NCBI GenBank assembly: GCA_002309195.1
Contig: DBWY01000003.1
Location: 98,135-162,134, forward strand
Direction: 5' to 3'
Source of the DNA: Treponema sp. UBA1226
GTDB taxonomy: Bacteria; Spirochaetota; Spirochaetia; Treponematales; Treponemataceae
Length of the DNA stretch: 64,000 bases
In this document: positions 1 through 64,000 of the stretch, one piece after another
Numbering within the stretch: position 1 is the stretch's first letter
Layout of the letters: each line of letters begins with the position of its first letter
Notes under the pieces: generated by a model
Told to the model about the DNA's origin: nothing
Seen by the model: the letters and a program-made list of their open reading frames with translations, nothing else
Databases searched by the model: none
Position numbers and translations under genes: made by a program

Positions 1-1664
1 ATATAAGCATACTGTGTTTTTGGATCACGATAAATGATTGTAAAGAGCGTGTCATTGATAATATCTTTATCTGCATAATTACAGTACCACATTCCGCTGT
101 CAACAAAGAGCTTCTGCGGAACATCGCATACTGTGTAAATACCGCTTTTTCTGACAAAGAAGATTCTGTCGTAAGGAGTAACCTTAAGAACTTCTGTTCC
201 GCCAGAAATTCCTGTTCCAAGATATCCTTTGTCGTCGTAGCGCAAAGGGGTTTCGCGTTTTACGATTTTCTTTACTTCTACGGCAGAGAATTTTGCAATC
301 TGTGTACGGCGCACAAGTGCTTCTGGTTTAAACTTGTCTATCATGCCGTTGAGGTATTCAACTGCACATGCAGTAAGGTTCTTTAATTTTTTAGCAATGA
401 GCTTTAAGCGGTCATTGATTGCAGTAACCTGATCTTTATTTTTATTAATGTCAAATAAAGAAATGCGGCGAATAGGAATTTTTAAAAGTGTTTCTACGTC
501 TTCGTCAGTTACAGGTCTTATAAGTTCTTTCTTAAAAGGTACGAATCCGTCTTTAACAGCTTTTAAAACGCCTTCTGCAGTTTTCATTGATTCAATTTTC
601 TTATAGATACGTTCTTCGATAAAGATGCGTTCGAGCGTTCTTGCATGAAGTTCTTCTGTAAGTTTATTGCGTTCAAACTCAAGTTCATCCTTGATTATCT
701 GAGTTAATTTTTTTGCATAATACTTGATGATTTCTGTGGCAGTCATTGCAACAGGCATGTTGTCTTTGATTACCAGCATTGAACATGAAATCGATTTTTC
801 GCAGTCCGTGTAAGCATAAAGTGCTTTTTCTACATCCTTTGCATAAACACCGCGTGGAAGTTTGATTTCTATCTGACAGTGATCTGTTGTAAAGTCATCG
901 ATTGCACCAATCTTTATTTTTCCTGCTTTATAAGCGTTTTCGATTGAGTTAAGAAGGCTGTCAGATGTCGTATCTACAGGAAGTTCTGTAATTACGATTT
1001 TCTTTTCATCGCTCATATCAAACTTCGCGCGCGTTACGATTTTTCCGTTTCCGTCATTATAATTACTTACATCGATTAAACCGCCTGTCGGTACGTCAGG
1101 ATAGATTTCGAATTTTTCGCCTTTAAGACATTTGATTTCTGCCTCAAGAACTTCCTTAAAGTTGTAAGGAAGAATTTTTGTTGCCATACCTACAGCAATT
1201 CCTTCTGCACCGATTATAAGTGCAACAGGAACTTTTGCGCGGAACACTACAGGTTCTGTATTTCTTCCGTCGTAACTTGGAACATATTCTGTAATATCAG
1301 GATTATAAAGAAAGTCTTTTGCAACAGGATGAACACGACACTCGATATAACGCGGAGCAGATGCAGGGTCGCCTGTAAACATATTTCCAAAGTTTCCCTG
1401 TTTATCGATAAAGATCCCTTTATTTGCTAAAACTACAAGAGCGCCTCCGATAGAAGCATCACCGTGCGGATGATATTTCATACATTCGCCGACAACTCCC
1501 GCTACTTTATGAAAGCGTCCGTCGTCGATTTTAAAAAGTGTGTGCATGATTCTACGCTGAACCGGTTTAAGACCGTCTTCAAGATCCGGGATTGCACGGT
1601 CACGGATTACATAAGAAGCATATTCAATAAAGTTTTTATCAAAAAGATTTTTTACAAATGCCAT
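1..1664 (-). CDS. parC: DNA topoisomerase IV subunit A, C-terminus cut by window edge
   Basis: This is the DNA-cleaving subunit of a type IIA topoisomerase that decatenates daughter chromosomes in the cytoplasm. The reading frame is open from the ATG to the left edge (554 codons visible). It begins MAFVKNLFDKNF and carries the family motifs RDRAIPDLEDGLKPVQRRI, the HPHGD segment and the SAPRYIECR segment with the active-site tyrosine. The rest of the breakage-reunion and coiled-coil region follows; the end of the protein is missing. The start is set by GAGGAAAAG just upstream. It lies 10 bases after parE and is almost certainly co-transcribed with it. GyrA is the alternative, but the pairing with a short ParE-type partner favours ParC. 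Confidence 0.9.
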   Translation of the reverse strand, partial: MAFVKNLFDKNFIEYASYVIRDRAIPDLEDGLKPVQRRIMHTLFKIDDGRFHKVAGVVGECMKYHPHGDASIGGALVVLANKGIFIDKQGNFGNMFTGDPASAPRYIECRVHPVAKDFLYNPDITEYVPSYDGRNTEPVVFRAKVPVALIIGAEGIAVGMATKILPYNFKEVLEAEIKCLKGEKFEIYPDVPTGGLIDVSNYNDGNGKIVTRAKFDMSDEKKIVITELPVDTTSDSLLNSIENAYKAGKIKIGAIDDFTTDHCQIEIKLPRGVYAKDVEKALYAYTDCEKSISCSMLVIKDNMPVAMTATEIIKYYAKKLTQIIKDELEFERNKLTEELHARTLERIFIEERIYKKIESMKTAEGVLKAVKDGFVPFKKELIRPVTDEDVETLLKIPIRRISLFDINKNKDQVTAINDRLKLIAKKLKNLTACAVEYLNGMIDKFKPEALVRRTQIAKFSAVEVKKIVKRETPLRYDDKGYLGTGISGGTEVLKVTPYDRIFFVRKSGIYTVCDVPQKLFVDSGMWYCNYADKDIINDTLFTIIYRDPKTQYAY

Positions 1665-1674
1665 TTACTTTTCC

Positions 1675-3696
1675 TCACGCATCAATATCTGCATTTGAAA
1701 GCAGATGTTTTTCGATAAAAGCACGACGTTCCGGAGTATTTTTACCCATATAGAAATTTAAAAGCTGCGGAACTGTCTTTAACTGACTTATTTCTACCGG
1801 CGTTAAGTGCATTGTTTCCGGATTAATAAACTGTCTGAACTCTGTCGGGTTAATTTCACCAAGACCTTTAAATCGTGTAGTCTCTGCGCCCTTTCCAAGT
1901 TTTGCCTGCGCCTTATCGCGCTCATCTTCTGAATAACAGTAAATGTTTTCTTTTTTGTTTCGCACGCGGAACAGCGGTGTTTCAAGAATGAAAACTCGTC
2001 CTGTCGTAACAAGCTCTTCAAAATATCCCAGGAAGAATGTCATTACAAGATTTCTGATGTGGTATCCGTCGTTATCGGCATCGGTTGCAATGATGATCTT
2101 TGCATATTTTAAGTTTTCTACATCAGTTTCGATTCCAAGCGCCATCATAAGCTGGTAAAGCTCATCGTTCTTGTAAATCTCACTCTGTTTTTTGCCGCAC
2201 ATATTTTCCGGTTTTCCTCTAAGCGAGAAAATTGCCTGGAACGAAGCATCACGCGAGTGAGTCATCGTACCGGTTGCAGAATCTCCCTCGGTAATAAATA
2301 TCATCGAGTTATCGCCCTTAGCACCATCCTGAACATGATATTTACAATCCTTTAATTTCGGAATACGAATGCTTATTTTCTTTGCTGCTTCTTTTGCTTC
2401 TTTCTTTACTGCAGAAAGCTCTGTACGAAGCTTTTCGTTTGCCTTGATTTTTTCTTCGATTTTTTTTGCAGCTTCCGGATTTTTATGAAGCCAGTCGTTT
2501 AATCCTGACTGAACTTCCGGAACAATCCATGCCCTTACATCAGTATTACCGAGTTTATTTTTTGTCTGGCTTTCAAAAACAGGATCCTTAACCTTTACGA
2601 GAACTGCGGCCGCCATTCCTTCGCGAACATCTTCGGCTTTATAGTTAGTTCCGTAAAAATCATTTATACCTTTTACAAAACCTTCTTTAAATGCGTTAAG
2701 GTGCGTACCACCGTCTGTAGTGTACTGACCGTTTACAAAACTAAAATGATTTTCTCCGTAACCGTTCGTATGGGTAAATGCAAAGCGAAGATGTTCTCCA
2801 ACATAACTTCCGATCGGATAAAGAGAAGTATCTTCGATTTCTTTTTTTAGAAGATCAAAAAGACCATTTGTGCTGTGATAATCCTGGCCGTTAAATCTAA
2901 TCGTAAGACCTTCGTTAAGATAAGCATAATTCCACATTCTCTTTTCTACGAATTCAAGATTGTAATTATACTTTCCAAAAATATCTGCATCCGGAACAAA
3001 CTCAAAGAAAGTTCCGTTAGGCTGTTTTTCCTTTAACTTTCCCTTGCGGCTTGCAAGAAGCTTTCCTTTTTCAAAAACTGCTTCAAAGCATTCGTTGTCG
3101 CGCACAGAAACTACTCTGAAATATGAAGAAAGAGCGTTTACAGCTTTAGTACCTACACCGTTCATTCCGACAGAAAACTGGAATACATCATCATTATATT
3201 TTGCACCGGTGTTGATTTCACTTACACACTCAATTACTTTTCCAAGAGGAATTCCGCGGCCATAGTCACGAACCTTTACACGATTATCTTTAACGGATAC
3301 ATCAATCTTTTTTCCGTAACCCATGATAAATTCGTCGATTGAGTTATCAATTACTTCTTTGAGAAGAACATATATACCGTCGTTCTGGTTTGAACCGTCT
3401 CCAAGACGACCGATATACATTCCGGAACGAAGTCGGATGTGTTCAAGAGCATCAAGATGTTTAATCTGGCTTTCGTCATATACTTTTCTTGATGACGAAG
3501 TTTTTACAGCAGAAACTGTTTTCTTTTCTGGAACAGCTGCTTTTTTTACCGAAGTCTTTTTAACATCAGCCGTTTTTTTTGCTGCTGCTTTTGTAGTTGT
3601 TTTAGAAGCTGATTTTACCTTTGAAGTAGTCTTTGCAGACGACTTTGCTTTGGCTGCAGTCTTACCCGCAGTCTTTTTAGAAATTTTTCCACCCAT
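1675..3696 (-). CDS. parE: DNA topoisomerase IV subunit B with histone-like N-terminal tail
   Basis: This is the ATPase subunit of topoisomerase IV, partner of the parC product downstream. After a tail of about 70 residues made almost only of Lys, Ala, Ser and Thr, the GHKL ATPase follows (EVIDNSIDE, DYGRGIP), then the transducer domain and a Toprim domain with EGDSA and DADNDG, ending with TRFKGLGEI. The body is of normal length for the short ParE type; the tail is extra. An ATG two codons upstream (3702) abuts the -10 box, so I use the ATG at 3696, which lies 6 bases after TATAAT and would be the first base of a leaderless mRNA. That gives 673 residues. GyrB is less likely. Confidence 0.92.
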   Translation of the reverse strand: MGGKISKKTAGKTAAKAKSSAKTTSKVKSASKTTTKAAAKKTADVKKTSVKKAAVPEKKTVSAVKTSSSRKVYDESQIKHLDALEHIRLRSGMYIGRLGDGSNQNDGIYVLLKEVIDNSIDEFIMGYGKKIDVSVKDNRVKVRDYGRGIPLGKVIECVSEINTGAKYNDDVFQFSVGMNGVGTKAVNALSSYFRVVSVRDNECFEAVFEKGKLLASRKGKLKEKQPNGTFFEFVPDADIFGKYNYNLEFVEKRMWNYAYLNEGLTIRFNGQDYHSTNGLFDLLKKEIEDTSLYPIGSYVGEHLRFAFTHTNGYGENHFSFVNGQYTTDGGTHLNAFKEGFVKGINDFYGTNYKAEDVREGMAAAVLVKVKDPVFESQTKNKLGNTDVRAWIVPEVQSGLNDWLHKNPEAAKKIEEKIKANEKLRTELSAVKKEAKEAAKKISIRIPKLKDCKYHVQDGAKGDNSMIFITEGDSATGTMTHSRDASFQAIFSLRGKPENMCGKKQSEIYKNDELYQLMMALGIETDVENLKYAKIIIATDADNDGYHIRNLVMTFFLGYFEELVTTGRVFILETPLFRVRNKKENIYCYSEDERDKAQAKLGKGAETTRFKGLGEINPTEFRQFINPETMHLTPVEISQLKTVPQLLNFYMGKNTPERRAFIEKHLLSNADIDA

Positions 3697-3702
3697 ATAC
3701 AT

Positions 3703-3731
3703 ATTATAGTATGAATTTGATTTTTTTTCAA
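3703..3731 (-). promoter_or_regulatory. parE-parC promoter, predicted leaderless
   Basis: Reading the minus strand, TTGAAA is followed by 17 bases, then TATAAT, 6 bases, then the ATG of parE at 3696. The transcription start expected from this -10 box falls on the ATG itself. No ribosome-binding site fits. Confidence 0.7.
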
Positions 3732-3770
3732 CGCTGAATAAATCTAATGAGCGAAAAAGTTTCTTTTTAA

Positions 3771-4391
3771 TCAGATAAAGTTAGTCCACTCACGCTCTTC
3801 TTTTTCTGGAAGACCATACTTTTCTTTACCGAGTGCAATCGATTTGATTAAAAAGCTCATGTTTCGAGCAAGAACTCTGAGCGTCTGCATTCCTTCTTTA
3901 TCCTCTGCAGCCTGCCCCGGCGCTCCGCCGTGAATATTATTCCAGTACTGGCTCGATGCTACAGGCATTCCGCTTATAGTAAAATACTTATTAAGAACAT
4001 CAAAAGAAGATGTTGTACCGCCACGGCGTGCACATACAAAAGAAGCGCCGACCTTCATAGTTTTGTCAAAATGCGAACTGTAAAAAAGACGCTGCAGCAA
4101 TGCCTGAACAGAAGCATTAGGGGCACTGTAATAAACAGGAGATGCTACAACCATTCCGTCTGCACTTTCAAATTTTTTCGCAACCTCATTAACAATGTCG
4201 TCAAAAACACATTTACCAAGCTGACCGCACTTACCGCACACGATACAGCCGCGTACTTCTTTGCTGCCGATATTAATAATTTCTGTATCAATATTTTCCT
4301 GATTAAAAATCTTCTGCATTTCTTTAATACCAAGAAGAGTATTACTGTCCTGACGAGGGCTTCCATTAATAAAAATAACCTTCATTTTCAT
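3771..4391 (-). CDS. Flavodoxin-fold iron-sulfur flavoprotein / NADPH-dependent FMN reductase-like protein
   Basis: This 206-residue protein has the FMN-reductase/flavodoxin fold. It starts KVIFINGSPRQDSNT, the usual FMN phosphate-binding loop, and has ASPVYYSAPNASVQALLQR for the second flavin loop. Residues about 49-62 hold four cysteines in a C-x2-C-x2-C-x5-C pattern, the compact arrangement of archaeal and clostridial iron-sulfur flavoproteins (Isf), so a 4Fe-4S cluster is plausible. The substrate cannot be read from sequence; such proteins shuttle electrons or reduce quinones, nitro compounds or oxygen in anaerobes. AGGAG lies 2 bases before the first ATG and 8 before a second at 4385, which is the better start by spacing. 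The gene is divergent from rsgA. Confidence 0.75.
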   Translation of the reverse strand: MKMKVIFINGSPRQDSNTLLGIKEMQKIFNQENIDTEIINIGSKEVRGCIVCGKCGQLGKCVFDDIVNEVAKKFESADGMVVASPVYYSAPNASVQALLQRLFYSSHFDKTMKVGASFVCARRGGTTSSFDVLNKYFTISGMPVASSQYWNNIHGGAPGQAAEDKEGMQTLRVLARNMSFLIKSIALGKEKYGLPEKEEREWTNFI

Positions 4392-4432
4392 ATCTCCTGT
4401 AATTGTCCGCGGCAGCGGTATTTAATGCGTTC

Positions 4433-4461
4433 ATTATAAATTAAAGAATCAGATTTTTCTA
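4433..4461 (-). promoter_or_regulatory. Promoter of the flavoprotein gene
   Basis: On the minus strand TAGAAA, 17 bases, TATAAT. The predicted start leaves a leader of about 35 bases that contains the AGGAG before the flavoprotein gene. The -35 box is only a partial match. Confidence 0.45.
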
Positions 4462-4478
4462 CATAATTTTTCCTTAGT

Positions 4479-4508
4479 TTGACACATTCAACTTTAAGCC
4501 TGTATAAT
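4479..4508 (+). promoter_or_regulatory. rsgA promoter, predicted leaderless
   Basis: A consensus TTGACA, an 18-base spacer and a consensus TATAAT, followed by exactly 6 bases and the rsgA ATG at 4515. No ribosome-binding site is present. An in-frame TTG at 4479 is part of the -35 box and cannot be the start codon. Confidence 0.75.
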
Positions 4509-4514
4509 AAAAGA

Positions 4515-5456
4515 ATGAACGCGCTCGTTTTAAGTGGAACAAATAATTTATTTACATGTGAATGCGAAGACAAAATCATAAGGCAGTGTTCCGTAAAAGG
4601 CAAAGTAATAAAGACAGACAAAAATTATTACAACCCGCTTGCTCCGGGCGATTATGTAAAAATCGAAGTAGATCCGATTAACGAAGAAAAAGGTCAGGTG
4701 CTTGAGTTAATTCCGCGTAAAAACACTTTTGCAAGATGGAATATAAAAGGAAAAGCCCCGCAGCTTCTTGCAAGTAATCTCGATTATTTAATCCTTGTAA
4801 CAACTCCGGATGAACCGCCGTTTCGTCCAAGATTCATAGACCGCGAACTCATACAGTCAGATGTCGCAGGAATTACTCCAGTCATCGTGTGCAATAAATG
4901 CGACCTTGCTTCTGCAGAAGATGCAGATTTTGAACAGCGCGTTTCGACATGGGAAAATCTTGGCTATAAAGTTCTTCGAGTTTCTACAAAAACAGGGCTC
5001 GGCATTTCTGAACTTGCAGAGATACTTGCAGGAAAAACAAGTGCTCTTGTAGGCCAGTCAGGAGTCGGAAAATCAAGCATCGTAAATGTATTAGACAGTT
5101 CACACAATTTAAAGACAAATGAACTGTCAAAAAAATACGGACGCGGTCAGCACACAACTACGATGGGTTCACTCATGCATATTGAACTGGATAAAAACCG
5201 CACAGCCTCGATAATCGACACACCAGGAATAAGACGATTTATACTTCACGAAATAGATTATCACGATGTAGGATTATATTTTCGCGAAATGCAGCCTCTT
5301 ATAGGCCAGTGCAAATTTGGTGCAAGCTGTACTCATATAAGTGAACCCGGCTGTAAAATTCTTGAAGCAGTTTATTCTGGAATCATAACAGAAGACAGAT
5401 ACGAAAGCTGGAAAAGAATTACAAACGAAATCAAGACAGGCGATTTTGACGAATAA
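4515..5456 (+). CDS. rsgA: Ribosome small-subunit-dependent GTPase A
   Basis: RsgA (YjeQ) is a late 30S-subunit assembly GTPase. The 313-residue protein shows the family order: an N-terminal OB fold, then a circularly permuted GTPase in which NKCD (G4) comes first, followed by the P-loop GQSGVGKSS and DTPG (G3). A C-terminal zinc finger follows, with cysteines and histidine in CKFGASCTHISEPGC. Length is normal. The ATG at 4515 was chosen because an upstream TTG in frame lies within the promoter -35 box. The gene is monocistronic, ending in a hairpin shared with serA. Confidence 0.95.
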   Translation: MNALVLSGTNNLFTCECEDKIIRQCSVKGKVIKTDKNYYNPLAPGDYVKIEVDPINEEKGQVLELIPRKNTFARWNIKGKAPQLLASNLDYLILVTTPDEPPFRPRFIDRELIQSDVAGITPVIVCNKCDLASAEDADFEQRVSTWENLGYKVLRVSTKTGLGISELAEILAGKTSALVGQSGVGKSSIVNVLDSSHNLKTNELSKKYGRGQHTTTMGSLMHIELDKNRTASIIDTPGIRRFILHEIDYHDVGLYFREMQPLIGQCKFGASCTHISEPGCKILEAVYSGIITEDRYESWKRITNEIKTGDFDE

Positions 5457-5515
5457 AAAAAGGGCTGCGTTACAGTGGTTAAGCTTATCTAAACCCCTGT
5501 TGCAGCCCCTTTATG
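5454..5515. terminator. Bidirectional terminator between rsgA and serA
   Basis: GGGCTGC at 5462 pairs with GCAGCCC at 5502-5508 and the stem extends inward through ACAG/CTGT. A run of A before the stem (U for minus-strand RNA) and a T-rich flank after it serve both convergent genes. Confidence 0.8.
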
Positions 5516-5535
5516 TTTAATCTGTTATTTTCAAA

Positions 5536-6714
5536 TTAGCCGAAAATCGGACGAACTTTAATTACTGTATCAATTCCGACCAAAGCACGAAGTGTTTCTT
5601 CCGGAATCTTTCCGTCAACATCAGTAATGTTGTAAGCAAGTTCACCTTTAGCCTGGTTAATCATTCCAGAAATGTTAAGTTTTGCTTCACCAAGAATCTT
5701 TGTAAACTTAGAAATTACATCAGGAACATTCTTGTGACAGATGCAGAGGCGTGTTCCGCCTGCAGGAATAGGATTGTCACATACAGTCTTAGGGAAGTTT
5801 ACAGAGTTTACGATGTTTCCGTTTTCGAGGAAGTCACGAAGCTGTTTACATGCCATAACTGCACAGTTGTCTTCTGCTTCTGGAGTAGAAGCTCCAAGGT
5901 GTGGAAGACAGATAACTTTTTCGTTGTTCAAAAGTTCTTCGCTTGCAAAATCTGTTACAAGGGCAGCAACTTTTCCGCTTTCGAGCGCTGCAAGAATGTC
6001 TGCATTATTTACAAGACCACCGCGTGCGATGTTGATGATTCTTACACCGTCTTTCATAGTCTTGATTGCAGAAGCGTTAATCATTCCCTTTGTATCGTTT
6101 GTCTGCGGAACATGAATAGTAATGTAATCTGCTTTTGCATAAACAGCATCAAGAGTTTCTGCATGCTTTACGTTGTGATCAAGAGACCAGGCAGCGTTTA
6201 CAGAAAGGAAAGGATCGTATCCGATTACTTCCATTCCGAGAGAGATTGCAAGATTTGCAACCATTGCACCGATAGCACCAAGACCGATTACACCAAGTGT
6301 CTTTCCTTTAAGTTCTGGTCCGACAAACTGGCTCTTTCCTTTTTCTGCCAGGTCAGGAATTTCATCACCCTTTCCTGCAAGTCCGTTTACCCATGCATTA
6401 GCTTTGATAGCAGGTCTGCTCGAAAGAAGAAGTGCAAGGATTACAAGTTCCTTTACTGCGTTTGCATTAGCACCAGGAGTGTTAAATACAACGATTCCTT
6501 TTTCTGTCAGCTGCGGAATAGGAATATTGTTTGTTCCGGCACCTGCACGTGCAACTGCCTTTACGCTTCCTGCAAGTTCCATTGAATGCATATCCTGTGA
6601 ACGAACAAGGATTGCATCAGGATCGCTTATACTTGAAGCTGCTTCGTAATTATCACGTGGAAGAGTATCAAGTCCACATGCTGCAATTTTATTTAAAGTT
6701 AAAATCTTATACAT
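5536..6714 (-). CDS. serA: D-3-phosphoglycerate dehydrogenase
   Basis: SerA oxidises 3-phosphoglycerate to 3-phosphohydroxypyruvate with NAD+, the first step of serine synthesis. The 392-residue protein has a substrate-binding half (about 1-100), a Rossmann domain with GVIGLGAIGA at 141-150, the catalytic Arg in NIARGGLV, the Glu in ASEEL and the His in CLPHLGAS. A C-terminal ACT domain from about residue 325 is typical of serine-regulated short forms. AGAGGT precedes the ATG. It lies 32 bases after serC and ends the rex-serC-serA run, so its expression probably follows the Rex-controlled promoter. Confidence 0.93.
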   Translation of the reverse strand: MYKILTLNKIAACGLDTLPRDNYEAASSISDPDAILVRSQDMHSMELAGSVKAVARAGAGTNNIPIPQLTEKGIVVFNTPGANANAVKELVILALLLSSRPAIKANAWVNGLAGKGDEIPDLAEKGKSQFVGPELKGKTLGVIGLGAIGAMVANLAISLGMEVIGYDPFLSVNAAWSLDHNVKHAETLDAVYAKADYITIHVPQTNDTKGMINASAIKTMKDGVRIINIARGGLVNNADILAALESGKVAALVTDFASEELLNNEKVICLPHLGASTPEAEDNCAVMACKQLRDFLENGNIVNSVNFPKTVCDNPIPAGGTRLCICHKNVPDVISKFTKILGEAKLNISGMINQAKGELAYNITDVDGKIPEETLRALVGIDTVIKVRPIFG

Positions 6715-6746
6715 ATTTATACCTCTATATTTTTTTGCGGCGTTCT

Positions 6747-7880
6747 TTATTTATTTTCTTCTGCAAATTTTTTCATAAACTCTACAAGTGCTTTAACACC
6801 GTCAAGTGTCATTGCATTGTAAATCGAAGCACGCATACCACCGACAAGTCTATGTCCTTTAAGGTTTACAAGACCAGCAGCTGCAGCTTCTTTTACAAAC
6901 TTATCATTGATTTCCTTTTCCTTTGCAACGCTTGCTTCATCTGTTGCACCAGTTGAATATTTTGTAAGGAACGGAACGTTCATCAATGAGCGGCTTCCAA
7001 CTTCTGTAGTTGCGTGATAGAAGTTTCCTTCGTTGTTATCCAGATAGTTGTAAAGATAATCTGCTTTTTCTTTATTGCGTTTAAGCATACCTTCTGCACC
7101 ACCGTTCTTTTCGATCCAGTGTAAAACTTTTCCAAGAACGTAGATTGTGTAGCATGGAGGTGTATTGTACATAGAGTCATTATCTGCATGTGTCTTGTAT
7201 GCAAGCATTGTAGGAGTTCCTGCGCGGCAAGCTTCTGGTTCAGGAATCAAATCTTCGCGAACGATTACAAGTGTAACACCTGCAGGTGCAAGGTTTTTCT
7301 GAGCACCGGCAAAAAGAATACCAAACTTTGTTACATCAAGCGGTTCAGAAAGAACACAAGAAGAAATATCTGCAACCAATGGAATGTTTCCTGTATCAGG
7401 AATATATTCATAATGAGTTCCCATGATTGTGTTGTTCATACAAATATAAACATAATCATAATCGCCTGTTACTTTTTCTACACGCGGAATATATGAATAA
7501 TTCTTATCTTTGCTTGAAGCAATTATATCAACTTCTACACCGAGTTTTTTTGCTTCTGCTGCAGCTTTCTTTGCCCATACACCAGTTTCGATGTAAGCTG
7601 CTTTTCCTGTTTTAATTCCGAGGTTTTCTGCAACCATTGCAAACTGAGTAGAACCACCACCCTGAACAAAAAGAACCTTGTAATTATCAGGTACGTTCAT
7701 AAGCTTTCTGACCATTGCTTCTGCATCCTGAATGATAGGTTCATAAGCCTTGGAACGATGGCTCATTTCCATTACAGACTGGCCTGTTGTTCCGTACTCA
7801 AGCATTTCTGCTGCACATTCTTTTAAAACATCTTCAGGTAAGCAAGATGGACCTGCACTAAAATTGTATACTCTACTCAT
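6747..7880 (-). CDS. serC: Phosphoserine aminotransferase
   Basis: SerC converts 3-phosphohydroxypyruvate and glutamate into phosphoserine and 2-oxoglutarate with PLP. The 377-residue protein starts SRVYNFSAGPSCLPEDVL, has the PLP-phosphate loop in QGGGSTQFAMV and the Schiff-base lysine in FAGAQKNLAPAG. C-terminal MRASIYNAMTLDGV is the usual RASIYN motif. AGGAGT precedes the ATG. The gene sits 28 bases after rex and 32 before serA; no phosphoserine phosphatase lies nearby. Confidence 0.95.
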   Translation of the reverse strand: MSRVYNFSAGPSCLPEDVLKECAAEMLEYGTTGQSVMEMSHRSKAYEPIIQDAEAMVRKLMNVPDNYKVLFVQGGGSTQFAMVAENLGIKTGKAAYIETGVWAKKAAAEAKKLGVEVDIIASSKDKNYSYIPRVEKVTGDYDYVYICMNNTIMGTHYEYIPDTGNIPLVADISSCVLSEPLDVTKFGILFAGAQKNLAPAGVTLVIVREDLIPEPEACRAGTPTMLAYKTHADNDSMYNTPPCYTIYVLGKVLHWIEKNGGAEGMLKRNKEKADYLYNYLDNNEGNFYHATTEVGSRSLMNVPFLTKYSTGATDEASVAKEKEINDKFVKEAAAAGLVNLKGHRLVGGMRASIYNAMTLDGVKALVEFMKKFAEENK

Positions 7881-7908
7881 TCGTAACTCCTTGAATTAGC
7901 AGTTTTTT

Positions 7909-8559
7909 TTATTTTAAATCAGCAAGGCTGATTTTTGCACTTAAGTTATTCATCGCTGTTACAGGAGAAACATTTTCTACCGCAACATCTTTAGAAAGAC
8001 TCAAAATTACAGAAGTGTAATTTACGATGCCTTTGATTCCGCATGAAACAAGACGCTCTGCCATAGACTGCGCACTTTCATTCGGGACAGTTAAAATCGC
8101 ATACTCAATTTTCTGCTCAGGGATTATCTGGCTCATTTTAGAAGCCGGATACAAAGGGAAAGACGCGCTCAAAATTTCTGTGCGGTTTACGTTTGCATCA
8201 AACCCTGCAATAATTGAATAAGCCGTATCATAAAAAATACTGTTTTCCAGAAGAGCAGCCCCGAGCTTTCCAAGTCCCACGATACAGCACCTGTGAAAAA
8301 TTCCGCGTTTTTTAGAATCCTCTTCGTCACTTGCGATTCCGAGTGACTCACAGATTGCCTTTAAAAGATTTTCTGTATCATACCCGTTCGAAACACCGCC
8401 CGTGTATTCAATTGCAGAAATATCCTTTCGTATAGACGTATTAGACCATCCTGTAAGGGATTCAAGCTGAACCGATGTAATACGCTTTTCCTTTGTCTGT
8501 GACAAAATCTGAGCAATTTCTACAAGTCTTCTTCTTGTCGCTTCCGAAACCTTACGCAT
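7909..8559 (-). CDS. rex: Redox-sensing transcriptional repressor Rex
   Basis: Rex is a dimeric repressor that reads the NADH/NAD+ ratio: NADH releases it from DNA. The 216-residue protein has the family winged helix at 1-75 (VSEATRRRL at the start, then SIRKDIS and TGGVSNGYD) and a Rossmann NADH domain beginning CCIVGLGKLGAALL (GLGKLG at 95-100). Length is as usual. A near-consensus Rex box lies 29 bases upstream of the ATG, so it should repress itself and, by read-through, serC and serA. The ribosome-binding site is weak. Confidence 0.92.
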   Translation of the reverse strand: MRKVSEATRRRLVEIAQILSQTKEKRITSVQLESLTGWSNTSIRKDISAIEYTGGVSNGYDTENLLKAICESLGIASDEEDSKKRGIFHRCCIVGLGKLGAALLENSIFYDTAYSIIAGFDANVNRTEILSASFPLYPASKMSQIIPEQKIEYAILTVPNESAQSMAERLVSCGIKGIVNYTSVILSLSKDVAVENVSPVTAMNNLSAKISLADLK

Positions 8560-8587
8560 TTTCTGATACCCGCCGATTATTTAATTT

Positions 8588-8605
8588 CTGTGAAAAAATT
8601 AACAA
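8588..8605. promoter_or_regulatory. Rex operator in the rex leader
   Basis: The plus strand reads CTGTGAA-N4-TTAACAA. This matches the known Rex consensus TTGTGAA/TTGTTAA-N4-TTAACAA/TTCACAA at 17 of 18 positions, with only the outermost base differing. It lies just downstream of the predicted rex transcription start (near 8613), where bound repressor would block RNA polymerase. Confidence 0.75.
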
Positions 8606-8619
8606 TACAGGCTGAATAT

Positions 8620-8648
8620 ACTTTAAAGAATTCGTCAGATACAGTCAA
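8620..8648 (-). promoter_or_regulatory. Promoter of the rex-serC-serA run
   Basis: Minus strand: TTGACT, 17 bases, TAAAGT. The predicted start near 8613 gives a leader of about 54 bases that contains the Rex box. Confidence 0.6.
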
Positions 8649-8708
8649 CAAAACAGGCTGCTTAAAAAGGTGTTTTTCGCGGAATTTAATAAAAAAACGT
8701 GATTTTTT

Positions 8709-8740
8709 CGTGTTACTGTGATTTAATTCACAATAACACG
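8709..8740. terminator. Long hairpin after the transglycosylase gene, with a second Rex-like box in its centre
   Basis: CGTGTTA at 8709-8715 and TAACACG at 8734-8740 frame an inner TGTGA/TCACA pair, giving a nearly perfect 32-base inverted repeat just after the transglycosylase stop codon. A T-rich tract follows on the minus strand, so it can end that transcript. The centre, CTGTGAT-N4-TTCACAA (8716-8733), also fits a Rex site about 100 bp upstream of the rex promoter. Confidence 0.6.
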
Positions 8741-8753
8741 AAATTTTAAAAGA

Positions 8754-9566
8754 TTAGAGTTCAGGAGTAAGGAAAGCGTCTTCGTAGAGCGAAATGACTT
8801 CCTTTTCAAACTCAACGTCAAGAGAAGCACGGTAGCGGGCAATATTGCTCACATATGCAAGAGTTGATTTTGGTGTCTGGTTGTTCTTTACGCGTGTAAC
8901 ACCGGCATTATACATTGCAACTGCGATAAGATCATCACCGGCAATTGCACGGCAAAAACGCAGGTGGCGCATTCCGTACTGAGCGCTTACAACAGGGCTG
9001 TAAAAATCATCGTCTTCAAGCTGAGGAAAGCTTCTGTCGTTAAGCTGGAAAAGTCCGCGGTCAATCGAACCGTTTGTGTTCGTATTGCGCGCATAGTGAT
9101 TGTAGCGGCTTTCTGTATAAGCCAGGGCAAACGCAAGACTAAGCGGAATGTTTTCGCGGTCTGCTGCTTCGAGGATTGCGTGAGCTGTATCACGGCTTCC
9201 TGTTATGCGGATATAGAACCACTCAACTGCCCCACGTGTCTGAGGATTTCTGTAATACTCAAGACCCTTGTCGTCTGTTGCAGCCTTTGTAAGATTTAAA
9301 AACTCCAGGATATATAAACTGTTTACTCCCGGAACAAAATCAATGGCATTGTATGAATCTGTTAAAAAATTTGCCGTACATGCAATTTCGAGTGCTACGT
9401 TCTGCGGAACGTCTTCTGCTATAATCTCTCCCTCTGCAGACGAAACTTCTGGTTTTCCGGCCGGGCAAAAAAGAACAATTGAAAGCCCGATTGCAAAAAG
9501 CACAAAGCTAAGAATAAAAGTGCCGAAAATGGTTGTACGGAATTCTGAATAATTAGAATCTGTCAT
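8754..9566 (-). CDS. Lytic transglycosylase with SLT domain, membrane anchored
   Basis: This 270-residue protein should cleave the peptidoglycan glycan strand, forming anhydromuramic ends. One hydrophobic segment at about 13-34 acts as a signal anchor. The SLT domain occupies about 135-245: the catalytic glutamate is E152 in AYTESRYN, followed by GLFQLNDRSFP and AVAMYNAG, which form the usual substrate groove. The region 45-130 has no clear match. GGGAG lies 6 bases before the ATG. It is the only gene of its transcript and ends in the hairpin at 8709-8740. A role in wall turnover or flagellar passage is possible but not shown. Confidence 0.85.
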   Translation of the reverse strand: MTDSNYSEFRTTIFGTFILSFVLFAIGLSIVLFCPAGKPEVSSAEGEIIAEDVPQNVALEIACTANFLTDSYNAIDFVPGVNSLYILEFLNLTKAATDDKGLEYYRNPQTRGAVEWFYIRITGSRDTAHAILEAADRENIPLSLAFALAYTESRYNHYARNTNTNGSIDRGLFQLNDRSFPQLEDDDFYSPVVSAQYGMRHLRFCRAIAGDDLIAVAMYNAGVTRVKNNQTPKSTLAYVSNIARYRASLDVEFEKEVISLYEDAFLTPEL

Positions 9567-9718
9567 TAAAATCTCCCATCTGTTTTCAGTACAATGGCAC
9601 TATCTTTTCATAAAAAATCTAAAATATCAAGCAAAAATACCTGTTTTTTAATGAAATTTGCTACTTTTTTCGCTATTTTCTAGCATTTTTATGAAAATTT
9701 CGCAAATAATCACGTATT

Positions 9719-10279
9719 TTACCCTGCAAATGCTATCTTCTGCATGTACTCATCCGAAAGCCCAGAAAGCGCGCCGCGTAGTTTATCCGACGCAAAGAAC
9801 ACATATTGTGCATGCTTTTTTAATAGTTCATCTTCAAGAAGCATTACTTTATCAGCTCCGTCAACGGCTGCAAAATCACTGTCAATCCAGATGCCCGCAA
9901 CACTTACGCAGTCTTTAACGCGGCGCGCGGTGTGGTTAATACATGCAATGTATGCTGCAGCTTCTTCGCTGTCTGCTCCGTTCTCTTTTATTAAAATTCC
10001 GCCTTTATCATTACCCGGAACAATGTTAAGGATGGCAAACATACCGTCTTCTTCAAGCTTCTTTAGAAAATCCCTCAAGGAAGCCAGATATTCTTCGTTA
10101 TAGCACTCAGGCTCGGTTTCGACTGCAGTGCGTTCAATTACGATGTTATATATAAAATTCTTGTCAGAAGGAATTTCTGTTTTTATGTCATTGATGGCTT
10201 TAAGGTTTAATTCAACTTTTGTACCCTGGACGGTAAAAAGCTCGTTCTGTTTTACTTCAAATAATGGTTCAAGTTTCAT
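9719..10279 (-). CDS. Conserved-looking protein of unknown function
   Basis: I do not recognise this protein of about 186 residues. It starts MKLEPLFEVKQNELFTVQG and has no signal peptide or membrane segment. Alternating hydrophobic strands and amphipathic helices, for example YLASLRDFLKKLEEDGMFAILNIVP, recall one repeat of a TIM barrel of the cellulase type, but no catalytic pair is evident, so this is only a hint. The longest frame begins with TTG at 10294 directly against AGAGGA; the ATG at 10279 lies 15 bases after that site. Neither spacing is good, and the start is uncertain. It stands alone between a terminator and the transglycosylase gene. Confidence 0.55.
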   Translation of the reverse strand: MKLEPLFEVKQNELFTVQGTKVELNLKAINDIKTEIPSDKNFIYNIVIERTAVETEPECYNEEYLASLRDFLKKLEEDGMFAILNIVPGNDKGGILIKENGADSEEAAAYIACINHTARRVKDCVSVAGIWIDSDFAAVDGADKVMLLEDELLKKHAQYVFFASDKLRGALSGLSDEYMQKIAFAG

Positions 10280-10325
10280 TTTGTTAATTAACAATCCTCT
10301 TTTTAATACAGTGGACTTATACTAA

Positions 10326-10356
10326 AAAAGCCTCTATGCGGTGCATAAAGGCTTTT
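10326..10356. terminator. Terminator after the EIIA gene
   Basis: AAAAGCCT pairs with AGGCTTTT and an inner ATGC with GCAT, leaving a 3-base loop. The T run at the end of the stem on either strand suits a terminator for ptsN on the minus strand. Confidence 0.8.
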
Positions 10357-10378
10357 CCATAAAATCAGGGCAATATAA

Positions 10379-10825
10379 CTATTCAGTTAAAATCTTGATA
10401 ACTTCTGCTTTGTCCTGTGTTTCAAGAATCTGCTGTCTCTTTTCTGCACTCTTAAATAAAAGGCTTACTTCTGCAAGGAACTGCAGATGTGGTCCTGTTT
10501 TGTTTACAGGTGACAACGTCATGATAAAAATACGGCAAGGTTCCTGATCAAGCGAGTCAAAATCAACTGGATTGTCAGAAATACCGATGCAGGCTACCAA
10601 ATCAGAAATAGTATCTGTCTTTCCATGCGGAATTGCGATTCCGTGCTTCATACCTGTAGACATCTTTGTTTCGCGTTCGAGAACACATTCGCGGGCAGCA
10701 GCCTTATCGCTTACTTTACCTGCGCTTACGAGGATATCCAGCATTTCGTCAATAATTTCTTCTTTCGTCTTACCTTTCAAGTGAAGGTTTACCGTTTCCG
10801 GTGTTAGTACAGTTCTTAAGTCCAT
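10379..10825 (-). CDS. ptsN: PTS EIIA domain protein (PtsN/fructose type)
   Basis: This 148-residue single EIIA domain receives phosphate from HPr on histidine 67 (GIAIPHGKTD). The family layout is complete: the N-terminal helix pair, the VLERETKMSTG segment, the phospho-His loop and PHLQFLAEVSLLF near the end. No EIIB, EIIC, HPr or EI gene lies nearby, so a regulatory PtsN role (as in nitrogen/potassium signalling) is more likely than sugar import; this is inference. Promoter spacing places the transcription start on the ATG. The AGGAG before the ATG would then lie outside the mRNA. Confidence 0.85.
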   Translation of the reverse strand: MDLRTVLTPETVNLHLKGKTKEEIIDEMLDILVSAGKVSDKAAARECVLERETKMSTGMKHGIAIPHGKTDTISDLVACIGISDNPVDFDSLDQEPCRIFIMTLSPVNKTGPHLQFLAEVSLLFKSAEKRQQILETQDKAEVIKILTE

Positions 10826-10831
10826 ACTCCT

Positions 10832-10860
10832 ATTTTATGTTTAGATAGAAATAAAGTCAA
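10832..10860 (-). promoter_or_regulatory. ptsN promoter, predicted leaderless
   Basis: Minus strand: TTGACT, 17 bases, TAAAAT, 6 bases (AGGAGT), ATG at 10825. The only Shine-Dalgarno-like bases fall between the -10 box and the start codon, with 1-base spacing to the ATG, so they are unlikely to act in translation. Confidence 0.65.
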
Positions 10861-10887
10861 GGTTTTTTTATGTTGAAATTAAGATTC

Positions 10888-11025
10888 ACGCTGAATTGGA
10901 CAAATGAGTCATAAATTATGTATCAAATGAAATAAAATCTGATAAAGCGCAGCAGAAAAAATACTGGAAAGCACTTACGAGCAAAGCGAAGTGGCAGGCC
11001 TCCGGTATTAATTTGTCCAACTCCA
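10888..11025. repeat. Inverted-repeat-bounded intergenic element
   Basis: TTGGACAAAT near 10889 and its exact complement ATTTGTCCAA near 11014-11023 enclose about 115 bases, reaching into the last codons of the radical SAM gene. Nested smaller pairs (AATAC/GTATT, ACTT/AAGT) lie on the right side. It may be a MITE-like repeat or a structured RNA. No flanking target duplication is clear. Confidence 0.4.
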
Positions 11026-12009
11026 TACCGGTTTTGCCAGCGCATTAGAAAAAGGCTGAATTCTGTTAAAATCAGGGAGCCATTCTGTATCCTGGCATAA
11101 ATCCTGGTAAAAAAGATAGTCAAAATCGTAGGCCTCTATAAGGTCTTTTAAATCTGCATCTTCTTCTTCTGACACAAGTCTGTTTTCTATTATTTCCAGA
11201 GCCTTTTTTCTCCTGTTAAGATGCTCATCATCTTCTTTAAACGGAACCGGTGTGTACTGCGACATAAGAGAAATCACTGCTTTTTTATCTGCATTCTTTT
11301 TTAACCATTCAAGAGTGTCTGCCGTATCAGAAAAACGTCCAGGCAAAAAAAGATGACGGACAATTACACCGCTTAAAATTTTTTCCTTTTCTGTTTTCTT
11401 TCCTGTAGTTTTATCTATACCTGTTTTTGATTCTATTTTAAGAGGATTGTTTTCTATCATCCACTTTATAGCCTTTAAAGCAGTTTCTGGATAATCGCGT
11501 GCTTCAAATAATTTGTGTGCTAAATCTGCATTTATTGTTTTTAAATCAGGAAGCCAGATTGTAACAAGACCTTTTAAAAGTTCAAGGCTTTCTACACTTT
11601 CATATGCAGAACTGTTCCAGCAAAAAGGAATTGTTACTCCCTCATCCCGCGCAGCTTTTAAATATTCTGCAACAAGCGGAATAACATGGCTTGCAGTAAC
11701 AAGATTTATATTTTCTGCTCCTTCGTTTTGTAAATCAAGACAGATTTTTATAAATTCTTCTTTTGAAACTTCGCGTCCCATTCCCTGCTGTGAAATCTGG
11801 TAATTCTGGCAGAAAGAACAGCGCAGTGTACAGCCTGTAAAAAAAATTGTTCCGCTTCCGCCAAAAACAGTAACTAAAGGCTCTTCGCCAAAGTGTAGGC
11901 ATGCGCTTGCAATTTTAACTTCTTTTTTTTCTCCGCAAAAGCCTGCGCGTTCATTCCTATTTACACCGCACTTTCTCGGACACTGAGTGCATGAAGAATA
12001 AAAATCCAT
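11008..12009 (-). CDS. PflX-like radical SAM protein (pyruvate formate-lyase activase relative)
   Basis: This 333-residue protein belongs to the uncharacterised PflX group of radical SAM enzymes (COG1313). The cluster-binding CX3CX2C is GCTLRCSFCQNYQIS at about 58-72. An N-terminal Cys motif, CTQCPRKCGVNR with GFC after it, is characteristic of this group and may bind a second cluster. The SAM-binding and barrel strands follow through residue about 250. The true target is unknown; glycyl-radical activation is suggested only by relatedness, and no glycyl-radical enzyme lies nearby. Its ATG overlaps the stop of the preceding gene (TAATG), so the two are translationally coupled. Confidence 0.8.
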   Translation of the reverse strand: MDFYSSCTQCPRKCGVNRNERAGFCGEKKEVKIASACLHFGEEPLVTVFGGSGTIFFTGCTLRCSFCQNYQISQQGMGREVSKEEFIKICLDLQNEGAENINLVTASHVIPLVAEYLKAARDEGVTIPFCWNSSAYESVESLELLKGLVTIWLPDLKTINADLAHKLFEARDYPETALKAIKWMIENNPLKIESKTGIDKTTGKKTEKEKILSGVIVRHLFLPGRFSDTADTLEWLKKNADKKAVISLMSQYTPVPFKEDDEHLNRRKKALEIIENRLVSEEEDADLKDLIEAYDFDYLFYQDLCQDTEWLPDFNRIQPFSNALAKPVWSWTN

Positions 12010-12410
12010 TACAGCGCCTGCTTTTCTACGAGAGTCGACATCATCTGACTTAAGATATCCATATCAAGATCTTCTGCTTCGTAATTTACGGCATCCGCCA
12101 TTTCGCGCCAGTCTTCGTCTGTAAGACAGTCAGTTTCGTCATCGTTATTTAAAAATGCCTGCATTGCACAAAGCTTATCAATGCATTCGCGGCTTAAATC
12201 TTCTGCACCACCATCGAGTTCTGCATTAACATATTTTTTTTCCCAGTATTCTACAAGTGTATGCGGAAGATCACAAAATCCTCTGTTGTTTGTTTCAAAA
12301 AGATTTTCAATTTGAGAAACAACTGCGCTCATGTTTAATTTTCCAGAAGAATCTCTGTTATGTTTTTTAATTTTTTCTATATCGCTAAAAAATTTCTGAA
12401 TGACGTCCAT
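12009..12410 (-). CDS. Small acidic protein of unknown function
   Basis: This 133-residue soluble protein is unrecognised. It is rich in Asp and Glu and mostly helical by pattern, with a Trp-rich middle (VEYWEKKYV, DEDWREMADAV) and four scattered cysteines but no motif. AAGGA lies 11 bases before the ATG. It overlaps the start of the PflX-like gene by one base and lies 48 bases after a membrane protein gene, so it probably belongs to one transcript with both. The tight coupling suggests a role linked to the radical SAM enzyme, but nothing in the sequence proves it. Confidence 0.6.
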   Translation of the reverse strand: MDVIQKFFSDIEKIKKHNRDSSGKLNMSAVVSQIENLFETNNRGFCDLPHTLVEYWEKKYVNAELDGGAEDLSRECIDKLCAMQAFLNNDDETDCLTDEDWREMADAVNYEAEDLDMDILSQMMSTLVEKQAL

Positions 12411-12458
12411 ATAAAATAAATTCCTTAAAAAAAATAACTAAAAAATATAAAAAAATAA

Positions 12459-14330
12459 TCAGTCGCCTTTTCTCGAAAGGAAGAGGAATCCGACAATAAA
12501 AACCCAGAACAGATAGAAAACAATTCCGAGATAAAGTGCAAAAGTCGTACCGGCAATTCCCATAAAGATAAAGTTTAAAAGCTTAACAAGAAATTCCATA
12601 AAACCGATTGCACCGTACATGATTACATTAAACAGAGGAATTATAAAAACCCAGACAAACTTAAACATTGTTCCGCGTATAAGTCTGTAGTTCCATCCGA
12701 TAGAAGCGCAGAGTATGAGTATGATAAAAATCATAAACGGATAGAATACACTCGAGAGGACAGTCTGTATGATTATTTCATCAGAATATCCGTATGAAGA
12801 AGCAGAAAGCTTCATCTTACTCATTGTCCAGAAATTCATTTTATGATTTCCATCAGCACACTGACTCAAAACCGTAAAATCATTATAAGGCATCGCAAGA
12901 AGCATCTGGTTAGGTCCCTCAACCGTTTCGTAATTTTTGTCTACGTACGAAGGAGAAAGTCTTAAGCCTTCAACATCACGGTCTACAGAGCACAGTAAAA
13001 GGCGCGGAACTGTCTTCCATTTTGCATCGATTCCTTTTTCTTCGATTTCTTTTTCGCCCATAACCTGCTTTATATCGCAGGCAAGCATTTTTGCATATGG
13101 AACCGAAGCTGCCTTTACAAAATCTCCGTACTGATCAAACGAATAAATATGAACTTCGCGAAGATAACGCACAAGCTTTCCGGTATTATTGATATCCGTA
13201 ATTCCTTTTATGTAGAATATGTCATAAGAATTATCTTTATGCTTTAAAGCAAAATAAACGTTCTTTGCACTTTCAAATGCATCCTTATCAATTGTTTCAT
13301 CCGTAAAGAAATATTCCTTTGAAAGTCTGTCACGTGCATCATTTAAATAACGCTTTACGTCAGGGTCTCTTCCATATTCAATCTTTTTAGTATTCAAAGA
13401 CTGAAAGATATAATATGCGCCGAGAATATCATTTGAATTAAGTTTCTTATATCCTTCAACTTTTTTTCTAAAGAACATATTTTCTTCTGTCGGTTCTTCT
13501 GCAATCGTTTCTGAAAGAATATTCCATGCCTCGTTTGCAATCGATTTTGCATCTGCAAGATTTATATCTTTTTCATCTGCAATCTTTATCGCTGCCTGCG
13601 CATAATAATGTGCTCCAAGATAATCTTTTGCATCAAAAAGTTTTTCTGCTTCAAGAACAAGTTCATGAACCGACGAAGCTTTCATCTTATCTATTTCTGT
13701 ATAATCAATCGGCTCAGCTTCTCCGATTAAAGAAAGGTCAGAAGTAACAGCAGAATCTTTTTTTTCTGAATTAGTTTTTTCCAAACCGGATGCAGCGGCA
13801 AGTTCTGCTTCTTTTGCACGAACAGCTGCTTCTTTGTTCGAAGGATCAAGTTCAATTATCTTCTTAAAGTAAAAGAATGCAAGTTTTGCATATTCAGTCT
13901 TTTCTTCCTTGCGTTCCATGTAGTTTTCTGCAAGCAGCTTATAATTTCTGATTGTTTCAGGTTTCTGCTCATATTCAATTTTTTTCTGCTGTAAAGCCGG
14001 AATAAAAACATCATGACAGAACGAAAGTCCAAATGTAGCAAACACAACTATGATAATTACATCACGAAAACATGTTACAAGAGAACTTGAAAAACGCGCA
14101 TAGGCCGAAGCTTCTACATCGCCAAACGAAACTGCACATCCGACAAGAAAACCCGTAACAACAGCAGAAGGCATTACCTCAAACATAAAAAGAAAACCGT
14201 TGTTGAATCTGTAGTGCATTATATCAGACATATTTAAAACCGGAACTTTAAATAAAAACGCACCGATTAAAAAACTGGCGAGGCTTGCAAGGAAAGTATA
14301 TACTAAAAGATTGATAAATATTTTTTTCAT
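12459..14330 (-). CDS. Membrane protein with TPR-like central domain, function unknown
   Basis: I do not recognise this 623-residue protein. Three hydrophobic segments lie near 5-27, 50-70 and 83-110, then a soluble region of about 400 residues, then three more segments near 515-540, 550-575 and 580-618. The soluble part begins with TPR-like helices, for example YAKLAFFYFKKIIELDPSNKEAAVRAKEAE and later LFDAKDYLGAHYYAQAAIKIAD, and ends in a beta-rich stretch. The symmetric 3+3 topology recalls LptF/LptG permeases, but no family motif is visible. Its ATG overlaps the stop of the preceding membrane protein gene (14327-14330), so the two are a coupled pair. Confidence 0.65.
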   Translation of the reverse strand: MKKIFINLLVYTFLASLASFLIGAFLFKVPVLNMSDIMHYRFNNGFLFMFEVMPSAVVTGFLVGCAVSFGDVEASAYARFSSSLVTCFRDVIIIVVFATFGLSFCHDVFIPALQQKKIEYEQKPETIRNYKLLAENYMERKEEKTEYAKLAFFYFKKIIELDPSNKEAAVRAKEAELAAASGLEKTNSEKKDSAVTSDLSLIGEAEPIDYTEIDKMKASSVHELVLEAEKLFDAKDYLGAHYYAQAAIKIADEKDINLADAKSIANEAWNILSETIAEEPTEENMFFRKKVEGYKKLNSNDILGAYYIFQSLNTKKIEYGRDPDVKRYLNDARDRLSKEYFFTDETIDKDAFESAKNVYFALKHKDNSYDIFYIKGITDINNTGKLVRYLREVHIYSFDQYGDFVKAASVPYAKMLACDIKQVMGEKEIEEKGIDAKWKTVPRLLLCSVDRDVEGLRLSPSYVDKNYETVEGPNQMLLAMPYNDFTVLSQCADGNHKMNFWTMSKMKLSASSYGYSDEIIIQTVLSSVFYPFMIFIILILCASIGWNYRLIRGTMFKFVWVFIIPLFNVIMYGAIGFMEFLVKLLNFIFMGIAGTTFALYLGIVFYLFWVFIVGFLFLSRKGD

Positions 14331-15286
14331 TCATCATCTCCTGTTTTTCTTGAGCCATGTCTTATCTTTCCTGCAAGACCAATTATTACAAAAAGAACTG
14401 CAAGCGCACAATTTATTACAACAGCAAGAGAACCTGCCGAACTTAATTTTTCATCAACCTGCGGTAAAAACGGAATAAAAGCTTTGTAATAAGAAATTCC
14501 GTAGCATATGGCATTAGCTTTTAAAACAAGTCCTGTCCCAATTACAACAAAGAATGCGCTTATAAGACGCCACCTGCTTGCATCTGCAAGTGCAAAAACA
14601 AAAACCAGTGCCATTATGAATGTACAGAAAAAAAGCCAGCTTAAAAAAGAAGTATCAGCAGCTTTTTTTGCAGCGATTCCGATATTGTAAAGATCCATAA
14701 GGCTCTGTCTTAGTAAAGGCGGAATTTCTATAACACGCTTTACAAGTATGTCAGAAAAATATCCTGCTTCTTCAATTGTAACTACTTCATTTTCTATTAC
14801 TTTAAATGAACTGTTTTCTTTTGCCATTTTTCCAAGATCAATTACGATTCCTTCAGCACGAAACTCAGAGTCAACGTTTGTAAAATAATAAAGGGCATTA
14901 TCCGAAAGACGAAAATATCCTGCAGAAAGTCTTTCTGTTTTTATCTTTTCGATATTATCATTTACATTGAACGATTTTAAAATCAGCGGCATTCCAATAA
15001 TCCATGATGCGCCGATAAGTACTGCCGAAGTTACGATGCCGATAAACCTGTTCTTTTTTGAATGCCTTATGAGAGAAAGTACAAGAAACATCGGAATAAA
15101 AATCATAACGAGCGGAAGTGAAATTTCAAAACCTGCTTTTAATGCCTCAAGTGAAAAAAGATTTAAAGGCTGCCCTACGACAAACCTGATACATCCCATG
15201 TATATCATTATTAATGAAGAAGTAAGAGCAACACCAACCAGGCAAAGCAATATGTATGAAACCAGTACAGAAAAAAACGTTTTCAT
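14327..15286 (-). CDS. Six-segment membrane protein paired with the TPR membrane protein, function unknown
   Basis: This 319-residue protein has hydrophobic segments near 7-32, 50-70, 82-102, 213-235, 240-262 and 282-303, with a soluble loop of about 100 residues between the third and fourth. The plan is the same as that of the next gene but with a shorter loop, so the pair may form a heterodimeric membrane complex; that is inference. A weak promoter (TTAGAC, 18 bases, TATTCT) ends 10 bases before the ATG and no ribosome-binding site is visible, so its leader would be only a few bases long. The DnaA-box region lies upstream. Confidence 0.6.
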   Translation of the reverse strand: MKTFFSVLVSYILLCLVGVALTSSLIMIYMGCIRFVVGQPLNLFSLEALKAGFEISLPLVMIFIPMFLVLSLIRHSKKNRFIGIVTSAVLIGASWIIGMPLILKSFNVNDNIEKIKTERLSAGYFRLSDNALYYFTNVDSEFRAEGIVIDLGKMAKENSSFKVIENEVVTIEEAGYFSDILVKRVIEIPPLLRQSLMDLYNIGIAAKKAADTSFLSWLFFCTFIMALVFVFALADASRWRLISAFFVVIGTGLVLKANAICYGISYYKAFIPFLPQVDEKLSSAGSLAVVINCALAVLFVIIGLAGKIRHGSRKTGDDE

Positions 15287-15438
15287 GATTATTAATAGAA
15301 TACCACGATATCAAAACATAGTCTAACGAATTTATCAAAAAAAGGAAAATCCGGGGCTTTTATGCTGAATTTTATTTAAAAACTCCATATTAGGCAGTAA
15401 ACCGGCACTGACTCATCAAATTTATACTGTTCCTTATG

Positions 15439-15470
15439 TTATCCCCAAAGTTATCCACAGTTTATCAACA
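15439..15470 (+). promoter_or_regulatory. Three tandem DnaA boxes
   Basis: TTATCCCCA, TTATCCACA and TTATCAACA start at 15439, 15451 and 15462. The middle one is the exact consensus; the others differ at one position each. The even spacing of about one helical turn favours cooperative DnaA binding. Confidence 0.6.
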
Positions 15471-15673
15471 TAAAATCTGACATTATTTATACTATACAAG
15501 TTATTTCTATGTTTTATAATAAATTAGACAAAAAAACGGCACTATAGTTAATTCCTTATAATACAAGGAATTACAAGGAGTTCTTAAAAAATACTTAAAT
15601 TTTCTTCAAAAAATAATCAGAATGATACGGAGATTTTAGACTTTTCCACAATTCCAAACATTTTTTTCACAAG

Positions 15674-15682
15674 TTATCCACA
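15674..15682 (+). promoter_or_regulatory. Isolated consensus DnaA box
   Basis: A perfect TTATCCACA, with one-mismatch TTTTCCACA 32 bases to its left (15642-15650). Together with the tandem group it brackets the AT-rich tract. Confidence 0.55.
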
Positions 15683-15730
15683 GGCATTGAGGAAAAGTAT
15701 GAATCAACAAATAAGGATGATGAGCTCTAA

Positions 15731-16282
15731 TTAGCCCAGGAACACCTGTCCCTGTCCATCGATTGCAAGGATCGATTTACACTCAGAACAGCGGAATCTT
15801 CCTGCACGGGAAGCTTTGAGGCGTTTTGAGCATACAGGGCATGCAAATACCTTAGGGAATACACTGCTTACTGTCGGAGCTCCGCTCTTAAGGTAAGTAA
15901 CTGCTTCTTCTGTAGAGTTTTTGATATTAAAGAACTGGGAGAATCCCAGAAGCTGGAATACTTCATAAACTTTAGGCTGGATTTCGAGAAGTACGATATC
16001 CCCACCTTTTGGCTTTACCATTTTTAAGAATGCTGTAAAAGAACCGATACCGGTTGATGAAACATAGTTCAATGCGGCACAGTTAAATATTAAGTTTACA
16101 TAGCCTGCTTCTACAACTTTTGCAATTCGTTTCTGGAAAAAACTTGAATTATACGTATCAACGTAACCGTTCAAAATAATAGACAGACAGTTTGGGACGT
16201 CATCAACTTTATCAAGTGAAATCTTTAAACTATCATCTTTTTCATCGTTAAAACCCGGTACGAGATTGTTATTGTTAGTCAT
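15731..16282 (-). CDS. STAS-domain protein with C-terminal zinc ribbon (anti-sigma-factor-antagonist type)
   Basis: This 183-residue protein has a STAS domain at about 18-130 of the SpoIIAA/RsbV type. Its phosphorylatable serine lies in NYVSSTGIGSF. Such proteins switch partner proteins when a serine kinase modifies them. After a short linker comes a small ribbon, CPVCSKRLKASRAGRFRCSEC, with two CXXC pairs that should hold zinc. The fusion is unusual for a plain antagonist and may add a protein or RNA contact. A strong AGAGGGAG lies before the ATG. The gene is monocistronic and divergent from trmJ; no kinase or anti-sigma gene is near. Confidence 0.8.
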   Translation of the reverse strand: MTNNNNLVPGFNDEKDDSLKISLDKVDDVPNCLSIILNGYVDTYNSSFFQKRIAKVVEAGYVNLIFNCAALNYVSSTGIGSFTAFLKMVKPKGGDIVLLEIQPKVYEVFQLLGFSQFFNIKNSTEEAVTYLKSGAPTVSSVFPKVFACPVCSKRLKASRAGRFRCSECKSILAIDGQGQVFLG

Positions 16283-16325
16283 ATATCTCCCTCTAGTAAG
16301 GCCACCTACTTTAAATATATATTTA

Positions 16326-16354
16326 ATGATATTCTAATATCACTAAATTGTCAA
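16326..16354 (-). promoter_or_regulatory. Promoter of the STAS gene
   Basis: Minus strand: consensus TTGACA, 17 bases, TATCAT. It leaves a leader of about 35-40 bases containing AGAGGGAG. Confidence 0.6.
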
Positions 16355-16356
16355 AT

Positions 16357-16392
16357 GAATAAGTCAAAAATTTAGAGATTTTTGACTTATTC
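16357..16392. repeat. 15-bp perfect inverted repeat in the STAS/trmJ divergent region
   Basis: GAATAAGTCAAAAAT at 16357-16371 and its exact complement at 16378-16392 flank a 6-base loop. It lies between divergent promoters, is not followed by a T run in either direction, and so looks like an operator or cruciform rather than a terminator. Confidence 0.7.
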
Positions 16393-16407
16393 GGAGAGGG
16401 TTTCAAG

Positions 16408-16436
16408 TTGTCCAAATTTGCAAAAAAAAGTATATT
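16408..16436 (+). promoter_or_regulatory. trmJ promoter, predicted leaderless
   Basis: TTGTCC, 17 bases, TATATT, then 6 bases to the ATG at 16443. No ribosome-binding site. The -35 box is the left arm of an 11-bp inverted repeat whose right arm lies in codons 2-5. Confidence 0.6.
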
Positions 16437-16442
16437 TACCCT

Positions 16443-17174
16443 ATGAATTTGGACAATATCTGCATTATTCTTGACCGCCCGGACGAAAGCCGCAATATAG
16501 GCTCGGCTTGCAGGGCTATGGCCAACAACGGAATAAACTGCCTCAGAATCGTGGGCAAAAAATCAGATTATGACGACGAAAAAGTAAGGATTCTTGCAAT
16601 CCATGCATATAAAATATGGGAAAACTGCCGCTTTTATGACAGTATAACCGAGGCTATATCTGACTGCTCGATTGCGCTTGGAACAACCAGAAGAAAGGGG
16701 AAAAAGCGCCGTGACAAATATTATTTCCCTGAAGAAATTGCAATAAGAGCGGACAGCCTTACGCAGCAAGGCGCAAGGGCGGCTTTAGTCTTTGGAAATG
16801 AAAGAACAGGCCTTACCGACGATGAATTAAATGAATGTACGGGAGCTGTGACGATTCCATCGAGTGAAGGTTTTGCATCGCTCAATCTTTCTCATGCCGT
16901 ACAGATTATCTGTTATCATCTTTTTCGCCAGGCAGAAAAAACAAGAACAGGTTTTACAGGCTCTGGTTTTACGCCGATAAGTCTTGAACGCCTTGATAAA
17001 ACAGTAGACCTTGTTACAGACAGTCTTGAGTCAATCGGTTTTTTTAAGATTGCAGGAAAAGAAGACCAGAAAAGATTCTGGAAAGACATTCTTTCGCGCG
17101 CTTCTCTTTCAGAAGGCGAAACAAAATACCTTGAAAAAATTTTTACAAAAGCAAAGGGGCTTTCGTCAAAATAA
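16443..17174 (+). CDS. trmJ: tRNA/rRNA 2'-O-methyltransferase, TrmJ type of the SPOUT family
   Basis: This 243-residue SPOUT-fold enzyme probably methylates the 2'-hydroxyl of nucleotide 32 in tRNA with SAM. All three TrmH-family motifs are present: motif 1 ESRNIGSACRAMANNG at 15-30, motif 2 ALVFGNERTGL and motif 3 SLNLSHAVQIICYHL, which form the SAM-binding knot. The C-terminal 90 residues are helical, as in TrmJ. Length is usual. Which RNA is modified cannot be read from sequence. The start is the ATG 6 bases after the -10 box. The gene stands alone and ends convergent with the AAA+ regulator. Confidence 0.85.
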   Translation: MNLDNICIILDRPDESRNIGSACRAMANNGINCLRIVGKKSDYDDEKVRILAIHAYKIWENCRFYDSITEAISDCSIALGTTRRKGKKRRDKYYFPEEIAIRADSLTQQGARAALVFGNERTGLTDDELNECTGAVTIPSSEGFASLNLSHAVQIICYHLFRQAEKTRTGFTGSGFTPISLERLDKTVDLVTDSLESIGFFKIAGKEDQKRFWKDILSRASLSEGETKYLEKIFTKAKGLSSK

Positions 17175-17194
17175 ATTCTGCACCATAAGTTCTG

Positions 17195-18280
17195 TCAGAT
17201 AAAATTTACATCGCTTGCAGAAATTTCATCTTTTCTTGAACATATTGTTGCCATCTTTATGCATGTCTGAAGTTCACGGATATTACCCGGCCAGTCGTAT
17301 GAAAGAATTTTATCTCTTGCAGAACGTGAAAGAAATTTTCTGCTGTGATCTTTTATATTAATCATATCAATAAAATAATCTGCAAGAAGAAGAATATCTT
17401 CTTTTCGCTCTTTTAAAGGCGGAATCTCTATAATAAACTCCGCGATTCTCCAGTACAGATCTTCGCGGAACTGTTTTTCTTTTACCATGTTCTTTAAATC
17501 TTTGTTTGTTGCAAAAACAAAACGTGCAGATGTTTTTTCTTCTTTATCGCTTCCTACTTTTCTGTAAATACCTTCATCAAATATGCGAAGAAGTTTTATC
17601 TGACACTCAAGTGGAAGCTCACCAATCTCATCAAGAAAAATGATTCCGTCTTCTGCAATGGCTATAAGTCCTTTTCTGTCTGTTGCATCGGTATAGGCTC
17701 CTTTAACAGAACCGAACAGCGTAGTTTCTACAAGATCTTTCTGGAGTGCACCGACATTAAGGCTTACAAGTTTTTTATCTTTGTATATGCCTGCTTTATG
17801 AAGCGCATGAACAGAACTTGATTTACCGGTTCCGCTTTCGCCTAAAAACAGAACCTTACACTCCTTGTCCTTAACATGATAGATTTTACGCTTTAATTGT
17901 TTAATCTGCTCACAGTTTCCGATGATACCAGAAAAAGCTCTGTTCCTTCTTATCTCATCATCAAATTCTTCATCGAAATTCTTTTTTATTCTTTCGATTT
18001 TAGAGGGAGCCTTCTTTGATTCAGCTTCGACAAAATCAGAAACAAAATTTATCGAGCTTACAGGAAGATCTTTGTAAAGATTTACGCTTTTTCTGTCACG
18101 AAACAGCGAATATGAAAAATCTGTAAATGTGGCATTTTCCAGAATACGTTTTTTCTCTGCGTCAGAAATATTTTTTTCCTGATTAAGGAAAACCATTTTC
18201 GAACTTTCATCGACCAGATAACGACAAAAAGTATTCAGTTCAGGGTTATCCTGATTTAATGAATAAAAAACTTTCTCCAA
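17195..18280 (-). CDS. Sigma-54-activator-like AAA+ protein with altered GAFTGA loop and no DNA-binding domain
   Basis: This 361-residue protein has about 100 N-terminal residues without a recognised domain, then an AAA+ core of the bacterial enhancer-binding type: Walker A GESGTGKS, Walker B IIFLDEIGELPLE, and the C-terminal WPGNIRELQ. The sigma-54-contacting loop reads GAYTDA instead of GAFTGA. The protein stops at SASDVNFI, directly after the AAA+ lid, so the usual Fis-type helix-turn-helix is absent. It may act from solution on sigma-54, or on another target. The start used is a TTG, as no ATG fits; it is uncertain. It lies 27 bases after the glycosyltransferase gene. Confidence 0.75.
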   Translation of the reverse strand: MEKVFYSLNQDNPELNTFCRYLVDESSKMVFLNQEKNISDAEKKRILENATFTDFSYSLFRDRKSVNLYKDLPVSSINFVSDFVEAESKKAPSKIERIKKNFDEEFDDEIRRNRAFSGIIGNCEQIKQLKRKIYHVKDKECKVLFLGESGTGKSSSVHALHKAGIYKDKKLVSLNVGALQKDLVETTLFGSVKGAYTDATDRKGLIAIAEDGIIFLDEIGELPLECQIKLLRIFDEGIYRKVGSDKEEKTSARFVFATNKDLKNMVKEKQFREDLYWRIAEFIIEIPPLKERKEDILLLADYFIDMINIKDHSRKFLSRSARDKILSYDWPGNIRELQTCIKMATICSRKDEISASDVNFI

Positions 18281-18307
18281 TTTTCTACTTTTTTACCTGC
18301 AAAAAAT

Positions 18308-19045
18308 TTAGTTTTCTGCAAGACGATACCAGATTAGCAAAATTTTATAATAGATATACGGAAAAATCAAGAAAATTTTAAACGGATTTCTAAAAATCTC
18401 GTGCCAGATTTCTCTTCCCTTTTCGAATGTCTTTTCATTAATTCGTTTTGTGTGTTCAGAAAAAATTCCGAGGCAGTCGCGATAGTAAAGGAAAATACTG
18501 TTTGAAAATCTGTTGCGTCTCGTGTATGACCAGCAGTCTTTTTCTTTAACACCTTCTGACATAAGAACCAGAGACGGCGAAGCCTTGTAAATTGCCTGAA
18601 TGATATTATCTTCCATTGCTTTAGGATAGTGACCGTAATATTTTCCTACGATATGAAGGTTAGGAAAAGTTTTTCTAACGTTACCAGAAGCCTTCTGGAG
18701 AATTCTTTTTCTTCCACCTAAAAAGTAAATGGATTTATAATGCGAATCAAGAACTGTAAGAAGATTTATTACAGCAGGAAAAGGATTGTATCTTACAGGA
18801 ACATTCTTTTTTAAGAAAGCAGCTCCCTTTAAAATGCTTTTTGAAATCGGCAGGACAAGATCTGCACTATGAACACATTCTGCAAAATTATTTTTTCCAC
18901 GCGCTTTTAAAAGCCCCCAGATGTTAAGAAAAACAATCTGCTTTGCACCGGGACGGGCAAGTAATTCTAGAATCTGATTTTCAAAATCTTCTGGATTACA
19001 GATATCAACAGGTACACCCAAAATACTTATTCGTTCAACTGCCAT
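18308..19045 (-). CDS. WecG/TagA/CpsF-family glycosyltransferase
   Basis: This 245-residue enzyme belongs to the family that adds N-acetylmannosamine (or a related sugar) to an undecaprenyl-linked GlcNAc. Family features are ILGVPVDICN near the start, the NIWGLLKAR and SADLVLPISK segments, and GKYYGHYP. A hydrophobic, basic C-terminus (FKIFLIFPYIYYKILLIWYRL) would hold it on the inner face of the cell membrane. The role is probably in a cell-surface polysaccharide or glycolipid; no other polysaccharide genes are near. GAGGGG precedes the ATG, which lies 19 bases inside the end of rsmE, so the genes are coupled. Confidence 0.8.
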   Translation of the reverse strand: MAVERISILGVPVDICNPEDFENQILELLARPGAKQIVFLNIWGLLKARGKNNFAECVHSADLVLPISKSILKGAAFLKKNVPVRYNPFPAVINLLTVLDSHYKSIYFLGGRKRILQKASGNVRKTFPNLHIVGKYYGHYPKAMEDNIIQAIYKASPSLVLMSEGVKEKDCWSYTRRNRFSNSIFLYYRDCLGIFSEHTKRINEKTFEKGREIWHEIFRNPFKIFLIFPYIYYKILLIWYRLAEN

Positions 19046-19923
19046 ACATTCCCCTCTAAAACTGCCGTCTGCAAAACAGCCATACCGTAAAGGCTTGCCG
19101 TCTCACATCGTAATATATTTACATCTAAATGTACTGTACTAAAACCTGCACTTTTTAGCAACTGTATTTCATCAGGACTTATACCACCTTCTGAGCCCAC
19201 GGCACAGACCGCAAATCCTATGCTGCCTTCTTTTTTCTGTCTTCCGACCGCTTCGAAAACAGAAACGCTGTCTTCATTTCTTTCATAAAGCGAAATGCAT
19301 ACACTTTTTTTATTTTCTTCATTCGTGTGGTCGACTTTGTCTTTAATAATTTCGAGCGCATCTTTTAAATTAACAGGTTCAAAAACTTTTGTTTCTACAG
19401 GAGATCCGCTTTGCTGTCTTGCTTCCTTTATTATGCGCTCGATTCGGTCACTTCTTGTCATGCGGTCGTGCCGTTCTGTATCAGAAGAAGTTTTTTTCGT
19501 AAGACTTTTTTCTGAGCCCTTCTGTGTGTATTCTCCAATTACAGGAATTATAACACTTACTCCTTCTTCTACAGCCTGGCGTATAATAAGTTCCATTTTC
19601 TGAGGCTTAGGAATAAACTGGAGAAGATAAAACTCAGGTCGCGCGTTATTTGTAACACATGCGTTATTTGTAATCCTCGCGCTGTCAGTTTTATCGGCGT
19701 TGTTTGTAATTTTTTTCTGTGTATCACATAACTGAAGTGTAATTATTTTTTTACTTTCATCTATGCGGCATAAAGTTGCATCGACTGTTCTGTCTTTTAC
19801 TGCCGCTTTTATCATATCACCGACGTTAAGACGCAGAACCTGACGGATATATCTGTAATCCTTTCCCGTAAGATTTACAAGTCCTTTTGAATCTGGTTCT
19901 GTGTCTATAACAAACTGGCGCAT
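19027..19923 (-). CDS. rsmE: 16S rRNA m3U1498 methyltransferase with repeat-derived insertion
   Basis: RsmE methylates N3 of U1498 in 16S rRNA. The 298-residue SPOUT protein starts MRQFVIDTE and has HYIR-like DYRYIRQVLRL, then the knot motifs AVGSEGGISPDEI and ILRCETASLYGMAVLQT. It is about 50 residues longer than usual. One extra piece near 70-95 (rich in TNNA) comes from a DNA repeat, and a second charged piece, KGSEKSLTKKTSSDTERHDRM, lies near 132-153. Both fall in loops outside the knot. The gene begins 3 bases after the ctp stop with no clear ribosome-binding site, so it depends on coupling. Confidence 0.9.
   Translation of the reverse strand: MRQFVIDTEPDSKGLVNLTGKDYRYIRQVLRLNVGDMIKAAVKDRTVDATLCRIDESKKIITLQLCDTQKKITNNADKTDSARITNNACVTNNARPEFYLLQFIPKPQKMELIIRQAVEEGVSVIIPVIGEYTQKGSEKSLTKKTSSDTERHDRMTRSDRIERIIKEARQQSGSPVETKVFEPVNLKDALEIIKDKVDHTNEENKKSVCISLYERNEDSVSVFEAVGRQKKEGSIGFAVCAVGSEGGISPDEIQLLKSAGFSTVHLDVNILRCETASLYGMAVLQTAVLEGNVWQLNE
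19640..19705. repeat. Three imperfect copies of a 13-base unit inside rsmE
   Basis: GCGTTATTTGTAA occurs twice and GCGTTGTTTGTAA once on the plus strand within about 65 bases. They encode the TNNA-rich insertion of RsmE. Confidence 0.6.
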
Positions 19924-19926
19924 TTA

Positions 19927-21402
19927 TTATTCTGCTGTCTTCTTCTGATCTTCTTCAAGAACAACTGCTTCCTGAAGTTCTTTTAATGTTTTTGTAGAAC
20001 GAACGAGAGAAGAAAAGTTTTCTGTGTTTATAATTTTGATTGCTTCGTTAAGCTGAACGTCATAATCAAGATCATATATCGGAGCTTTCTTTGTTCTGTT
20101 TGTTTCTACCCTTATGAGTCTTCTTAAAAGTTTAAGGTCAAGATTATAATCTTTCTGTAAAACAGAAGCATAAGAAGCAATATCATCTTCTGTCATTCCA
20201 GGATGAGCTTCTACATATTTTGCAATTACTTCGTCTTCTGCCATCTTGATAAATACTTTTGTCTGTTCATCTGTGTATTCTGTAAATTTAACTTCGCGAT
20301 CCGGTGGGATTCCGATTTTGTTTATATTGCAGTCACTTGGTGAATAATATTTAGCAACCGTAAGTTTTACACCATCGTGAGTTCCATCAATTTCGCGAAG
20401 AGGAAGCACCTGCTGAACAGAACCTTTTCCGTAAGTTCGCTCTCCAACAAGATATGCGATGTGATAATCTTTTAATGCACCCGAAAGAATTTCTGATGCA
20501 CTTGCTGAACCTTTATTGATGAGCACGATTATCGGAACACCTTTTTTAATCATTGTAGTTTTCTTTGAAGCAGAGAAAGATTTATTTTCACTCTGAATAC
20601 GGCTCTTTGTAGAAACGATTACACCAGAGTCAATAAATTTATCTGCAACATTAACTGCGCTGTCGAGAAGGCCACCCGGGTTATTACGAAGGTCAATTAT
20701 AAGTCCTTTGTATCCACCATTTTCGTCAAAAGAGTTAATTGCCTTTTCTACGCCAGGTGCAGTTTCTGGTGTAAACTGAATGAGCTTAATATAACCGATG
20801 TCACCGATTTTTACAGATTCAACTGTAGGAACCTGGATAAGATCACGAATGAGTGTTCTTTTAAATGTAACTGTCTTTCCGCGAAGGATTGTTACTTCTA
20901 CAGGAGTTCCCTTTTCTCCTCTGAGACGTGAAAGAACTTCTTCCATACTCATATCTGGAGTCGGGTCTCCGTCAATTTCTGTAATCTTGTCTCCGGCCTG
21001 GATTCCGGCTTTATAACCCGGAGTATTTTCTATAGGAGAAACTACATCAACATAAGCAGGCTTGTCGGGCGTTGATTTATTCATCTTGGAAATAGAAAGA
21101 CCAACTCCGTAGAAGTTACCGCTTGTAGTGTCTGTAAGTCCTCTCATATCCTGAACGTCAAGATAAACCGTATACGGATCTCCGAGTGATTCCATCATTC
21201 CTTTTAAAGCACCTTCGTAAAGTGTCTTTGCGTCAACTTCATCAACATAATTCTGCTGAAGGTAGTTATAAATCGTAATAAAATTCTTTAAATACTGTGC
21301 ATCGGCATCGCTTTTGGCAGTCTGAGCACATCCGGAAGAAATAAAAATCCCAAATGCGAGAAACAACGAGAAAATTCGTGTTTTAAATTGTTTAAAATTC
21401 AT
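19927..21402 (-). CDS. ctp: C-terminal processing peptidase (S41 family), probable lipoprotein
   Basis: This 491-residue protease cuts C-termini of periplasmic proteins. A signal peptide ends in FISSGC, which can serve as a loose spirochete lipobox. A PDZ domain covers about 110-190 (GVGLSISKMNK, AGIQAGDKITEIDG). The S41 core has the catalytic Ser in NKGSASASEI and the Lys in ERTYGKGSVQQV, with LRNNPGGLL before them. A C-terminal tail of 100 residues is helical. The longest frame extends 69 codons upstream, but the ATG at 21402 is preceded by a signal-less promoter spacing that makes it the natural start. It is followed at once by rsmE. Confidence 0.92.
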   Translation of the reverse strand: MNFKQFKTRIFSLFLAFGIFISSGCAQTAKSDADAQYLKNFITIYNYLQQNYVDEVDAKTLYEGALKGMMESLGDPYTVYLDVQDMRGLTDTTSGNFYGVGLSISKMNKSTPDKPAYVDVVSPIENTPGYKAGIQAGDKITEIDGDPTPDMSMEEVLSRLRGEKGTPVEVTILRGKTVTFKRTLIRDLIQVPTVESVKIGDIGYIKLIQFTPETAPGVEKAINSFDENGGYKGLIIDLRNNPGGLLDSAVNVADKFIDSGVIVSTKSRIQSENKSFSASKKTTMIKKGVPIIVLINKGSASASEILSGALKDYHIAYLVGERTYGKGSVQQVLPLREIDGTHDGVKLTVAKYYSPSDCNINKIGIPPDREVKFTEYTDEQTKVFIKMAEDEVIAKYVEAHPGMTEDDIASYASVLQKDYNLDLKLLRRLIRVETNRTKKAPIYDLDYDVQLNEAIKIINTENFSSLVRSTKTLKELQEAVVLEEDQKKTAE

Positions 21403-21409
21403 AAAAAAC

Positions 21410-21438
21410 ATTCTATTCCATTCCACATGTATTTTCAA
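21410..21438 (-). promoter_or_regulatory. ctp promoter, predicted leaderless
   Basis: Minus strand: TTGAAA, 17 bases, TAGAAT, 7 bases, ATG at 21402. No ribosome-binding site lies between. Confidence 0.6.
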
Positions 21439-21512
21439 TGGTAATTTGAAAATAGTCTTATATACAAAAAAAACAACCGGTCGAACACAAGGTAACACGG
21501 ATTTTACATGCC

Positions 21513-21542
21513 TTGAGTCATGGGCTGCTTTTGTGCTATAAT
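21513..21542 (+). promoter_or_regulatory. flhG-lgt-tyrS promoter, predicted leaderless
   Basis: TTGAGT, 18 bases, TATAAT with an upstream TGC (extended -10), then 6 bases to the ATG at 21549. An in-frame TTG at 21513 is part of the -35 box. Confidence 0.7.
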
Positions 21543-21548
21543 AGAAAA

Positions 21549-22697
21549 ATGCAGATAATTCCAGTTGCAAGCGGTAAAGGCGGCGTCGGAAAAAGCCTTT
21601 TATCAGCAAATTTAGCTATCGCGCTTGGCCAGGCAGGAAAAAAAGTTGTTCTGGCAGATTTAGACCTTGGTGCTTCAAACCTTCACCTTGTTTTGGGACA
21701 GCAGGCTCCGAAACAGGGTCTTGGAACATGGCTCACAGGACGCGGTGATTTTAACGATATAATCATAAAATCTGACTACGAGAACGTCTATTTTATTGCC
21801 GGAGATTCAGAGATTCCGGGACTTTCGACTTTAAAAGCACCTCAGAAAAACAAACTCATAAAGGCGTTTAAAAATATCGATGCCGACTACCTTGTAATTG
21901 ACCTTGGAGCCGGAACTCATCAAATCATCCTTGATTTATTCCTTTTATCTCCACAAGGAATCGTCGTAACAGCTCCTACTGTAACTGCAACTTTAAACGG
22001 ATATCTCTTTCTTAAAAACGCAGTATTCCGCCTGATGCATTCATCTTTTAAATCATCAAGCCCCGCTGCAAAAATGCTTACGAAATTAAGACAGGATCCT
22101 TCTACATTACAGAGACTTTATGTTCCGCGTCTTATAGATACAATCAGAAAAGTCGATCCCGAGAACGCTGACAAATTTGAAAAACATCTTTCTACATTCC
22201 GCCCTCGCTTAATAATGAATATGATTGAAGATCCTAAGGATGCAGACCGCGCACAGAGGATTCGTGTTTCCTGCAACCAGTATCTTGGTCTTGATATCGA
22301 ACATCTCGGAATAATGTACCGCGATTCACTCGAAGACAAGGCACTTGCAAGCCGTCTTCCGATTGTAGTATATAAACCAAACTGCATTCTTTCGCAGGCA
22401 ATTTACAGGATTGCAGAAAAAATCCTTACATCAGAAACATTAAATTTCGGTGATGATTTTACACCGAGCTTTGACTCAAGCTCTTATTCATTTGAGCAGG
22501 CTTCTGAAGAAGCAGAAGAAGATTTTGAACTTAAGATGGCAGGGCTCCAGGATTTACTCGGAAGCGGTGCTCTTACTACAGGTGAATTAATCGAAACAGT
22601 AAAAACAATGCAGTATGAACTTAACCAGGTAAGGAAAGAGAATACATTATTAAAATCAAAGCTTGTAAAAGCTGTTCAGCAAGGATTTAAAATATGA
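21549..22697 (+). CDS. flhG: FlhG/MinD-type ATPase
   Basis: This 382-residue P-loop ATPase of the MinD/ParA class has the deviant Walker A SGKGGVGKS at residues 9-17, a switch I region VLADLDLGASNLHL and Walker B YLVIDLGAGT. It resembles FlhG (FleN/YlxH), which sets flagellar number and place in many bacteria, more than MinD, because a C-terminal extension of about 100 residues ends in a coiled coil (IETVKTMQYELNQVRKENTLLKSKLVKA) instead of MinD's membrane helix. The exact role is inferred. Its stop overlaps the lgt start by 4 bases, so it heads an flhG-lgt-tyrS operon. Confidence 0.75.
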   Translation: MQIIPVASGKGGVGKSLLSANLAIALGQAGKKVVLADLDLGASNLHLVLGQQAPKQGLGTWLTGRGDFNDIIIKSDYENVYFIAGDSEIPGLSTLKAPQKNKLIKAFKNIDADYLVIDLGAGTHQIILDLFLLSPQGIVVTAPTVTATLNGYLFLKNAVFRLMHSSFKSSSPAAKMLTKLRQDPSTLQRLYVPRLIDTIRKVDPENADKFEKHLSTFRPRLIMNMIEDPKDADRAQRIRVSCNQYLGLDIEHLGIMYRDSLEDKALASRLPIVVYKPNCILSQAIYRIAEKILTSETLNFGDDFTPSFDSSSYSFEQASEEAEEDFELKMAGLQDLLGSGALTTGELIETVKTMQYELNQVRKENTLLKSKLVKAVQQGFKI

Positions 22698-23683
22698 ATT
22701 TTCTGCTTTATGTAAATTATCCGGACTGGATTCATCCTGAAATTTTTCCATCAGTTCCGGCACTTCATTTTTTAAGATGGTACGGACTTATGTATGTGTT
22801 TGCATTTGCATTCGCATACCTTATTTTAAATATTCAGCGTAAAGAAGGACTTCTTGATTCTGCAAAAGCAAAAGTTTCTGAAGACGAGGTTTTAAGTTTT
22901 ATTTCAACCGGATTTATTTTTCTTTTAATCGGCGCACGCATTTTTGCATGTCTTATTTATACTCCAGGCGGAAAATACTTAAGAGCGCCATGGCTTATTT
23001 TCTGGCCGTTCGATGAACAGATGAACTTTACCGGATTTGAAGGAATGTCTTATCACGGTGGTTTTGTCGGCGGTCTTATCGGAATGATTTTCTGGTGCAA
23101 AAAAAATAAAAAGCCGCTTTTAAAATGGATGGACGTAATGGTCGTTGCAATTCCATGCGGATACACTTTCGGAAGACTTGGAAACTTTTTAAATGGTGAA
23201 CTTTACGGAAGACTTACAAAAATGCCATGGGGAATGATCTTTCGCGATTCGAAAGGATACAGCGCTTCGATACAGTGGGTTCAGGATTTTGCAACTTCAA
23301 TCGGGATGCAGATTCCGGAAAGTGGACTTGTTCTTTTACCGCGCCACCCGAGTCAGTTATACGAAGCGTTCTTCGAGGGGATTTTCCTTTTTGTAATTTT
23401 ATTTTTACTTAGAAAGAAAAAACCGTTTGACGGATTTTTAAGTGCACTCTACAGTACCGGTTACGGGCTCGTACGCTTTGTAATTGAATACTTTCGAATG
23501 CCTGATGAAGATATGGGATTTAAATTAGGAAACACTGTCGGAGCTCCATTAGACAGAGATGTTTCTTTAACGAATATTTCTACGGGACAGATTTTATGCT
23601 TTATCATGATTGTATTTGGAATCGGTCTCGGAATATACAGTTATATTCAATATAAAAAAAATGAGAGGTTAATAAAATCATGA
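22694..23683 (+). CDS. lgt: Prolipoprotein diacylglyceryl transferase
   Basis: Lgt moves diacylglycerol from phosphatidylglycerol to the lipobox cysteine of prolipoproteins in the cell membrane. The 329-residue protein has about seven membrane segments. The family signature is GRLGNFLNGELYGR, preceded by SYHGGFVGG with the essential histidine, and followed by HPSQLYEAFFEG. It starts with a run containing HFLRWYGLMYV, also typical. It overlaps flhG and tyrS by 4 bases each. The many lipoproteins of spirochetes make this gene essential. Confidence 0.95.
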   Translation: MNFLLYVNYPDWIHPEIFPSVPALHFLRWYGLMYVFAFAFAYLILNIQRKEGLLDSAKAKVSEDEVLSFISTGFIFLLIGARIFACLIYTPGGKYLRAPWLIFWPFDEQMNFTGFEGMSYHGGFVGGLIGMIFWCKKNKKPLLKWMDVMVVAIPCGYTFGRLGNFLNGELYGRLTKMPWGMIFRDSKGYSASIQWVQDFATSIGMQIPESGLVLLPRHPSQLYEAFFEGIFLFVILFLLRKKKPFDGFLSALYSTGYGLVRFVIEYFRMPDEDMGFKLGNTVGAPLDRDVSLTNISTGQILCFIMIVFGIGLGIYSYIQYKKNERLIKS

Positions 23684-24912
23684 GTTTATTTGAAGATTTA
23701 AAATGGCGTGGACTTATTAAAGATATTGCAGGAGAAGAAAGCGACTTACAGAAAGTTCTTGACGGAACTCCTTTTGCATTCTACTGGGGAACTGACCCTA
23801 CTGCAGATTCTCTGCACTTAGGTCATTACTCATCACTTTGTATGGCAAAACGTCTTGCAAATGCCGGCCACCACCCTATTCTTCTGTGCGGCGGCGCTAC
23901 AGGACGCATCGGTGACCCGCGCCCTACAGCAGAACGCGAAATCATCTCAGAAGAAAAGGTAAACAACAACATCAACGGAATCCGCAACCAGATTAAGCGT
24001 CTTGTTCCACAGGCAGAGCTTGTTGACAACTACGACTGGATGAAAGATTACACATTCCTTAACTTTTTGCGCGACATCGGTAAATACATAAACATCAATT
24101 ACATGCTCGACAAGGACATCATACGCCGCCGCCTCGAAACGGGTATTACATTTGCAGAATTTTCTTACATGCTTTTGCAGGGCTATGACTTCTTACACCT
24201 CTTCCAGGAAAAGAACTGTATCATGCAGGTTGCAGGAAGTGACCAGTGGGGAAACATTACAACAGGTGTTGACTTAATAAGGAAGGTTCTTGATAAAACA
24301 GCATATGCATTTACAATGCCACTCATTCTTGACGCGACAGGAAAAAAATTCGGTAAATCAGAAGGAAACGCTCTCTGGCTTGATAAGGATAAGACTTCTC
24401 CTTATGCAATTTACCAGCACCTTATTAACTCTGACGACTCTAAGGTTCTTGAATACCTTAAAGTATTTACATTCTTAAGCCGCGAACAGATTGAAGATGT
24501 ATATGCACAGCAGCAGTCTGCTCCGGAAACAAGAATTGCACAGAAAACTCTTGCGTGGGAAGTTGTTAAAGACATTCACGGAAAAGAAGAAGCTGACAAT
24601 GCCGTTATGGTTTCTGAAAAACTTTTCAAAGGCGACTTTAAAGGTCTTTCTGTAAACGACATCATGACAGGTCTTAAGGGCGTTCCAAGCTTTGAATATA
24701 AAGAAGAACTTCCTTTGGTCGATGTTCTTGTAAACAACAAGATTGCATCAAGCAAAAGAGAAGCACGTGAATTTATAAAAGGAAATGCAGTTTCGATTAA
24801 CGGCGAAATTGTTAATGATGAAAACATGATCATTACAAAAGCGATGGCGCTCGAAGGAAAAGTTCTTATATTCCGCCGCGGAAAGAAAAAGTACTTTATC
24901 GGAAACGTATAA
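23680..24912 (+). CDS. tyrS: Tyrosyl-tRNA synthetase
   Basis: TyrS charges tRNA-Tyr. The 410-residue class I synthetase has the HIGH-type motif as HLGHYSSL near 47-54, the tyrosine-binding region MLQGYDFLHLF, QVAGSDQWGNI, and the KMSKS-type loop as KFGKSEG. A C-terminal S4 RNA-binding domain is visible in LVNNKIASSKREAREFIKGNAVSING. The length and KFGKS form fit the TyrRS type of most bacteria. GAGAGG precedes the ATG, which overlaps the lgt stop. No T-box leader is seen, as the gene is internal to an operon. Confidence 0.95.
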   Translation: MSLFEDLKWRGLIKDIAGEESDLQKVLDGTPFAFYWGTDPTADSLHLGHYSSLCMAKRLANAGHHPILLCGGATGRIGDPRPTAEREIISEEKVNNNINGIRNQIKRLVPQAELVDNYDWMKDYTFLNFLRDIGKYININYMLDKDIIRRRLETGITFAEFSYMLLQGYDFLHLFQEKNCIMQVAGSDQWGNITTGVDLIRKVLDKTAYAFTMPLILDATGKKFGKSEGNALWLDKDKTSPYAIYQHLINSDDSKVLEYLKVFTFLSREQIEDVYAQQQSAPETRIAQKTLAWEVVKDIHGKEEADNAVMVSEKLFKGDFKGLSVNDIMTGLKGVPSFEYKEELPLVDVLVNNKIASSKREAREFIKGNAVSINGEIVNDENMIITKAMALEGKVLIFRRGKKKYFIGNV

Positions 24913-24918
24913 TACACA

Positions 24919-24936
24919 GAGCCGCTCTCGCGGCTC
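24919..24936. terminator. Hairpin after tyrS
   Basis: GAGCCGC and GCGGCTC (7 bp) flank a TCTC loop just after the tyrS stop codon. The T run is poor, but the convergent gene ends within 13 bases. A second small hairpin AGCGCG/CGCGCT follows at 24941-24957. Confidence 0.45.
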
Positions 24937-24948
24937 GTTAAGCGCGGT

Positions 24949-26130
24949 TTACGCGCTCAGCGCTTCCACAGGATCCAGCTTTGACGCGCGGAGCGCCGGG
25001 TTAAGCCCGAAAAATATTCCTACAAATACAGAGAACGCAAAAGAAATTACGCACGAGTTTGAACTTATTACAAGGCTCATTCCGCGTATATATTCTACCG
25101 CAAGACTCAAACCTATTCCAAGAATTACACCAATAACTCCACCGATAATTGTAATACTTGCAGATTCAATCAAAAACTGCTGGCATATATCACGTGGATT
25201 TGCACCAAGCGCTTTTCTTATTCCTATTTCCTGACGACGTTCTGTTACAGTTACAATCATGATGTTCATGATTCCGATTCCGCCTACTAAAAGAGAAATC
25301 GCAGCAACTGCAGCAAGGAGAACGCTCATTGTATTTGTAATCGAACTCATCTGTTCAAGCATAGTCTGCATTGAGTTTACGTTTACAGATTCTGTTCCGG
25401 TAAGCTGCTTGCAGTAAGCTGAAAGAGTCGAAACAAGCTCGGTTGATTTATTTTGAGAAACAGCCTGCACTAAAACTGTATCTGCCGCAGGATTCGGTTT
25501 GATTTTCTTTTTATAAAATCCACGAGGAATAAATGCAGTGCTGTTTTCCATTCCGACAGTCTGTTCTTTAAGAACTCCGCATACTTTAAAACCAAACGTC
25601 ACTTTATCTGCAACGAGCATTATTTTCTGACCGGTCGCATCCCCTGCAGGAAAAAGATTTTCTGCAAGGTCGTGAGTCAAAATTATTTTCTGCATCCCCT
25701 GTTCATCGTCTGTAACAGAAAAATATGAACCAGACTCAAGTTCCATATTATACATTTCAAGATAACCGTATTCGACTGCGGCACAGGATGTACTTGCAGA
25801 AACTGTTCCGTATGTAAGCGTTGTGCTTAAATTATTTTTATACCAGATTTTTTTTATGTCTCGTACATTATCAAAAAGTTTTTCTCTAAATGATTCGTCA
25901 AAAACAATTTTTACCGCGTCACGCTTTTTTCTCATAAAGCCGCTTGAAATACTTACGATATCAAGTCCGCTTGTTCCAAACGTGTCCTGAACCTGCTTTG
26001 TCGAACTGTTTCCCATACTTGTAATTACGATTACAGCAGCGACACCGATAATTACACCTAAAAGAGAAAGGAATGTGCGCGTTTTATTTCTTCTAAAGTT
26101 CTGAAGTGCATTGATAAAATCTTCTAACAT
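24949..26130 (-). CDS. macB: MacB-type ABC transporter permease
   Basis: This 393-residue permease has the MacB plan: one membrane segment near 20-42 (FLSLLGVIIGVAAVIVI), a periplasmic domain of about 220 residues, then three segments near 270-295, 325-350 and 360-382. The family loop RRQEIGIRKALGANPRDI lies before the third. E. coli MacB fuses permease and ATPase, here the ATPase is a separate gene overlapping by 7 bases (26124). With the adaptor and the TolC-like protein upstream it forms a tripartite pump for drugs, peptides or lipoproteins; the substrate is unknown. Confidence 0.88.
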   Translation of the reverse strand: MLEDFINALQNFRRNKTRTFLSLLGVIIGVAAVIVITSMGNSSTKQVQDTFGTSGLDIVSISSGFMRKKRDAVKIVFDESFREKLFDNVRDIKKIWYKNNLSTTLTYGTVSASTSCAAVEYGYLEMYNMELESGSYFSVTDDEQGMQKIILTHDLAENLFPAGDATGQKIMLVADKVTFGFKVCGVLKEQTVGMENSTAFIPRGFYKKKIKPNPAADTVLVQAVSQNKSTELVSTLSAYCKQLTGTESVNVNSMQTMLEQMSSITNTMSVLLAAVAAISLLVGGIGIMNIMIVTVTERRQEIGIRKALGANPRDICQQFLIESASITIIGGVIGVILGIGLSLAVEYIRGMSLVISSNSCVISFAFSVFVGIFFGLNPALRASKLDPVEALSA

Positions 26131-26828
26131 AAGAGGCCGTCCAGAATTTTAATGCAGCGTTCCGTAGACTTTCCAATACCCGGATCGTGCGTAACGATAA
26201 TAATTGTTGTTCCTGTTTTATTTATTTCGCGGAACAAATCCATAACCTGAATTCCTGTTTTAGTATCAAGGGCTCCTGTCGGTTCATCGGCAAGAATTAT
26301 TTTTGGTTCTGCAATGATTGCCCGCGCGATTGCAACACGCTGTTTCTGACCGCCTGAAAGCTCATTAGGTCTGTGATTTTCACGATTTTCAAGTCCGACT
26401 TTTTTTAAAGCAGCGCGCGCAAGTTCATAACGGTCTTCGCGTGGAACTCTTTTATATTTTAAAGGAAGCATTACGTTTTCGATTACAGTCATCGACGGAA
26501 TAAGATGGTACTGCTGAAAGACAAAACCGATTGTCTTGTTTCTTAAAACCGCAAGCTCTGTTTCGTTCATAAGATGAGTTTCGCGCCCGTCGATTTTTAC
26601 AACCCCGCTTGTAGGTCTGTCGAGACATCCTATCATATTCATGCATGTAGATTTACCGGAACCTGATGGTCCCATTATCGATATAAACTCGCCCTGCTCG
26701 ACTTTAAAGCTTACGCCACGCAAAGCCTGGACTTCTGCGTCACCCATTGAGTAAATCTTTTTTACGTCTGTAAGCTCAACAACAGTTTCATGAGTCAAAG
26801 TTACTTTATCGCTTTTAGTTTTTCTCAT
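26124..26828 (-). CDS. MacB-type ABC transporter ATP-binding protein
   Basis: This 234-residue ATPase of the LolD/MacB class powers the neighbouring permease. It has Walker A GPSGSGKS at about 54-61, the Q-loop FQQYHLIP, the signature LSGGQKQRVAIARA, Walker B IILADEPTGALD and the switch His in IIIVTHD. The end is short, as is normal. The ribosome-binding site is weak (AAAG before the ATG). It lies 42 bases after the adaptor gene and overlaps the permease gene, so it is one operon. Confidence 0.92.
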   Translation of the reverse strand: MRKTKSDKVTLTHETVVELTDVKKIYSMGDAEVQALRGVSFKVEQGEFISIMGPSGSGKSTCMNMIGCLDRPTSGVVKIDGRETHLMNETELAVLRNKTIGFVFQQYHLIPSMTVIENVMLPLKYKRVPREDRYELARAALKKVGLENRENHRPNELSGGQKQRVAIARAIIAEPKIILADEPTGALDTKTGIQVMDLFREINKTGTTIIIVTHDPGIGKSTERCIKILDGLLC

Positions 26829-26870
26829 TTTCTTTAAGTCTCTAAAATAATTCAGCTAAAAAAGCTAAAA

Positions 26871-27893
26871 CTACATTCTTGGAGGACGTGCACCCATACC
26901 GCCTGGAGGACCCATCATGCCACCTCTGTTTTTAGAAAGTCCTGACATCTTAGGCTTTGACTGCTGAACAAGAACATCGCCTTCTTTAACGTCGCCTTCT
27001 ACGATCTTTACCATCGTATTTCCATAAGGAATGACTTTTACGTCAATCTTTTTACTTGATTTGTTTGTCACGACATAAGGCTTTTTATTTTCGTATCCGA
27101 TTGCATAGCGTTCAACAAGAAGATATTCTTCTGGTTCTGCAATCTTGATTTTCCCGGTAAATGAATAGTTAGGAAGAATCTCAGGCGGAAAATCTTCTAT
27201 TTTAATCTTAACTTTTACAACAGTCGCACCACGGCTTGTAATTTCACCGATTGCAGGCCAGCCGATTACTGTTCCATAAACAGTTTTGTCTTTATACGCG
27301 TTGAATGAAAACTCAACCTGCTGTCCGACTTTAAGCTGGCTTACATCTGTTTCTGCAACTTCTACTTCTGCAAGAAGATAATCAACATTTACTAATGTTC
27401 CGACAGAATCCTTTGCTTCAAGTGAATCACCGACAGCAACATCAAGAGCTGCAATTACTCCGTCAAATGTTGCAGAAACTTTTCTGTCAGAAACTTTCTG
27501 CAAAAGAGAAAGACGTTCTGTCTGCATGAGTTTTATTTCTCTGGCACTTCCAGTAATTCTTGTAGCTGCCATATTAAAATCATGTTTTTCAAGATTATAA
27601 ACCTGTGTCGTGTCATCAAGCTGAATGATTACATCGCCCTTTTTAACTCTGTCACCTTCCTTTACGTAAACTCCAAGAACAGTTCCATCGCTTAATGCCT
27701 GAAGTGTCTGTTCCTGAGCTGCTTCTACAGTTCCGGAGATTTCGATGACGTTTTCATAATTTTCTTTTTTTACTGTATAGAAAACAGGCTTTGTATTTAC
27801 CTTTGTTATGACAGCACGTACGACAAAAAGAAGAAGTATAACTCCTGCAAGCGAAAGAGCAGAAATAAGAATCAGTTTTATTTTTTTAGTCAT
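26871..27893 (-). CDS. macA: Periplasmic adaptor of a tripartite efflux pump (MacA/HlyD type)
   Basis: This 340-residue membrane-fusion protein links the ABC permease to the outer-membrane channel. A membrane anchor at 7-27 is followed by the split biotinyl-lipoyl domain (GTVLGVYVKEGDRVKKGDVIIQLDD and later VSATFDGVIAALDVAVGDSLEAKD), a very short helical hairpin, a beta-barrel and a membrane-proximal domain. The last 25 residues are Gly, Met, Pro and Arg only (GGMMGPPGGMGARPPRM), an unusual tail for this family. AGGAG lies before the ATG, which overlaps the stop of the TolC-like gene by 4 bases. Confidence 0.88.
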   Translation of the reverse strand: MTKKIKLILISALSLAGVILLLFVVRAVITKVNTKPVFYTVKKENYENVIEISGTVEAAQEQTLQALSDGTVLGVYVKEGDRVKKGDVIIQLDDTTQVYNLEKHDFNMAATRITGSAREIKLMQTERLSLLQKVSDRKVSATFDGVIAALDVAVGDSLEAKDSVGTLVNVDYLLAEVEVAETDVSQLKVGQQVEFSFNAYKDKTVYGTVIGWPAIGEITSRGATVVKVKIKIEDFPPEILPNYSFTGKIKIAEPEEYLLVERYAIGYENKKPYVVTNKSSKKIDVKVIPYGNTMVKIVEGDVKEGDVLVQQSKPKMSGLSKNRGGMMGPPGGMGARPPRM

Positions 27894-29401
27894 TCTTTTT
27901 CTCCTGATTTAAGCTGAACAGCTGTAGATTCGGGCAATGAAATGTCAATGTCGACAAAATTACTCTGAACGCTGTTATTATATAAAATCATATCTATTGT
28001 ATTTATAATTATCTTTACCTGATAAAGAAGTCTGTTGTTCATTGCAGAAAGATATTCACTTTGAGTTACGATTCCCATCTTGTAATATTTTTCAAGATCT
28101 TCTTCGTTTTTCTGATACAGTAAAAAGTTTTCTGCAACAGAACCCTTTTCCCAGAGAATATTATCAAGCTGCTGATCAAAGTCGATTATCGAAGTCTCAT
28201 AATCTTCGTTTGCAGTATCGATATCAATCAACTCCTGCTTTTCTGTAAGTGTATAAGTTTCTTCTTTGATTGCACGTGTCCTGAACGAGTTTAAATTAAT
28301 TGTCGCACCGAGCGTAAATGCAGGAGTAAACTCATCAGTGCCGGTAGGAAAACTTATTCCGCAGTTAACTCCAAGCCCGTTCCATGTAGTAGAAATTCCT
28401 GCATCAATCGTATCTGTTTTAGTTGCAGAGTTTTCGAATGTGTACCCTGCATTTAATCCGAGAGAAAAGTTTTTATCCGCTTTTCTTGCAAGCGAATTAA
28501 TTTTATTTATCCATTTTGCATTTTCGATTTCTTTATATTTTTCTTTATCAAAAGAAGTAAATTTTAAACCTTCAAGCTGCGGAATATCATCAGGAATAAA
28601 CTTTAAAAAATCACGTTCGTTATCCATTGAAAGATCGATTCCACACTTTTTATAGAAGACAACAAAGTCATGTCGTATTTTATGAACGGCAGTTTCTATA
28701 GTATGTCTTCCGGATAAAACTTTCATTTCTGCAAGTCTGTAAGTAGAGGATGATGATGTGTAGCCCTGGGCTTTTATTTTTTCAAAACTCAAAGTGTCTG
28801 TATAAACATCCTGGAGATTTGTATAAACAGAATTGATTGAACTTAAAAGGCTTTTCATTTCCTGGTAAAAATTCTTTTCTGCACTCAAAGCAGAATTGTA
28901 AATCTTTCTTTTTGTCTCGAGTACTTCCCGTTCTTTTTTAAGTATTTCAATCCTTGACTGTTCCTGAACAGGAGAAATGATGTCAAATGAAACTCCGATT
29001 TTTCCGTCTTTTAAATCACTTGTTTCGCTTGAACCGTCATATTTATAATCTGCAGAAGCATTTACACTTAAATTTTTTGCAGAAGGAACAGAAATTTTTG
29101 CAGAAGGCTTTACAGAAAAATCACCCGAGCCGGAACCTGTATAAAAAGTCATCGTTCCGGTCGAAAGAGTTACATCAAAACCTTCATTTATTTTTGCATT
29201 TTCAAGGGCAAGTTTAGATTTCTGTGCTTCTATCGTAAGCTTTTTGAGTTCAAAATCGTGTTCAAGATAACCGCATAATAATTCGTTAAAACCATATTTT
29301 TTTTCTTCTGCTGCGTCCTGGGCATGAGCATTATTCAGCATAAAGAGAGCAAAAATCATGGGCAGTACTTTTATAGCATGTTTCATTGTCTTTCCGTTCA
29401 T
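27890..29401 (-). CDS. TolC-family outer-membrane channel protein
   Basis: This protein of about 503 residues should form the outer-membrane channel of the pump. A signal peptide ends at NNAHAQD. The body is made of two long helical repeats, each with a coiled coil and short beta strands (for example IGVSFDIISPVQEQSRIEILKKEREVLETKRK). Sequence similarity to E. coli TolC is low, as is normal. The longest frame begins with GTG at 29425; the ATG at 29401, 5 bases after a TATTTT box, is used, and a third ATG at 29386 would also give a good signal peptide. It heads the pump operon. Confidence 0.8.
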   Translation of the reverse strand: MNGKTMKHAIKVLPMIFALFMLNNAHAQDAAEEKKYGFNELLCGYLEHDFELKKLTIEAQKSKLALENAKINEGFDVTLSTGTMTFYTGSGSGDFSVKPSAKISVPSAKNLSVNASADYKYDGSSETSDLKDGKIGVSFDIISPVQEQSRIEILKKEREVLETKRKIYNSALSAEKNFYQEMKSLLSSINSVYTNLQDVYTDTLSFEKIKAQGYTSSSSTYRLAEMKVLSGRHTIETAVHKIRHDFVVFYKKCGIDLSMDNERDFLKFIPDDIPQLEGLKFTSFDKEKYKEIENAKWINKINSLARKADKNFSLGLNAGYTFENSATKTDTIDAGISTTWNGLGVNCGISFPTGTDEFTPAFTLGATINLNSFRTRAIKEETYTLTEKQELIDIDTANEDYETSIIDFDQQLDNILWEKGSVAENFLLYQKNEEDLEKYYKMGIVTQSEYLSAMNNRLLYQVKIIINTIDMILYNNSVQSNFVDIDISLPESTAVQLKSGEKE

Positions 29402-29406
29402 ATTAA

Positions 29407-29436
29407 AAAATACCACGAAATACACTAAATGTCACA
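29407..29436 (-). promoter_or_regulatory. Probable promoter of the efflux operon
   Basis: Minus strand: TGTGAC, 18 bases, TATTTT, 5 bases, ATG at 29401. The -35 box is poor, so this is a weak call; it would also give a leaderless mRNA. Confidence 0.35.
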
Positions 29437-29465
29437 GTTTTTCTTATAAGAATTTTCTTAAAATT

Positions 29466-30242
29466 TTACTTTTCGTTTACAAGAATATCCACGACATGAG
29501 AGCTTGCACCTAAAAGTTCCGGGCGTTCGCAGTTTGCAAGATGATATTGAATAAAATAATTAAAGCTTTCTTCATCGAGTGCATTAAGCTCGCGGCGCAT
29601 ATAATCTGCTGCTCCATCGGCTGCAATGATTTTTACGCGTTTAAGCCCAGCTTTTTTGTTAAGAGCATCTATATCTTCAAGCCTGAGATAACTATACAAA
29701 TCATCAGGAGTTACAATCTGATGAAAATCTTCTGTAAGCGATTTTTTTTCGATGCATTCTTTTATTTTATTCTGTTTAAAGCAGTAAGTAATTACGCTGT
29801 AATCGTTCATAACGTATGCGACAAAAATATGACCGCCTTTTTTTGTAACTCGTCTGGCTTCTAAAAAAGCCTTGAGTTTTTCTTCTTCGCTCATAAGATG
29901 ATACATCGGCCCAAAAAGAAGTGTTATGTCAAAAGTATCATCTTCAAGAAACGAAAGGTCCATTGCGTTTCCAGGCCAGCAGTTTACGTGCTCATGCTTT
30001 GACTCAAGAACTTTTAAATTTCGCTCGACAAGTTCTACGGCCGTAACATTATGTCCTTCGCGGCTAAGTGCAATCGAGTAGCGCCCTGTTCCGGCCCCTA
30101 CATCGAGTATTTTTAATTTTTTCCCATCGGGAATAAAATCGTGAATGTATTTCATCGATGTCGTAAACTCGACGATGCCGTGGCGTGTTGTAAGCCGGTG
30201 ATCTTCGTTAAACTTGTTATAATACTTTTCGAGATTAGTCAT
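29466..30242 (-). CDS. Class I SAM-dependent methyltransferase
   Basis: This 258-residue enzyme has motif I KILDVGAGTGRYSIALSREG at about 44-63, an acidic residue after the next strand (VTAVELVERNL), and motif IV FDITLLFGPMYHLMSEEE. The rest fits small-molecule methyltransferases of the UbiE/methyltransf-11 kind. The substrate is unknown. The C-terminus after residue 210 has no match to a known specificity domain. It is the last gene of the receptor-GGDEF/ArsR cluster, 11 bases after the small protein gene and just ahead of the efflux operon. The placement next to ArsR suggests a detoxification role, but arsenite-methylase cysteines are not evident. Confidence 0.8.
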   Translation of the reverse strand: MTNLEKYYNKFNEDHRLTTRHGIVEFTTSMKYIHDFIPDGKKLKILDVGAGTGRYSIALSREGHNVTAVELVERNLKVLESKHEHVNCWPGNAMDLSFLEDDTFDITLLFGPMYHLMSEEEKLKAFLEARRVTKKGGHIFVAYVMNDYSVITYCFKQNKIKECIEKKSLTEDFHQIVTPDDLYSYLRLEDIDALNKKAGLKRVKIIAADGAADYMRRELNALDEESFNYFIQYHLANCERPELLGASSHVVDILVNEK

Positions 30243-30253
30243 TTTTTATCCGT

Positions 30254-30490
30254 TTATTTTTTTATTTCGATAACATCAAGCATTTCACGAAAATATGAAT
30301 TGTTTATTTTTGCACGCGCATAAAGATCTTTAAACGAAGTAAATCGTTCAGGTTCATAAAGGCGCCCGAATGCAATGTAATCGTTTCCATCGGTATCGAT
30401 GCCATATGTTATTGTATAAGTTTTTTCTTTGTAGATAAACTCAAGTTCTTTTTTTGATTCAATATAGAAGAATAAATCATCTTTCGTCAT
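30254..30490 (-). CDS. Small protein of unknown function
   Basis: This 78-residue protein starts MTKDDLFFYIESKKELEF and alternates beta strands (KTYTITYGIDTDGNDYIAFG) with two helices. I do not recognise it. It has no membrane segment and no cysteine. Its ATG overlaps the stop of the ArsR gene by 4 bases, so it is translated in step with the regulator. Its real existence is supported by the tight coupling on both sides. Confidence 0.6.
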   Translation of the reverse strand: MTKDDLFFYIESKKELEFIYKEKTYTITYGIDTDGNDYIAFGRLYEPERFTSFKDLYARAKINNSYFREMLDVIEIKK

Positions 30491-30837
30491 TTTTCTGTAC
30501 CATCTGCTTCCTGTATCTTATCAAGCATCATAAGTATAGAGTTCATAAGCTGCCTTAAAGTGTCAAACTTATCAGAAAGAGTAACCTGGTAAAAAATCTG
30601 TGTTCCTACCTTTTTAGGAGTCACGATGCCAGAATCCTTGAGAACTTTTAAATGATGCGAAATTGCAGGACGCGACAGATGAGATTTTGCAGAAAGATTT
30701 GTAACGTTAATTCCTTCTTTACCTGCTTCGATTATATCAAAAATAAGCTGCTGTCTGTATTTATCGCTGAATGCAATAAAAAGCGGACAGCATGTGTTAA
30801 ATGTTTTTAATGTTTCATGAAACTCTTTTAAATCCAT
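30487..30837 (-). CDS. ArsR-family transcriptional regulator
   Basis: This 116-residue winged-helix repressor has the ArsR helix-turn-helix LSAKSHLSRPAISHHLKVLKDSGIVTPKKVGTQ cut in the middle of the protein. The classic metal motif ELCVCDL is absent; a Cys pair, NTCCPLF, near residue 15 might sense a thiol-reactive ligand. The end of the protein is a dimerising helix. GAGGGAAG precedes the ATG, which shares one base with the stop of the receptor-GGDEF gene. It probably controls this cluster. Confidence 0.85.
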   Translation of the reverse strand: MDLKEFHETLKTFNTCCPLFIAFSDKYRQQLIFDIIEAGKEGINVTNLSAKSHLSRPAISHHLKVLKDSGIVTPKKVGTQIFYQVTLSDKFDTLRQLMNSILMMLDKIQEADGTEK

Positions 30838-32771
30838 TATCTTCCCTCTTTTAGTGATTTTTTCTCTCTTTTTTCTTTATAAAGTTCTTCGTCTGCTTTT
30901 TTTAGAAGATCATCAATCGAAGAATTGACTGCAGAAAATTCTGTACAGCCCATACTTATAGAAAGAATAAACGGATCTTCTTCGCTTTCATTATATTTTC
31001 TGCATTCTTCGTTAAGAAGATTTTTTCTTACTGCAAAATCTTCAAGCTGCATTTCCGGAGCAACGATTGCAAACTCGTCACCACCAAGACGGCCAATCAC
31101 ATCACTTGATTTAAAAATCTTTTTAAGGATTTCTGCTTCTGCTTTTATCGCCTTATCGCCTGCTTCATGCCCAAATGTATCATTAATTGATTTTAATCCG
31201 TCCATATCACCAAAGAGCACAAGTCCTTTTTTCCCTGCAGTAACATACTGTGTAATTATAATCTGTGCTGCTTCGTAAAAACCGCGGCGATTATAAATCT
31301 GAGTCATTTCATCTGTGCGGCTTAATGTATGGAGTTTTTCTGAATACTCTTCGAGAGTTATGTTTTTAGTTTCAAGAGTTGCCTTTTCTTTATTAGCCTG
31401 GGTAAGTTTAATCGAAGCAACGATTTCTTTTGAAACAAGTTCATATACAGTCTGATAAAAAATCTTTTCGTACTTGCCAAGACTCATTATAAAATACCCA
31501 AACTGATAGTACGAGGCAAACAACGGGAAAATAACCTGAAGAGATGAAAGATTTTCTTCGCATTCAGGCGGAATCATATAATCTGACGGATTAAAATAAA
31601 TATCAGGTTCAGAAATTCCTTTCTGATTTTTATAAGTCATCTTTACTACAGCGTCTTCTGGAAATGAGAACGCCGTATCTTCTGAAAAATAAAAAGGCTT
31701 GTTATATAAAACAAGAATTGCTTCTGAAACATCAAACAGAGAAAAACAATATGCAAGACGCGGATAAAGTTTATCAAGCGGAACAGGTTCCTGTGACTCA
31801 AGCAGAAAGAAATGAAGATTGTAAAGCTGGAGCGAGCCGTCATAATGAAATCTGTTTGTCATCTGTAGAAGTTCTTCTTTAGAAAGAACCTCTTTATCTT
31901 TTACGCATCCGCAGGAATGTCTTATTATAGGTTCTGCATCAAGTATTAAATCATGAGGTTCACATTTTTTATAGAATAAATCAAATGCAAGTTTTACAGA
32001 TTCATATGCCTGCTTTTCTATCATCTGATCAACAGTCGTTATGTCATGTTCAATTTCGTAAGAATCGTAAATATTGTCAAAGCCTATGACACTTACATCT
32101 TCGGGAACAGCAAAGCCGTGAACTTTAAGGCAGTCCTTACACCCCATAGCCATATCATCATTACAGCAGAAAATTGCATTAAAATCGATTTTATTTTTTT
32201 TCTTATCAAGATATTTTCCGAGTTCTTCGTATGCCGTATTGTACATAAACTGGCCGTCAAGAATTTTTTCTTTAGAAATTTCAATTCCATTTTTCTTTAA
32301 CGCATCTTTAAAATATCCTGCACGTTCGCGCGACTCATAGCTTTCATCACTTGACTGCATGAGGAGAAAATTATTTCTGTCATGTTCTTTTATTACATGA
32401 GTTACAAGAGTTTCAATCGCTTTAGAAGGATCAACCCTTATTGACGGGAGCCCTTCAAGTTTTACACCAAGCGAAGCTTTTACCATCGGCGGAAGGTTTT
32501 CTATTTCTTTTCTAAACTCATCAAATTTTCCGTAATTAGAAAGCGCTGCGGAACAAACTATAAGAACATCAACGTTTCCTGGATTAATGAGAGCGCTTAA
32601 AGAATCATAATGAAAGTCATATTGGGAAAGAGTATTGCCACGGAGCAATGGGAAAATAATCTGCTTGCAGTCATTTTCCCTGCAGAATTTATCAATGCCT
32701 TCAAGTACAGTAGTTCCGTAATCGGAATACATGTTATTGATAAGGACACCTACACGAAATTTTCTTTTCAT
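30837..32771 (-). CDS. Cytoplasmic sugar-receptor-like domain fused to a GGDEF diguanylate cyclase
   Basis: This 644-residue protein begins directly with a LacI/periplasmic-binding-protein-1 fold (KRKFRVGVLINNMYSDYGTTVLEGI, later FNAIFCCNDDMAMGCKDCLKVHG and SVIGFDNI) and has neither a helix-turn-helix nor a signal peptide, so it senses ligands inside the cell. A middle region of about 200 residues is uncharacterised, with the HSCGC motif at its start. A coiled coil leads into a GGDEF domain, RLGGDEFAIV at 561-570, which should make cyclic di-GMP. The inhibitory site reads KSSD instead of RXXD, so feedback inhibition may be weak. The gene heads the ArsR/methyltransferase cluster. Confidence 0.85.
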   Translation of the reverse strand: MKRKFRVGVLINNMYSDYGTTVLEGIDKFCRENDCKQIIFPLLRGNTLSQYDFHYDSLSALINPGNVDVLIVCSAALSNYGKFDEFRKEIENLPPMVKASLGVKLEGLPSIRVDPSKAIETLVTHVIKEHDRNNFLLMQSSDESYESRERAGYFKDALKKNGIEISKEKILDGQFMYNTAYEELGKYLDKKKNKIDFNAIFCCNDDMAMGCKDCLKVHGFAVPEDVSVIGFDNIYDSYEIEHDITTVDQMIEKQAYESVKLAFDLFYKKCEPHDLILDAEPIIRHSCGCVKDKEVLSKEELLQMTNRFHYDGSLQLYNLHFFLLESQEPVPLDKLYPRLAYCFSLFDVSEAILVLYNKPFYFSEDTAFSFPEDAVVKMTYKNQKGISEPDIYFNPSDYMIPPECEENLSSLQVIFPLFASYYQFGYFIMSLGKYEKIFYQTVYELVSKEIVASIKLTQANKEKATLETKNITLEEYSEKLHTLSRTDEMTQIYNRRGFYEAAQIIITQYVTAGKKGLVLFGDMDGLKSINDTFGHEAGDKAIKAEAEILKKIFKSSDVIGRLGGDEFAIVAPEMQLEDFAVRKNLLNEECRKYNESEEDPFILSISMGCTEFSAVNSSIDDLLKKADEELYKEKREKKSLKEGR

Positions 32772-32803
32772 CCCTTCCCCTGTCCAAAAGAATATACCTT
32801 CTT

Positions 32804-32832
32804 ATTTTACACCCATTCAGTATATACCACAA
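32804..32832 (-). promoter_or_regulatory. Promoter of the receptor-GGDEF cluster
   Basis: Minus strand: TTGTGG, 17 bases, TAAAAT. It leaves a leader of about 25 bases containing GGGGAAGGG. Confidence 0.55.
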
Positions 32833-32849
32833 GGGAAAAGGATATAAAA

Positions 32850-34571
32850 TCAGTTTTCCCACTCCATGATAGGCTCATCGATAGGCTTTCCACCCGGAAC
32901 CATTGGAAGAATCATTTCATCAATGTCAACTTTGGCATCGATTACGCAAGGCTTGTTAAGCGAAAGCGCCTTGTCAAAAGCCTTTGCGAACTGTTCAGAA
33001 TTTGATGCACGGAATGCATCGATTCCGTATGCATCAGCAAGCTTAAGCCAGTCCGGACCAAAGTCGAGTGTTGTCTGACTGTATCTGTTTCCATAGAAAA
33101 GCTTCTGCCACATGCGAACGTTACCAAGAGTACCGTTGTTTTCGATGACAATTATAATAGGAAGATTATAATGCGAAATTGTTGCAAGCTCGTTACAGTT
33201 CATTCTAAAACTTCCGTCGCCGGCAATATGAACTACGCGGGCTTTCGGATTTGCACACTGGATTCCGATTGCAGCACCTGTTCCAAATCCCATTGTTCCT
33301 AAGCCACCTGATGTATTGAACGTTCTTGGTTTTGTAAACGGATAGAACTGAGCAGTCCACATCTGGTGCTGACCAACTTCTGTCGTGATGAATGTATCTT
33401 CACCTGCAGCTTTGTTAATATATTCGCAGATAAATTTCGGATTAATAGAATCTTTAGGCTGCTTAAAATAACATGAAGGAACTTCTTTCATCCATCTGTG
33501 AACCATATCAAGCCACGGAGTGTGTTTTGCTTTACTTACATGCGGAATCAAAGCAGAAAGAACATTTTTTACGTCGCCTACAAGACTTTTGTCTGTCGTA
33601 ACGTTTTTGTTTATTTCTGCAGGATCAACATCGATATGAAGAATCTTTGAGTTAGCTGCAAAACGCGAAGGATCTCCGAGAACACGGTCACTGAACCTTG
33701 CACCAATTGCAATAACTAAGTCGCTGTTTGTAATTGCAAAGTTCGAAGCCTTTGTTCCGTGCATGCCGACCATCCATGTACACAAAGGATGTGTTGCAGG
33801 GAAAACATCGCGGCCCATAAGACTTTCTGAAACAGGAATGTCTGCTTTTTCTGCGAGAGCCAGAAGTTCTTTTTCTGCCCCGGAAATTTTTACACCACCG
33901 CCTGCATAGATTACAGGACGTTCTGCGCTGTTGATTAATGCTGCAGCTTCTTTAATCTGTTCAGCTGTAGGAACTTTTACAGAAATCGCGCGCTTTAAGT
34001 TTGCATGATTGCCCGCATTTTTAATTACAGCTTCATCAGGATTTTTTAATGGTTCAAAATCATAGAGGGCTGCAGTAACATCTTTAGGAATATCGATGAG
34101 TACAGGCCCCGGACGACCAGACTTCGCAATCACAAATGCTTCGCGAATTGTTTCTGCAAGGTCCTTTACATCCATTACGATTGAGTTATGTTTTGTAATC
34201 GGCATTGTCACGCCGGTAATATCAATTTCCTGGAAAGAATCTTTTCCCAAAAGAGGTTTAATAACGTTACATGTAATTGCAACAATCGGAACGCTGTCCA
34301 TGTATGCGTTTGCAATTCCTGTTACGAGGTTTGTAGCACCAGGACCAGAAGTTGCCATGCAGACTCCGACTTTACCGGTTGAACGTGCATAACCGTCTGC
34401 AGCGTGACATGCTGCCTGTTCATGTGCGGTTAAAATGTGAGTTATTCTGTCAGAATTTTTATAAAGTTCATCGTAAATATTTAAGATTGCACCGCCCGGA
34501 TAACCGAAAACAGTCTTAACGCCCTGTTCAACAAGACATTCAATAACAATCTGAGCACCAGTAATTTTCAT
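32850..34571 (-). CDS. ilvB: Acetolactate synthase large subunit
   Basis: IlvB joins two pyruvates into acetolactate, the first step towards valine and leucine. The 573-residue protein has the three ThDP-enzyme domains: the catalytic glutamate lies in LTAHEQAACHAADGYA near 51, the FAD-binding middle domain has GGGVKISGAE, and the C-terminal ThDP/Mg loop is HIAGDGSFRMNCNELATIS with NNGTLG. The regulatory subunit gene ilvN is absent from the window. AGAGGT precedes the ATG. The biosynthetic form is favoured over the catabolic form (AlsS) by length and FAD features. Confidence 0.92.
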   Translation of the reverse strand: MKITGAQIVIECLVEQGVKTVFGYPGGAILNIYDELYKNSDRITHILTAHEQAACHAADGYARSTGKVGVCMATSGPGATNLVTGIANAYMDSVPIVAITCNVIKPLLGKDSFQEIDITGVTMPITKHNSIVMDVKDLAETIREAFVIAKSGRPGPVLIDIPKDVTAALYDFEPLKNPDEAVIKNAGNHANLKRAISVKVPTAEQIKEAAALINSAERPVIYAGGGVKISGAEKELLALAEKADIPVSESLMGRDVFPATHPLCTWMVGMHGTKASNFAITNSDLVIAIGARFSDRVLGDPSRFAANSKILHIDVDPAEINKNVTTDKSLVGDVKNVLSALIPHVSKAKHTPWLDMVHRWMKEVPSCYFKQPKDSINPKFICEYINKAAGEDTFITTEVGQHQMWTAQFYPFTKPRTFNTSGGLGTMGFGTGAAIGIQCANPKARVVHIAGDGSFRMNCNELATISHYNLPIIIVIENNGTLGNVRMWQKLFYGNRYSQTTLDFGPDWLKLADAYGIDAFRASNSEQFAKAFDKALSLNKPCVIDAKVDIDEMILPMVPGGKPIDEPIMEWEN

Positions 34572-34593
34572 CTTTACCTCTTATAGTTGTTCC

Positions 34594-34622
34594 ATAGTAA
34601 TGCTTTTTGAGAATATGTTCAA
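34594..34622 (-). promoter_or_regulatory. ilvB promoter
   Basis: Minus strand: TTGAAC, 17 bases, TACTAT, giving a short leader of about 16 bases with AGAGGT. There is no room for an attenuator or T-box. Confidence 0.55.
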
Positions 34623-34672
34623 GACTTTAAAAATAATTAATTTTTTAAGTGTGAATTACGCACGAAAAACTG

Positions 34673-35311
34673 CTAGATTGCGGCAAGTTTACTGATTTCT
34701 TCTTCTACCATTTTATAAAAGAGATCAATCTGGTAGACGTCCACAACCGCATGGTGAATCTGTATCGTAATCGGAATCATAAGACGGCCCTTAAAATCTT
34801 CTTCATATCTTCCCCATGAGATTCGTGGATTTGAGTCGCGTGAACTCATATAAGGAAGCGTAAGGTGTTCGTAATGCCTCATCGGGATGCCGTTAAGATA
34901 TATAAAGTTAAGGATGTCGGTATTTTCGAGCGAAGTTGGATTTTTTCTGCTCTTTTTACGTTCCTCATCCGCATATTTTAAATATGAATCCCAGTCCATA
35001 TTATGGTTGAGATAGCAGTAGCTGTATGAATTATCATCAAGAATTTCGATATTTGACGAAATACAGTTGTCGTATTCGATTATTCCGTCATTGTATATAC
35101 GCTGGCGAAATTCTGGAATTCTGTTTGCGGCAATTGATACTATATGGATGAATACCGTGTAAAAGGAAACTCCACGGCGCTTTGAAAACTCGACAGCCTT
35201 TTTTACGTCCATCTTAAGCGTTACAGAAAGGAATGGATTTTCCATCCTGTTAAAAAGCTTAAAAACCGGCAGACGCTTATATGTCGATAAATCAATTATC
35301 TTACATTCCAT
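34673..35311 (-). CDS. Chloramphenicol acetyltransferase-like protein
   Basis: This 212-residue protein has the type A CAT fold: SFYTVFIHIVSIAANRIPEFRQRI near 50-73 and the C-terminal active-site segment IHHAVVDVYQIDLF at about 185-198. The catalytic histidine and the structural aspartate of HHxxxD are kept, but the next residues, normally Gly-(Phe/Tyr)-His, are Val-Tyr-Gln. Many such genes in gut bacteria are called CAT without tested resistance, so the substrate is open. GGAGAG precedes the ATG. The gene is monocistronic, with a hairpin in its leader, and is not flanked by mobile DNA. Confidence 0.75.
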   Translation of the reverse strand: MECKIIDLSTYKRLPVFKLFNRMENPFLSVTLKMDVKKAVEFSKRRGVSFYTVFIHIVSIAANRIPEFRQRIYNDGIIEYDNCISSNIEILDDNSYSYCYLNHNMDWDSYLKYADEERKKSRKNPTSLENTDILNFIYLNGIPMRHYEHLTLPYMSSRDSNPRISWGRYEEDFKGRLMIPITIQIHHAVVDVYQIDLFYKMVEEEISKLAAI

Positions 35312-35343
35312 AATTAACTCTCCATAATTACTTTTTTCTATTT

Positions 35344-35367
35344 TCTCTAAAATGTAGTTTTTAGAGA
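35344..35367. promoter_or_regulatory. Hairpin in the leader of the CAT-like gene
   Basis: TCTCTAAAA (35344-35352) and TTTTAGAGA (35359-35367) form a 9-bp perfect stem with a 6-base loop. It lies about 30 bases before the start codon. An adjacent AGAGA can form a competing stem, as in translation-attenuated cat genes. Confidence 0.5.
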
Positions 35368-35454
35368 TTCTCTATAATAATACAATTTTTTTAATTTTGT
35401 TCAAGTAAATTACTGCTACTAAATATATAAATAAGTATATTCTTATTTTGTTAC

Positions 35455-35483
35455 TCGACTATAAGGCTAATCTCGGGTAAAAT
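35455..35483 (+). promoter_or_regulatory. dnaE promoter, predicted leaderless
   Basis: TCGACT, 17 bases, TAAAAT, then 7 bases to the ATG at 35491. No ribosome-binding site. Confidence 0.55.
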
Positions 35484-35490
35484 ACAGAAT

Positions 35491-38400
35491 ATGGCAGACA
35501 TTCATATTTTCCCAGACGCACCGGAAGGAACGCCGGTTTCTAATTTTGTTCACCTTCATGTACACTCTGATTACTCGCTTCTCGACAGCTGTGCAAAGCT
35601 TGATGACTTGATTGCAAAAGCAAAGAGCCTCAATATGCCGGCGCTCGCCCTTACCGACCACGGAAACATGTTTGGTGTACTTAATTTTGAGCACATCTGC
35701 CACGCAAACGGGATTAACCCCATCGTCGGTGAAGAATTTTATGTCGCTTACGGAAGCCATTTAGAAAAAAATGACGTACCCTACTCGCGAAAAGGCGAGG
35801 ATGGCGAGCGCCATGCCCATTACTTTCACCTGATTCTTCTGTGCGAAAACGAAACCGGCTACAAAAATATGAGCTGGCTTTCTTCCATCGGCTTTACAGA
35901 AGGAATGTACTACGGCAAACCTCGAATCGATTTTGAGCTTCTCGAAAAATATCATGAAGGGCTTGTATGTTGTTCAGCATGTATCGCAGGAGAACTGCCG
36001 CAGCTTTTACTTGCAGGAAAAGATGATGAAGCAAAAGAACTTGCTTTAAAATATAAAAATCTTTTTGGGCCGGATCACTATTATATTGAGATTCAGGATC
36101 ACGGACTCGAAGAACAGAAATTTGTAAATAAAAAATTAATTGCACTTGCACATGAACTTGATATTCCGCTTGTAGCTACAAACGATGTTCATTATATAGA
36201 AAAAGAAGATGCTGTTGCGCAGGATGTTTTACGCTGCATCGGATTTAAAAAACTTTACAACGAACCGCATCAGACGATGGGTGGAGCAGGAAACGACAAC
36301 TGGTATTTTAAAACAGAAGAAGAAATGCGCTCTCTCTTTCCTGACTGTCCCGAAGCAATAGAGAATACAATTAAAATCGCAAACATGTGTAATCTTACGA
36401 TTCCGCAGTACAAAACTCAGGAATTAAAAGATTGTCTTCCGCGATTTAAATTACCGGATGAGTTCTGCACACATGGTGACGATTATAAATCTGATCAGGA
36501 TGATTATGTACGCCACATTGTCGAAGAAGGATTAAAAAAACGATATAAAGAAATTACTCCAGAGATCCGCGAAAGAGCCGAATACGAATTAGGAATTATT
36601 TTTCAGATGGGATTTTCCGGATACTTTCTTATCGTATGGGAATTTATCAACTGGGCAAAATCTACATGGGATAATGTAAACAACAGACCAAAGCCTTACA
36701 TTCCTATCGGACCTGGACGAGGTTCGGGAGCAGGTTCTCTTGTTGCTTATGCGATGACGATTACCGACATCGATCCTTTTAAATACGGACTTATCTTTGA
36801 ACGATTCTTAAATCCTGAACGTGTATCAATGCCAGATTTTGACGTTGATATGGATTTCGACTTCAGGCAGGATATCATTCAGCATACGAGAGATCTTTAC
36901 GGAGATTCGCAGGTAGGACACATCGTAACATTCGGTACTTTAAAAGCAAAACAGGTACTTGCAGATGTTGGACGTGTTTTAAATATTCCGCTTGCAGAAG
37001 TAAACATGTTAAAAAAATGTATTCCTGACAACCCTAAGGCAAAGTTAAAGAATGCATTTGAACCTGCTAATGACAAGTTTCCTGACGGCGGACAGTTGAT
37101 TCAGTATAAAGATGATCCAAGATACCAGCAGCTTTTTAAGCTTGCATTTAAACTCGAAAACATAAACCGCAATACCGGTCTTCATGCTTCGGGAATGGTA
37201 ATCGGACTTACAGCACTTCCTAACTGGGCACCGGTATTTGTTGCAGAAGGTAAAGTTGCAGTTCAGTATACGATGGATATCATCGAACCGTGTGGACTTG
37301 TAAAGTTTGACTATCTTGGATTAAAAACACTTTCGTTAATCCGTTATACAGAAAACATCATAAACAAACATAAAAAACCTGGCGAACCGGATTTTTTAAC
37401 TTCTGAAGTTTCTGAAACAGATGAAAAAACTTTTGATTTGTTTGACAGAGGAGATTCTGTTGCAGTATTCCAGTTTGAAAGTGCCGGCATGCAGAAAATT
37501 CTTAGACAGGCAAAGCCACGCCGTATTGAAGAACTTGTTGCGTTAAACGCACTTTACCGCCCGGGTCCATTGGATTATATTCCGCAGTACATCGACGGAA
37601 AATGGAAACCAGAAACAATCCACTACCCTGACCCATGTCTTGAAGACATTCTAAAAGAAACTTACGGTGTAATGGTTTATCAGGAACAGGTAATGCAGGT
37701 TTCACAGCGCATTGCAGGATTCTCTCTGGGTGGTGCAGACATGCTTCGCCGTGCAATGGGAAAAAAGAAACCAGAAGTTTTGATGGGAAAGAAAAAAGAA
37801 TTTATCGAAGGAGCTTTAAAGCAGGGCTTTACAGAACAGCATGCCGATGAAATTTTTGAAATCATGATTCCGTTTGCAGGATACGGATTTAATAAATCTC
37901 ACGCCGCAGCTTATTCTGTTCTTGCTTACAGAACAGGATGGCTTAAAGCACATTACCCTGCAGAGTTCATGGCTGCAAACCTTACAAACGAAATTACTTC
38001 GACAGACGGTCTTCCTTTTTACATTGCAGAAGCAAGACGAATCGGTATTGCAGTAGACCCGCCTGACGTAAACCGCTCTGATATCATTTTTGACGTTGTC
38101 GACGGAAGAATCGTTTTTGGTCTTAAAGGAATTAAGGGAATGGGAGACGGTGCTTCTGCTGCAATTGTTGCAGAACGCGAAGAAAACGGTCCTTATAAAT
38201 CATTCATCGATTTTATTGAGCGAGTCGGAATAAAAGTAGTTGACGGCAAACGCGCTGTAAACAACAAAGCGATTGAAGTCCTCATAAAAACAGGCGGCTT
38301 TGATCATGTTGGAGAAGCAGAAGGAAAAGTTTACAACCGCCCTACACTTTTACAGAATATGGAACGAGCCGTAGATTATGCAGAAGCAAAACACCACGGC

Positions 38401-39186
38401 TCAGAAAACGGACAGGTTTCTCTCTTTGAAGAATCCGGCGAAAAAGAATTTGTAGATTTTGAATTTGAAGAAGTAGAAGATCTCCCTACGATGGAAAAAC
38501 TCAATATGGAAAAAGAATGTATCGGAATCTACATTTCGGGACATCCTCTTGATGATTACAGAAAAGCAATTGAACAGTCTGCTACGATTACATCAAAAAC
38601 CTGGGAACGCGAAGCAAAGCTTACGAAAGAACAGAATGCATCGCAGGCAGATAACTCAAATCCATGGCAGAGAAGAAACAGCGGTAAAACCTACATCGTT
38701 ATCGGAATGATTACCGAGCTTCGTGTAATAAGAACAAAGAAAGGCGATGAGATGGCGTTTGTAAAACTCGAAGACTTTGATGGAACTATGGACCTTACTT
38801 TCTTTCCAAAAACATGGGGAACGCTTCGAAGCCAGATAGAAGTTGATAAAGTATATGCATTTAAGGGAAAACTTGACGCTCCGGAAAATCGTCCTGACGC
38901 TTCTTTAATCGTAGATTCCCTTGAGGATATAAACGCACTGCAGGTACGTTCAATCCACGAACTTCATATCCAGATGGAAAGTAATTTTAAGGATGAGATT
39001 GAAATCCAGAAGTTAAGGGATTTTTTATTTGGCACTCAAGGCAATTGTTCAGTATATTTTCATATAGAGACAGGAAACGGTTCTTTTACTGTTAAGGCAA
39101 ATACACAGATGACAGCTCCGAGCGATGAAGAGTTTATCGATTCTCTGCGTAACATTCCTTATGTAAAGGATGTCTGGACAGCTTAA
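35491..39186 (+). CDS. dnaE: DNA polymerase III alpha subunit
   Basis: DnaE is the replicative polymerase. The 1231-residue protein has the N-terminal PHP domain (FVHLHVHSDYSLLDS near 18-32, LALTDHGNMFG), the palm with catalytic aspartates in PDFDVDMDF at 448-456, the GPGRGSGAGS motif before it, the fingers, the tandem helix-hairpin-helix region, an OB fold near 1070-1150 (KTYIVIGMITELRVIRTKKGDEMAFVKLEDFDG), and a C-terminal tau-binding tail. Length is slightly above that of E. coli. It is a DnaE1 type and not PolC. The start is the ATG 7 bases after the -10 box. A YggT gene follows after 20 bases. Confidence 0.97.
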   Translation: MADIHIFPDAPEGTPVSNFVHLHVHSDYSLLDSCAKLDDLIAKAKSLNMPALALTDHGNMFGVLNFEHICHANGINPIVGEEFYVAYGSHLEKNDVPYSRKGEDGERHAHYFHLILLCENETGYKNMSWLSSIGFTEGMYYGKPRIDFELLEKYHEGLVCCSACIAGELPQLLLAGKDDEAKELALKYKNLFGPDHYYIEIQDHGLEEQKFVNKKLIALAHELDIPLVATNDVHYIEKEDAVAQDVLRCIGFKKLYNEPHQTMGGAGNDNWYFKTEEEMRSLFPDCPEAIENTIKIANMCNLTIPQYKTQELKDCLPRFKLPDEFCTHGDDYKSDQDDYVRHIVEEGLKKRYKEITPEIRERAEYELGIIFQMGFSGYFLIVWEFINWAKSTWDNVNNRPKPYIPIGPGRGSGAGSLVAYAMTITDIDPFKYGLIFERFLNPERVSMPDFDVDMDFDFRQDIIQHTRDLYGDSQVGHIVTFGTLKAKQVLADVGRVLNIPLAEVNMLKKCIPDNPKAKLKNAFEPANDKFPDGGQLIQYKDDPRYQQLFKLAFKLENINRNTGLHASGMVIGLTALPNWAPVFVAEGKVAVQYTMDIIEPCGLVKFDYLGLKTLSLIRYTENIINKHKKPGEPDFLTSEVSETDEKTFDLFDRGDSVAVFQFESAGMQKILRQAKPRRIEELVALNALYRPGPLDYIPQYIDGKWKPETIHYPDPCLEDILKETYGVMVYQEQVMQVSQRIAGFSLGGADMLRRAMGKKKPEVLMGKKKEFIEGALKQGFTEQHADEIFEIMIPFAGYGFNKSHAAAYSVLAYRTGWLKAHYPAEFMAANLTNEITSTDGLPFYIAEARRIGIAVDPPDVNRSDIIFDVVDGRIVFGLKGIKGMGDGASAAIVAEREENGPYKSFIDFIERVGIKVVDGKRAVNNKAIEVLIKTGGFDHVGEAEGKVYNRPTLLQNMERAVDYAEAKHHGSENGQVSLFEESGEKEFVDFEFEEVEDLPTMEKLNMEKECIGIYISGHPLDDYRKAIEQSATITSKTWEREAKLTKEQNASQADNSNPWQRRNSGKTYIVIGMITELRVIRTKKGDEMAFVKLEDFDGTMDLTFFPKTWGTLRSQIEVDKVYAFKGKLDAPENRPDASLIVDSLEDINALQVRSIHELHIQMESNFKDEIEIQKLRDFLFGTQGNCSVYFHIETGNGSFTVKANTQMTAPSDEEFIDSLRNIPYVKDVWTA

Positions 39187-39206
39187 TTTTTTTTGGATGG
39201 TAATAT

Positions 39207-39806
39207 ATGAATACACTCAAAACAGTTTTTTCGATTCTTGCAACATTAATTTTATTTTACGGTTTTGCATGTTCTATAAGAATAATTTTTTCGTGGATTC
39301 CTGATTTTAAAAACGGCTTTACGAATTTCCTTTCAAAAATATGCGATCCGTATTTAGATTTTTTTGACAGACACACTCCGCTTTATATAGGCGAATTTAA
39401 TTTTTCGTGCCTCGTTGCTTTAGCTGTTTTAAGTTTCTTTTCAATACTCTTTTTTAATCTTTCTGTTTCACTTACACTGACTTTTGCATCGGTCTTTGCA
39501 CTGATAGTAACCACAATAGAGCATATCGGTTCTTCAATTCTTTTCTGGTTTATAATTATTCTTATAATCCGATTAGTTATTCTTATTTTTCAAAGAAATT
39601 CTTACAATGGTTCAGAATTTATAAAGCGTTTTGATTATGCTTTAAATCCAATCGTTTATCGTATCGCACGCACTTTTACAGGCGGCAAGCTGGTTTCTTA
39701 TAAAGCAACTTTAATTATTTCGATAATTGCACTTATTGCAGCTTATATAATAATCCAGATTTTCTTTATACACCTCATTCGTCTTATTATGTTGATTCCA
39801 TTTTAA
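39207..39806 (+). CDS. YggT-family membrane protein
   Basis: This 199-residue protein holds two YggT-like repeats. Each has a pair of membrane segments (near 5-25 and 68-105, then 110-130 and 163-195) around a motif of the type RIIFSWIP ... KICDPYLDFFD and RFDYALNPIVYRIARTFTGGK. YggT proteins act in the cell membrane and are linked to osmotic tolerance and cell-division or envelope functions; the precise job is unknown. GGATGG lies before the ATG. It sits between dnaE and recG on one transcript. Confidence 0.75.
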   Translation: MNTLKTVFSILATLILFYGFACSIRIIFSWIPDFKNGFTNFLSKICDPYLDFFDRHTPLYIGEFNFSCLVALAVLSFFSILFFNLSVSLTLTFASVFALIVTTIEHIGSSILFWFIIILIIRLVILIFQRNSYNGSEFIKRFDYALNPIVYRIARTFTGGKLVSYKATLIISIIALIAAYIIIQIFFIHLIRLIMLIPF

Positions 39807-39826
39807 TCATAAGCGGAATAAAACAA

Positions 39827-41959
39827 ATGAAGATTGCGGATATCAAAAATCCTGTTTCTACTCTTTCGGGAGCAGGTCCTGCTACAGTTAAAGCTTTATC
39901 AAACTTAAATATTTTTACAATCGGTGACCTTCTTTCTTTTTATCCGAGAGATTACGAAGACAGAAGCCACCGCGTTTCTCTAAATCAATTTGAACTTTCA
40001 AAAAAAATTCATACAGCGGCAAAAGTAATTTCTCACGAATACTTCGGCTACGGAAAAATGAAGACTCTTAAAATCATAATCCGGGACGAAACAGGTTCTG
40101 CTTCGCTTATTGCCTTTAACAGAAATTTCTTAGAAAAGTCACTCCCTGTAGGATCAATCATAAGCGTAACAGGAACTTTTGCCGTAAAATACAATGAGCT
40201 GCAGTCATCAAGCTTCGAAGCTGTCATGATAAGTCCTGACGGGAACCTTGAAGATTATAAAAATACAATTCTTCCTGACTCAGGAATAATTCCCGTTTAC
40301 CATCTTACTGCAGGAATTACAAGAAAGATTCTTACAAAGCTCATTTCTTCTGCATTAAAACAGTATGTAATTGGAATCGACAGCGAAGTTCCCGAAGATA
40401 TAATTAAAAAACGCGCTCTGCTTTCTAAAAAAGATGCGATAAAGAAAATACACCAGCCAGAAAACCTGCAGGATGTTACAGAAGCGCGAAAAACACTTAT
40501 CTATGAAGAACTTTATCTTTTTGAAAAAACAATGCTGAAAAGAGCTTACACTCATAAAGGCGCACTTCCAGGTATTGATTTTAAAGAAGATGCCAAAGAT
40601 GAAAGATGCGAAATTTCAGATACTCAGAATGACTTTTCCCCAAAACAGGCTGCCCTTCTTGAGACTCTTCCTTTTTCTCTTACAAAAGACCAGCTTGCGG
40701 TAATCTGTAAAATGAACGAAGAAATAGACAGAGGCTACAAAGAAAGAGCTTCTCTTACACAAGAATCAACTGCACCTCTTTTTACGATGCAGCGGCTATT
40801 ACAGGGAGATGTAGGCTCTGGGAAAACACTTGTTGCACTTTTTGCTTCTCTTCGTGTAATTGACTGGGGCGGTCAGGCGGTTTTTATGGCACCTACAGAA
40901 ATTCTTGCACGGCAGCACGCAGAAAACATCGCGCAGTATACAGAAAAGCTCGGTATTCGCGTTGCATTCCTTACAGGAAACGTAAAGGCTGCAGGAAGAA
41001 AAACATTGCTTAAAGCGCTCAAAGAAGGCGAAATAAATATTTTAATCGGAACACATGCAGTTTTTTCACGCGATGTAGTTTATAAAGATCTTCAGCTTGC
41101 GGTAATAGATGAACAGCACAGATTTGGAGTTTTACAGAGACAGGCGATTATCGAAAAAGGGAAGCAGCTTTTTAACAATACATACGCGTGTCCTCACCTT
41201 CTTATGATGAGCGCAACACCGATTCCGCAGACACTTGCGCTTACAGTTTTCGGAGACCTTGATATTTCTACGATAAAAACAATGCCAAAGGGAAGAAAAC
41301 CAGTAATCACATATCTTGTTTCTGAAGGACACGAACAGAATGCATACAACGCGGTGCGCCAGGAACTTGATAAAGGTCACCAGGCATATTTTGTTTATCC
41401 TGCAATCGAAGAATCAGAAGATGATACAGAAAACGAAAGCATAAAATCTGCAGAAAGAGCATTTGCAGAACTTTCGAAGAACTATTTTTCTAATTATAAA
41501 TGCGCGCTTATTCATTCAAAGATAGAAGAAGAACAACAGTCAAGAATTCTTGATGACTTTAGATACGGGAAAATCCAGCTTTTATTTGCTACGACTGTTG
41601 TAGAAGTCGGAGTTGATGTTTCAAACGCAACATGCATGGTAATAGAACAGGCAGACAGATTTGGTTTAAGCCAGCTGCATCAGCTTAGAGGACGAGTTGG
41701 ACGCGGCAGCAGTCAGGGATACTGCTTTCTCATTTACAGAAAAAATATTACCGAAAACGGAATCGAGCGCATAAAAGTTTTAAAAGAAACAACCGACGGT
41801 TTTGTAATTGCAGAAAAGGATTTAAAACTACGAGGTCCCGGAGAAATTACCGGAACAATTCAAAGCGGAGATTTACAGCTTGAAATTGCAGATTTCTCGC
41901 GAGACCACGAAATACTTCTTCTTGCAAGAGAAGATGCGCTTAAAAGTTTTTCGAATTAA
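39827..41959 (+). CDS. recG: ATP-dependent DNA helicase RecG
   Basis: RecG reverses stalled replication forks and branch-migrates Holliday junctions. The 710-residue protein has the N-terminal wedge/OB domain (KNPVSTLSGAGPATVKALSNLNIFTIGDLL near 7-36, ETGSASLIAFNR), then a superfamily 2 helicase core: Walker A QGDVGSGKTLVA, DEQHRFG, SATPIPQTLAL, and the C-terminal motifs VVEVGVDVSNATCMVIEQADRFGLSQLHQLRGRVGRG. Length is usual. GGA lies before the ATG. It ends only 3 bases from the convergent sigma factor gene, with no terminator between. Confidence 0.95.
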   Translation: MKIADIKNPVSTLSGAGPATVKALSNLNIFTIGDLLSFYPRDYEDRSHRVSLNQFELSKKIHTAAKVISHEYFGYGKMKTLKIIIRDETGSASLIAFNRNFLEKSLPVGSIISVTGTFAVKYNELQSSSFEAVMISPDGNLEDYKNTILPDSGIIPVYHLTAGITRKILTKLISSALKQYVIGIDSEVPEDIIKKRALLSKKDAIKKIHQPENLQDVTEARKTLIYEELYLFEKTMLKRAYTHKGALPGIDFKEDAKDERCEISDTQNDFSPKQAALLETLPFSLTKDQLAVICKMNEEIDRGYKERASLTQESTAPLFTMQRLLQGDVGSGKTLVALFASLRVIDWGGQAVFMAPTEILARQHAENIAQYTEKLGIRVAFLTGNVKAAGRKTLLKALKEGEINILIGTHAVFSRDVVYKDLQLAVIDEQHRFGVLQRQAIIEKGKQLFNNTYACPHLLMMSATPIPQTLALTVFGDLDISTIKTMPKGRKPVITYLVSEGHEQNAYNAVRQELDKGHQAYFVYPAIEESEDDTENESIKSAERAFAELSKNYFSNYKCALIHSKIEEEQQSRILDDFRYGKIQLLFATTVVEVGVDVSNATCMVIEQADRFGLSQLHQLRGRVGRGSSQGYCFLIYRKNITENGIERIKVLKETTDGFVIAEKDLKLRGPGEITGTIQSGDLQLEIADFSRDHEILLLAREDALKSFSN

Positions 41960-41962
41960 AAA

Positions 41963-42799
41963 TTAAGCAACATAAGTTTCGAGTATTCTGCTTCTTGCAG
42001 GATGCTGGAGTCTTACGATTGCATGTTTTTCGATCTGACGGATTCTTTCTTTTGTAAGATTACATACATCACCGATTTCTTTTAATGACATCGGTTTGTC
42101 TCCATCAAGACCATATCTTAAACGGATTACTTTCTGTTCATTAGGTTTTAAAGAATCAAGCACATCGTTGATATCATCTTTCATTGAAGAATTGATTACA
42201 TCTTCATCAGGATTTCCGTAGCGACTTTCTTCGATAAAGTCACCGATTGAAGAAGAATTATCGTCTTTACCAACAGATGCATCAAGAGAAATAAATTCTT
42301 TTGAAAGATTAAGCATATCGCGGATATGAGAAGGTTCAAGATTTAAAAGTGAACCAATCTCGCGTATTTCCTGTTCTTCTGTCTTGTTGTGACCGACAAT
42401 CTTTTTTGCGTTTTTAATCTGATTCAACTCGTTAACGCGGTTAAGAGGAAGTCTTATGCGAGAACCTTTTTCGCTGATTGCTTTTGTAATGCTCTGACGG
42501 ATCCACCATACTGCGTAAGAAATAAAATGATATCCTTTTGAAACATCAAAGCGATCGATTGCAGTCATAAGTCCGATGTTTCCTTCGCTTATGAGATCTG
42601 TAAGTTCAAGACCGCGGTTCTGATATTTTTTTGCAACATTTACGACAAAGCGCAGGTTGGATCTGACGATTTTATCTTTTGCTGCTTTAGAACCGTTCTG
42701 GGCTTCGAGCGCAAGAGCAGTTTCTTCTTCACGTGTTAAAAGCGGAATCGAATTAATTTCTTTGAGGTAGATTCCTAAGATTTCGTCGTCGTATTTCAT
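41963..42799 (-). CDS. Group-2 sigma-70-family factor (RpoS/RpoD-like)
   Basis: This 278-residue sigma factor has regions 1.2 (ILGIYLKEINSIPLLTREEE), 2.1-2.4 (RSNLRFVVNVAKKYQNRGLELTDLISEGNIGLMTAIDRFD, FISYAVWWIRQSI), 3 and 4 (RLRYGLDGDKPMSLKEIGDVCNLTKERIRQIE). Region 1.1 and the long insertion of the primary factor are missing, so it is an alternative, RpoS-sized factor. It probably recognises promoters close to the sigma-70 consensus. GGGAG lies 6 bases before the ATG. The promoter upstream is of the sigma-54 type, with palindromic sites further up, so it is likely switched on by an enhancer-binding protein. Confidence 0.85.
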   Translation of the reverse strand: MKYDDEILGIYLKEINSIPLLTREEETALALEAQNGSKAAKDKIVRSNLRFVVNVAKKYQNRGLELTDLISEGNIGLMTAIDRFDVSKGYHFISYAVWWIRQSITKAISEKGSRIRLPLNRVNELNQIKNAKKIVGHNKTEEQEIREIGSLLNLEPSHIRDMLNLSKEFISLDASVGKDDNSSSIGDFIEESRYGNPDEDVINSSMKDDINDVLDSLKPNEQKVIRLRYGLDGDKPMSLKEIGDVCNLTKERIRQIEKHAIVRLQHPARSRILETYVA

Positions 42800-42851
42800 C
42801 GCATTCTCCCGAATTTTAATTTAAAAGCACATTGTCTTTGCCATATATCAA

Positions 42852-42866
42852 GCAAAAAGTGTGCCA
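42852..42866 (-). promoter_or_regulatory. Sigma-54 promoter of the group-2 sigma factor gene
   Basis: Minus strand: TGGCAC (42866-42861), 5 bases, TTGC followed by T (42855-42851). This equals the -24/-12 consensus of RpoN promoters in every core base. The predicted start near 42841 leaves a leader of about 42 bases with GGGAG. No good -10/-35 pair was seen here. Confidence 0.75.
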
Positions 42867-42874
42867 AGTTTTTA

Positions 42875-42928
42875 TTTTATGCTGAATCAAACAAAAAACT
42901 TCATTTTTTTACAGAATTCAGCATAAAA
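42875..42928. repeat. 13-bp inverted repeat upstream of the sigma-54 promoter
   Basis: TTTTATGCTGAAT (42875-42887) and ATTCAGCATAAAA (42916-42928) are exact complements with a 28-base loop. They lie 9-60 bases upstream of the -24 box. No T run is present, so a protein-binding site is more likely than a terminator. Confidence 0.6.
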
Positions 42929-42999
42929 ATGGAGAAATTTTACGAATTTTATTGACGTTCTGGGGATTTTTTCTTAATTTTAATATTGAATAAAGTAAG

Positions 43000-43060
43000 A
43001 CTGTAGTATTTTGACACAGTCTTTTTTTTTCGCGCTTTTACTGTGTCAGATTGACACAGT
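43000..43060. promoter_or_regulatory. Two 21-bp palindromic sites, probable upstream activator sites
   Basis: 43040-43060 reads ACTGTGTCA-N3-TGACACAGT, a perfect palindrome. 43000-43020 reads ACTGTAGTA-N3-TGACACAGT, the same geometry with one degenerate arm. Centres are 40 bp apart, about four helical turns, and lie about 170 and 210 bp upstream of the predicted sigma-54 start, the normal place for enhancers. Confidence 0.6.
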
Positions 43061-43095
43061 TCACCCTTCATAACGCAGCCCGTGTCCATGCGTTT

Positions 43096-45384
43096 CTAGT
43101 CTTTTACAATCATCAGAGAGGATTTCTGATATTCAGGGAAAAACTTTTTCGTGTCGCCGCGGCGCGATGACTCAAACTGAACTTCTATGACAAGTTCACC
43201 GTCAGAATGGCTTGATTTTACAATCTGACCGTAGCCGTAGTCATCATGATAAATTCTTGTTCCTTTTGACCATGGATTATTTTTATCTGAGCGCGAGTGA
43301 GAATTTTTATAATCAGATTCAGCATACGAGTCAAAATCGCCGGATGGAACGCCAGACACCTGGTAAACATATTCTTCTGGTTTTTCGCCTATCACGCGAA
43401 ACGGCTTGTCGCCTGCTTCGATTAAAAAGCGGCTCGGTTCCATGGCTTCTGTGCGGCCATAGAAAAGTCGTTGTGCACAGCTTGTAATATAAAGTTCGTC
43501 TTTAGCACGAGTAATTCCGACATAAAAAAGGCGGCGTTCTTCTTCGAGCTCTTCTTCGTTTTTATCCTGGCGTGGAAAGATTCCGTTTTCGAGCCCTGTA
43601 ATTATTACGCGCTCAAACTCAAGACCCTTCGTATTATGAAGTGTAATAAGCGTGACTTTGTCAGAGCTTTCATCCTCGTCATTTTCAAGAGTGCGGTCAA
43701 GCTCGATGTGATCAAGAAAACTTAAAAGTCCGTCACGCGAAAACTCATAAAAGACTGCACTGTTTACAAGTTCCTGCATGTTTGCAGCTTTCTGCGTTTC
43801 TGCAATTTCATCCTGAGCAGTATAATAATCTAAAAGTCCGGATTTATTCATTATCACGTTAACAAACTCTGATAATTTTTTTTCTTTATTTTTAGCATCG
43901 TCGATTAAATTTTTAAGTTCATCCATGAGAGAAACAAAATGGTTTACACCCTCTTTTGCTTTTTTAGAAAGACCGTCTGCATTTTTTCTGCACGACTCAA
44001 CTAAATCCGTAAGTCCCTCATCACCGATTGCAGCCTGGATTAATTTTTCCTGAGTCACTTCCCCTATTCCGCGGCTCGGCTTATTTATTATTCGCCTGAA
44101 CGACACTTCGTCTTTTGAATTGGCGACGAGGCTTAAAAAACAGAGCATGTCCTTAATCTCTTCGCGTTCATAAAAACGAAGCGTTCCCACAACCTGATAC
44201 GGAATTTTTTCCTTTAAGAAAACATGTTCAAACGTAAGTGACTGCGCGTTCGTTCTGTAAAGGATTGCCCAGTCAGAATACGGACAACCTTTTTCGTAAG
44301 ATTTTTCTATCATGTTTGCACAGAAAGAAGCCTCGTCGTCCTGATTAGGAAGAAAAACAAGCACAGGCTTTTTGCCTTCGCCGCGTTCTGCGATTAAAGT
44401 TTTTCCAAGTCTGTCTTCGTTCTGGCTTACGATTTTATCTGCAGCAAAAAGAATTTTTGATGTAGACCTGTAGTTTCTCTCAAGTCTTATGAGTGTAGTT
44501 CCTTCAAATTCATCTTCGAACGAAAGAATATTCTGAACTTCTGCGCCGCGAAATTTATAAATCGACTGATCATCATCACCTACAACGCATACATAAGTGT
44601 CAGGAGAAGAAAGCGCTTTTAATAATTTAAACTGCGCTACGTTTGAGTCCTGGTATTCATCTACCATAATTACTTTAAATCTGTAATGCATCTGGCGGCG
44701 CACTGCTTCGAATTTTTCTAAAACCATTACGGGAAGCATAATTAAATCGCCAAAGTCTACATTCCCTGTCTGGCGAAGTCTTGTCTGATAGTTTCTGTAT
44801 GCATCGCGAAATTCCTGACGGCTTGAAATTTTATCAAGTTCAATACTGTCGGGAGTATAACAGTAATCTTTTGCAAGTGATATTTTATGTGCAACTGACT
44901 GTGCCTGTTGTTTTGTTAAAGAAGGATTTGCTTTTGAAACAAGAGTTGTCATATCATCGTCGTCATAAACCGTAAAATTTTTATCGACTCCTGCTTCTTC
45001 ATAATACTTTCTTAAAAACCATGAACCGAACGAGTGAAAAGTTCTTATCATAGAATCTTTTGCACGTTCTTCCATCGAAACGGCTCTGTCCTGCATTTCC
45101 TTTGCTGCTTTTTTTGTAAACGTAACTGCAAGGATCTGATAAGGCTCGTAACCTTTCTGATTTATAAGATATGCAATCTTTGTAGTAATTACACGTGTTT
45201 TACCACTTCCTGCTCCTGCTAAAATTAAAAGAGGAGAACCGCAGTGTTCTACTGCTTTTTTCTGTTCGGAATTTAAAAGTTCAAGATATCGTTTTAATTC
45301 TAAAGATGGTTCAGAAGGTTCAAAGGGCTTTGATTTTTTCTGATTGAGATTATGAATAAAATCAAGTGCAAAATCATCACTCAT
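43096..45384 (-). CDS. pcrA: UvrD/PcrA-type ATP-dependent DNA helicase
   Basis: This 762-residue superfamily 1A helicase unwinds DNA 3' to 5' in repair and plasmid replication. It has Walker A ILAGAGSGKTRV near 57-68, DEYQDSN, VGDDDQSIYKFRGA, LERNYRS, and the later motifs VTLITLHNTKGLEFERVIITGLE and LFYVGITRAKDELY. The C-terminal 70 residues hold a Tudor-like element (GTRIYHDDYGYGQIV) as in PcrA. An upstream GTG gives a longer frame, but AGGGAGG lies 5 bases before the ATG at 45384, which I use. It directly follows rimO by 21 bases. Confidence 0.93.
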   Translation of the reverse strand: MSDDFALDFIHNLNQKKSKPFEPSEPSLELKRYLELLNSEQKKAVEHCGSPLLILAGAGSGKTRVITTKIAYLINQKGYEPYQILAVTFTKKAAKEMQDRAVSMEERAKDSMIRTFHSFGSWFLRKYYEEAGVDKNFTVYDDDDMTTLVSKANPSLTKQQAQSVAHKISLAKDYCYTPDSIELDKISSRQEFRDAYRNYQTRLRQTGNVDFGDLIMLPVMVLEKFEAVRRQMHYRFKVIMVDEYQDSNVAQFKLLKALSSPDTYVCVVGDDDQSIYKFRGAEVQNILSFEDEFEGTTLIRLERNYRSTSKILFAADKIVSQNEDRLGKTLIAERGEGKKPVLVFLPNQDDEASFCANMIEKSYEKGCPYSDWAILYRTNAQSLTFEHVFLKEKIPYQVVGTLRFYEREEIKDMLCFLSLVANSKDEVSFRRIINKPSRGIGEVTQEKLIQAAIGDEGLTDLVESCRKNADGLSKKAKEGVNHFVSLMDELKNLIDDAKNKEKKLSEFVNVIMNKSGLLDYYTAQDEIAETQKAANMQELVNSAVFYEFSRDGLLSFLDHIELDRTLENDEDESSDKVTLITLHNTKGLEFERVIITGLENGIFPRQDKNEEELEEERRLFYVGITRAKDELYITSCAQRLFYGRTEAMEPSRFLIEAGDKPFRVIGEKPEEYVYQVSGVPSGDFDSYAESDYKNSHSRSDKNNPWSKGTRIYHDDYGYGQIVKSSHSDGELVIEVQFESSRRGDTKKFFPEYQKSSLMIVKD

Positions 45385-45405
45385 AAAAACCTCCCTTAAC
45401 GGCAC

Positions 45406-46773
45406 TTAAACAAGTACGCTGTCTATATCGATTCCGCTTACGCGAACTGCTTTAACCTTAACAATCTTTCCTGGACATACAGCCTTAACTGCTTTTTTAT
45501 CATCTTTGTCATAACGAACGACAAAAGCACCGTCAACATCCGGCGCCTGAAACCATGCCCTTGCAATTGCATAACCGTTATCGTCTTCGCCGTCTATAAC
45601 TTCTTCGATAAGCACATCGTATTCTTTACCGATTCTCGAAGCAAGTTTTTTCTGTGTTATTTCTTCCTGAGTGCTTTCAAGAATCGAAGTTCTTTTTTTT
45701 GCGATTCCTTTTGGGACTTTATTTTTAAAGCCCTTTGCAGGAGTATCATCTTCTGCACTGTATGTAAAACATCCGGACCAGTCAGGCTTTATTGCTTTCA
45801 TAAAACAAAGAGTATTTTCAAAAGCCTCGTCAGTTTCGCCCGGGAAACCTGTCATAAAAGTAGTTCTTATTACGCAGTCACCAAGCTCTTTTCTTATATT
45901 CTTTACAAGAGCTTCATATTTTTTCCTGGAACCGGTTCTGTTCATAAGATGGATTATATCAGTATCACCGCTTTGGAAAGGAATGTCAAAATAAGAAAGA
46001 ATTCGTTTATCTTTTTTGATTGATTCAACTATATCAGAAGAAAAGTGATCCGGGTGAATATACAAAAGACGAAGCCAGAAATTGCCTTTTATCTTTGAAA
46101 TTTCATCAAGAAGGAGCGAAAGATACGATTTGTCCGAATGCTTAAAAATACTTTTATCTTCTTTTCCTGTTCCGTAAGCTGCAAGGTCCTGACCGATAAG
46201 ATTTATCTCAAAAAAGCCCTGCTTTAAAAGAGACTTGATTTCTGCAATCACTTCTTTTACAGGACGACTTCGAAGCTCGCCGCGTATAACAGGAATTGCA
46301 CAGAATGAACAGTGATTTGAACATCCTTCAGTTATTTTTACATATGCAGAGTTTTTGAACGTCGCAAAATAATTTCTCTTATAGCAGCATACACCTTTCT
46401 GCTCTGATTTTAAAACCTGATGCTTTTTCTTTTTTACAGAATTTAAAAACTGCGAAATTAAAAGAAGATCGCCGTTTCCAAAAATTCCATCTGCTTCGGG
46501 AAGATTTTCTTTTAAAGTTTCTGCATAGCGTTCAGCAAGACAACCTGTAAGAATTATTTTCTTTTTTGGATATGCTCTTCGTATTGAGTAAACAGCTTCG
46601 AGGGATTCTTTTTTTGCGCTTTCGATAAAGCCGCATGAATTGACTATAATAAAATCGGCTGCGTCATAACTGTCTGCCATTTCAAAACCATCGTCGATTA
46701 ATTTAGAAGCGATGATTTCTGCATCAACCTGATTTTTTGCGCAGCCGTGCTGATCTATATAAAATTTATTCAA
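45406..46773 (-). CDS. rimO: Ribosomal protein S12 methylthiotransferase RimO
   Basis: RimO adds a methylthio group to Asp89 of ribosomal protein S12. The protein of about 455 residues has an N-terminal UPF0004 domain with three cysteines (QHGCAKNQVDAE, VNSCGFIESAKKES, LTGCLAERY), the radical SAM motif GCSNHCSFCAIP and a C-terminal TRAM domain. A TTG at 46773, overlapping the stop of the RodZ-like gene, gives MNKFYIDQHGC and fits the family's start; the ATG at 46809 would overlap that gene by 43 bases. MiaB is a relative, but the motif set favours RimO. Confidence 0.88.
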   Translation of the reverse strand: MNKFYIDQHGCAKNQVDAEIIASKLIDDGFEMADSYDAADFIIVNSCGFIESAKKESLEAVYSIRRAYPKKKIILTGCLAERYAETLKENLPEADGIFGNGDLLLISQFLNSVKKKKHQVLKSEQKGVCCYKRNYFATFKNSAYVKITEGCSNHCSFCAIPVIRGELRSRPVKEVIAEIKSLLKQGFFEINLIGQDLAAYGTGKEDKSIFKHSDKSYLSLLLDEISKIKGNFWLRLLYIHPDHFSSDIVESIKKDKRILSYFDIPFQSGDTDIIHLMNRTGSRKKYEALVKNIRKELGDCVIRTTFMTGFPGETDEAFENTLCFMKAIKPDWSGCFTYSAEDDTPAKGFKNKVPKGIAKKRTSILESTQEEITQKKLASRIGKEYDVLIEEVIDGEDDNGYAIARAWFQAPDVDGAFVVRYDKDDKKAVKAVCPGKIVKVKAVRVSGIDIDSVLV

Positions 46774-47851
46774 TCGGTTCAACCACCAGTCTGCAGCGGC
46801 CATCATCAAGACGAATCCACTTGATGTCTTCTACCATACACTCACCGGCTTTACCGATTTCGAGTTCATAAGTCTGGCTTGCAGCAATAACCTGGAACTT
46901 AACTGTGTTTCCGTTTGAAACCCAGACACGGACTTTGTTATTTGCAGTCATCGTAACAACATCACCGTTTGTATAATAGTTTTCTACAGAATTTTTTCTG
47001 TCAACTTCATAACGGAATACACACGGCTTTCTGAACGAAGCATTAAGTGTAAACGGATATGTTCTGTTGTCTTCGAAAATCATTGTCTGATTTACATTTT
47101 CTTTCTGCTGCATCGGAATGATTGTACTGTCAGCAACTTCCAGAGTTGCACTTTCATCTTTTCTTACAATGTAAACTTCTGCACCACGCGACTGATTGTT
47201 AGAAGAAATTTCCCAGACGTCAAGTACAAAATCTATTGCAGCATCACCATCGATATCAAGTTCACGGGTTTCTGAAAGTTCAAAGTACTGAGTTCCGACC
47301 GGAGTATTTAAACCAAGTTTTGAATCTGTATCAGAAGTAACAGTTAAGATTACATTTCCATTTTTAGACGGAACAACAATCTGGTCTCCGATATAAACTC
47401 TTGCATTAATAGGCTTGTCAGAAAGTTCATATGTTTTCTGCTGAACTTTTTCTGAAATTGCATACGAGTTTTGTTTTGCAATCTGCTGCCTTCTGTAAAC
47501 TGCAAAATAAATTATAAGCACAGTCGCAAGGACAACAGTTATACATCCTGCAACAATCGCAGGAACTAAATATGTAGGTTTTGGTTTTTCGATTAATCCT
47601 TCAGGAACCGGTGATTCCTGAATCATCATGTTACGATACAGGCTTATAAGTTTCTTTGAGTCAAGTTCAAGGTATTCTGCATAATTTCTCAAGAATCCTA
47701 CTAAATACGCTTCGCCATGAAAAACTTCTGTATTTTCGTTTTCGAGTCCTTCGAGAAAATCTTTGCTTATCGAAGTCTCGCGTTCAACAGCTTCGAGAGT
47801 TAATCTTTTTGCTTCACGCGCATTTCTAAGAAGTGCACCGTAACTTTCCAT
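46766..47851 (-). CDS. RodZ-like helix-turn-helix membrane protein
   Basis: This 361-residue protein has an N-terminal HTH_25 helix-turn-helix (MESYGALLRNAREAKRLTLEAVERETSISKDFLEGLE) at 1-75, a membrane segment at about 107-130 (YLVPAIVAGCITVVLATVLIIYFAV), and a periplasmic beta-rich region ending in a domain that resembles DUF4115 (VRVWVSNGNTVKFQVIAASQTYELEIGKAGECM). This is the RodZ plan; RodZ links MreB to the cell wall machinery. The middle periplasmic part (140-270) is longer than usual. AAGGAC lies 10 bases before the ATG. It follows the lolA gene by 20 bases and overlaps rimO. Confidence 0.78.
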   Translation of the reverse strand: MESYGALLRNAREAKRLTLEAVERETSISKDFLEGLENENTEVFHGEAYLVGFLRNYAEYLELDSKKLISLYRNMMIQESPVPEGLIEKPKPTYLVPAIVAGCITVVLATVLIIYFAVYRRQQIAKQNSYAISEKVQQKTYELSDKPINARVYIGDQIVVPSKNGNVILTVTSDTDSKLGLNTPVGTQYFELSETRELDIDGDAAIDFVLDVWEISSNNQSRGAEVYIVRKDESATLEVADSTIIPMQQKENVNQTMIFEDNRTYPFTLNASFRKPCVFRYEVDRKNSVENYYTNGDVVTMTANNKVRVWVSNGNTVKFQVIAASQTYELEIGKAGECMVEDIKWIRLDDGRCRLVVEPIE

Positions 47852-47871
47852 AGTTTTAAAGTCCTTAAATA

Positions 47872-48555
47872 CTAGTCAGAATACAAAAAATTATCTATAG
47901 AGTTTGCACCAGACGGAATATCATACTGGAATCTTTTTTCTGTAATTCCCTGATTGATTTCGTAATTTTTAAAATCAAACTGATATGTAGTTCCGCCAGG
48001 AGTAACAGCAACAATTCTTCTGATTAATTTTGTGTTAGGATCAACACTGATCTTTAAATAACGGAAGCTTTCTGATGCTGTTCTTCGCCAGAAAATAAGT
48101 TTAACAACTTTTTCATCAGAACCATCTTCGAGCGGAACAACAGCCTGACTTTCTTCGTATGAAACAGAATAATAACGTCTTAAAAGAGAAAGACCTTCTG
48201 CAGTTGCAGGATTTGTATTTGCAGATTCCTGTGTGAGAACAGAAGTATTTTCCGGAAGATAGCAGATTAATTTTTTGCCATCATATACGATTGTCTGAGA
48301 AGCTGGTTCAGAAAAATCCATTCTCATTTTATCCGGAGCAAGATAAAGCACCGTTGCAGACATATCTTTTTTATCAACCGTAATATCTACAGTTGCAGAA
48401 TAATCCTTGAATGAGGCATATTTGTCAGAAACTTCTTTGAAAAACTCGTTTGCAGTCGTAATTCCCTGAGAAAAACCTGCAAAACCGCAGAAAGCAGCCA
48501 TAACTGCCGCAAAAAAATGCTTTTTCATAGTACAATTCAATTTAAATAACTTCAT
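47872..48555 (-). CDS. lolA: LolA-like periplasmic lipoprotein carrier
   Basis: LolA carries lipoproteins across the periplasm to the outer membrane. The protein is 227 residues with a signal peptide whose core is KKHFFAAVMAAFCGFAGFSQG and a body with the LolA unclosed-barrel pattern (YSATVDITVDKKDMSATVLYLAPDKMRMDFSEP, then IVYDGKKLICYLPE). The longest frame starts 12 codons earlier; the ATG at 48555 is 7 bases after a good -10 box, and a further ATG at 48528 (MKKHFF) gives a more usual signal peptide. Which of these is used is uncertain. It follows ftsH. Confidence 0.82.
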   Translation of the reverse strand: MKLFKLNCTMKKHFFAAVMAAFCGFAGFSQGITTANEFFKEVSDKYASFKDYSATVDITVDKKDMSATVLYLAPDKMRMDFSEPASQTIVYDGKKLICYLPENTSVLTQESANTNPATAEGLSLLRRYYSVSYEESQAVVPLEDGSDEKVVKLIFWRRTASESFRYLKISVDPNTKLIRRIVAVTPGGTTYQFDFKNYEINQGITEKRFQYDIPSGANSIDNFLYSD

Positions 48556-48562
48556 AAAGTAC

Positions 48563-48591
48563 ATTTTATTGAAGAAAATGCGGCTAGTCAA
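48563..48591 (-). promoter_or_regulatory. lolA promoter, predicted leaderless
   Basis: Minus strand: TTGACT, 17 bases, TAAAAT, 7 bases, ATG at 48555. It lies between the ftsH stop and lolA. Confidence 0.6.
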
Positions 48592-48623
48592 CTACGAAAA
48601 GCAGGTTAAAGCCGCCATCAAAG

Positions 48624-50651
48624 CTATTTCTCCACGCTCTTTTTAGCCTTAGGTGCTTTGGAAGGCTTTTTTGCGACAGAGGCAACGGTTTTTTCTGCCT
48701 CAAGAAGAGCATAGAATTCCTTGCCTTCGAGGGTTTCAACTTCGAGCAGGCGTTTTGCAACCGTTTCAAGAAGGCTTTTGTGCTTTCTAAGGAGTTTTAA
48801 TACATATTCATAACGCTCTTCGAGGATGCGTGCGATTTCTTCGTCAACATATTTCTGAGTTTCTTCACTAAACTCGCGCACTAAAGCCGGTTCGCCGCCC
48901 ATACGGCCAAGAACGCCACGGCCCAAAGTCATGTTCTTAAAGCGGTCACTCATTCCGTAATTTACAATCATGTTCTTTACAAGATCTGTCGCACGCGCGA
49001 TGTCGTTTGAAGCTCCTGTAGAAATATCACCGAGAATGATTTCTTCTGCTGCTCTTCCGCCGAGCATAGAATCGATTTCGTTTATCATGTCTTTTCTCGT
49101 GAGGAAATTCTTTTCTTCTTCTTCGCGATACTGTGTAAAGCCGCCGATTCCATGGCTGCGCGGAACGACTGTAATTTTATTTACAGGTTCATGATCCGGA
49201 GTAAGCGCTGCGACAAGGGCATGTCCTGTTTCGTGAACAGATACAAGGCGCATTTCTTTTTTATTATCCTTGCGGGATTTCTTTTTAAGACCGATGCTTA
49301 CTTTATCGATGGCTTCGTTAAAATCTTCCATCGTTACTTTTTTTCTTCCGTTTCGTACGGCAAGCAGCGCGGCTTCGTTTACTACGTTAGCAAGATCGGC
49401 ACCTGCAAAGCCTACAGTTCCGTGCGCGATTGATTCAAAGTCTACATCTTCTGCAAGCTTTACATTCTTAGAGTGAATGCGTAAAATTTCTTCGCGTCCC
49501 TTAACATCAGGGCGTTCAACCGGAACCTGTCTGTCAAATCTTCCGGGACGAAGAAGTGCCGGGTCAAGAATATCTGCTCGGTTTGTTGCTGCAAGAATAA
49601 TAAGACCTTTCTCGTTTTCAAAACCGTCCATCTCAACAAGCAGCTGGTTTAAAGTCTGTTCACGCTCATCGTTACCGCCGCCAAATCCATTTACGCGGCT
49701 TTTTCCGAGAGCATCAATTTCATCGATAAATACGATACATGGTGCCTTTTCGCGAGCCTGCTTAAAAAGATCACGGACGCGGCTTGCACCTACACCGACA
49801 AACATTTCTACAAAGTCAGAACCAGAAATACTAAAGAACGGAACTCCTGCTTCTCCTGCAACTGCACGTGCAAGCAGAGTTTTACCTGTTCCCGGAGGTC
49901 CGACAAGAAGAACACCTTTAGGAATTTTTCCACCGATGTCGGTATATTTTTTCGGAGACTTTAAAAAGTCTACGACTTCGACAAGTTCTTCTTTTGCTTC
50001 GTCAACTCCCGCAACATCAGAAAAGCGTGTCTTCACTTTTCCTTCTTCAACTGCTTTTGCACGCGACTGGCCTGCACCAAAAATGCTTCCCATTCCGCCG
50101 CCGATACCGTTTCCCATTTTCCTGAAAAAATAAATCAGGAAGAAAATTATTAAAATCGGCATTCCAAACTGAAACAAAAATGCAATCAGATAATTATTCT
50201 GAGCTCTTACATATTTATAAGGAATATTTTTTTCATCGAGAAGTTTTACAAAATCTTTTAAAGTCTCTGGGAATGATGCAGATTTATATTCTTTTCTTAT
50301 ATTTTTAGGATCTAAATTAAAAGTCCATGAAGATACGCCTGTATTTTTCTGCTGAACTGAATCATAACCAATGACATGAGTTTCTGTGATTTCAACTTCT
50401 TTTATTTCACCAGACTCAACTTTCTGCCTGAACTCGCTGAATTGAATTTCTGAATTTGATTTCTGAGACGACATAACATGAAAGATGCCTAAAATGAGCA
50501 TCGTTGCAAAAATCATGCTCCATAAAGGAAAGCGCGGCCCTTTCTTATTGTCATTTTCCTTGCCGTCTTTATCTGTATTCAGTATGAAAAAATCATACGG
50601 ATCATTTTCTTTCTTTTTTTTGTCATCTTCGTTTTTGTTGTTTTCGCTCAT
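48624..50651 (-). CDS. ftsH: ATP-dependent zinc metalloprotease FtsH
   Basis: FtsH degrades membrane and cytoplasmic proteins at the cell membrane. The 675-residue protein has two membrane segments (near 42-60 and 152-173) around a periplasmic domain, the AAA+ module with Walker A GPPGTGKT, Walker [11 protein letters not shown] and the second-region-of-homology [12 protein letters not shown], and the zinc protease with HETGHA. The last 20 residues are Lys, Ala, Pro and Ser rich. The first 35 are highly charged, with Lys and Asp/Glu runs ([14 protein letters not shown]). AGGA lies 6 bases before the ATG, with an 18-bp palindrome just upstream. Confidence 0.95.
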
Positions 50652-50664
50652 GGTGTTTCCTGGG

Positions 50665-50682
50665 ATTCAATTTAAATTGAAT
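50665..50682. repeat. 18-bp perfect palindrome in the ftsH leader
   Basis: ATTCAATTT followed directly by its complement AAATTGAAT. It lies 14 bases upstream of the ftsH ATG. It may be an operator; very AT-rich sequence makes chance possible. Confidence 0.4.
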
Positions 50683-50774
50683 TAACTAAAATGTCGTTTT
50701 TTTCTATTAATAAGTATACGAAAATAATTGAAAATAGTCATTAAAAAACATAAAAAACAGCATAAATATTCTCC

Positions 50775-50814
50775 TAAAGTTATAATTTTAAATACCGACA
50801 TTTAAAGCGATATA
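50775..50814 (+). promoter_or_regulatory. Possible sigma-28 promoter of fliS
   Basis: TAAA at 50775, 15 bases, ACCGACAT, and a second pairing, TAAA at 50789, 14 bases, GCGATATA. Each resembles the flagellar consensus TAAA-N15-GCCGATAA in part. A TATAAT at 50781 without a -35 box is an alternative. Confidence 0.35.
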
Positions 50815-50837
50815 CCTTGAATTTTTTAGGGGGAAAT

Positions 50838-51278
50838 ATGGCTTATAACCAGGCGTACAATGCATATAAAACCACAAATGTTAAGACAGCAAGCCAGGGT
50901 CGCTTAGTAGTTCTTTTATACGAAGAGGCTGTGCGCCAGCTTAGTTCTGCTTCGTCTATGTATGATGCAGATAAAAAACTACCAGTCAAAAATATAGAGA
51001 AATTTGGAAACGCTATACTAAAAGCGCAGGAAATAATTACAGAGCTTCAGGTTTCGCTTGATATGGAAAAAGGCGGTGAGATTGCATCAAATCTCATGGC
51101 ACTTTACATTTTCTTTAATAAGCAGCTTACAGAAGCAAACATAAAGAAAGACAAAGATGTTCTTGATTCGATTCTTAAAATGATGAAAGACCTTTGTGAA
51201 TCATGGACACAGGCAGCAGCTTCAAGTGCAAACGCACCGGCTGCACCTGTTCAGCAGACATTGAATATTGAGGGGTAA
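50838..51278 (+). CDS. fliS: Flagellar protein FliS (flagellin chaperone)
   Basis: FliS binds newly made flagellin and keeps it unfolded for export. The 146-residue protein starts MAYNQAYNAYKTTNVKTASQGRLVVLLYEEAVRQL, the family signature, and has the four-helix pattern through FFNKQLTEANIKKDKDVLDSILKMMKDLCESW. A short Ala/Pro tail follows. The ATG at 50838 has AGGGGG in front, so it is preferred over a TTG seven codons upstream. An FlgN-like chaperone follows after 6 bases; spirochetes need both for periplasmic flagella. Confidence 0.93.
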   Translation: MAYNQAYNAYKTTNVKTASQGRLVVLLYEEAVRQLSSASSMYDADKKLPVKNIEKFGNAILKAQEIITELQVSLDMEKGGEIASNLMALYIFFNKQLTEANIKKDKDVLDSILKMMKDLCESWTQAAASSANAPAAPVQQTLNIEG

Positions 51279-51284
51279 AACAAT

Positions 51285-51761
51285 ATGGAACAGATTACAA
51301 AGGAAGAACTTGAACAGAGAATTGCACTCTTAAAAAAATTCCGCGAGCTTCTTGAAAAACAGCGCGCAAAATTCCGCGAATATCTTTCTGTTCTCGAAAA
51401 GCAGGAAACTTCTATTACAACAGAAAATCCAGAAACACTTCTTGCTCATACAGAACTTGAACAGCAGGTTGTTGCAAATATCATGAGTCTTCAGAAAGTA
51501 ATCGTTCCAATGTCAGAATTATACAAAGAACGCGGAGCACACCTCGAAGAAGAATCTGTAAACACGATTCAGAAAGATCTTGAGGATCTTCAGCATAAAG
51601 TACTTATCCAGAATCAGAAAAACCGTGAGCTTTTAAAAACTCATATCGTACAGATAAGACAGCAGATTGCAACACTTAAGAATCCGTACAAGACTGCAAG
51701 AAGCGTTTACGCAGAAAAATCCACAGTCGGTGTAGGACACTTAGTAGCAGTTGAGGCATAA
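51285..51761 (+). CDS. FlgN-like flagellar chaperone
   Basis: This 158-residue, all-helical protein (EELEQRIALLKKFRELLEKQRAKFREYLSVLEKQETSI, then LEDLQHKVLIQNQKNRELLKTHIVQIRQQI) matches the FlgN pattern, the export chaperone for the hook-filament junction proteins FlgK and FlgL. It ends in a short Val/Gly tail. GAGGGG lies before the ATG. It is co-transcribed with fliS, which supports the call; sequence alone is not decisive. Confidence 0.72.
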   Translation: MEQITKEELEQRIALLKKFRELLEKQRAKFREYLSVLEKQETSITTENPETLLAHTELEQQVVANIMSLQKVIVPMSELYKERGAHLEEESVNTIQKDLEDLQHKVLIQNQKNRELLKTHIVQIRQQIATLKNPYKTARSVYAEKSTVGVGHLVAVEA

Positions 51762-51781
51762 AATAAACTTATGCATTCTGT

Positions 51782-51810
51782 GAGCCGCCTAGACAAAGGG
51801 CGGCTCTACT
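51782..51810. terminator. Terminator between the flagellar pair and the cation efflux gene
   Basis: GAGCCGCC (51782-51789) and GGCGGCTC (51799-51806) pair, followed by a T-rich TACTTTTATT on the plus strand. It includes the stop codon of the convergent gene. Confidence 0.75.
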
Positions 51811-52961
51811 TTTATTACGCAATAATAATTTTTCTTTGCAGCAAGAACTTTATCAAAAATAATTTTCGAAAGTTCATTGTCACTGATCTTGCACTCATGC
51901 GGTTTAACAAGATCAAAAACTACATTTGTATGAGTTACACCCGGAACAATTCTTAAGTCGTGAATCGTAAGGTCAGAATAAATATCTTTTGCAATTGATC
52001 TTATAAGTTCACTTATTTCTTTTATTTCCGGCGAATCAACTTCTATCGGATCCATATGAATCGTTGCCGTACAGTTAAACTTCTGTCCGATTTCAACTTC
52101 GATTACATCAATTTCATCGTGAATGTCAAAAATATTTTTTTCACCGTTTACTTCGATATGAAGAGTTATCATTCTTCTTCCAGGACCGTAATCATGCACG
52201 ATAAGGTCATGGATTCCTTCTGCGATTTCGTGAGCCATTACGGTTTTTTCGATTTCATCAACCAGTTCTTTTTCTGGAGGCTGTCCGAGCAAAGGATTTA
52301 TCGTATCCTGAATTGATTCAATTCCGTTTTTAAGAATAAAAGCCGAAACTAAAAGTCCTGCAATTCCATCTACAGGAAGCGTCGTTACATCAAGCATGTA
52401 TATTATCGTAGAAACAAGAACTACAAAAGTAGAAATCGTATCAGAAAGACTGTCTTTTGCTGTAGCTTCCATTGAAGGAGAATTTATTTTTTTTGAAACA
52501 TTGTGATTAAAAAAATACATGTAGGCTTTAACAAGAATCGAAACAACCAGAATGATTATTGATATAAGCGAGCCTGTAACTTTTTCTGGATGAATAATCG
52601 AAAGAACAGAAGATTTTAAAAGTTCAAAACCCATCATGAGAATTAAGAACGATACAAAAAGCCCTGCAATGTATTCAAAGCGGCCATGTCCAAACGGATG
52701 ATCACGGTCTGGCTTTTTTCCTGCAAGCTTAAATCCAAGAACAGTGACAATCGAAGCACCTGCATCAGAAAGGTTGTTCATTGCATCTGCAGTAATAGCA
52801 AGTGATTTAGAAATAAGTCCTGCAATAAGTTTTATAATGAATAAAACGACATTTAAAAATATTCCGTATGCACCAGAAAGTGTTCCATATGCTTCCCGCA
52901 CTTTAGGATCCGAAACATTGTCACGGTCTTTTATAAAAATTTTTGTAAGGATTGAAAACAT
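51789..52961 (-). CDS. Cation diffusion facilitator family transporter
   Basis: This 390-residue protein exports divalent metals (zinc, iron, manganese or cobalt) by proton exchange. It has about six membrane segments in the first 215 residues; the metal-site aspartates lie in ITADAMNNLSDAG and ATAKDSLSDTISTF. The family tag GKKPDRDHPFGHGRFEY is present. The C-terminal domain (250-385) is the cytoplasmic dimerisation part and is longer than usual. The metal cannot be read with confidence. AGGGGT precedes the ATG. It is followed by no gene on its strand. Confidence 0.9.
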   Translation of the reverse strand: MFSILTKIFIKDRDNVSDPKVREAYGTLSGAYGIFLNVVLFIIKLIAGLISKSLAITADAMNNLSDAGASIVTVLGFKLAGKKPDRDHPFGHGRFEYIAGLFVSFLILMMGFELLKSSVLSIIHPEKVTGSLISIIILVVSILVKAYMYFFNHNVSKKINSPSMEATAKDSLSDTISTFVVLVSTIIYMLDVTTLPVDGIAGLLVSAFILKNGIESIQDTINPLLGQPPEKELVDEIEKTVMAHEIAEGIHDLIVHDYGPGRRMITLHIEVNGEKNIFDIHDEIDVIEVEIGQKFNCTATIHMDPIEVDSPEIKEISELIRSIAKDIYSDLTIHDLRIVPGVTHTNVVFDLVKPHECKISDNELSKIIFDKVLAAKKNYYCVIKVEPPFV

Positions 52962-52988
52962 AAAATACCCCTGTGATGATGTAAAAAT

Positions 52989-54440
52989 TTATCGTCCTGT
53001 ATCGCGTACTTTTCCTGCAATATAGCCGTTATCTTTAGTTCTTAAAAGCGTTCCATTCTGAAGCTCATATTGAGTATAAAGCACACATGGATGTCCGTTG
53101 CAGACCCAGTTACGAACGGTTCCGTTTTCAGGATCTACTAAAAGCCATTTACCCTTCTCTGCTTTTACAGAAACAACATCAGGTGAGATAAACTCAAGTT
53201 CACTGTCATAGTCTACCATATTAAGAGGCTCGTATTTATACATATGCCAGCCGCTGTTTTCTTTTACCGTAACTATGCGCCGGTCAGGATTTTTTTCTAA
53301 ATCGCGTTCGCGTGCTTCGCGTGCCTTAGGGTGCATTGCATCAAGTTCATCATCGATTGCCTTTTGAGTTAGAGAAGCACGATTTAAAACCGCGCGCTGC
53401 TCATCATCGGTTAATTTAGTTCCGATTGTAGCCGCAAGATCATAAGCGCTGTCAGAAGCACCCTGAGTTGTTTTATCTGCATCGGCTCTCGAATAATAAA
53501 AGCCTGTAGTTGATTCTCTGTGACTTACGTTTTCAAGCTCTGCAATAAAAGGAGCTGCTTCTTCCTGTTTTATTTTTCCTTCAAGCGCATCAAGTGCTTT
53601 TCTGTAAGCGCGCGTAACGAGGGCTACATAATAAGTACTTTTCATCCGGCCTTCAATCTTTAAAGAATCAAGACCTGCATCCTTCATGTCTTTAAGATGT
53701 TCTATCATGCGTATATCTTTGCTCGAAAGAATCTCTGTAAAATCATCGCCTTCGTAAACAGGAAAATATTCACCGCGTCGTGAACGTTCTTCTAAAACAA
53801 GTTCTCCGCTTTCTGCAATTTTTTTTGCAGACTTTAAATCAAATTCCCAGCGGCATGTATGAGAACAAAATCCGCTCTGTGCACTTCGTCCGGTTAAAAG
53901 CGCGCTCATAAGACAGCGACCACTGTATGCAATACACATTGCTCCGTGCACGAATGCTTCAAGCTCAATATCAGGAACTGCATCTTTTATTTCGCGGATT
54001 TCTTTTAAACTGGCTTCTCTTCCGAGAACAACGCGTTTAAATCCAAGAGACTTATACATTTTAACTGCTTCGCGGTTTATACAGCTTGCCTGTGTACTTA
54101 AATGCAGATCTGCATCAGGAAATTCTTTTTGTATAAGCGGAACAATACCAAGGTCCTGCACGATAAACGCATCAATCGGATACTGTTTAAAATAATCGAT
54201 GTCGCGGATAAAATTATCTATATCGTTATTATGAAATGCAATGTTAAGTGCGCAGTGAAGTTTTCTTCCCGGAAATTTATTTTTTAATTCAATTACTTTT
54301 TTATATTCATCTTCGTAAAAATTATCTGCCTTTACGCGAAGAGAAAATCTTTTAAGTCCTATATAGGCTGCATCTGCTCCGTACGCATATGCATAATATA
54401 ATTTTTCGACATTACCGGCAGGTGATAAAAGTTCCATCAT
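52989..54440 (-). CDS. U32-family peptidase/hydroxylase-like protein
   Basis: This 483-residue protein has the U32 signature EAFVHGAMCIAYSGRCLMSALLTGRSAQSGFCSHTCRW with its conserved cysteines and starts ELLSPAGNVEKLYYAYAYGADAAYIG. Members once called collagenases include RlhA and TrhP/YegQ, which hydroxylate rRNA or tRNA, so an RNA-modifying role is at least as likely as proteolysis. The last 130 residues form the U32 C-terminal beta domain. The region 290-360 has an insert rich in Ala and Asp. AGAGG lies before the start. It lies 27 bases after the cation transporter's start codon on the same strand and 8 bases after the hydrolase gene. Confidence 0.82.
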   Translation of the reverse strand: MMELLSPAGNVEKLYYAYAYGADAAYIGLKRFSLRVKADNFYEDEYKKVIELKNKFPGRKLHCALNIAFHNNDIDNFIRDIDYFKQYPIDAFIVQDLGIVPLIQKEFPDADLHLSTQASCINREAVKMYKSLGFKRVVLGREASLKEIREIKDAVPDIELEAFVHGAMCIAYSGRCLMSALLTGRSAQSGFCSHTCRWEFDLKSAKKIAESGELVLEERSRRGEYFPVYEGDDFTEILSSKDIRMIEHLKDMKDAGLDSLKIEGRMKSTYYVALVTRAYRKALDALEGKIKQEEAAPFIAELENVSHRESTTGFYYSRADADKTTQGASDSAYDLAATIGTKLTDDEQRAVLNRASLTQKAIDDELDAMHPKAREARERDLEKNPDRRIVTVKENSGWHMYKYEPLNMVDYDSELEFISPDVVSVKAEKGKWLLVDPENGTVRNWVCNGHPCVLYTQYELQNGTLLRTKDNGYIAGKVRDTGR

Positions 54441-54448
54441 TATGCCTC

Positions 54449-55453
54449 TTATGCTTCTGAATCAAGACTGCTTTCGAGAACAGGTGCGCGCGTTAAAGTA
54501 AGTTCATCAGTTTTTTCTTCCTGATATGTAATAAGCCTTCCGATTTTTTCTATTGCAAGATGAGACTCTTCTAAATATTCATCTGCAAGCTGGAACATAA
54601 ACATCATGTCAGGCCATATATCAAGTTCACACCCACATCCTGCGTTATGAAGGTTTCTCTGGAACTGTTTTGCATCATCAAGAAGAATTTCTTTTTCACC
54701 AATCTGGATATAAACCGGCGGAAATCCCAGAAGCTGTTCCTTTGATGCAAGAATCGGAGAAACAAGCGGATTAGAAAGATTTGTTTCGTAAGTATAGATA
54801 TCTGCACTTCGTCTTAAACAGTCGCCGCTCATAACCTCGTCATGAACTTTCTTTTCTTTTATTAAAGGTGAATCAGAAGTCAAGTTAAGCCATGGAGAAA
54901 ATAAAATTACACGGCTTATACATTCACGATAACGTTCACGAAGATTTAAAAGGAGTGCGAGTGCAATTGACGCACCCGAGCCATCTGCTGCAATTATTAT
55001 TTCTGGATTTTCCGCTTTTCCAGGATTTGCAGAATCGAGTGATTTTGCAATCTGTTCCTCGGTAAAAACAGAACGGAACACAAGCTGTAAATCTTCGATT
55101 CCTTTAGGAAAAGTATTTGCAGGAGCAAGAGAATAATCAGGAACTACTACCCTGCATGAAGTTGCACTTGCAAGAGAAGCACAGAAAGATCTGTATGCTT
55201 TTTTTGAACCGCCTACAAAAGAGCCGCCGTGGATATAAAGCATGATTTTACCGGTAGAATAAATCTCAGGCATGAGGATATCGCAGTTTACCTGTGAATA
55301 TGTATGCTCAGAAAATTCAACATGATTAGGTAAAATCGGTGAATAAAAAGTCTTTTCTATATTCTTTCTAAAAACATCAAGATCCTGCCTTGTAGAATAG
55401 ACAAGGGTCTTTAATTTTTTTATGGCTGCTTTTCTGTCCTGTGAACTGTTCAT
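54449..55453 (-). CDS. Alpha/beta hydrolase of the HSL family with missing catalytic triad
   Basis: This 334-residue protein has the hormone-sensitive-lipase fold, with the oxyanion motif HGGSFVGG near 83-90 intact. The usual GDSAGG nucleophile loop reads ADGSGAS, so the serine is replaced by glycine, with a serine one place later. The acid loop reads GEKEILLDD in place of the common GSDExLLDD, and the histidine loop WPDMMFMFQL in place of WPGMPHVFQL. All three catalytic positions therefore look lost, and the protein is more likely a binding or signalling pseudo-enzyme. The ATG at 55453, 9 bases after TATACT, is the start; a TTG three codons upstream overlaps the promoter. Confidence 0.75.
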   Translation of the reverse strand: MNSSQDRKAAIKKLKTLVYSTRQDLDVFRKNIEKTFYSPILPNHVEFSEHTYSQVNCDILMPEIYSTGKIMLYIHGGSFVGGSKKAYRSFCASLASATSCRVVVPDYSLAPANTFPKGIEDLQLVFRSVFTEEQIAKSLDSANPGKAENPEIIIAADGSGASIALALLLNLRERYRECISRVILFSPWLNLTSDSPLIKEKKVHDEVMSGDCLRRSADIYTYETNLSNPLVSPILASKEQLLGFPPVYIQIGEKEILLDDAKQFQRNLHNAGCGCELDIWPDMMFMFQLADEYLEESHLAIEKIGRLITYQEEKTDELTLTRAPVLESSLDSEA

Positions 55454-55462
55454 AGTATACAA

Positions 55463-55471
55463 AGTATAGCA
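55463..55471 (-). promoter_or_regulatory. Extended -10 promoter of the hydrolase gene
   Basis: Minus strand: TGC-TATACT, 9 bases, ATG at 55453. No -35 box. The leader would be about 2 bases. Confidence 0.5.
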
Positions 55472-55487
55472 TTAAATTGCCTTTTTG

Positions 55488-55496
55488 TGCTATATT
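55488..55496 (+). promoter_or_regulatory. Extended -10 promoter of metA, predicted leaderless
   Basis: TGC-TATATT, then 6 bases to the ATG at 55503. No clear -35 box or ribosome-binding site. The two divergent promoters fit into 49 bases between the start codons. Confidence 0.55.
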
Positions 55497-55502
55497 TTGC
55501 GT

Positions 55503-56411
55503 ATGCCAATTAAAATAAAATCCGGATTACCGGCAGTAAAAATACTAGAAAGCGAAAATATCTTCGTAATGACCGACAAAAGGGCCGTTACACAGGACAT
55601 ACGTCCGCTTAAAATTGCAATAATTAACCTCATGCCTACAAAGGAGACCACGGAGACTCAGCTTCTGCGCCTTCTCGGAAACACTCCGCTCCAGATAGAA
55701 GTTTCTCTCGTGCGCATGGAAAATCATGTTTCAAAGCACGTAGGCTCTGATCACCTTGAAAAATTTTATATCAGCTCAGAAGAAGTGTTCAAGCACAAGT
55801 ATGATGGTATGATTATCACAGGCGCTCCTGTTGAGCAGATGGAATTTGAGCAGGTCGACTATTGGAATGACCTTTGCCGTATAATGGATTATGCAAAGAC
55901 AAATGTTTTCTCGACTTTATACATCTGCTGGGGTGCACAGGCAGGACTTTACCACCATTACGGAATTCCAAAATACAGCCTCGACCAGAAAATGTTCGGG
56001 ATTTTCAAGAATACAAGATCTGCAGGACCAGATCCTCTCCTTCGCGGTTTTGATGACCAGTTTCCTATTCCGCAGTCGCGCCATACGACGATAAAGAAAG
56101 AAGACATCATCAAGCACAAGGATTTAAAGATTCTTGCAGAAAGTAAAGATATCGGAGTTTCTATAATCAAGACAAAAGATAACCGTGCAATTTTTATGAC
56201 AGGCCACCTTGAATACGATACAGAAACACTCAAGACAGAGTATGTGCGTGACGTTAAAAAGGGTCTTAAGATTGAAATTCCGCAGAATTATTTTCCTTCT
56301 GATGACCCTTCAAAAGAACCATACTCAACATGGAGAAGTACTGCTCACCTTTTCTACTCAAACTGGCTCAACTATTACGTATACCAGGAAACTCCATTTA
56401 ATTTTGCATAA
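55503..56411 (+). CDS. metA: Homoserine O-acyltransferase, MetA family, predicted acetyl-CoA specific
   Basis: MetA activates homoserine for methionine synthesis. The 302-residue protein has the nucleophile Cys142 in [16 protein letters not shown], the catalytic His of MTGHLEYD and the MetA start [15 protein letters not shown]. Position 111 is Glu ([11 protein letters not shown]). Published structure and mutant work on this family ties Glu111 to acetyl-CoA and Gly111 to succinyl-CoA, so acetylhomoserine is the likely product despite the usual succinyltransferase label. The longer TTG frame was rejected because it overlaps the promoter. aroA follows after 38 bases. Confidence 0.9.
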
Positions 56412-56449
56412 TTTTTTTATGCGGAATTTACTAAATAAGGAAAATCTGT

Positions 56450-57808
56450 ATGAATATAAAAGCATTTAAATCGCAGAACTTCGGAAAAGGAAAATCAATA
56501 AGAGTTCCCGGCTCTAAAAGTCATACGATACGAGCACTCATTCTTGCCGCAATGAGCGAAGGAACTACAAAAATTTTTAATCCGTTAAAAAGTGCAGACG
56601 CTCTTTCTACAGCAGCTGCAATAAAAAAAATCGGAGCCGAAGTTACATTTAATGATGAACAGAACGTATGGATTGTAAAAGGAGCCGGTAAAAACCTTCA
56701 TCTTCCTGATACAGAAATCGATGTAGGAAATTCTGGTTCACTGATGTATTTTTTAACACCAGTTCTTGCAACTTTAAAAGGAAGATGCGAAGTTACAGGA
56801 GATGAATCAATACAAAAACGTCCGGTAGATCATCTTATCGATGCATTAAATCAGCTTGGTGCAGATGCTTTCTGTAAAAAAGAAAATTCTGTAACACCTC
56901 CATATGAGTTTACAGGACCGATTTCAAACGAAAATATTTTATTTACAGAAGGAAAACTTTCTCAATATATTTCTGGCTTTATGATGGCCGCTACAAGAAT
57001 GACGGGACTTACACAAATTCAACTTACCAACCCGCAGGAAACACCATATCTGTCGATGACAAAATACTGGCTTGATAAATACGGTGTTCAAAGTTCAATT
57101 TCTGATGATTATAAATCAATATGCGTTGCAGGACCTGTCGAGTTAAAGGCAGAAGATGTAACGATTCCGTCTGACTGGGAAGCAGTTGCGTTTCCTTTGA
57201 TTGCAGCCTTAATTGCAAATGAACAGATTGTAATTACAGACATTGATGACTCAGGTACTCAGGGCGATGAAAAAATCGTTGACCTTTTAAAAGATTATGG
57301 TGCCGACATCGAATGGAATAAAAAAGAAAAGACAATTACAGTAAACAAAAACAGTTTTCTTTCTGCTCCAGGCGGAACAAAAAAAATAAGCATGGCAGAA
57401 TATCCTGATGCAATATGTGCACTCTGTGTAATCGCATGCTTTGCAGAAGGTAAGACAGTATTTACAGATATAGACATCTGCCGCAAAAAAGAAACAGACA
57501 GAATCAAAGTAATGACAGAGCTTTTATCTTTTCTCGGAGCAGATATAAAAGATAACGGTGACACACTCGTTATAAACGGACACTCGCCTGTCCAGAAAGA
57601 CAGAAGCAAAAACGAAGCTTTCGCTCTCCACGGCGGAGCCGTAGATTCATATCTTGATCACCGCGTTGCAATGAGTCTTGCATGCATGGGACTTTACTTT
57701 ACAGAAGAAAATGCGATTGTAATTAAAGACGCAGAATGCTGCAATGTTTCATTCCCGCACTTTTTTGATGTAATGAACGAAAGCCTCGGATGTGAGTTTA
57801 GAGAATAA
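56450..57808 (+). CDS. aroA: 3-phosphoshikimate 1-carboxyvinyltransferase (EPSP synthase)
   Basis: AroA joins shikimate-3-phosphate with PEP in aromatic amino acid synthesis. The 452-residue protein has the two-lobed fold with KSHTIRALILAAMSEGTTKI near 24-43, the family signature NSGSLMYFLTPVLATLKG, and RKKETDRIKVM and DHRVAMSLACMG in the second half. Length is slightly more than usual. AAGGAAA lies before the ATG. It is probably co-transcribed with metA and ends 5 bases from the convergent dipeptidase gene with no terminator between. Confidence 0.95.
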   Translation: MNIKAFKSQNFGKGKSIRVPGSKSHTIRALILAAMSEGTTKIFNPLKSADALSTAAAIKKIGAEVTFNDEQNVWIVKGAGKNLHLPDTEIDVGNSGSLMYFLTPVLATLKGRCEVTGDESIQKRPVDHLIDALNQLGADAFCKKENSVTPPYEFTGPISNENILFTEGKLSQYISGFMMAATRMTGLTQIQLTNPQETPYLSMTKYWLDKYGVQSSISDDYKSICVAGPVELKAEDVTIPSDWEAVAFPLIAALIANEQIVITDIDDSGTQGDEKIVDLLKDYGADIEWNKKEKTITVNKNSFLSAPGGTKKISMAEYPDAICALCVIACFAEGKTVFTDIDICRKKETDRIKVMTELLSFLGADIKDNGDTLVINGHSPVQKDRSKNEAFALHGGAVDSYLDHRVAMSLACMGLYFTEENAIVIKDAECCNVSFPHFFDVMNESLGCEFRE

Positions 57809-57813
57809 ATAAT

Positions 57814-59040
57814 TTATTTCCCAATCAAAACCGCAAGAGTAAGCGCATCTTTTATAAGATTATCGATTATACAATACTCGTTAGGCATGTGACATCTTTC
57901 ATCGAGGGTGCCCCAGACAACACAGTCGTAGCCAAGGTTTCGAAGTTCTGCGCCGACTGTTCCGCCACCAATCCCGATTATCTTTGAATCAATTCCGTGT
58001 GTTTCTTTTAAGCTCTCAGAAAGAAGCTTTACGACACGCGCGTCAGATGGCGTAGGCAAAGACTGCGCTTTCTGAAGAATTTCATAAGTTATTTTTACAC
58101 CGTATTCTTTTTCGATTTCTGCACAGATTTTATCTGTTTCGCGAAGAACTTCTTCACATGAATAGCACGGCAAAATCCTGCAGTCCATGCAGAATACATC
58201 GCTTCCAGGAATTATATTAACGCCGTCAACGTTTGCTTTTCTCATTGTAGGTTCAAAAGTTGAATATGACGGAGAAAACATTTTGTCGCACTTTTTAAAT
58301 TTCTTTTTAAGCTGCTCGTGAAGTTTTAAGGCAAGATGAGAGCCTGCAAGACATGCGTTATTTCCTTCGTCAGGGCGTGAACCGTGACTCTGTTTTCCAG
58401 AAGTAGTAAACTTAAGCCACAGAATATTTTTTTCTGCAACTTCGATTGTTTCACCTTTCGGATCACCACCATCAGGGATTATGATAAGATCTTCTTTTTT
58501 AAAAATATCAGTATTCTTTAAAAGCCAGATAATTCCGTATTTACTTCCAACTTCTTCGTCGGCTGCAAACAAGAGCTTTACAGTGTGCTTTGGTTTTACA
58601 CCAAGCGAAACATAGGCCCACGCAGCAGCAAAGGCACTTGTAAGTCCCTGCTGGTCATCTTCTACCCCGCGGCCGAACAGTCTGCCGTCTTTTTCGACAA
58701 CAGTCCATGGATCTGTTTCCCATAAAGACAAATCTCCTGCAGGTACAACATCTAAGTGAGCAATAATCCAGATTGAGTAATCATCGTTTTCGCCGTCAAT
58801 TGTTGCAACGAGATTTGGTCTTATTCCGCCTGCGGCACGGCTGTCGGCCGCGTCAAAGCGTTCGAGTTTTGTAATACCATGTTCTTTTAAGAAAGCCTCG
58901 AGGGCTTCGCACTTTTTAAGTTCACCGTCGCCGCCGTTTTCCGGAGCGAGTGCTTTATTCGAAGTCAAAAGACTTTCAAGCTTTATATATTCAGCACGAT
59001 TATTTTTTATAAAATCTTTTATAGAGGAAATGTCTGCCAT
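57814..59040 (-). CDS. M20-family metallopeptidase (Sapep/dipeptidase type)
   Basis: This 408-residue zinc peptidase has the metal ligands HLD in IIAHLDVVP, GRGVEDDQQG with the bridging Asp, DEEVG with the catalytic Glu, and the late His in RCHMPNEYC. The dimerisation lid (about 195-310) is present. Members split dipeptides or acylated amino acids. The order and length best match the PepV/Sapep subgroup. AGGA lies before the ATG. It lies 42 bases after galE on the same strand, so they may form one transcript. Confidence 0.85.
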   Translation of the reverse strand: MADISSIKDFIKNNRAEYIKLESLLTSNKALAPENGGDGELKKCEALEAFLKEHGITKLERFDAADSRAAGGIRPNLVATIDGENDDYSIWIIAHLDVVPAGDLSLWETDPWTVVEKDGRLFGRGVEDDQQGLTSAFAAAWAYVSLGVKPKHTVKLLFAADEEVGSKYGIIWLLKNTDIFKKEDLIIIPDGGDPKGETIEVAEKNILWLKFTTSGKQSHGSRPDEGNNACLAGSHLALKLHEQLKKKFKKCDKMFSPSYSTFEPTMRKANVDGVNIIPGSDVFCMDCRILPCYSCEEVLRETDKICAEIEKEYGVKITYEILQKAQSLPTPSDARVVKLLSESLKETHGIDSKIIGIGGGTVGAELRNLGYDCVVWGTLDERCHMPNEYCIIDNLIKDALTLAVLIGK

Positions 59041-59082
59041 ATGTTCTTCCTAGCGGGGCTTTGTTTTATTCAGCTTAAAAAA

Positions 59083-60060
59083 TTATTTCTTCAAAAATTT
59101 TTTATAAGCTTTATAAGTTGAATCAATCAAAGTGTTGATGTCTGAATACTGAGCCTTCCAGTTTAATTTTTCTTCTGCAAGTTTTGCCGATGCAACGAGT
59201 GTTGCAGGGTCTCCAGGACGACGCTCAACATAATCTGCAGGAATTGCATGTCCTGTGATTTTTCTTGCAGCATCAACCATTTCTGTTACAGAAGTTCCTG
59301 TTTCACTTCCAAGGTTAACTGTAAGGCTTTCATTTTTAGAAGTAATGTATTCGAGTGCCTTAACGTGTGCGCTTGCAAGGTCTGTAACATGAACATAATC
59401 TCTGATACATGTTCCGTCACGTGTATCATAATCGTTTCCGAAGATTTTCATTTTTTCACGCATTCCGCATGCAACTTCCATGATGATAGGAAGAAGATTT
59501 GCAGGGTTCTGTTCAAGTCCGTAAAGAACTCCTTCTGGATCATAACCTGCTGCGTTAAAATATCTTAATGCTGCAAATTTGAGTCCTTTAAGTTTATCAT
59601 ACCATGCCATGAACTCTTCGATTTTTAATTTTGTAAAACCGTAATAGTTTTCTGGTTTTTTAGGATGATTTTCATCGATAGGTAAATATTCCGGTTCGCC
59701 GAAAACTGCAGCGCTTGAAGAGAAAACCATGTACTTACAGTCGTGTTCAACAGCAGAGTTTAAAATATTTAATGTACCGGTAATATTATTTACTGAATAT
59801 TTTTCTGGTTTTACCATTGATTCACCTGCTGCTTTAAATGCTGCAAGATGAACGAACGCGTCAAAGTTTTTTGAGAACGCTTTATCAAGGTCTTTTTTAT
59901 TAAGGATATCACCTTTGATAAATCCGTTTTCTTTAAAAAGGTTTTGTTTTAATCCGCTTGAAAGATTGTCAAAAACAGTAACACTGTGTCCTTTTGCCAT
60001 AAGTTCTTTAACAACATGGCTTCCGATATATCCTGCTCCACCAATTACTAAAACTTTCAT
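59083..60060 (-). CDS. galE: UDP-glucose 4-epimerase
   Basis: GalE interconverts UDP-glucose and UDP-galactose for polysaccharide and glycolipid synthesis. The 325-residue short-chain dehydrogenase has the NAD loop GGAGYIGSHV at 7-16, the catalytic YYGFTK (Tyr and Lys) near 139-144, SSSAAVFGEPEYLP with the catalytic Ser, and RYFNAAGYDPEG. AGGAG lies 8 bases before the ATG. No other Leloir gene is near, so a glycan role is favoured over galactose catabolism. Confidence 0.93.
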   Translation of the reverse strand: MKVLVIGGAGYIGSHVVKELMAKGHSVTVFDNLSSGLKQNLFKENGFIKGDILNKKDLDKAFSKNFDAFVHLAAFKAAGESMVKPEKYSVNNITGTLNILNSAVEHDCKYMVFSSSAAVFGEPEYLPIDENHPKKPENYYGFTKLKIEEFMAWYDKLKGLKFAALRYFNAAGYDPEGVLYGLEQNPANLLPIIMEVACGMREKMKIFGNDYDTRDGTCIRDYVHVTDLASAHVKALEYITSKNESLTVNLGSETGTSVTEMVDAARKITGHAIPADYVERRPGDPATLVASAKLAEEKLNWKAQYSDINTLIDSTYKAYKKFLKK

Positions 60061-60108
60061 ATTAATTATCTCCTATAAAAACTCCGCGTTAGCGGTCGCG
60101 TATAACCA

Positions 60109-60137
60109 ATTATACCACAGAATTACCACTCAGGCAA
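60109..60137 (-). promoter_or_regulatory. galE promoter
   Basis: Minus strand: TTGCCT, 17 bases, TATAAT. The -35 box lies inside the last codons of the upstream lipoprotein gene. The leader is about 42 bases and holds AGGAG. Confidence 0.65.
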
Positions 60138-62105
60138 AACCCAGTCTTCGTGCGATTTAAGAACATAAATCTGAGGATCCTCATCAAGTGGCCCATAACT
60201 CCAGAGTTCACTTACCACCCAGCGTTCATGCTCTGTTTTACCATTACGATTGTAAACTGCACGATGTAAAAGATATCCGAAAGAAAGATCGTACCAGCAT
60301 TCGTAATCACCTTCCTCACTCCTGTATGCCTGAAACTCAAGATAATTATACATTCTTCCTTCTTTTACAGTATAAGCATAAACATTTTCTGTATAATCAT
60401 TGCTGTAACGGTCACTTGTGGTTCTGTCATGAATTACGATTATCGGGAAGTTTTTCTTTGTTCTTTCATTATATTCACTAATAACTTCTATTTCATCTAA
60501 AAAGAAATACGTTCTGTTTCCAGGAAGAAAAAGCGGTTCTACATGTCCGTCAGGATAAACACATGCAATTTCATACATTTTCTGACTGCCAAATGTTGAT
60601 CTATCCTCAGCAACTACATTACACAGAACAGTAAAATCACTTCTTCTTTCCATTTTGTTTGAAATATCACGGGAATTTATAACGCCGGCTTTTCCACTCG
60701 GCGTTCTTACAACACATACAGGGAAAATATAATTTCCTTTTCGATAAACATATGGGGAATCCGAAGGGAAAACTTTAAGGATTTTAATTCTAGTATTAGG
60801 CTTTAGTTTCTCTTCGCTGAAATCTTCATAAAAAACCTTTGTCTCCCACATTACAAAAGAATCTTCGTTTTCAAAAAATTTTGCAACATATTCGAGAACA
60901 CGGTCATCCTGCTTTGGATTTTCATCAAATTCTGCATAAACAAATCCGCCGAAAACCCAGCCTTCATCCCCTTCTGATGACTTTATCTTTAGCCAGTTTG
61001 AAACAACCCCTTCTATAACGTCAGTTTCTTTTGACATATCAAGAACAGTAACAAGAGAACCGTCGTACACAGAACCTGCTTTTTCTGATTCTACATCAGG
61101 CTCTGTCCTCATATTTACTTTTGAACCGTCATCCGTTTTTATATATGCGTTTTCAAATCTGTAATCTTCGATATCATGTTCATGAAAATATTTTGTAAGT
61201 CTCCATTCATATTTTTTAGGAGAGTTGTCTACATTTATTCCATCTGATTCAAGAAGTTTTTCTGCAACCTTTTCATAAAAACTTATATCATTTGAAAAAC
61301 TAAAAAGATTAATAACTTTTTCATTCTTTGATTCAGAAGCAAGGCTCTGATATTTTTTCCACTTATCAATCGGAATAGATCTGATATAACTTGCATAAGA
61401 GCCGTTTAGTATATATTCAAGCACATCTGCCGAACCGTTTTTTATAGCACACTCAATTATCGTCATTCCGTAGGGTTCAATCACAGAATCACTATCTTCT
61501 ACAAACCATCTCTCAACTTTTTCATAAACTTCTTTATAATCATATTTTGCAGCAGTAAAAAGCGGATTTTTAATTTTTCTCATACTGTCATCAGAATAAC
61601 CGGAAAGAACATAATAACAGGCCGTATCCATACGATATGCTATTTCATCTTCCTTGATTCCGTTTTTATGACCTTCTTCAATTATATTACAGAAAAAATT
61701 ATGAAACTGCTCTGTAGGACCTTCACCGCAATTTCTTATAAAGATTTCAGCATAACTGTAGCCCAATATATATGGCCCTGCAACTTTTTCAAGATCATCA
61801 ATTGAAATTTTAATTTTTTCTACACTGCACCAGCCGGTAATTTTTTTACCGTTCTCAGCTATTGTCTTTATTTTTACACGAATATCTTCTGGAGAACTTT
61901 CATTTACTTCAAGAATTGTTCCGGTCGTTTGTTTATTAACCCTTCCAATTTCTTCTTCAAAAGATGCAGTTTTATAAATACAAATATCATCTTCCATAAA
62001 AACTGCTTCAAGATTGTTTGCACTGTCTGCATATGAAGCACTTTTTTCTTTTCCGCAGGAGAAAAAAAGCATTACTACAGACAAAAGAATCAAAAACTTT
62101 TTCAT
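60123..62105 (-). CDS. Lipoprotein with SH3-like domains, function unknown
   Basis: This 660-residue protein has a signal peptide ending in MLFFSCGKEK, a loose spirochete lipobox, so it is probably lipidated and faces the periplasm or surface. A beta-rich region at about 30-105 resembles a degenerate SH3b domain (KTASFEEEIGRVNKQTTGTILEV). A helical part with ankyrin-like features (IIECAIKNGSADVLEYIL) follows. A clear bacterial SH3 domain lies near 325-395 (NMRTEPDVESEKAGSVYDGSLVTVLDM ... NWLKIKSSEGDEGWVFGGFV). The C-terminal 230 residues are uncharacterised. It could bind peptidoglycan. GAGG precedes the ATG. Confidence 0.75.
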   Translation of the reverse strand: MKKFLILLSVVMLFFSCGKEKSASYADSANNLEAVFMEDDICIYKTASFEEEIGRVNKQTTGTILEVNESSPEDIRVKIKTIAENGKKITGWCSVEKIKISIDDLEKVAGPYILGYSYAEIFIRNCGEGPTEQFHNFFCNIIEEGHKNGIKEDEIAYRMDTACYYVLSGYSDDSMRKIKNPLFTAAKYDYKEVYEKVERWFVEDSDSVIEPYGMTIIECAIKNGSADVLEYILNGSYASYIRSIPIDKWKKYQSLASESKNEKVINLFSFSNDISFYEKVAEKLLESDGINVDNSPKKYEWRLTKYFHEHDIEDYRFENAYIKTDDGSKVNMRTEPDVESEKAGSVYDGSLVTVLDMSKETDVIEGVVSNWLKIKSSEGDEGWVFGGFVYAEFDENPKQDDRVLEYVAKFFENEDSFVMWETKVFYEDFSEEKLKPNTRIKILKVFPSDSPYVYRKGNYIFPVCVVRTPSGKAGVINSRDISNKMERRSDFTVLCNVVAEDRSTFGSQKMYEIACVYPDGHVEPLFLPGNRTYFFLDEIEVISEYNERTKKNFPIIVIHDRTTSDRYSNDYTENVYAYTVKEGRMYNYLEFQAYRSEEGDYECWYDLSFGYLLHRAVYNRNGKTEHERWVVSELWSYGPLDEDPQIYVLKSHEDWVLPEW

Positions 62106-62121
62106 AATAAAACCTCACTAA

Positions 62122-62150
62122 ATTTTATTCAGCGTAAAAAAACTAAACAA
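62122..62150 (-). promoter_or_regulatory. Promoter of the SH3 lipoprotein gene
   Basis: Minus strand: TTGTTT, 17 bases, TAAAAT. The spacer contains the recurring ACGCTGAAT motif. The leader is about 10 bases with GAGG. Confidence 0.45.
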
Positions 62151-63528
62151 TCCCCGTGACAAGGTAAAGAATAACGCATAAATACGGGACTGCAAACTTT
62201 AAAAGCATAATCATAAGAAGATCAAAATAACTTTCTTTGTGCGAAAGGCCGCAGATACCGAACATCGTAACGAGAGCGCCACACTGAGGAGCAGGATCGA
62301 TTCCGGCACCGGCAAGAGTTATGATTCTGTGAAATGCATCAAGTGAAATACCGCGTGCAACTGCCATGTCCTTCCACATCTGACCGAACTTTGAAAGTGC
62401 AATTGTAATTCCGCTTGATGCAGAACCTGTAATACCTCCTGTGATATTTGTCGTAAGAACTGCAGACCACAGCGGATTACCGTTTGAAGAAAGCTTCATC
62501 AGTAAATCCTGAATTACGACAAAACCTACAACGCTTGTAACTACACAGCCAAATGCAAATCCGCTTGCAACATTAAATACTGCTGTACCCGAAGAAACTG
62601 CTGAACCGTTTATTATTTTTATAAACTTAGGACGCTCGCCCTCTGATTTTTTTACAAAAATATTTTTTCTTCCGATTATGAGAGTTGCAATTGATGCAAG
62701 AACTGTTGCAATCGAAACTGCCCACAATGATGGTATCTGCCAGCTGCTCGCAAACTTCCAGTTAAACGGATTGCTTAAAAAAATGTTAAAGAATATTACG
62801 ATTAAAAGCGGAATAAGAGAAATGCGCCAGTCTGGAAGCGAAGATTCATCAAGCTCGAGATTACCTTCATTTGCATGAACGCCGTAGCCTTCGCCTGCAG
62901 CATTTAACTTTTTAATTCTATATCCGATCCACAAAAGTCCTGTGGCAATAAAACATACAGAAGCAAAAATACCAAGCCCGATACCAGACCAGGTTGATGT
63001 TCCGAAGAATTCTGTCGGGATAATATTCTGTGTCTGCGGAGTTCCAGGAAGCGCAACCATTGCAAAGGTAAAAATGCCGACCCAGAGTGCTGCAGGCAGA
63101 AGGCGTTTAGGAGCGCCGGCCTTGCGAAACAGTACAGCCCCAAAAGGGTACATTACAAACGCAACGACAAAAACGCTTAAACCGCCGTAAGTTAAAATTC
63201 CGCAGCCGATTATTACTGCAAGAACCGCCCTTTTTGCTCCGAGCACTTTTGATATCTTGCTTGCAATTGATGAAGCAAGGCCGCCTTCTTCCATTAACTT
63301 TGCAAACACTGCACCAAATAAAAATACCGGGAAAAATTTTCCGATATACTCTGCTGCCTTTACAAAATAAACTTTACCAAGTATATCGATTAAAGGCTGA
63401 CCGCAGCCGATTGAAGCAACAACTGCAAGAAGCGGTGCTACTAAAATAATCGATACGCCGCAGTATGCAAGATAAATCAAACCGATTATTGCAACGATGA
63501 TTGCAATTGTACTTATTACAGATGCCAT
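62143..63528 (-). CDS. GntP-family permease
   Basis: This 461-residue transporter has about 12 to 14 membrane segments and belongs to the gluconate/H+ symporter (GntP) superfamily of the ion-transporter class. GxxGxxGxA-like stretches such as TNITGGITGSASSGITIAL and LAGAGIDPAPQCGALVTMFG form the substrate path. The substrate may be gluconate, glycerate, citrate or another organic acid. AAGGAAA precedes the ATG. It lies 2 bases after the flavoprotein reductase gene, so the two work together, perhaps to import and reduce an unsaturated or 2-oxo acid; this is inference. Confidence 0.8.
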   Translation of the reverse strand: MASVISTIAIIVAIIGLIYLAYCGVSIILVAPLLAVVASIGCGQPLIDILGKVYFVKAAEYIGKFFPVFLFGAVFAKLMEEGGLASSIASKISKVLGAKRAVLAVIIGCGILTYGGLSVFVVAFVMYPFGAVLFRKAGAPKRLLPAALWVGIFTFAMVALPGTPQTQNIIPTEFFGTSTWSGIGLGIFASVCFIATGLLWIGYRIKKLNAAGEGYGVHANEGNLELDESSLPDWRISLIPLLIVIFFNIFLSNPFNWKFASSWQIPSLWAVSIATVLASIATLIIGRKNIFVKKSEGERPKFIKIINGSAVSSGTAVFNVASGFAFGCVVTSVVGFVVIQDLLMKLSSNGNPLWSAVLTTNITGGITGSASSGITIALSKFGQMWKDMAVARGISLDAFHRIITLAGAGIDPAPQCGALVTMFGICGLSHKESYFDLLMIMLLKFAVPYLCVILYLVTGIV

Positions 63529-63530
63529 AA

Positions 63531-64000
63531 TTATTTTCCTTTTACTTCTTCAAATACAGGATTTCCGTGAGTATATTTTGGAAGAATCTTTGGAGAAACT
63601 TCGTCAGTATTAATTCCTGCTTCTTTTCTCTGCTTTTCAAATTCTTTTACAAAATCAAGTGAAAGCTTATCAGAAAGTTCTGTTTTTGATGCAAGCTCTG
63701 CAGCTTCGATTCCTGCAACACGTCCAAATACAACAACATCAAGAAGTGAGTTTCCCATAAGACGGTTTGTTCCGTGAACACCGCCGGTTACTTCTCCAGC
63801 CGCTAAAAGATTTTTTACAGTTGAATGGCACTTCTTATCGATTTCGATTCCGCCGTTCTGATAATGCAGTGTAGGATAAACAAGAATCGGATCTACAGTA
63901 ATGTCGATTCCGTATTTAATGAACATATTGTACATAGCAGGGATTCTTTTTTTAATCGTTCCTTCTCCGTGAATTTTTTCAATCATCGGTGTATCAAGCC
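63531..64000 (-). CDS. FAD-binding fumarate-reductase-type flavoprotein, N-terminus cut by window edge
   Basis: Only the last 156 codons lie in the window; the frame is open to the right edge, so the protein is longer. It carries the end of the FRD/SDH/aspartate-oxidase fold: the substrate-site His and glycines in YPTLHYQNGGIEID, then LLAAGEVTGGVHGTNRLMGNSLLDVVVFGRVAGIEAAELA, the C-terminal FAD-binding motif of this family. A covalent-FMN or heme domain cannot be judged. The partner permease suggests anaerobic reduction of an organic acid such as fumarate or urocanate. The ATG within the window is internal. Confidence 0.82.
   Translation of the reverse strand, partial: LDTPMIEKIHGEGTIKKRIPAMYNMFIKYGIDITVDPILVYPTLHYQNGGIEIDKKCHSTVKNLLAAGEVTGGVHGTNRLMGNSLLDVVVFGRVAGIEAAELASKTELSDKLSLDFVKEFEKQRKEAGINTDEVSPKILPKYTHGNPVFEEVKGK

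Follow-up and report, generated by a model that had tools for sequence, protein, structure and literature searches.

A stress-type sigma factor of group 2, whose gene is described here, is very probably controlled by an enhancer-driven switch that depends on sigma-54, and the switch is very probably old within the spirochaete class examined. A cascade from RpoN to this second sigma factor is well supported. Circuits in which sigma-54 drives another sigma factor are already known; a strict enhancer geometry and a second target, hsp20, set this one apart. The arrangement would provide a concrete mechanism for switching on a sigma factor with known stress induction in Treponema denticola, and it predicts which DNA sequence an Rrp2-type activator would bind.

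The gene was found in the window, that is the whole stretch of 64,000 nucleotides from Treponema sp. UBA1226 that was analysed. It occupies 41963..42799 on the minus strand, as defined by its open reading frame, domain matches and orthologues, and encodes a protein of 278 residues. Matches to regions 1.2, 2, 3 and 4 extend from residue 8 on and region 1.1 is absent, which is the composition of a group-2 member of the sigma-70 family. We call this lineage family A. Proteins 100% identical to the window sigma factor occur in two sources, both labelled Treponema sp. Upstream of the gene, TGGCACACTTTTTGC (42852-42866, minus strand) fits the sigma-54 pattern TGGCAC-N5-TTGC with its near-invariant GG and GC, and is the sole exact match within the 64-kb window. 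The -24/-12 promoter as annotated, TGGCACACTTTTTGCT, spans 42851..42866 on the minus strand. The end of the match is separated from the ATG by 52 bp, which agrees with the sequence-only reading of a TGGCAC-N5-TTGCT promoter about 50 bp before a 278-residue group-2 sigma factor. Taken alone the match is weak, since four window matches were obtained with one mismatch allowed against 2.7 expected. If the promoter is used, transcription would start near 42840, a position derived from the -12 element and located 41 nt ahead of the ATG at 42799, with a predicted 5′ leader at 42800..42840 (minus strand). A sigma-70 start had been named as a possible refutation; a scan of 41800-43300 found no sigma-70-like promoter directly upstream of the ATG and three weak candidates in all, against 3.5 ± 2.0 in shuffles, and a sigma-70 promoter for this gene was rejected. 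A two-codon upstream frame, ATG-CGA-TGA (42796-42804, minus strand), overlaps the sigma start codon and may be due to chance.

Two palindromes lie further upstream. The distal one, ACTGTGTCA-N3-TGACACAGT, is exact at 43040-43060, and a proximal copy at 43000-43020 carries three mismatches; shuffles lead one to expect 0.01 such sites. Scored against TGTGTCA-N3-TGACACA, the putative distal enhancer site TGTGTCAATCTGACACA (43042..43058, minus strand) matches at 14 of 14 positions and the putative proximal site TGTGTCAAAATACTACA (43002..43018, minus strand) at 11 of 14. The centres, 43010 and 43050, are 40 bp apart, and their distances to the predicted +1 are 170 and 210 bp. Both the form (two 9-N3-9 sites, one half-degenerate) and the position of this pair had been correctly described from the letters alone. 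Remote upstream dyads of this type are a feature of NtrC-type enhancer-dependent control. The two sites had also been placed on the same helix face: the 40-bp spacing behind this statement is confirmed, but the face is only approximately the same because 40 bp corresponds to about 3.8 helix turns. The conserved feature of the pair is the number 40.

Conservation is what lifts these elements above the background. A contig scan returned 275 relatives of the sigma protein, and the best 80 loci were kept, which together with the window gives 81 upstream regions. In 80 of the 81, the pattern TGGCAY-N6-TGCW occurs no more than 150 bp from the aligned gene start, so the proposed check on related treponemes did not refute the promoter. 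The single exception, L044 from T. berlinense, lacks promoter and enhancer sites alike. A sigma-54 site of at least 10/12 is present in 73 of the 79 upstream regions with at least 300 bp, against 0.6 in shuffles. As controls, none of six sigma genes from a third group-2 lineage (L273-L278) has a sigma-54-like promoter reaching 9/12 within 150 bp, and one of 16 RpoD rows does so, in a stretch which is coding there. The neighbours of the sigma gene are not conserved among the 80 relatives: pcrA is upstream, as in the window, in three, recG is upstream in the same direction in 14 and convergent downstream in 39, and none of the four tested neighbours was found in 25.

The enhancer sites were first counted against the window consensus TGTGTCA-N3-TGACACA only, with a cut-off of 10/14. 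This yielded 153 sites in 75 of the 81 upstream regions (shuffles 9.3), so that the palindromes, too, are conserved upstream of orthologues. Together with the promoter count (73/79 versus 0.6), this conservation raises the window promoter match far above chance. The observation of promoter and palindromes in the window is correct and widely conserved. Successive sites are spaced by exactly 40 bp in 62 of 78 gaps and by 41 bp in four. Six regions have no site, two of them with less than 170 bp of upstream DNA; L005, L030 and L076 offer full upstream DNA yet have no site of at least 10/14. A PWM was then built from the sigma-gene sites, a site being admitted if it scored 12 or belonged to a 40-bp pair. 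It gave gaps of 40 bp in 69 of 83 cases and of 41 bp in seven, a count that leans towards 40 because pairing at this distance was itself an admission criterion. The consensus of the PWM sites is TGTGTCAAAATGACACA, and 13 of 76 loci carry three or more of them. A third site at the same 40-bp pitch is seen in L011 (positions -236, -196 and -156), L013, L017, L042, L053, L059 and others, the pattern to expect from three activator dimers bound in register.

The arrangement extends well beyond the closest relatives. A sigma orthologue at E 1e-80 or better is present in 239 of 274 family genomes. The class search covered 19 further genomes, of which five are Borrelia-type; the other 14 contain a family-A orthologue, 50-61% identical, and were analysed. 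A TGG..TGC site of at least 8/12 precedes the gene in all 14 and reaches at least 10/12 in 13. Among the 12 loci with a promoter score of at least 9 and at least 350 bp of upstream DNA, eight have at least two enhancer sites, separated by 40 bp (seven gaps) or 41 bp (two). In the genus of T. denticola the orthologue is found in 8/8 genomes; all eight loci also have two sites at a spacing of exactly 40 bp, one or both members of the pair scoring below 13 in six of them. The promoter is degraded in this genus: TAG replaces TGG in four of eight loci, including L168 (TDE0937), and L171 reads TGGTAT. A 1.1-Mb genome in the sample, which by gene position we take to be T. pallidum-like, keeps the promoter TGGCATGATATTTGCT, while its best enhancer score is 5.2. 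Its candidate activator has the recognition stretch IGRKTLYLK instead of IGRKTLHRK, and no hsp20 match was found in this genome. The histidine kinase gene next to the activator is split between two reading frames (L286 2443-3503, minus strand). Split kinase, changed HTH, faded enhancer and missing hsp20 match may mean that the circuit is decaying in this genome. These degraded promoters and the faded enhancer, as well as L044 and L005/L030/L076, weigh against the general reading of an enhancer-driven switch.

Published T. denticola data bear on the function of the sigma factor. Both published TDE0937 primers match the L168 sigma gene at 20/20 positions, and therefore TDE0937 is a family-A sigma factor, an orthologue of the one in the window. 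In the parts of the T. denticola study available to us (PMC2965109), TDE0937, listed as sigma-70 family, is induced 2.8-fold by heat, 21.8-fold by oxygen and 14.0-fold by osmotic downshift; TDE1029 (Hsp20) is induced 9.8-fold by heat (9.5 in another table), 8.5-fold by oxygen and 6.7-fold by osmotic downshift. Both belong to the 39 core genes induced by all three stresses (PMC2965109). The joint induction agrees with a joint stress circuit, though many chaperone genes behave alike. The same parts of that paper give no mechanism for the switching of TDE0937, and the term ‘rpoN’ has no occurrence in them. Our literature search, which left many subscription papers outside its reach, returned no sigma-54 promoter or enhancer described for a family-A sigma gene.

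Such a promoter requires RpoN and an activator. The search for rpoN, proposed with the initial observation, was run on relatives and found the gene in 10/10 genomes. In T. bryantii G002 there is one strong sigma-54-activator match; this protein has the receiver, AAA+ and Fis-type HTH modules expected of NtrC-type control, and a histidine kinase gene lies directly upstream of its own. Besides this activator, the other T. bryantii genome, G005, contains a further match at E 9.1e-53, which weighs against our interpretation. At a cut-off of E 1e-110, 242 of 274 family genomes contain an orthologue of the activator. Of 40 rows read, 36 retain IGRKTLHRK as the recognition stretch, a count in which the search pattern itself demanded part of the stretch, one of 41 loci was cut short and two genomes appear twice. 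In an activator tree of 31 rows, which leaves aside nine loci without an extracted ORF, matches without a locus, and 6/14 G279 and 2/10 G281 matches, one protein each from eleven genomes forms a single clade (96/94). The genomes are two T. bryantii, T. socranskii, that of L001, G064, the T. pallidum-like and T. denticola-like ones, G279, G281 and two Borrelia-type ones, so named on the basis of Borrelia_orfA matches. We take the Borrelia-type member of the clade to be Rrp2 because these two genomes contain no other activator at E 1e-15 or better. An activator orthologous to Rrp2, as in the Borrelia-type Rrp2-RpoN cascade, is thus found in the relatives, and the best candidate for the activator is this NtrC-type response regulator grouping with Borrelia Rrp2.

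Another sigma-54 activator could bind the sites in place of the Rrp2-type protein, for instance the GAF-type one (judged by eye) beside an S1-like gene, and we consider this unlikely. Several genomes do have more than one strong activator match (two in the T. pallidum-like genome, four in G048, ten in G281 and 14 in G279). In addition, the T. denticola kinase Hpk2 shows higher autophosphorylation when oxygen is absent, according to the parts of the report consulted (PMC12070737); as TDE0937 rises with oxygen, the sign is wrong for the simplest wiring, if Hpk2-Rrp2 is the pair in question. T. bryantii G002 argues against a different activator, as it keeps the sites with the Rrp2-type protein as its only strong match; the next is weak (E 1.2e-13), and motif-based extraction gave no activator ORF there. 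It is by this exclusion, the co-occurrence and the recognition helix that we infer binding of the Rrp2-type protein to the sites. Other activator-like proteins were noted in passing. The window encodes a sigma-54-activator-like AAA+ protein at 17195-18280 (minus strand; PF00158) that reads GAYTDA instead of GAFTGA and has no match to a Fis-type HTH. In relatives L088 and L090 a similar protein adjoins a like-named neighbour, and in L086 of T. bryantii G002 the activator-like place holds a 307-residue protein with the weak PF00158 match.

We then ask whether the sigma gene is an orthologue of Borrelia RpoS and the system simply the known Rrp2-RpoN-RpoS pathway. The orthologous activator and the sigma-54-like promoters before both sigma genes speak for it. 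In the best tree of 65 rows, on the other hand, Borrelia RpoS (five rows) groups with a second spirochaete group-2 lineage, family B (13 rows), at 100/99, and family A is a separate group of 30 rows at 100/98. A tree constrained to unite Borrelia RpoS with family A is worse by 19.27 log-likelihood units, which falls short of rejection (AU p 0.0752), and long branches prompted a warning from the tree program. Families A and B moreover occur together in nine genomes (G275, G278, G279, G281, G284, G287, G289, G290 and G292). Neither protein settles under the proteobacterial RpoS family NCBIfam TIGR02394, whose cut-off is 378.7 bits: the window sigma factor scores 255 and Borrelia-type RpoS 208. 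Family B comprises L264-L272, L186, L190, L192 and L193, the last from the T. denticola genus and on a long branch. A sigma-54-like promoter with a TGG core and at least 9/12 precedes 11 of its 13 genes; L192 scores 8 and L193 reads TAGCAC. At family B genes no TGTGTCA enhancer was found (no score above 6.4). Borrelia-type rpoS likewise has a sigma-54-like promoter in 5/5 loci and in none of them such an enhancer (best PWM score at most 7.6). Activation by Rrp2 is reportedly enhancer-independent, to judge from the title of Blevins 2009, which is cited in PMC3037356. Family A thus probably lies outside the Borrelia RpoS lineage, the alternative grouping being disfavoured, and there is little chance that the system is the known pathway itself. 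The sequence-only reading had seen an RpoN-to-RpoS layout as known from Borrelia. Sigma-54, a group-2 sigma factor and tandem sites are indeed there; the identity with Borrelia is unsupported as worded, because the sigma factor belongs to another lineage in the best tree and the enhancer has no counterpart at the five Borrelia-type rpoS loci scanned. The phrase holds as an analogy.

The second target emerged from genome scans. The strict pattern TGGCAY-N5-TTGCW was matched 7, 4 and 8 times in three genomes, and a reversed-pattern control 7, 6 and 2 times. Among these 19 matches, an enhancer score above 13 is found only at the sigma gene (3/3 genomes) and at hsp20 (2/3), the latter combining strict promoter and enhancer in both T. 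bryantii genomes (Pfam PF00011). A broad regulon was rejected, enhancer scores above 13 being restricted to these two genes among the 19 matches. The tandem 40-bp pattern with up to three mismatches returned 21 rows in ten genomes, 12 at the sigma gene (7/10 genomes; it was missed in G007, G008 and G009) and nine elsewhere, a number equalled by the reversed control. In a scan of G062 (1.98 of 2.66 Mb, the sigma gene being outside), hsp20 came up with two strong sites, and the seven remaining matches scored 10.4 or less. Hsp20 matches exist in 257 of 274 family genomes, and 50 hsp20 loci were examined: the 30 best of the list, among them several close T. bryantii kin, and 20 picked as mid-contig; three had too little upstream DNA. 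A promoter of at least 10/12 is present in 44 of 47 loci and a site with a PWM score of at least 10 in 41 of 46 (shuffles 0.55 in each case), although the PWM had been trained on sigma-gene sites and hsp20 DNA was unseen in training. At L364 neither promoter nor site is convincing. The spacing here is 23 bp (21) or 24 bp (six) in 36 gaps, and the distance from site to promoter varies widely, from 40 to 308 bp.

The hsp20 loci also bear on a reading of the palindromes as operators for a repressor or an unrelated regulator, independent of sigma-54. Perfect dyads of 17-21 bp would suit repressors as well, but the window sites are some 144 and 184 bp away from the promoter on its upstream side, which is far for a simple block, and the motif appears again ahead of another sigma-54 promoter, that of hsp20, at distances which looping allows; we regard this reading as highly improbable. 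Almost no weight attaches to the idea that the inverted repeats terminate the upstream pcrA/uvrD-like gene and that the TGGCAC match is chance: this gene ends directly upstream on the same strand, at 43096, and a T run follows the proximal repeat, albeit on the plus strand, but the terminator scan made no call there and the motif is kept in most relatives, with pcrA upstream in three of 80, and the idea was rejected.

For the enhancer-driven switch we propose the following sequence of events. On its signal, the histidine kinase would phosphorylate its partner, the NtrC-type activator (receiver, AAA+ and Fis-type HTH) orthologous to Rrp2. Activator dimers would bind the TGTGTCA-N3-TGACACA sites placed 40 bp apart, two in number and in some species three, each site taking one dimer. 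Lined up in register, these two or three dimers could then seed the AAA+ ATPase ring, which would loop to the RpoN-RNA polymerase waiting at TGGCAC-N5-TTGC and open the promoter. The sigma factor, once made, may redirect polymerase to further stress genes, and the same activator would drive hsp20 directly.

NtrC-type enhancer-dependent promoters combine a receiver-AAA+-Fis activator, remote dyad sites and a -24/-12 promoter. The treponeme system shares these three elements; unlike such promoters in general, it has two or three dyads at a fixed 40-bp pitch and a sigma factor gene as its target. With the Rrp2-RpoN-RpoS pathway of Borrelia burgdorferi it has in common a -24/-12 element before a sigma gene from broadly the same group, which RpoN would transcribe, and an activator of the Rrp2 clade. 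It differs in the sigma factor, which in the best tree comes from the other lineage (AU p 0.0752 for the alternative), and in the TGTGTCA enhancer, which Borrelia-type rpoS loci lack; there, Rrp2 and BosR control rpoS and BosR is also required, according to the parts of the source consulted (PMC3037356). The Treponema circuit is thus related to that of the Lyme disease spirochaete and apparently distinct from it. This places the Borrelia cascade in an evolutionary frame of two sigma lineages and one activator. As a tentative scenario, to which we give slightly less than even odds, ancestral spirochaetes had two parallel cascades from RpoN to a group-2 sigma factor under one Rrp2-type activator, an enhancer-driven one for family A and hsp20 and an enhancer-less one for family B; Borrelia would have kept only the latter, and many Treponema would rely on the former. 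Since the recognition helix is conserved, Borrelia Rrp2 is predicted still to be able to recognise DNA resembling TGTGTCA-N3-TGACACA, the site before the Treponema sigma gene.
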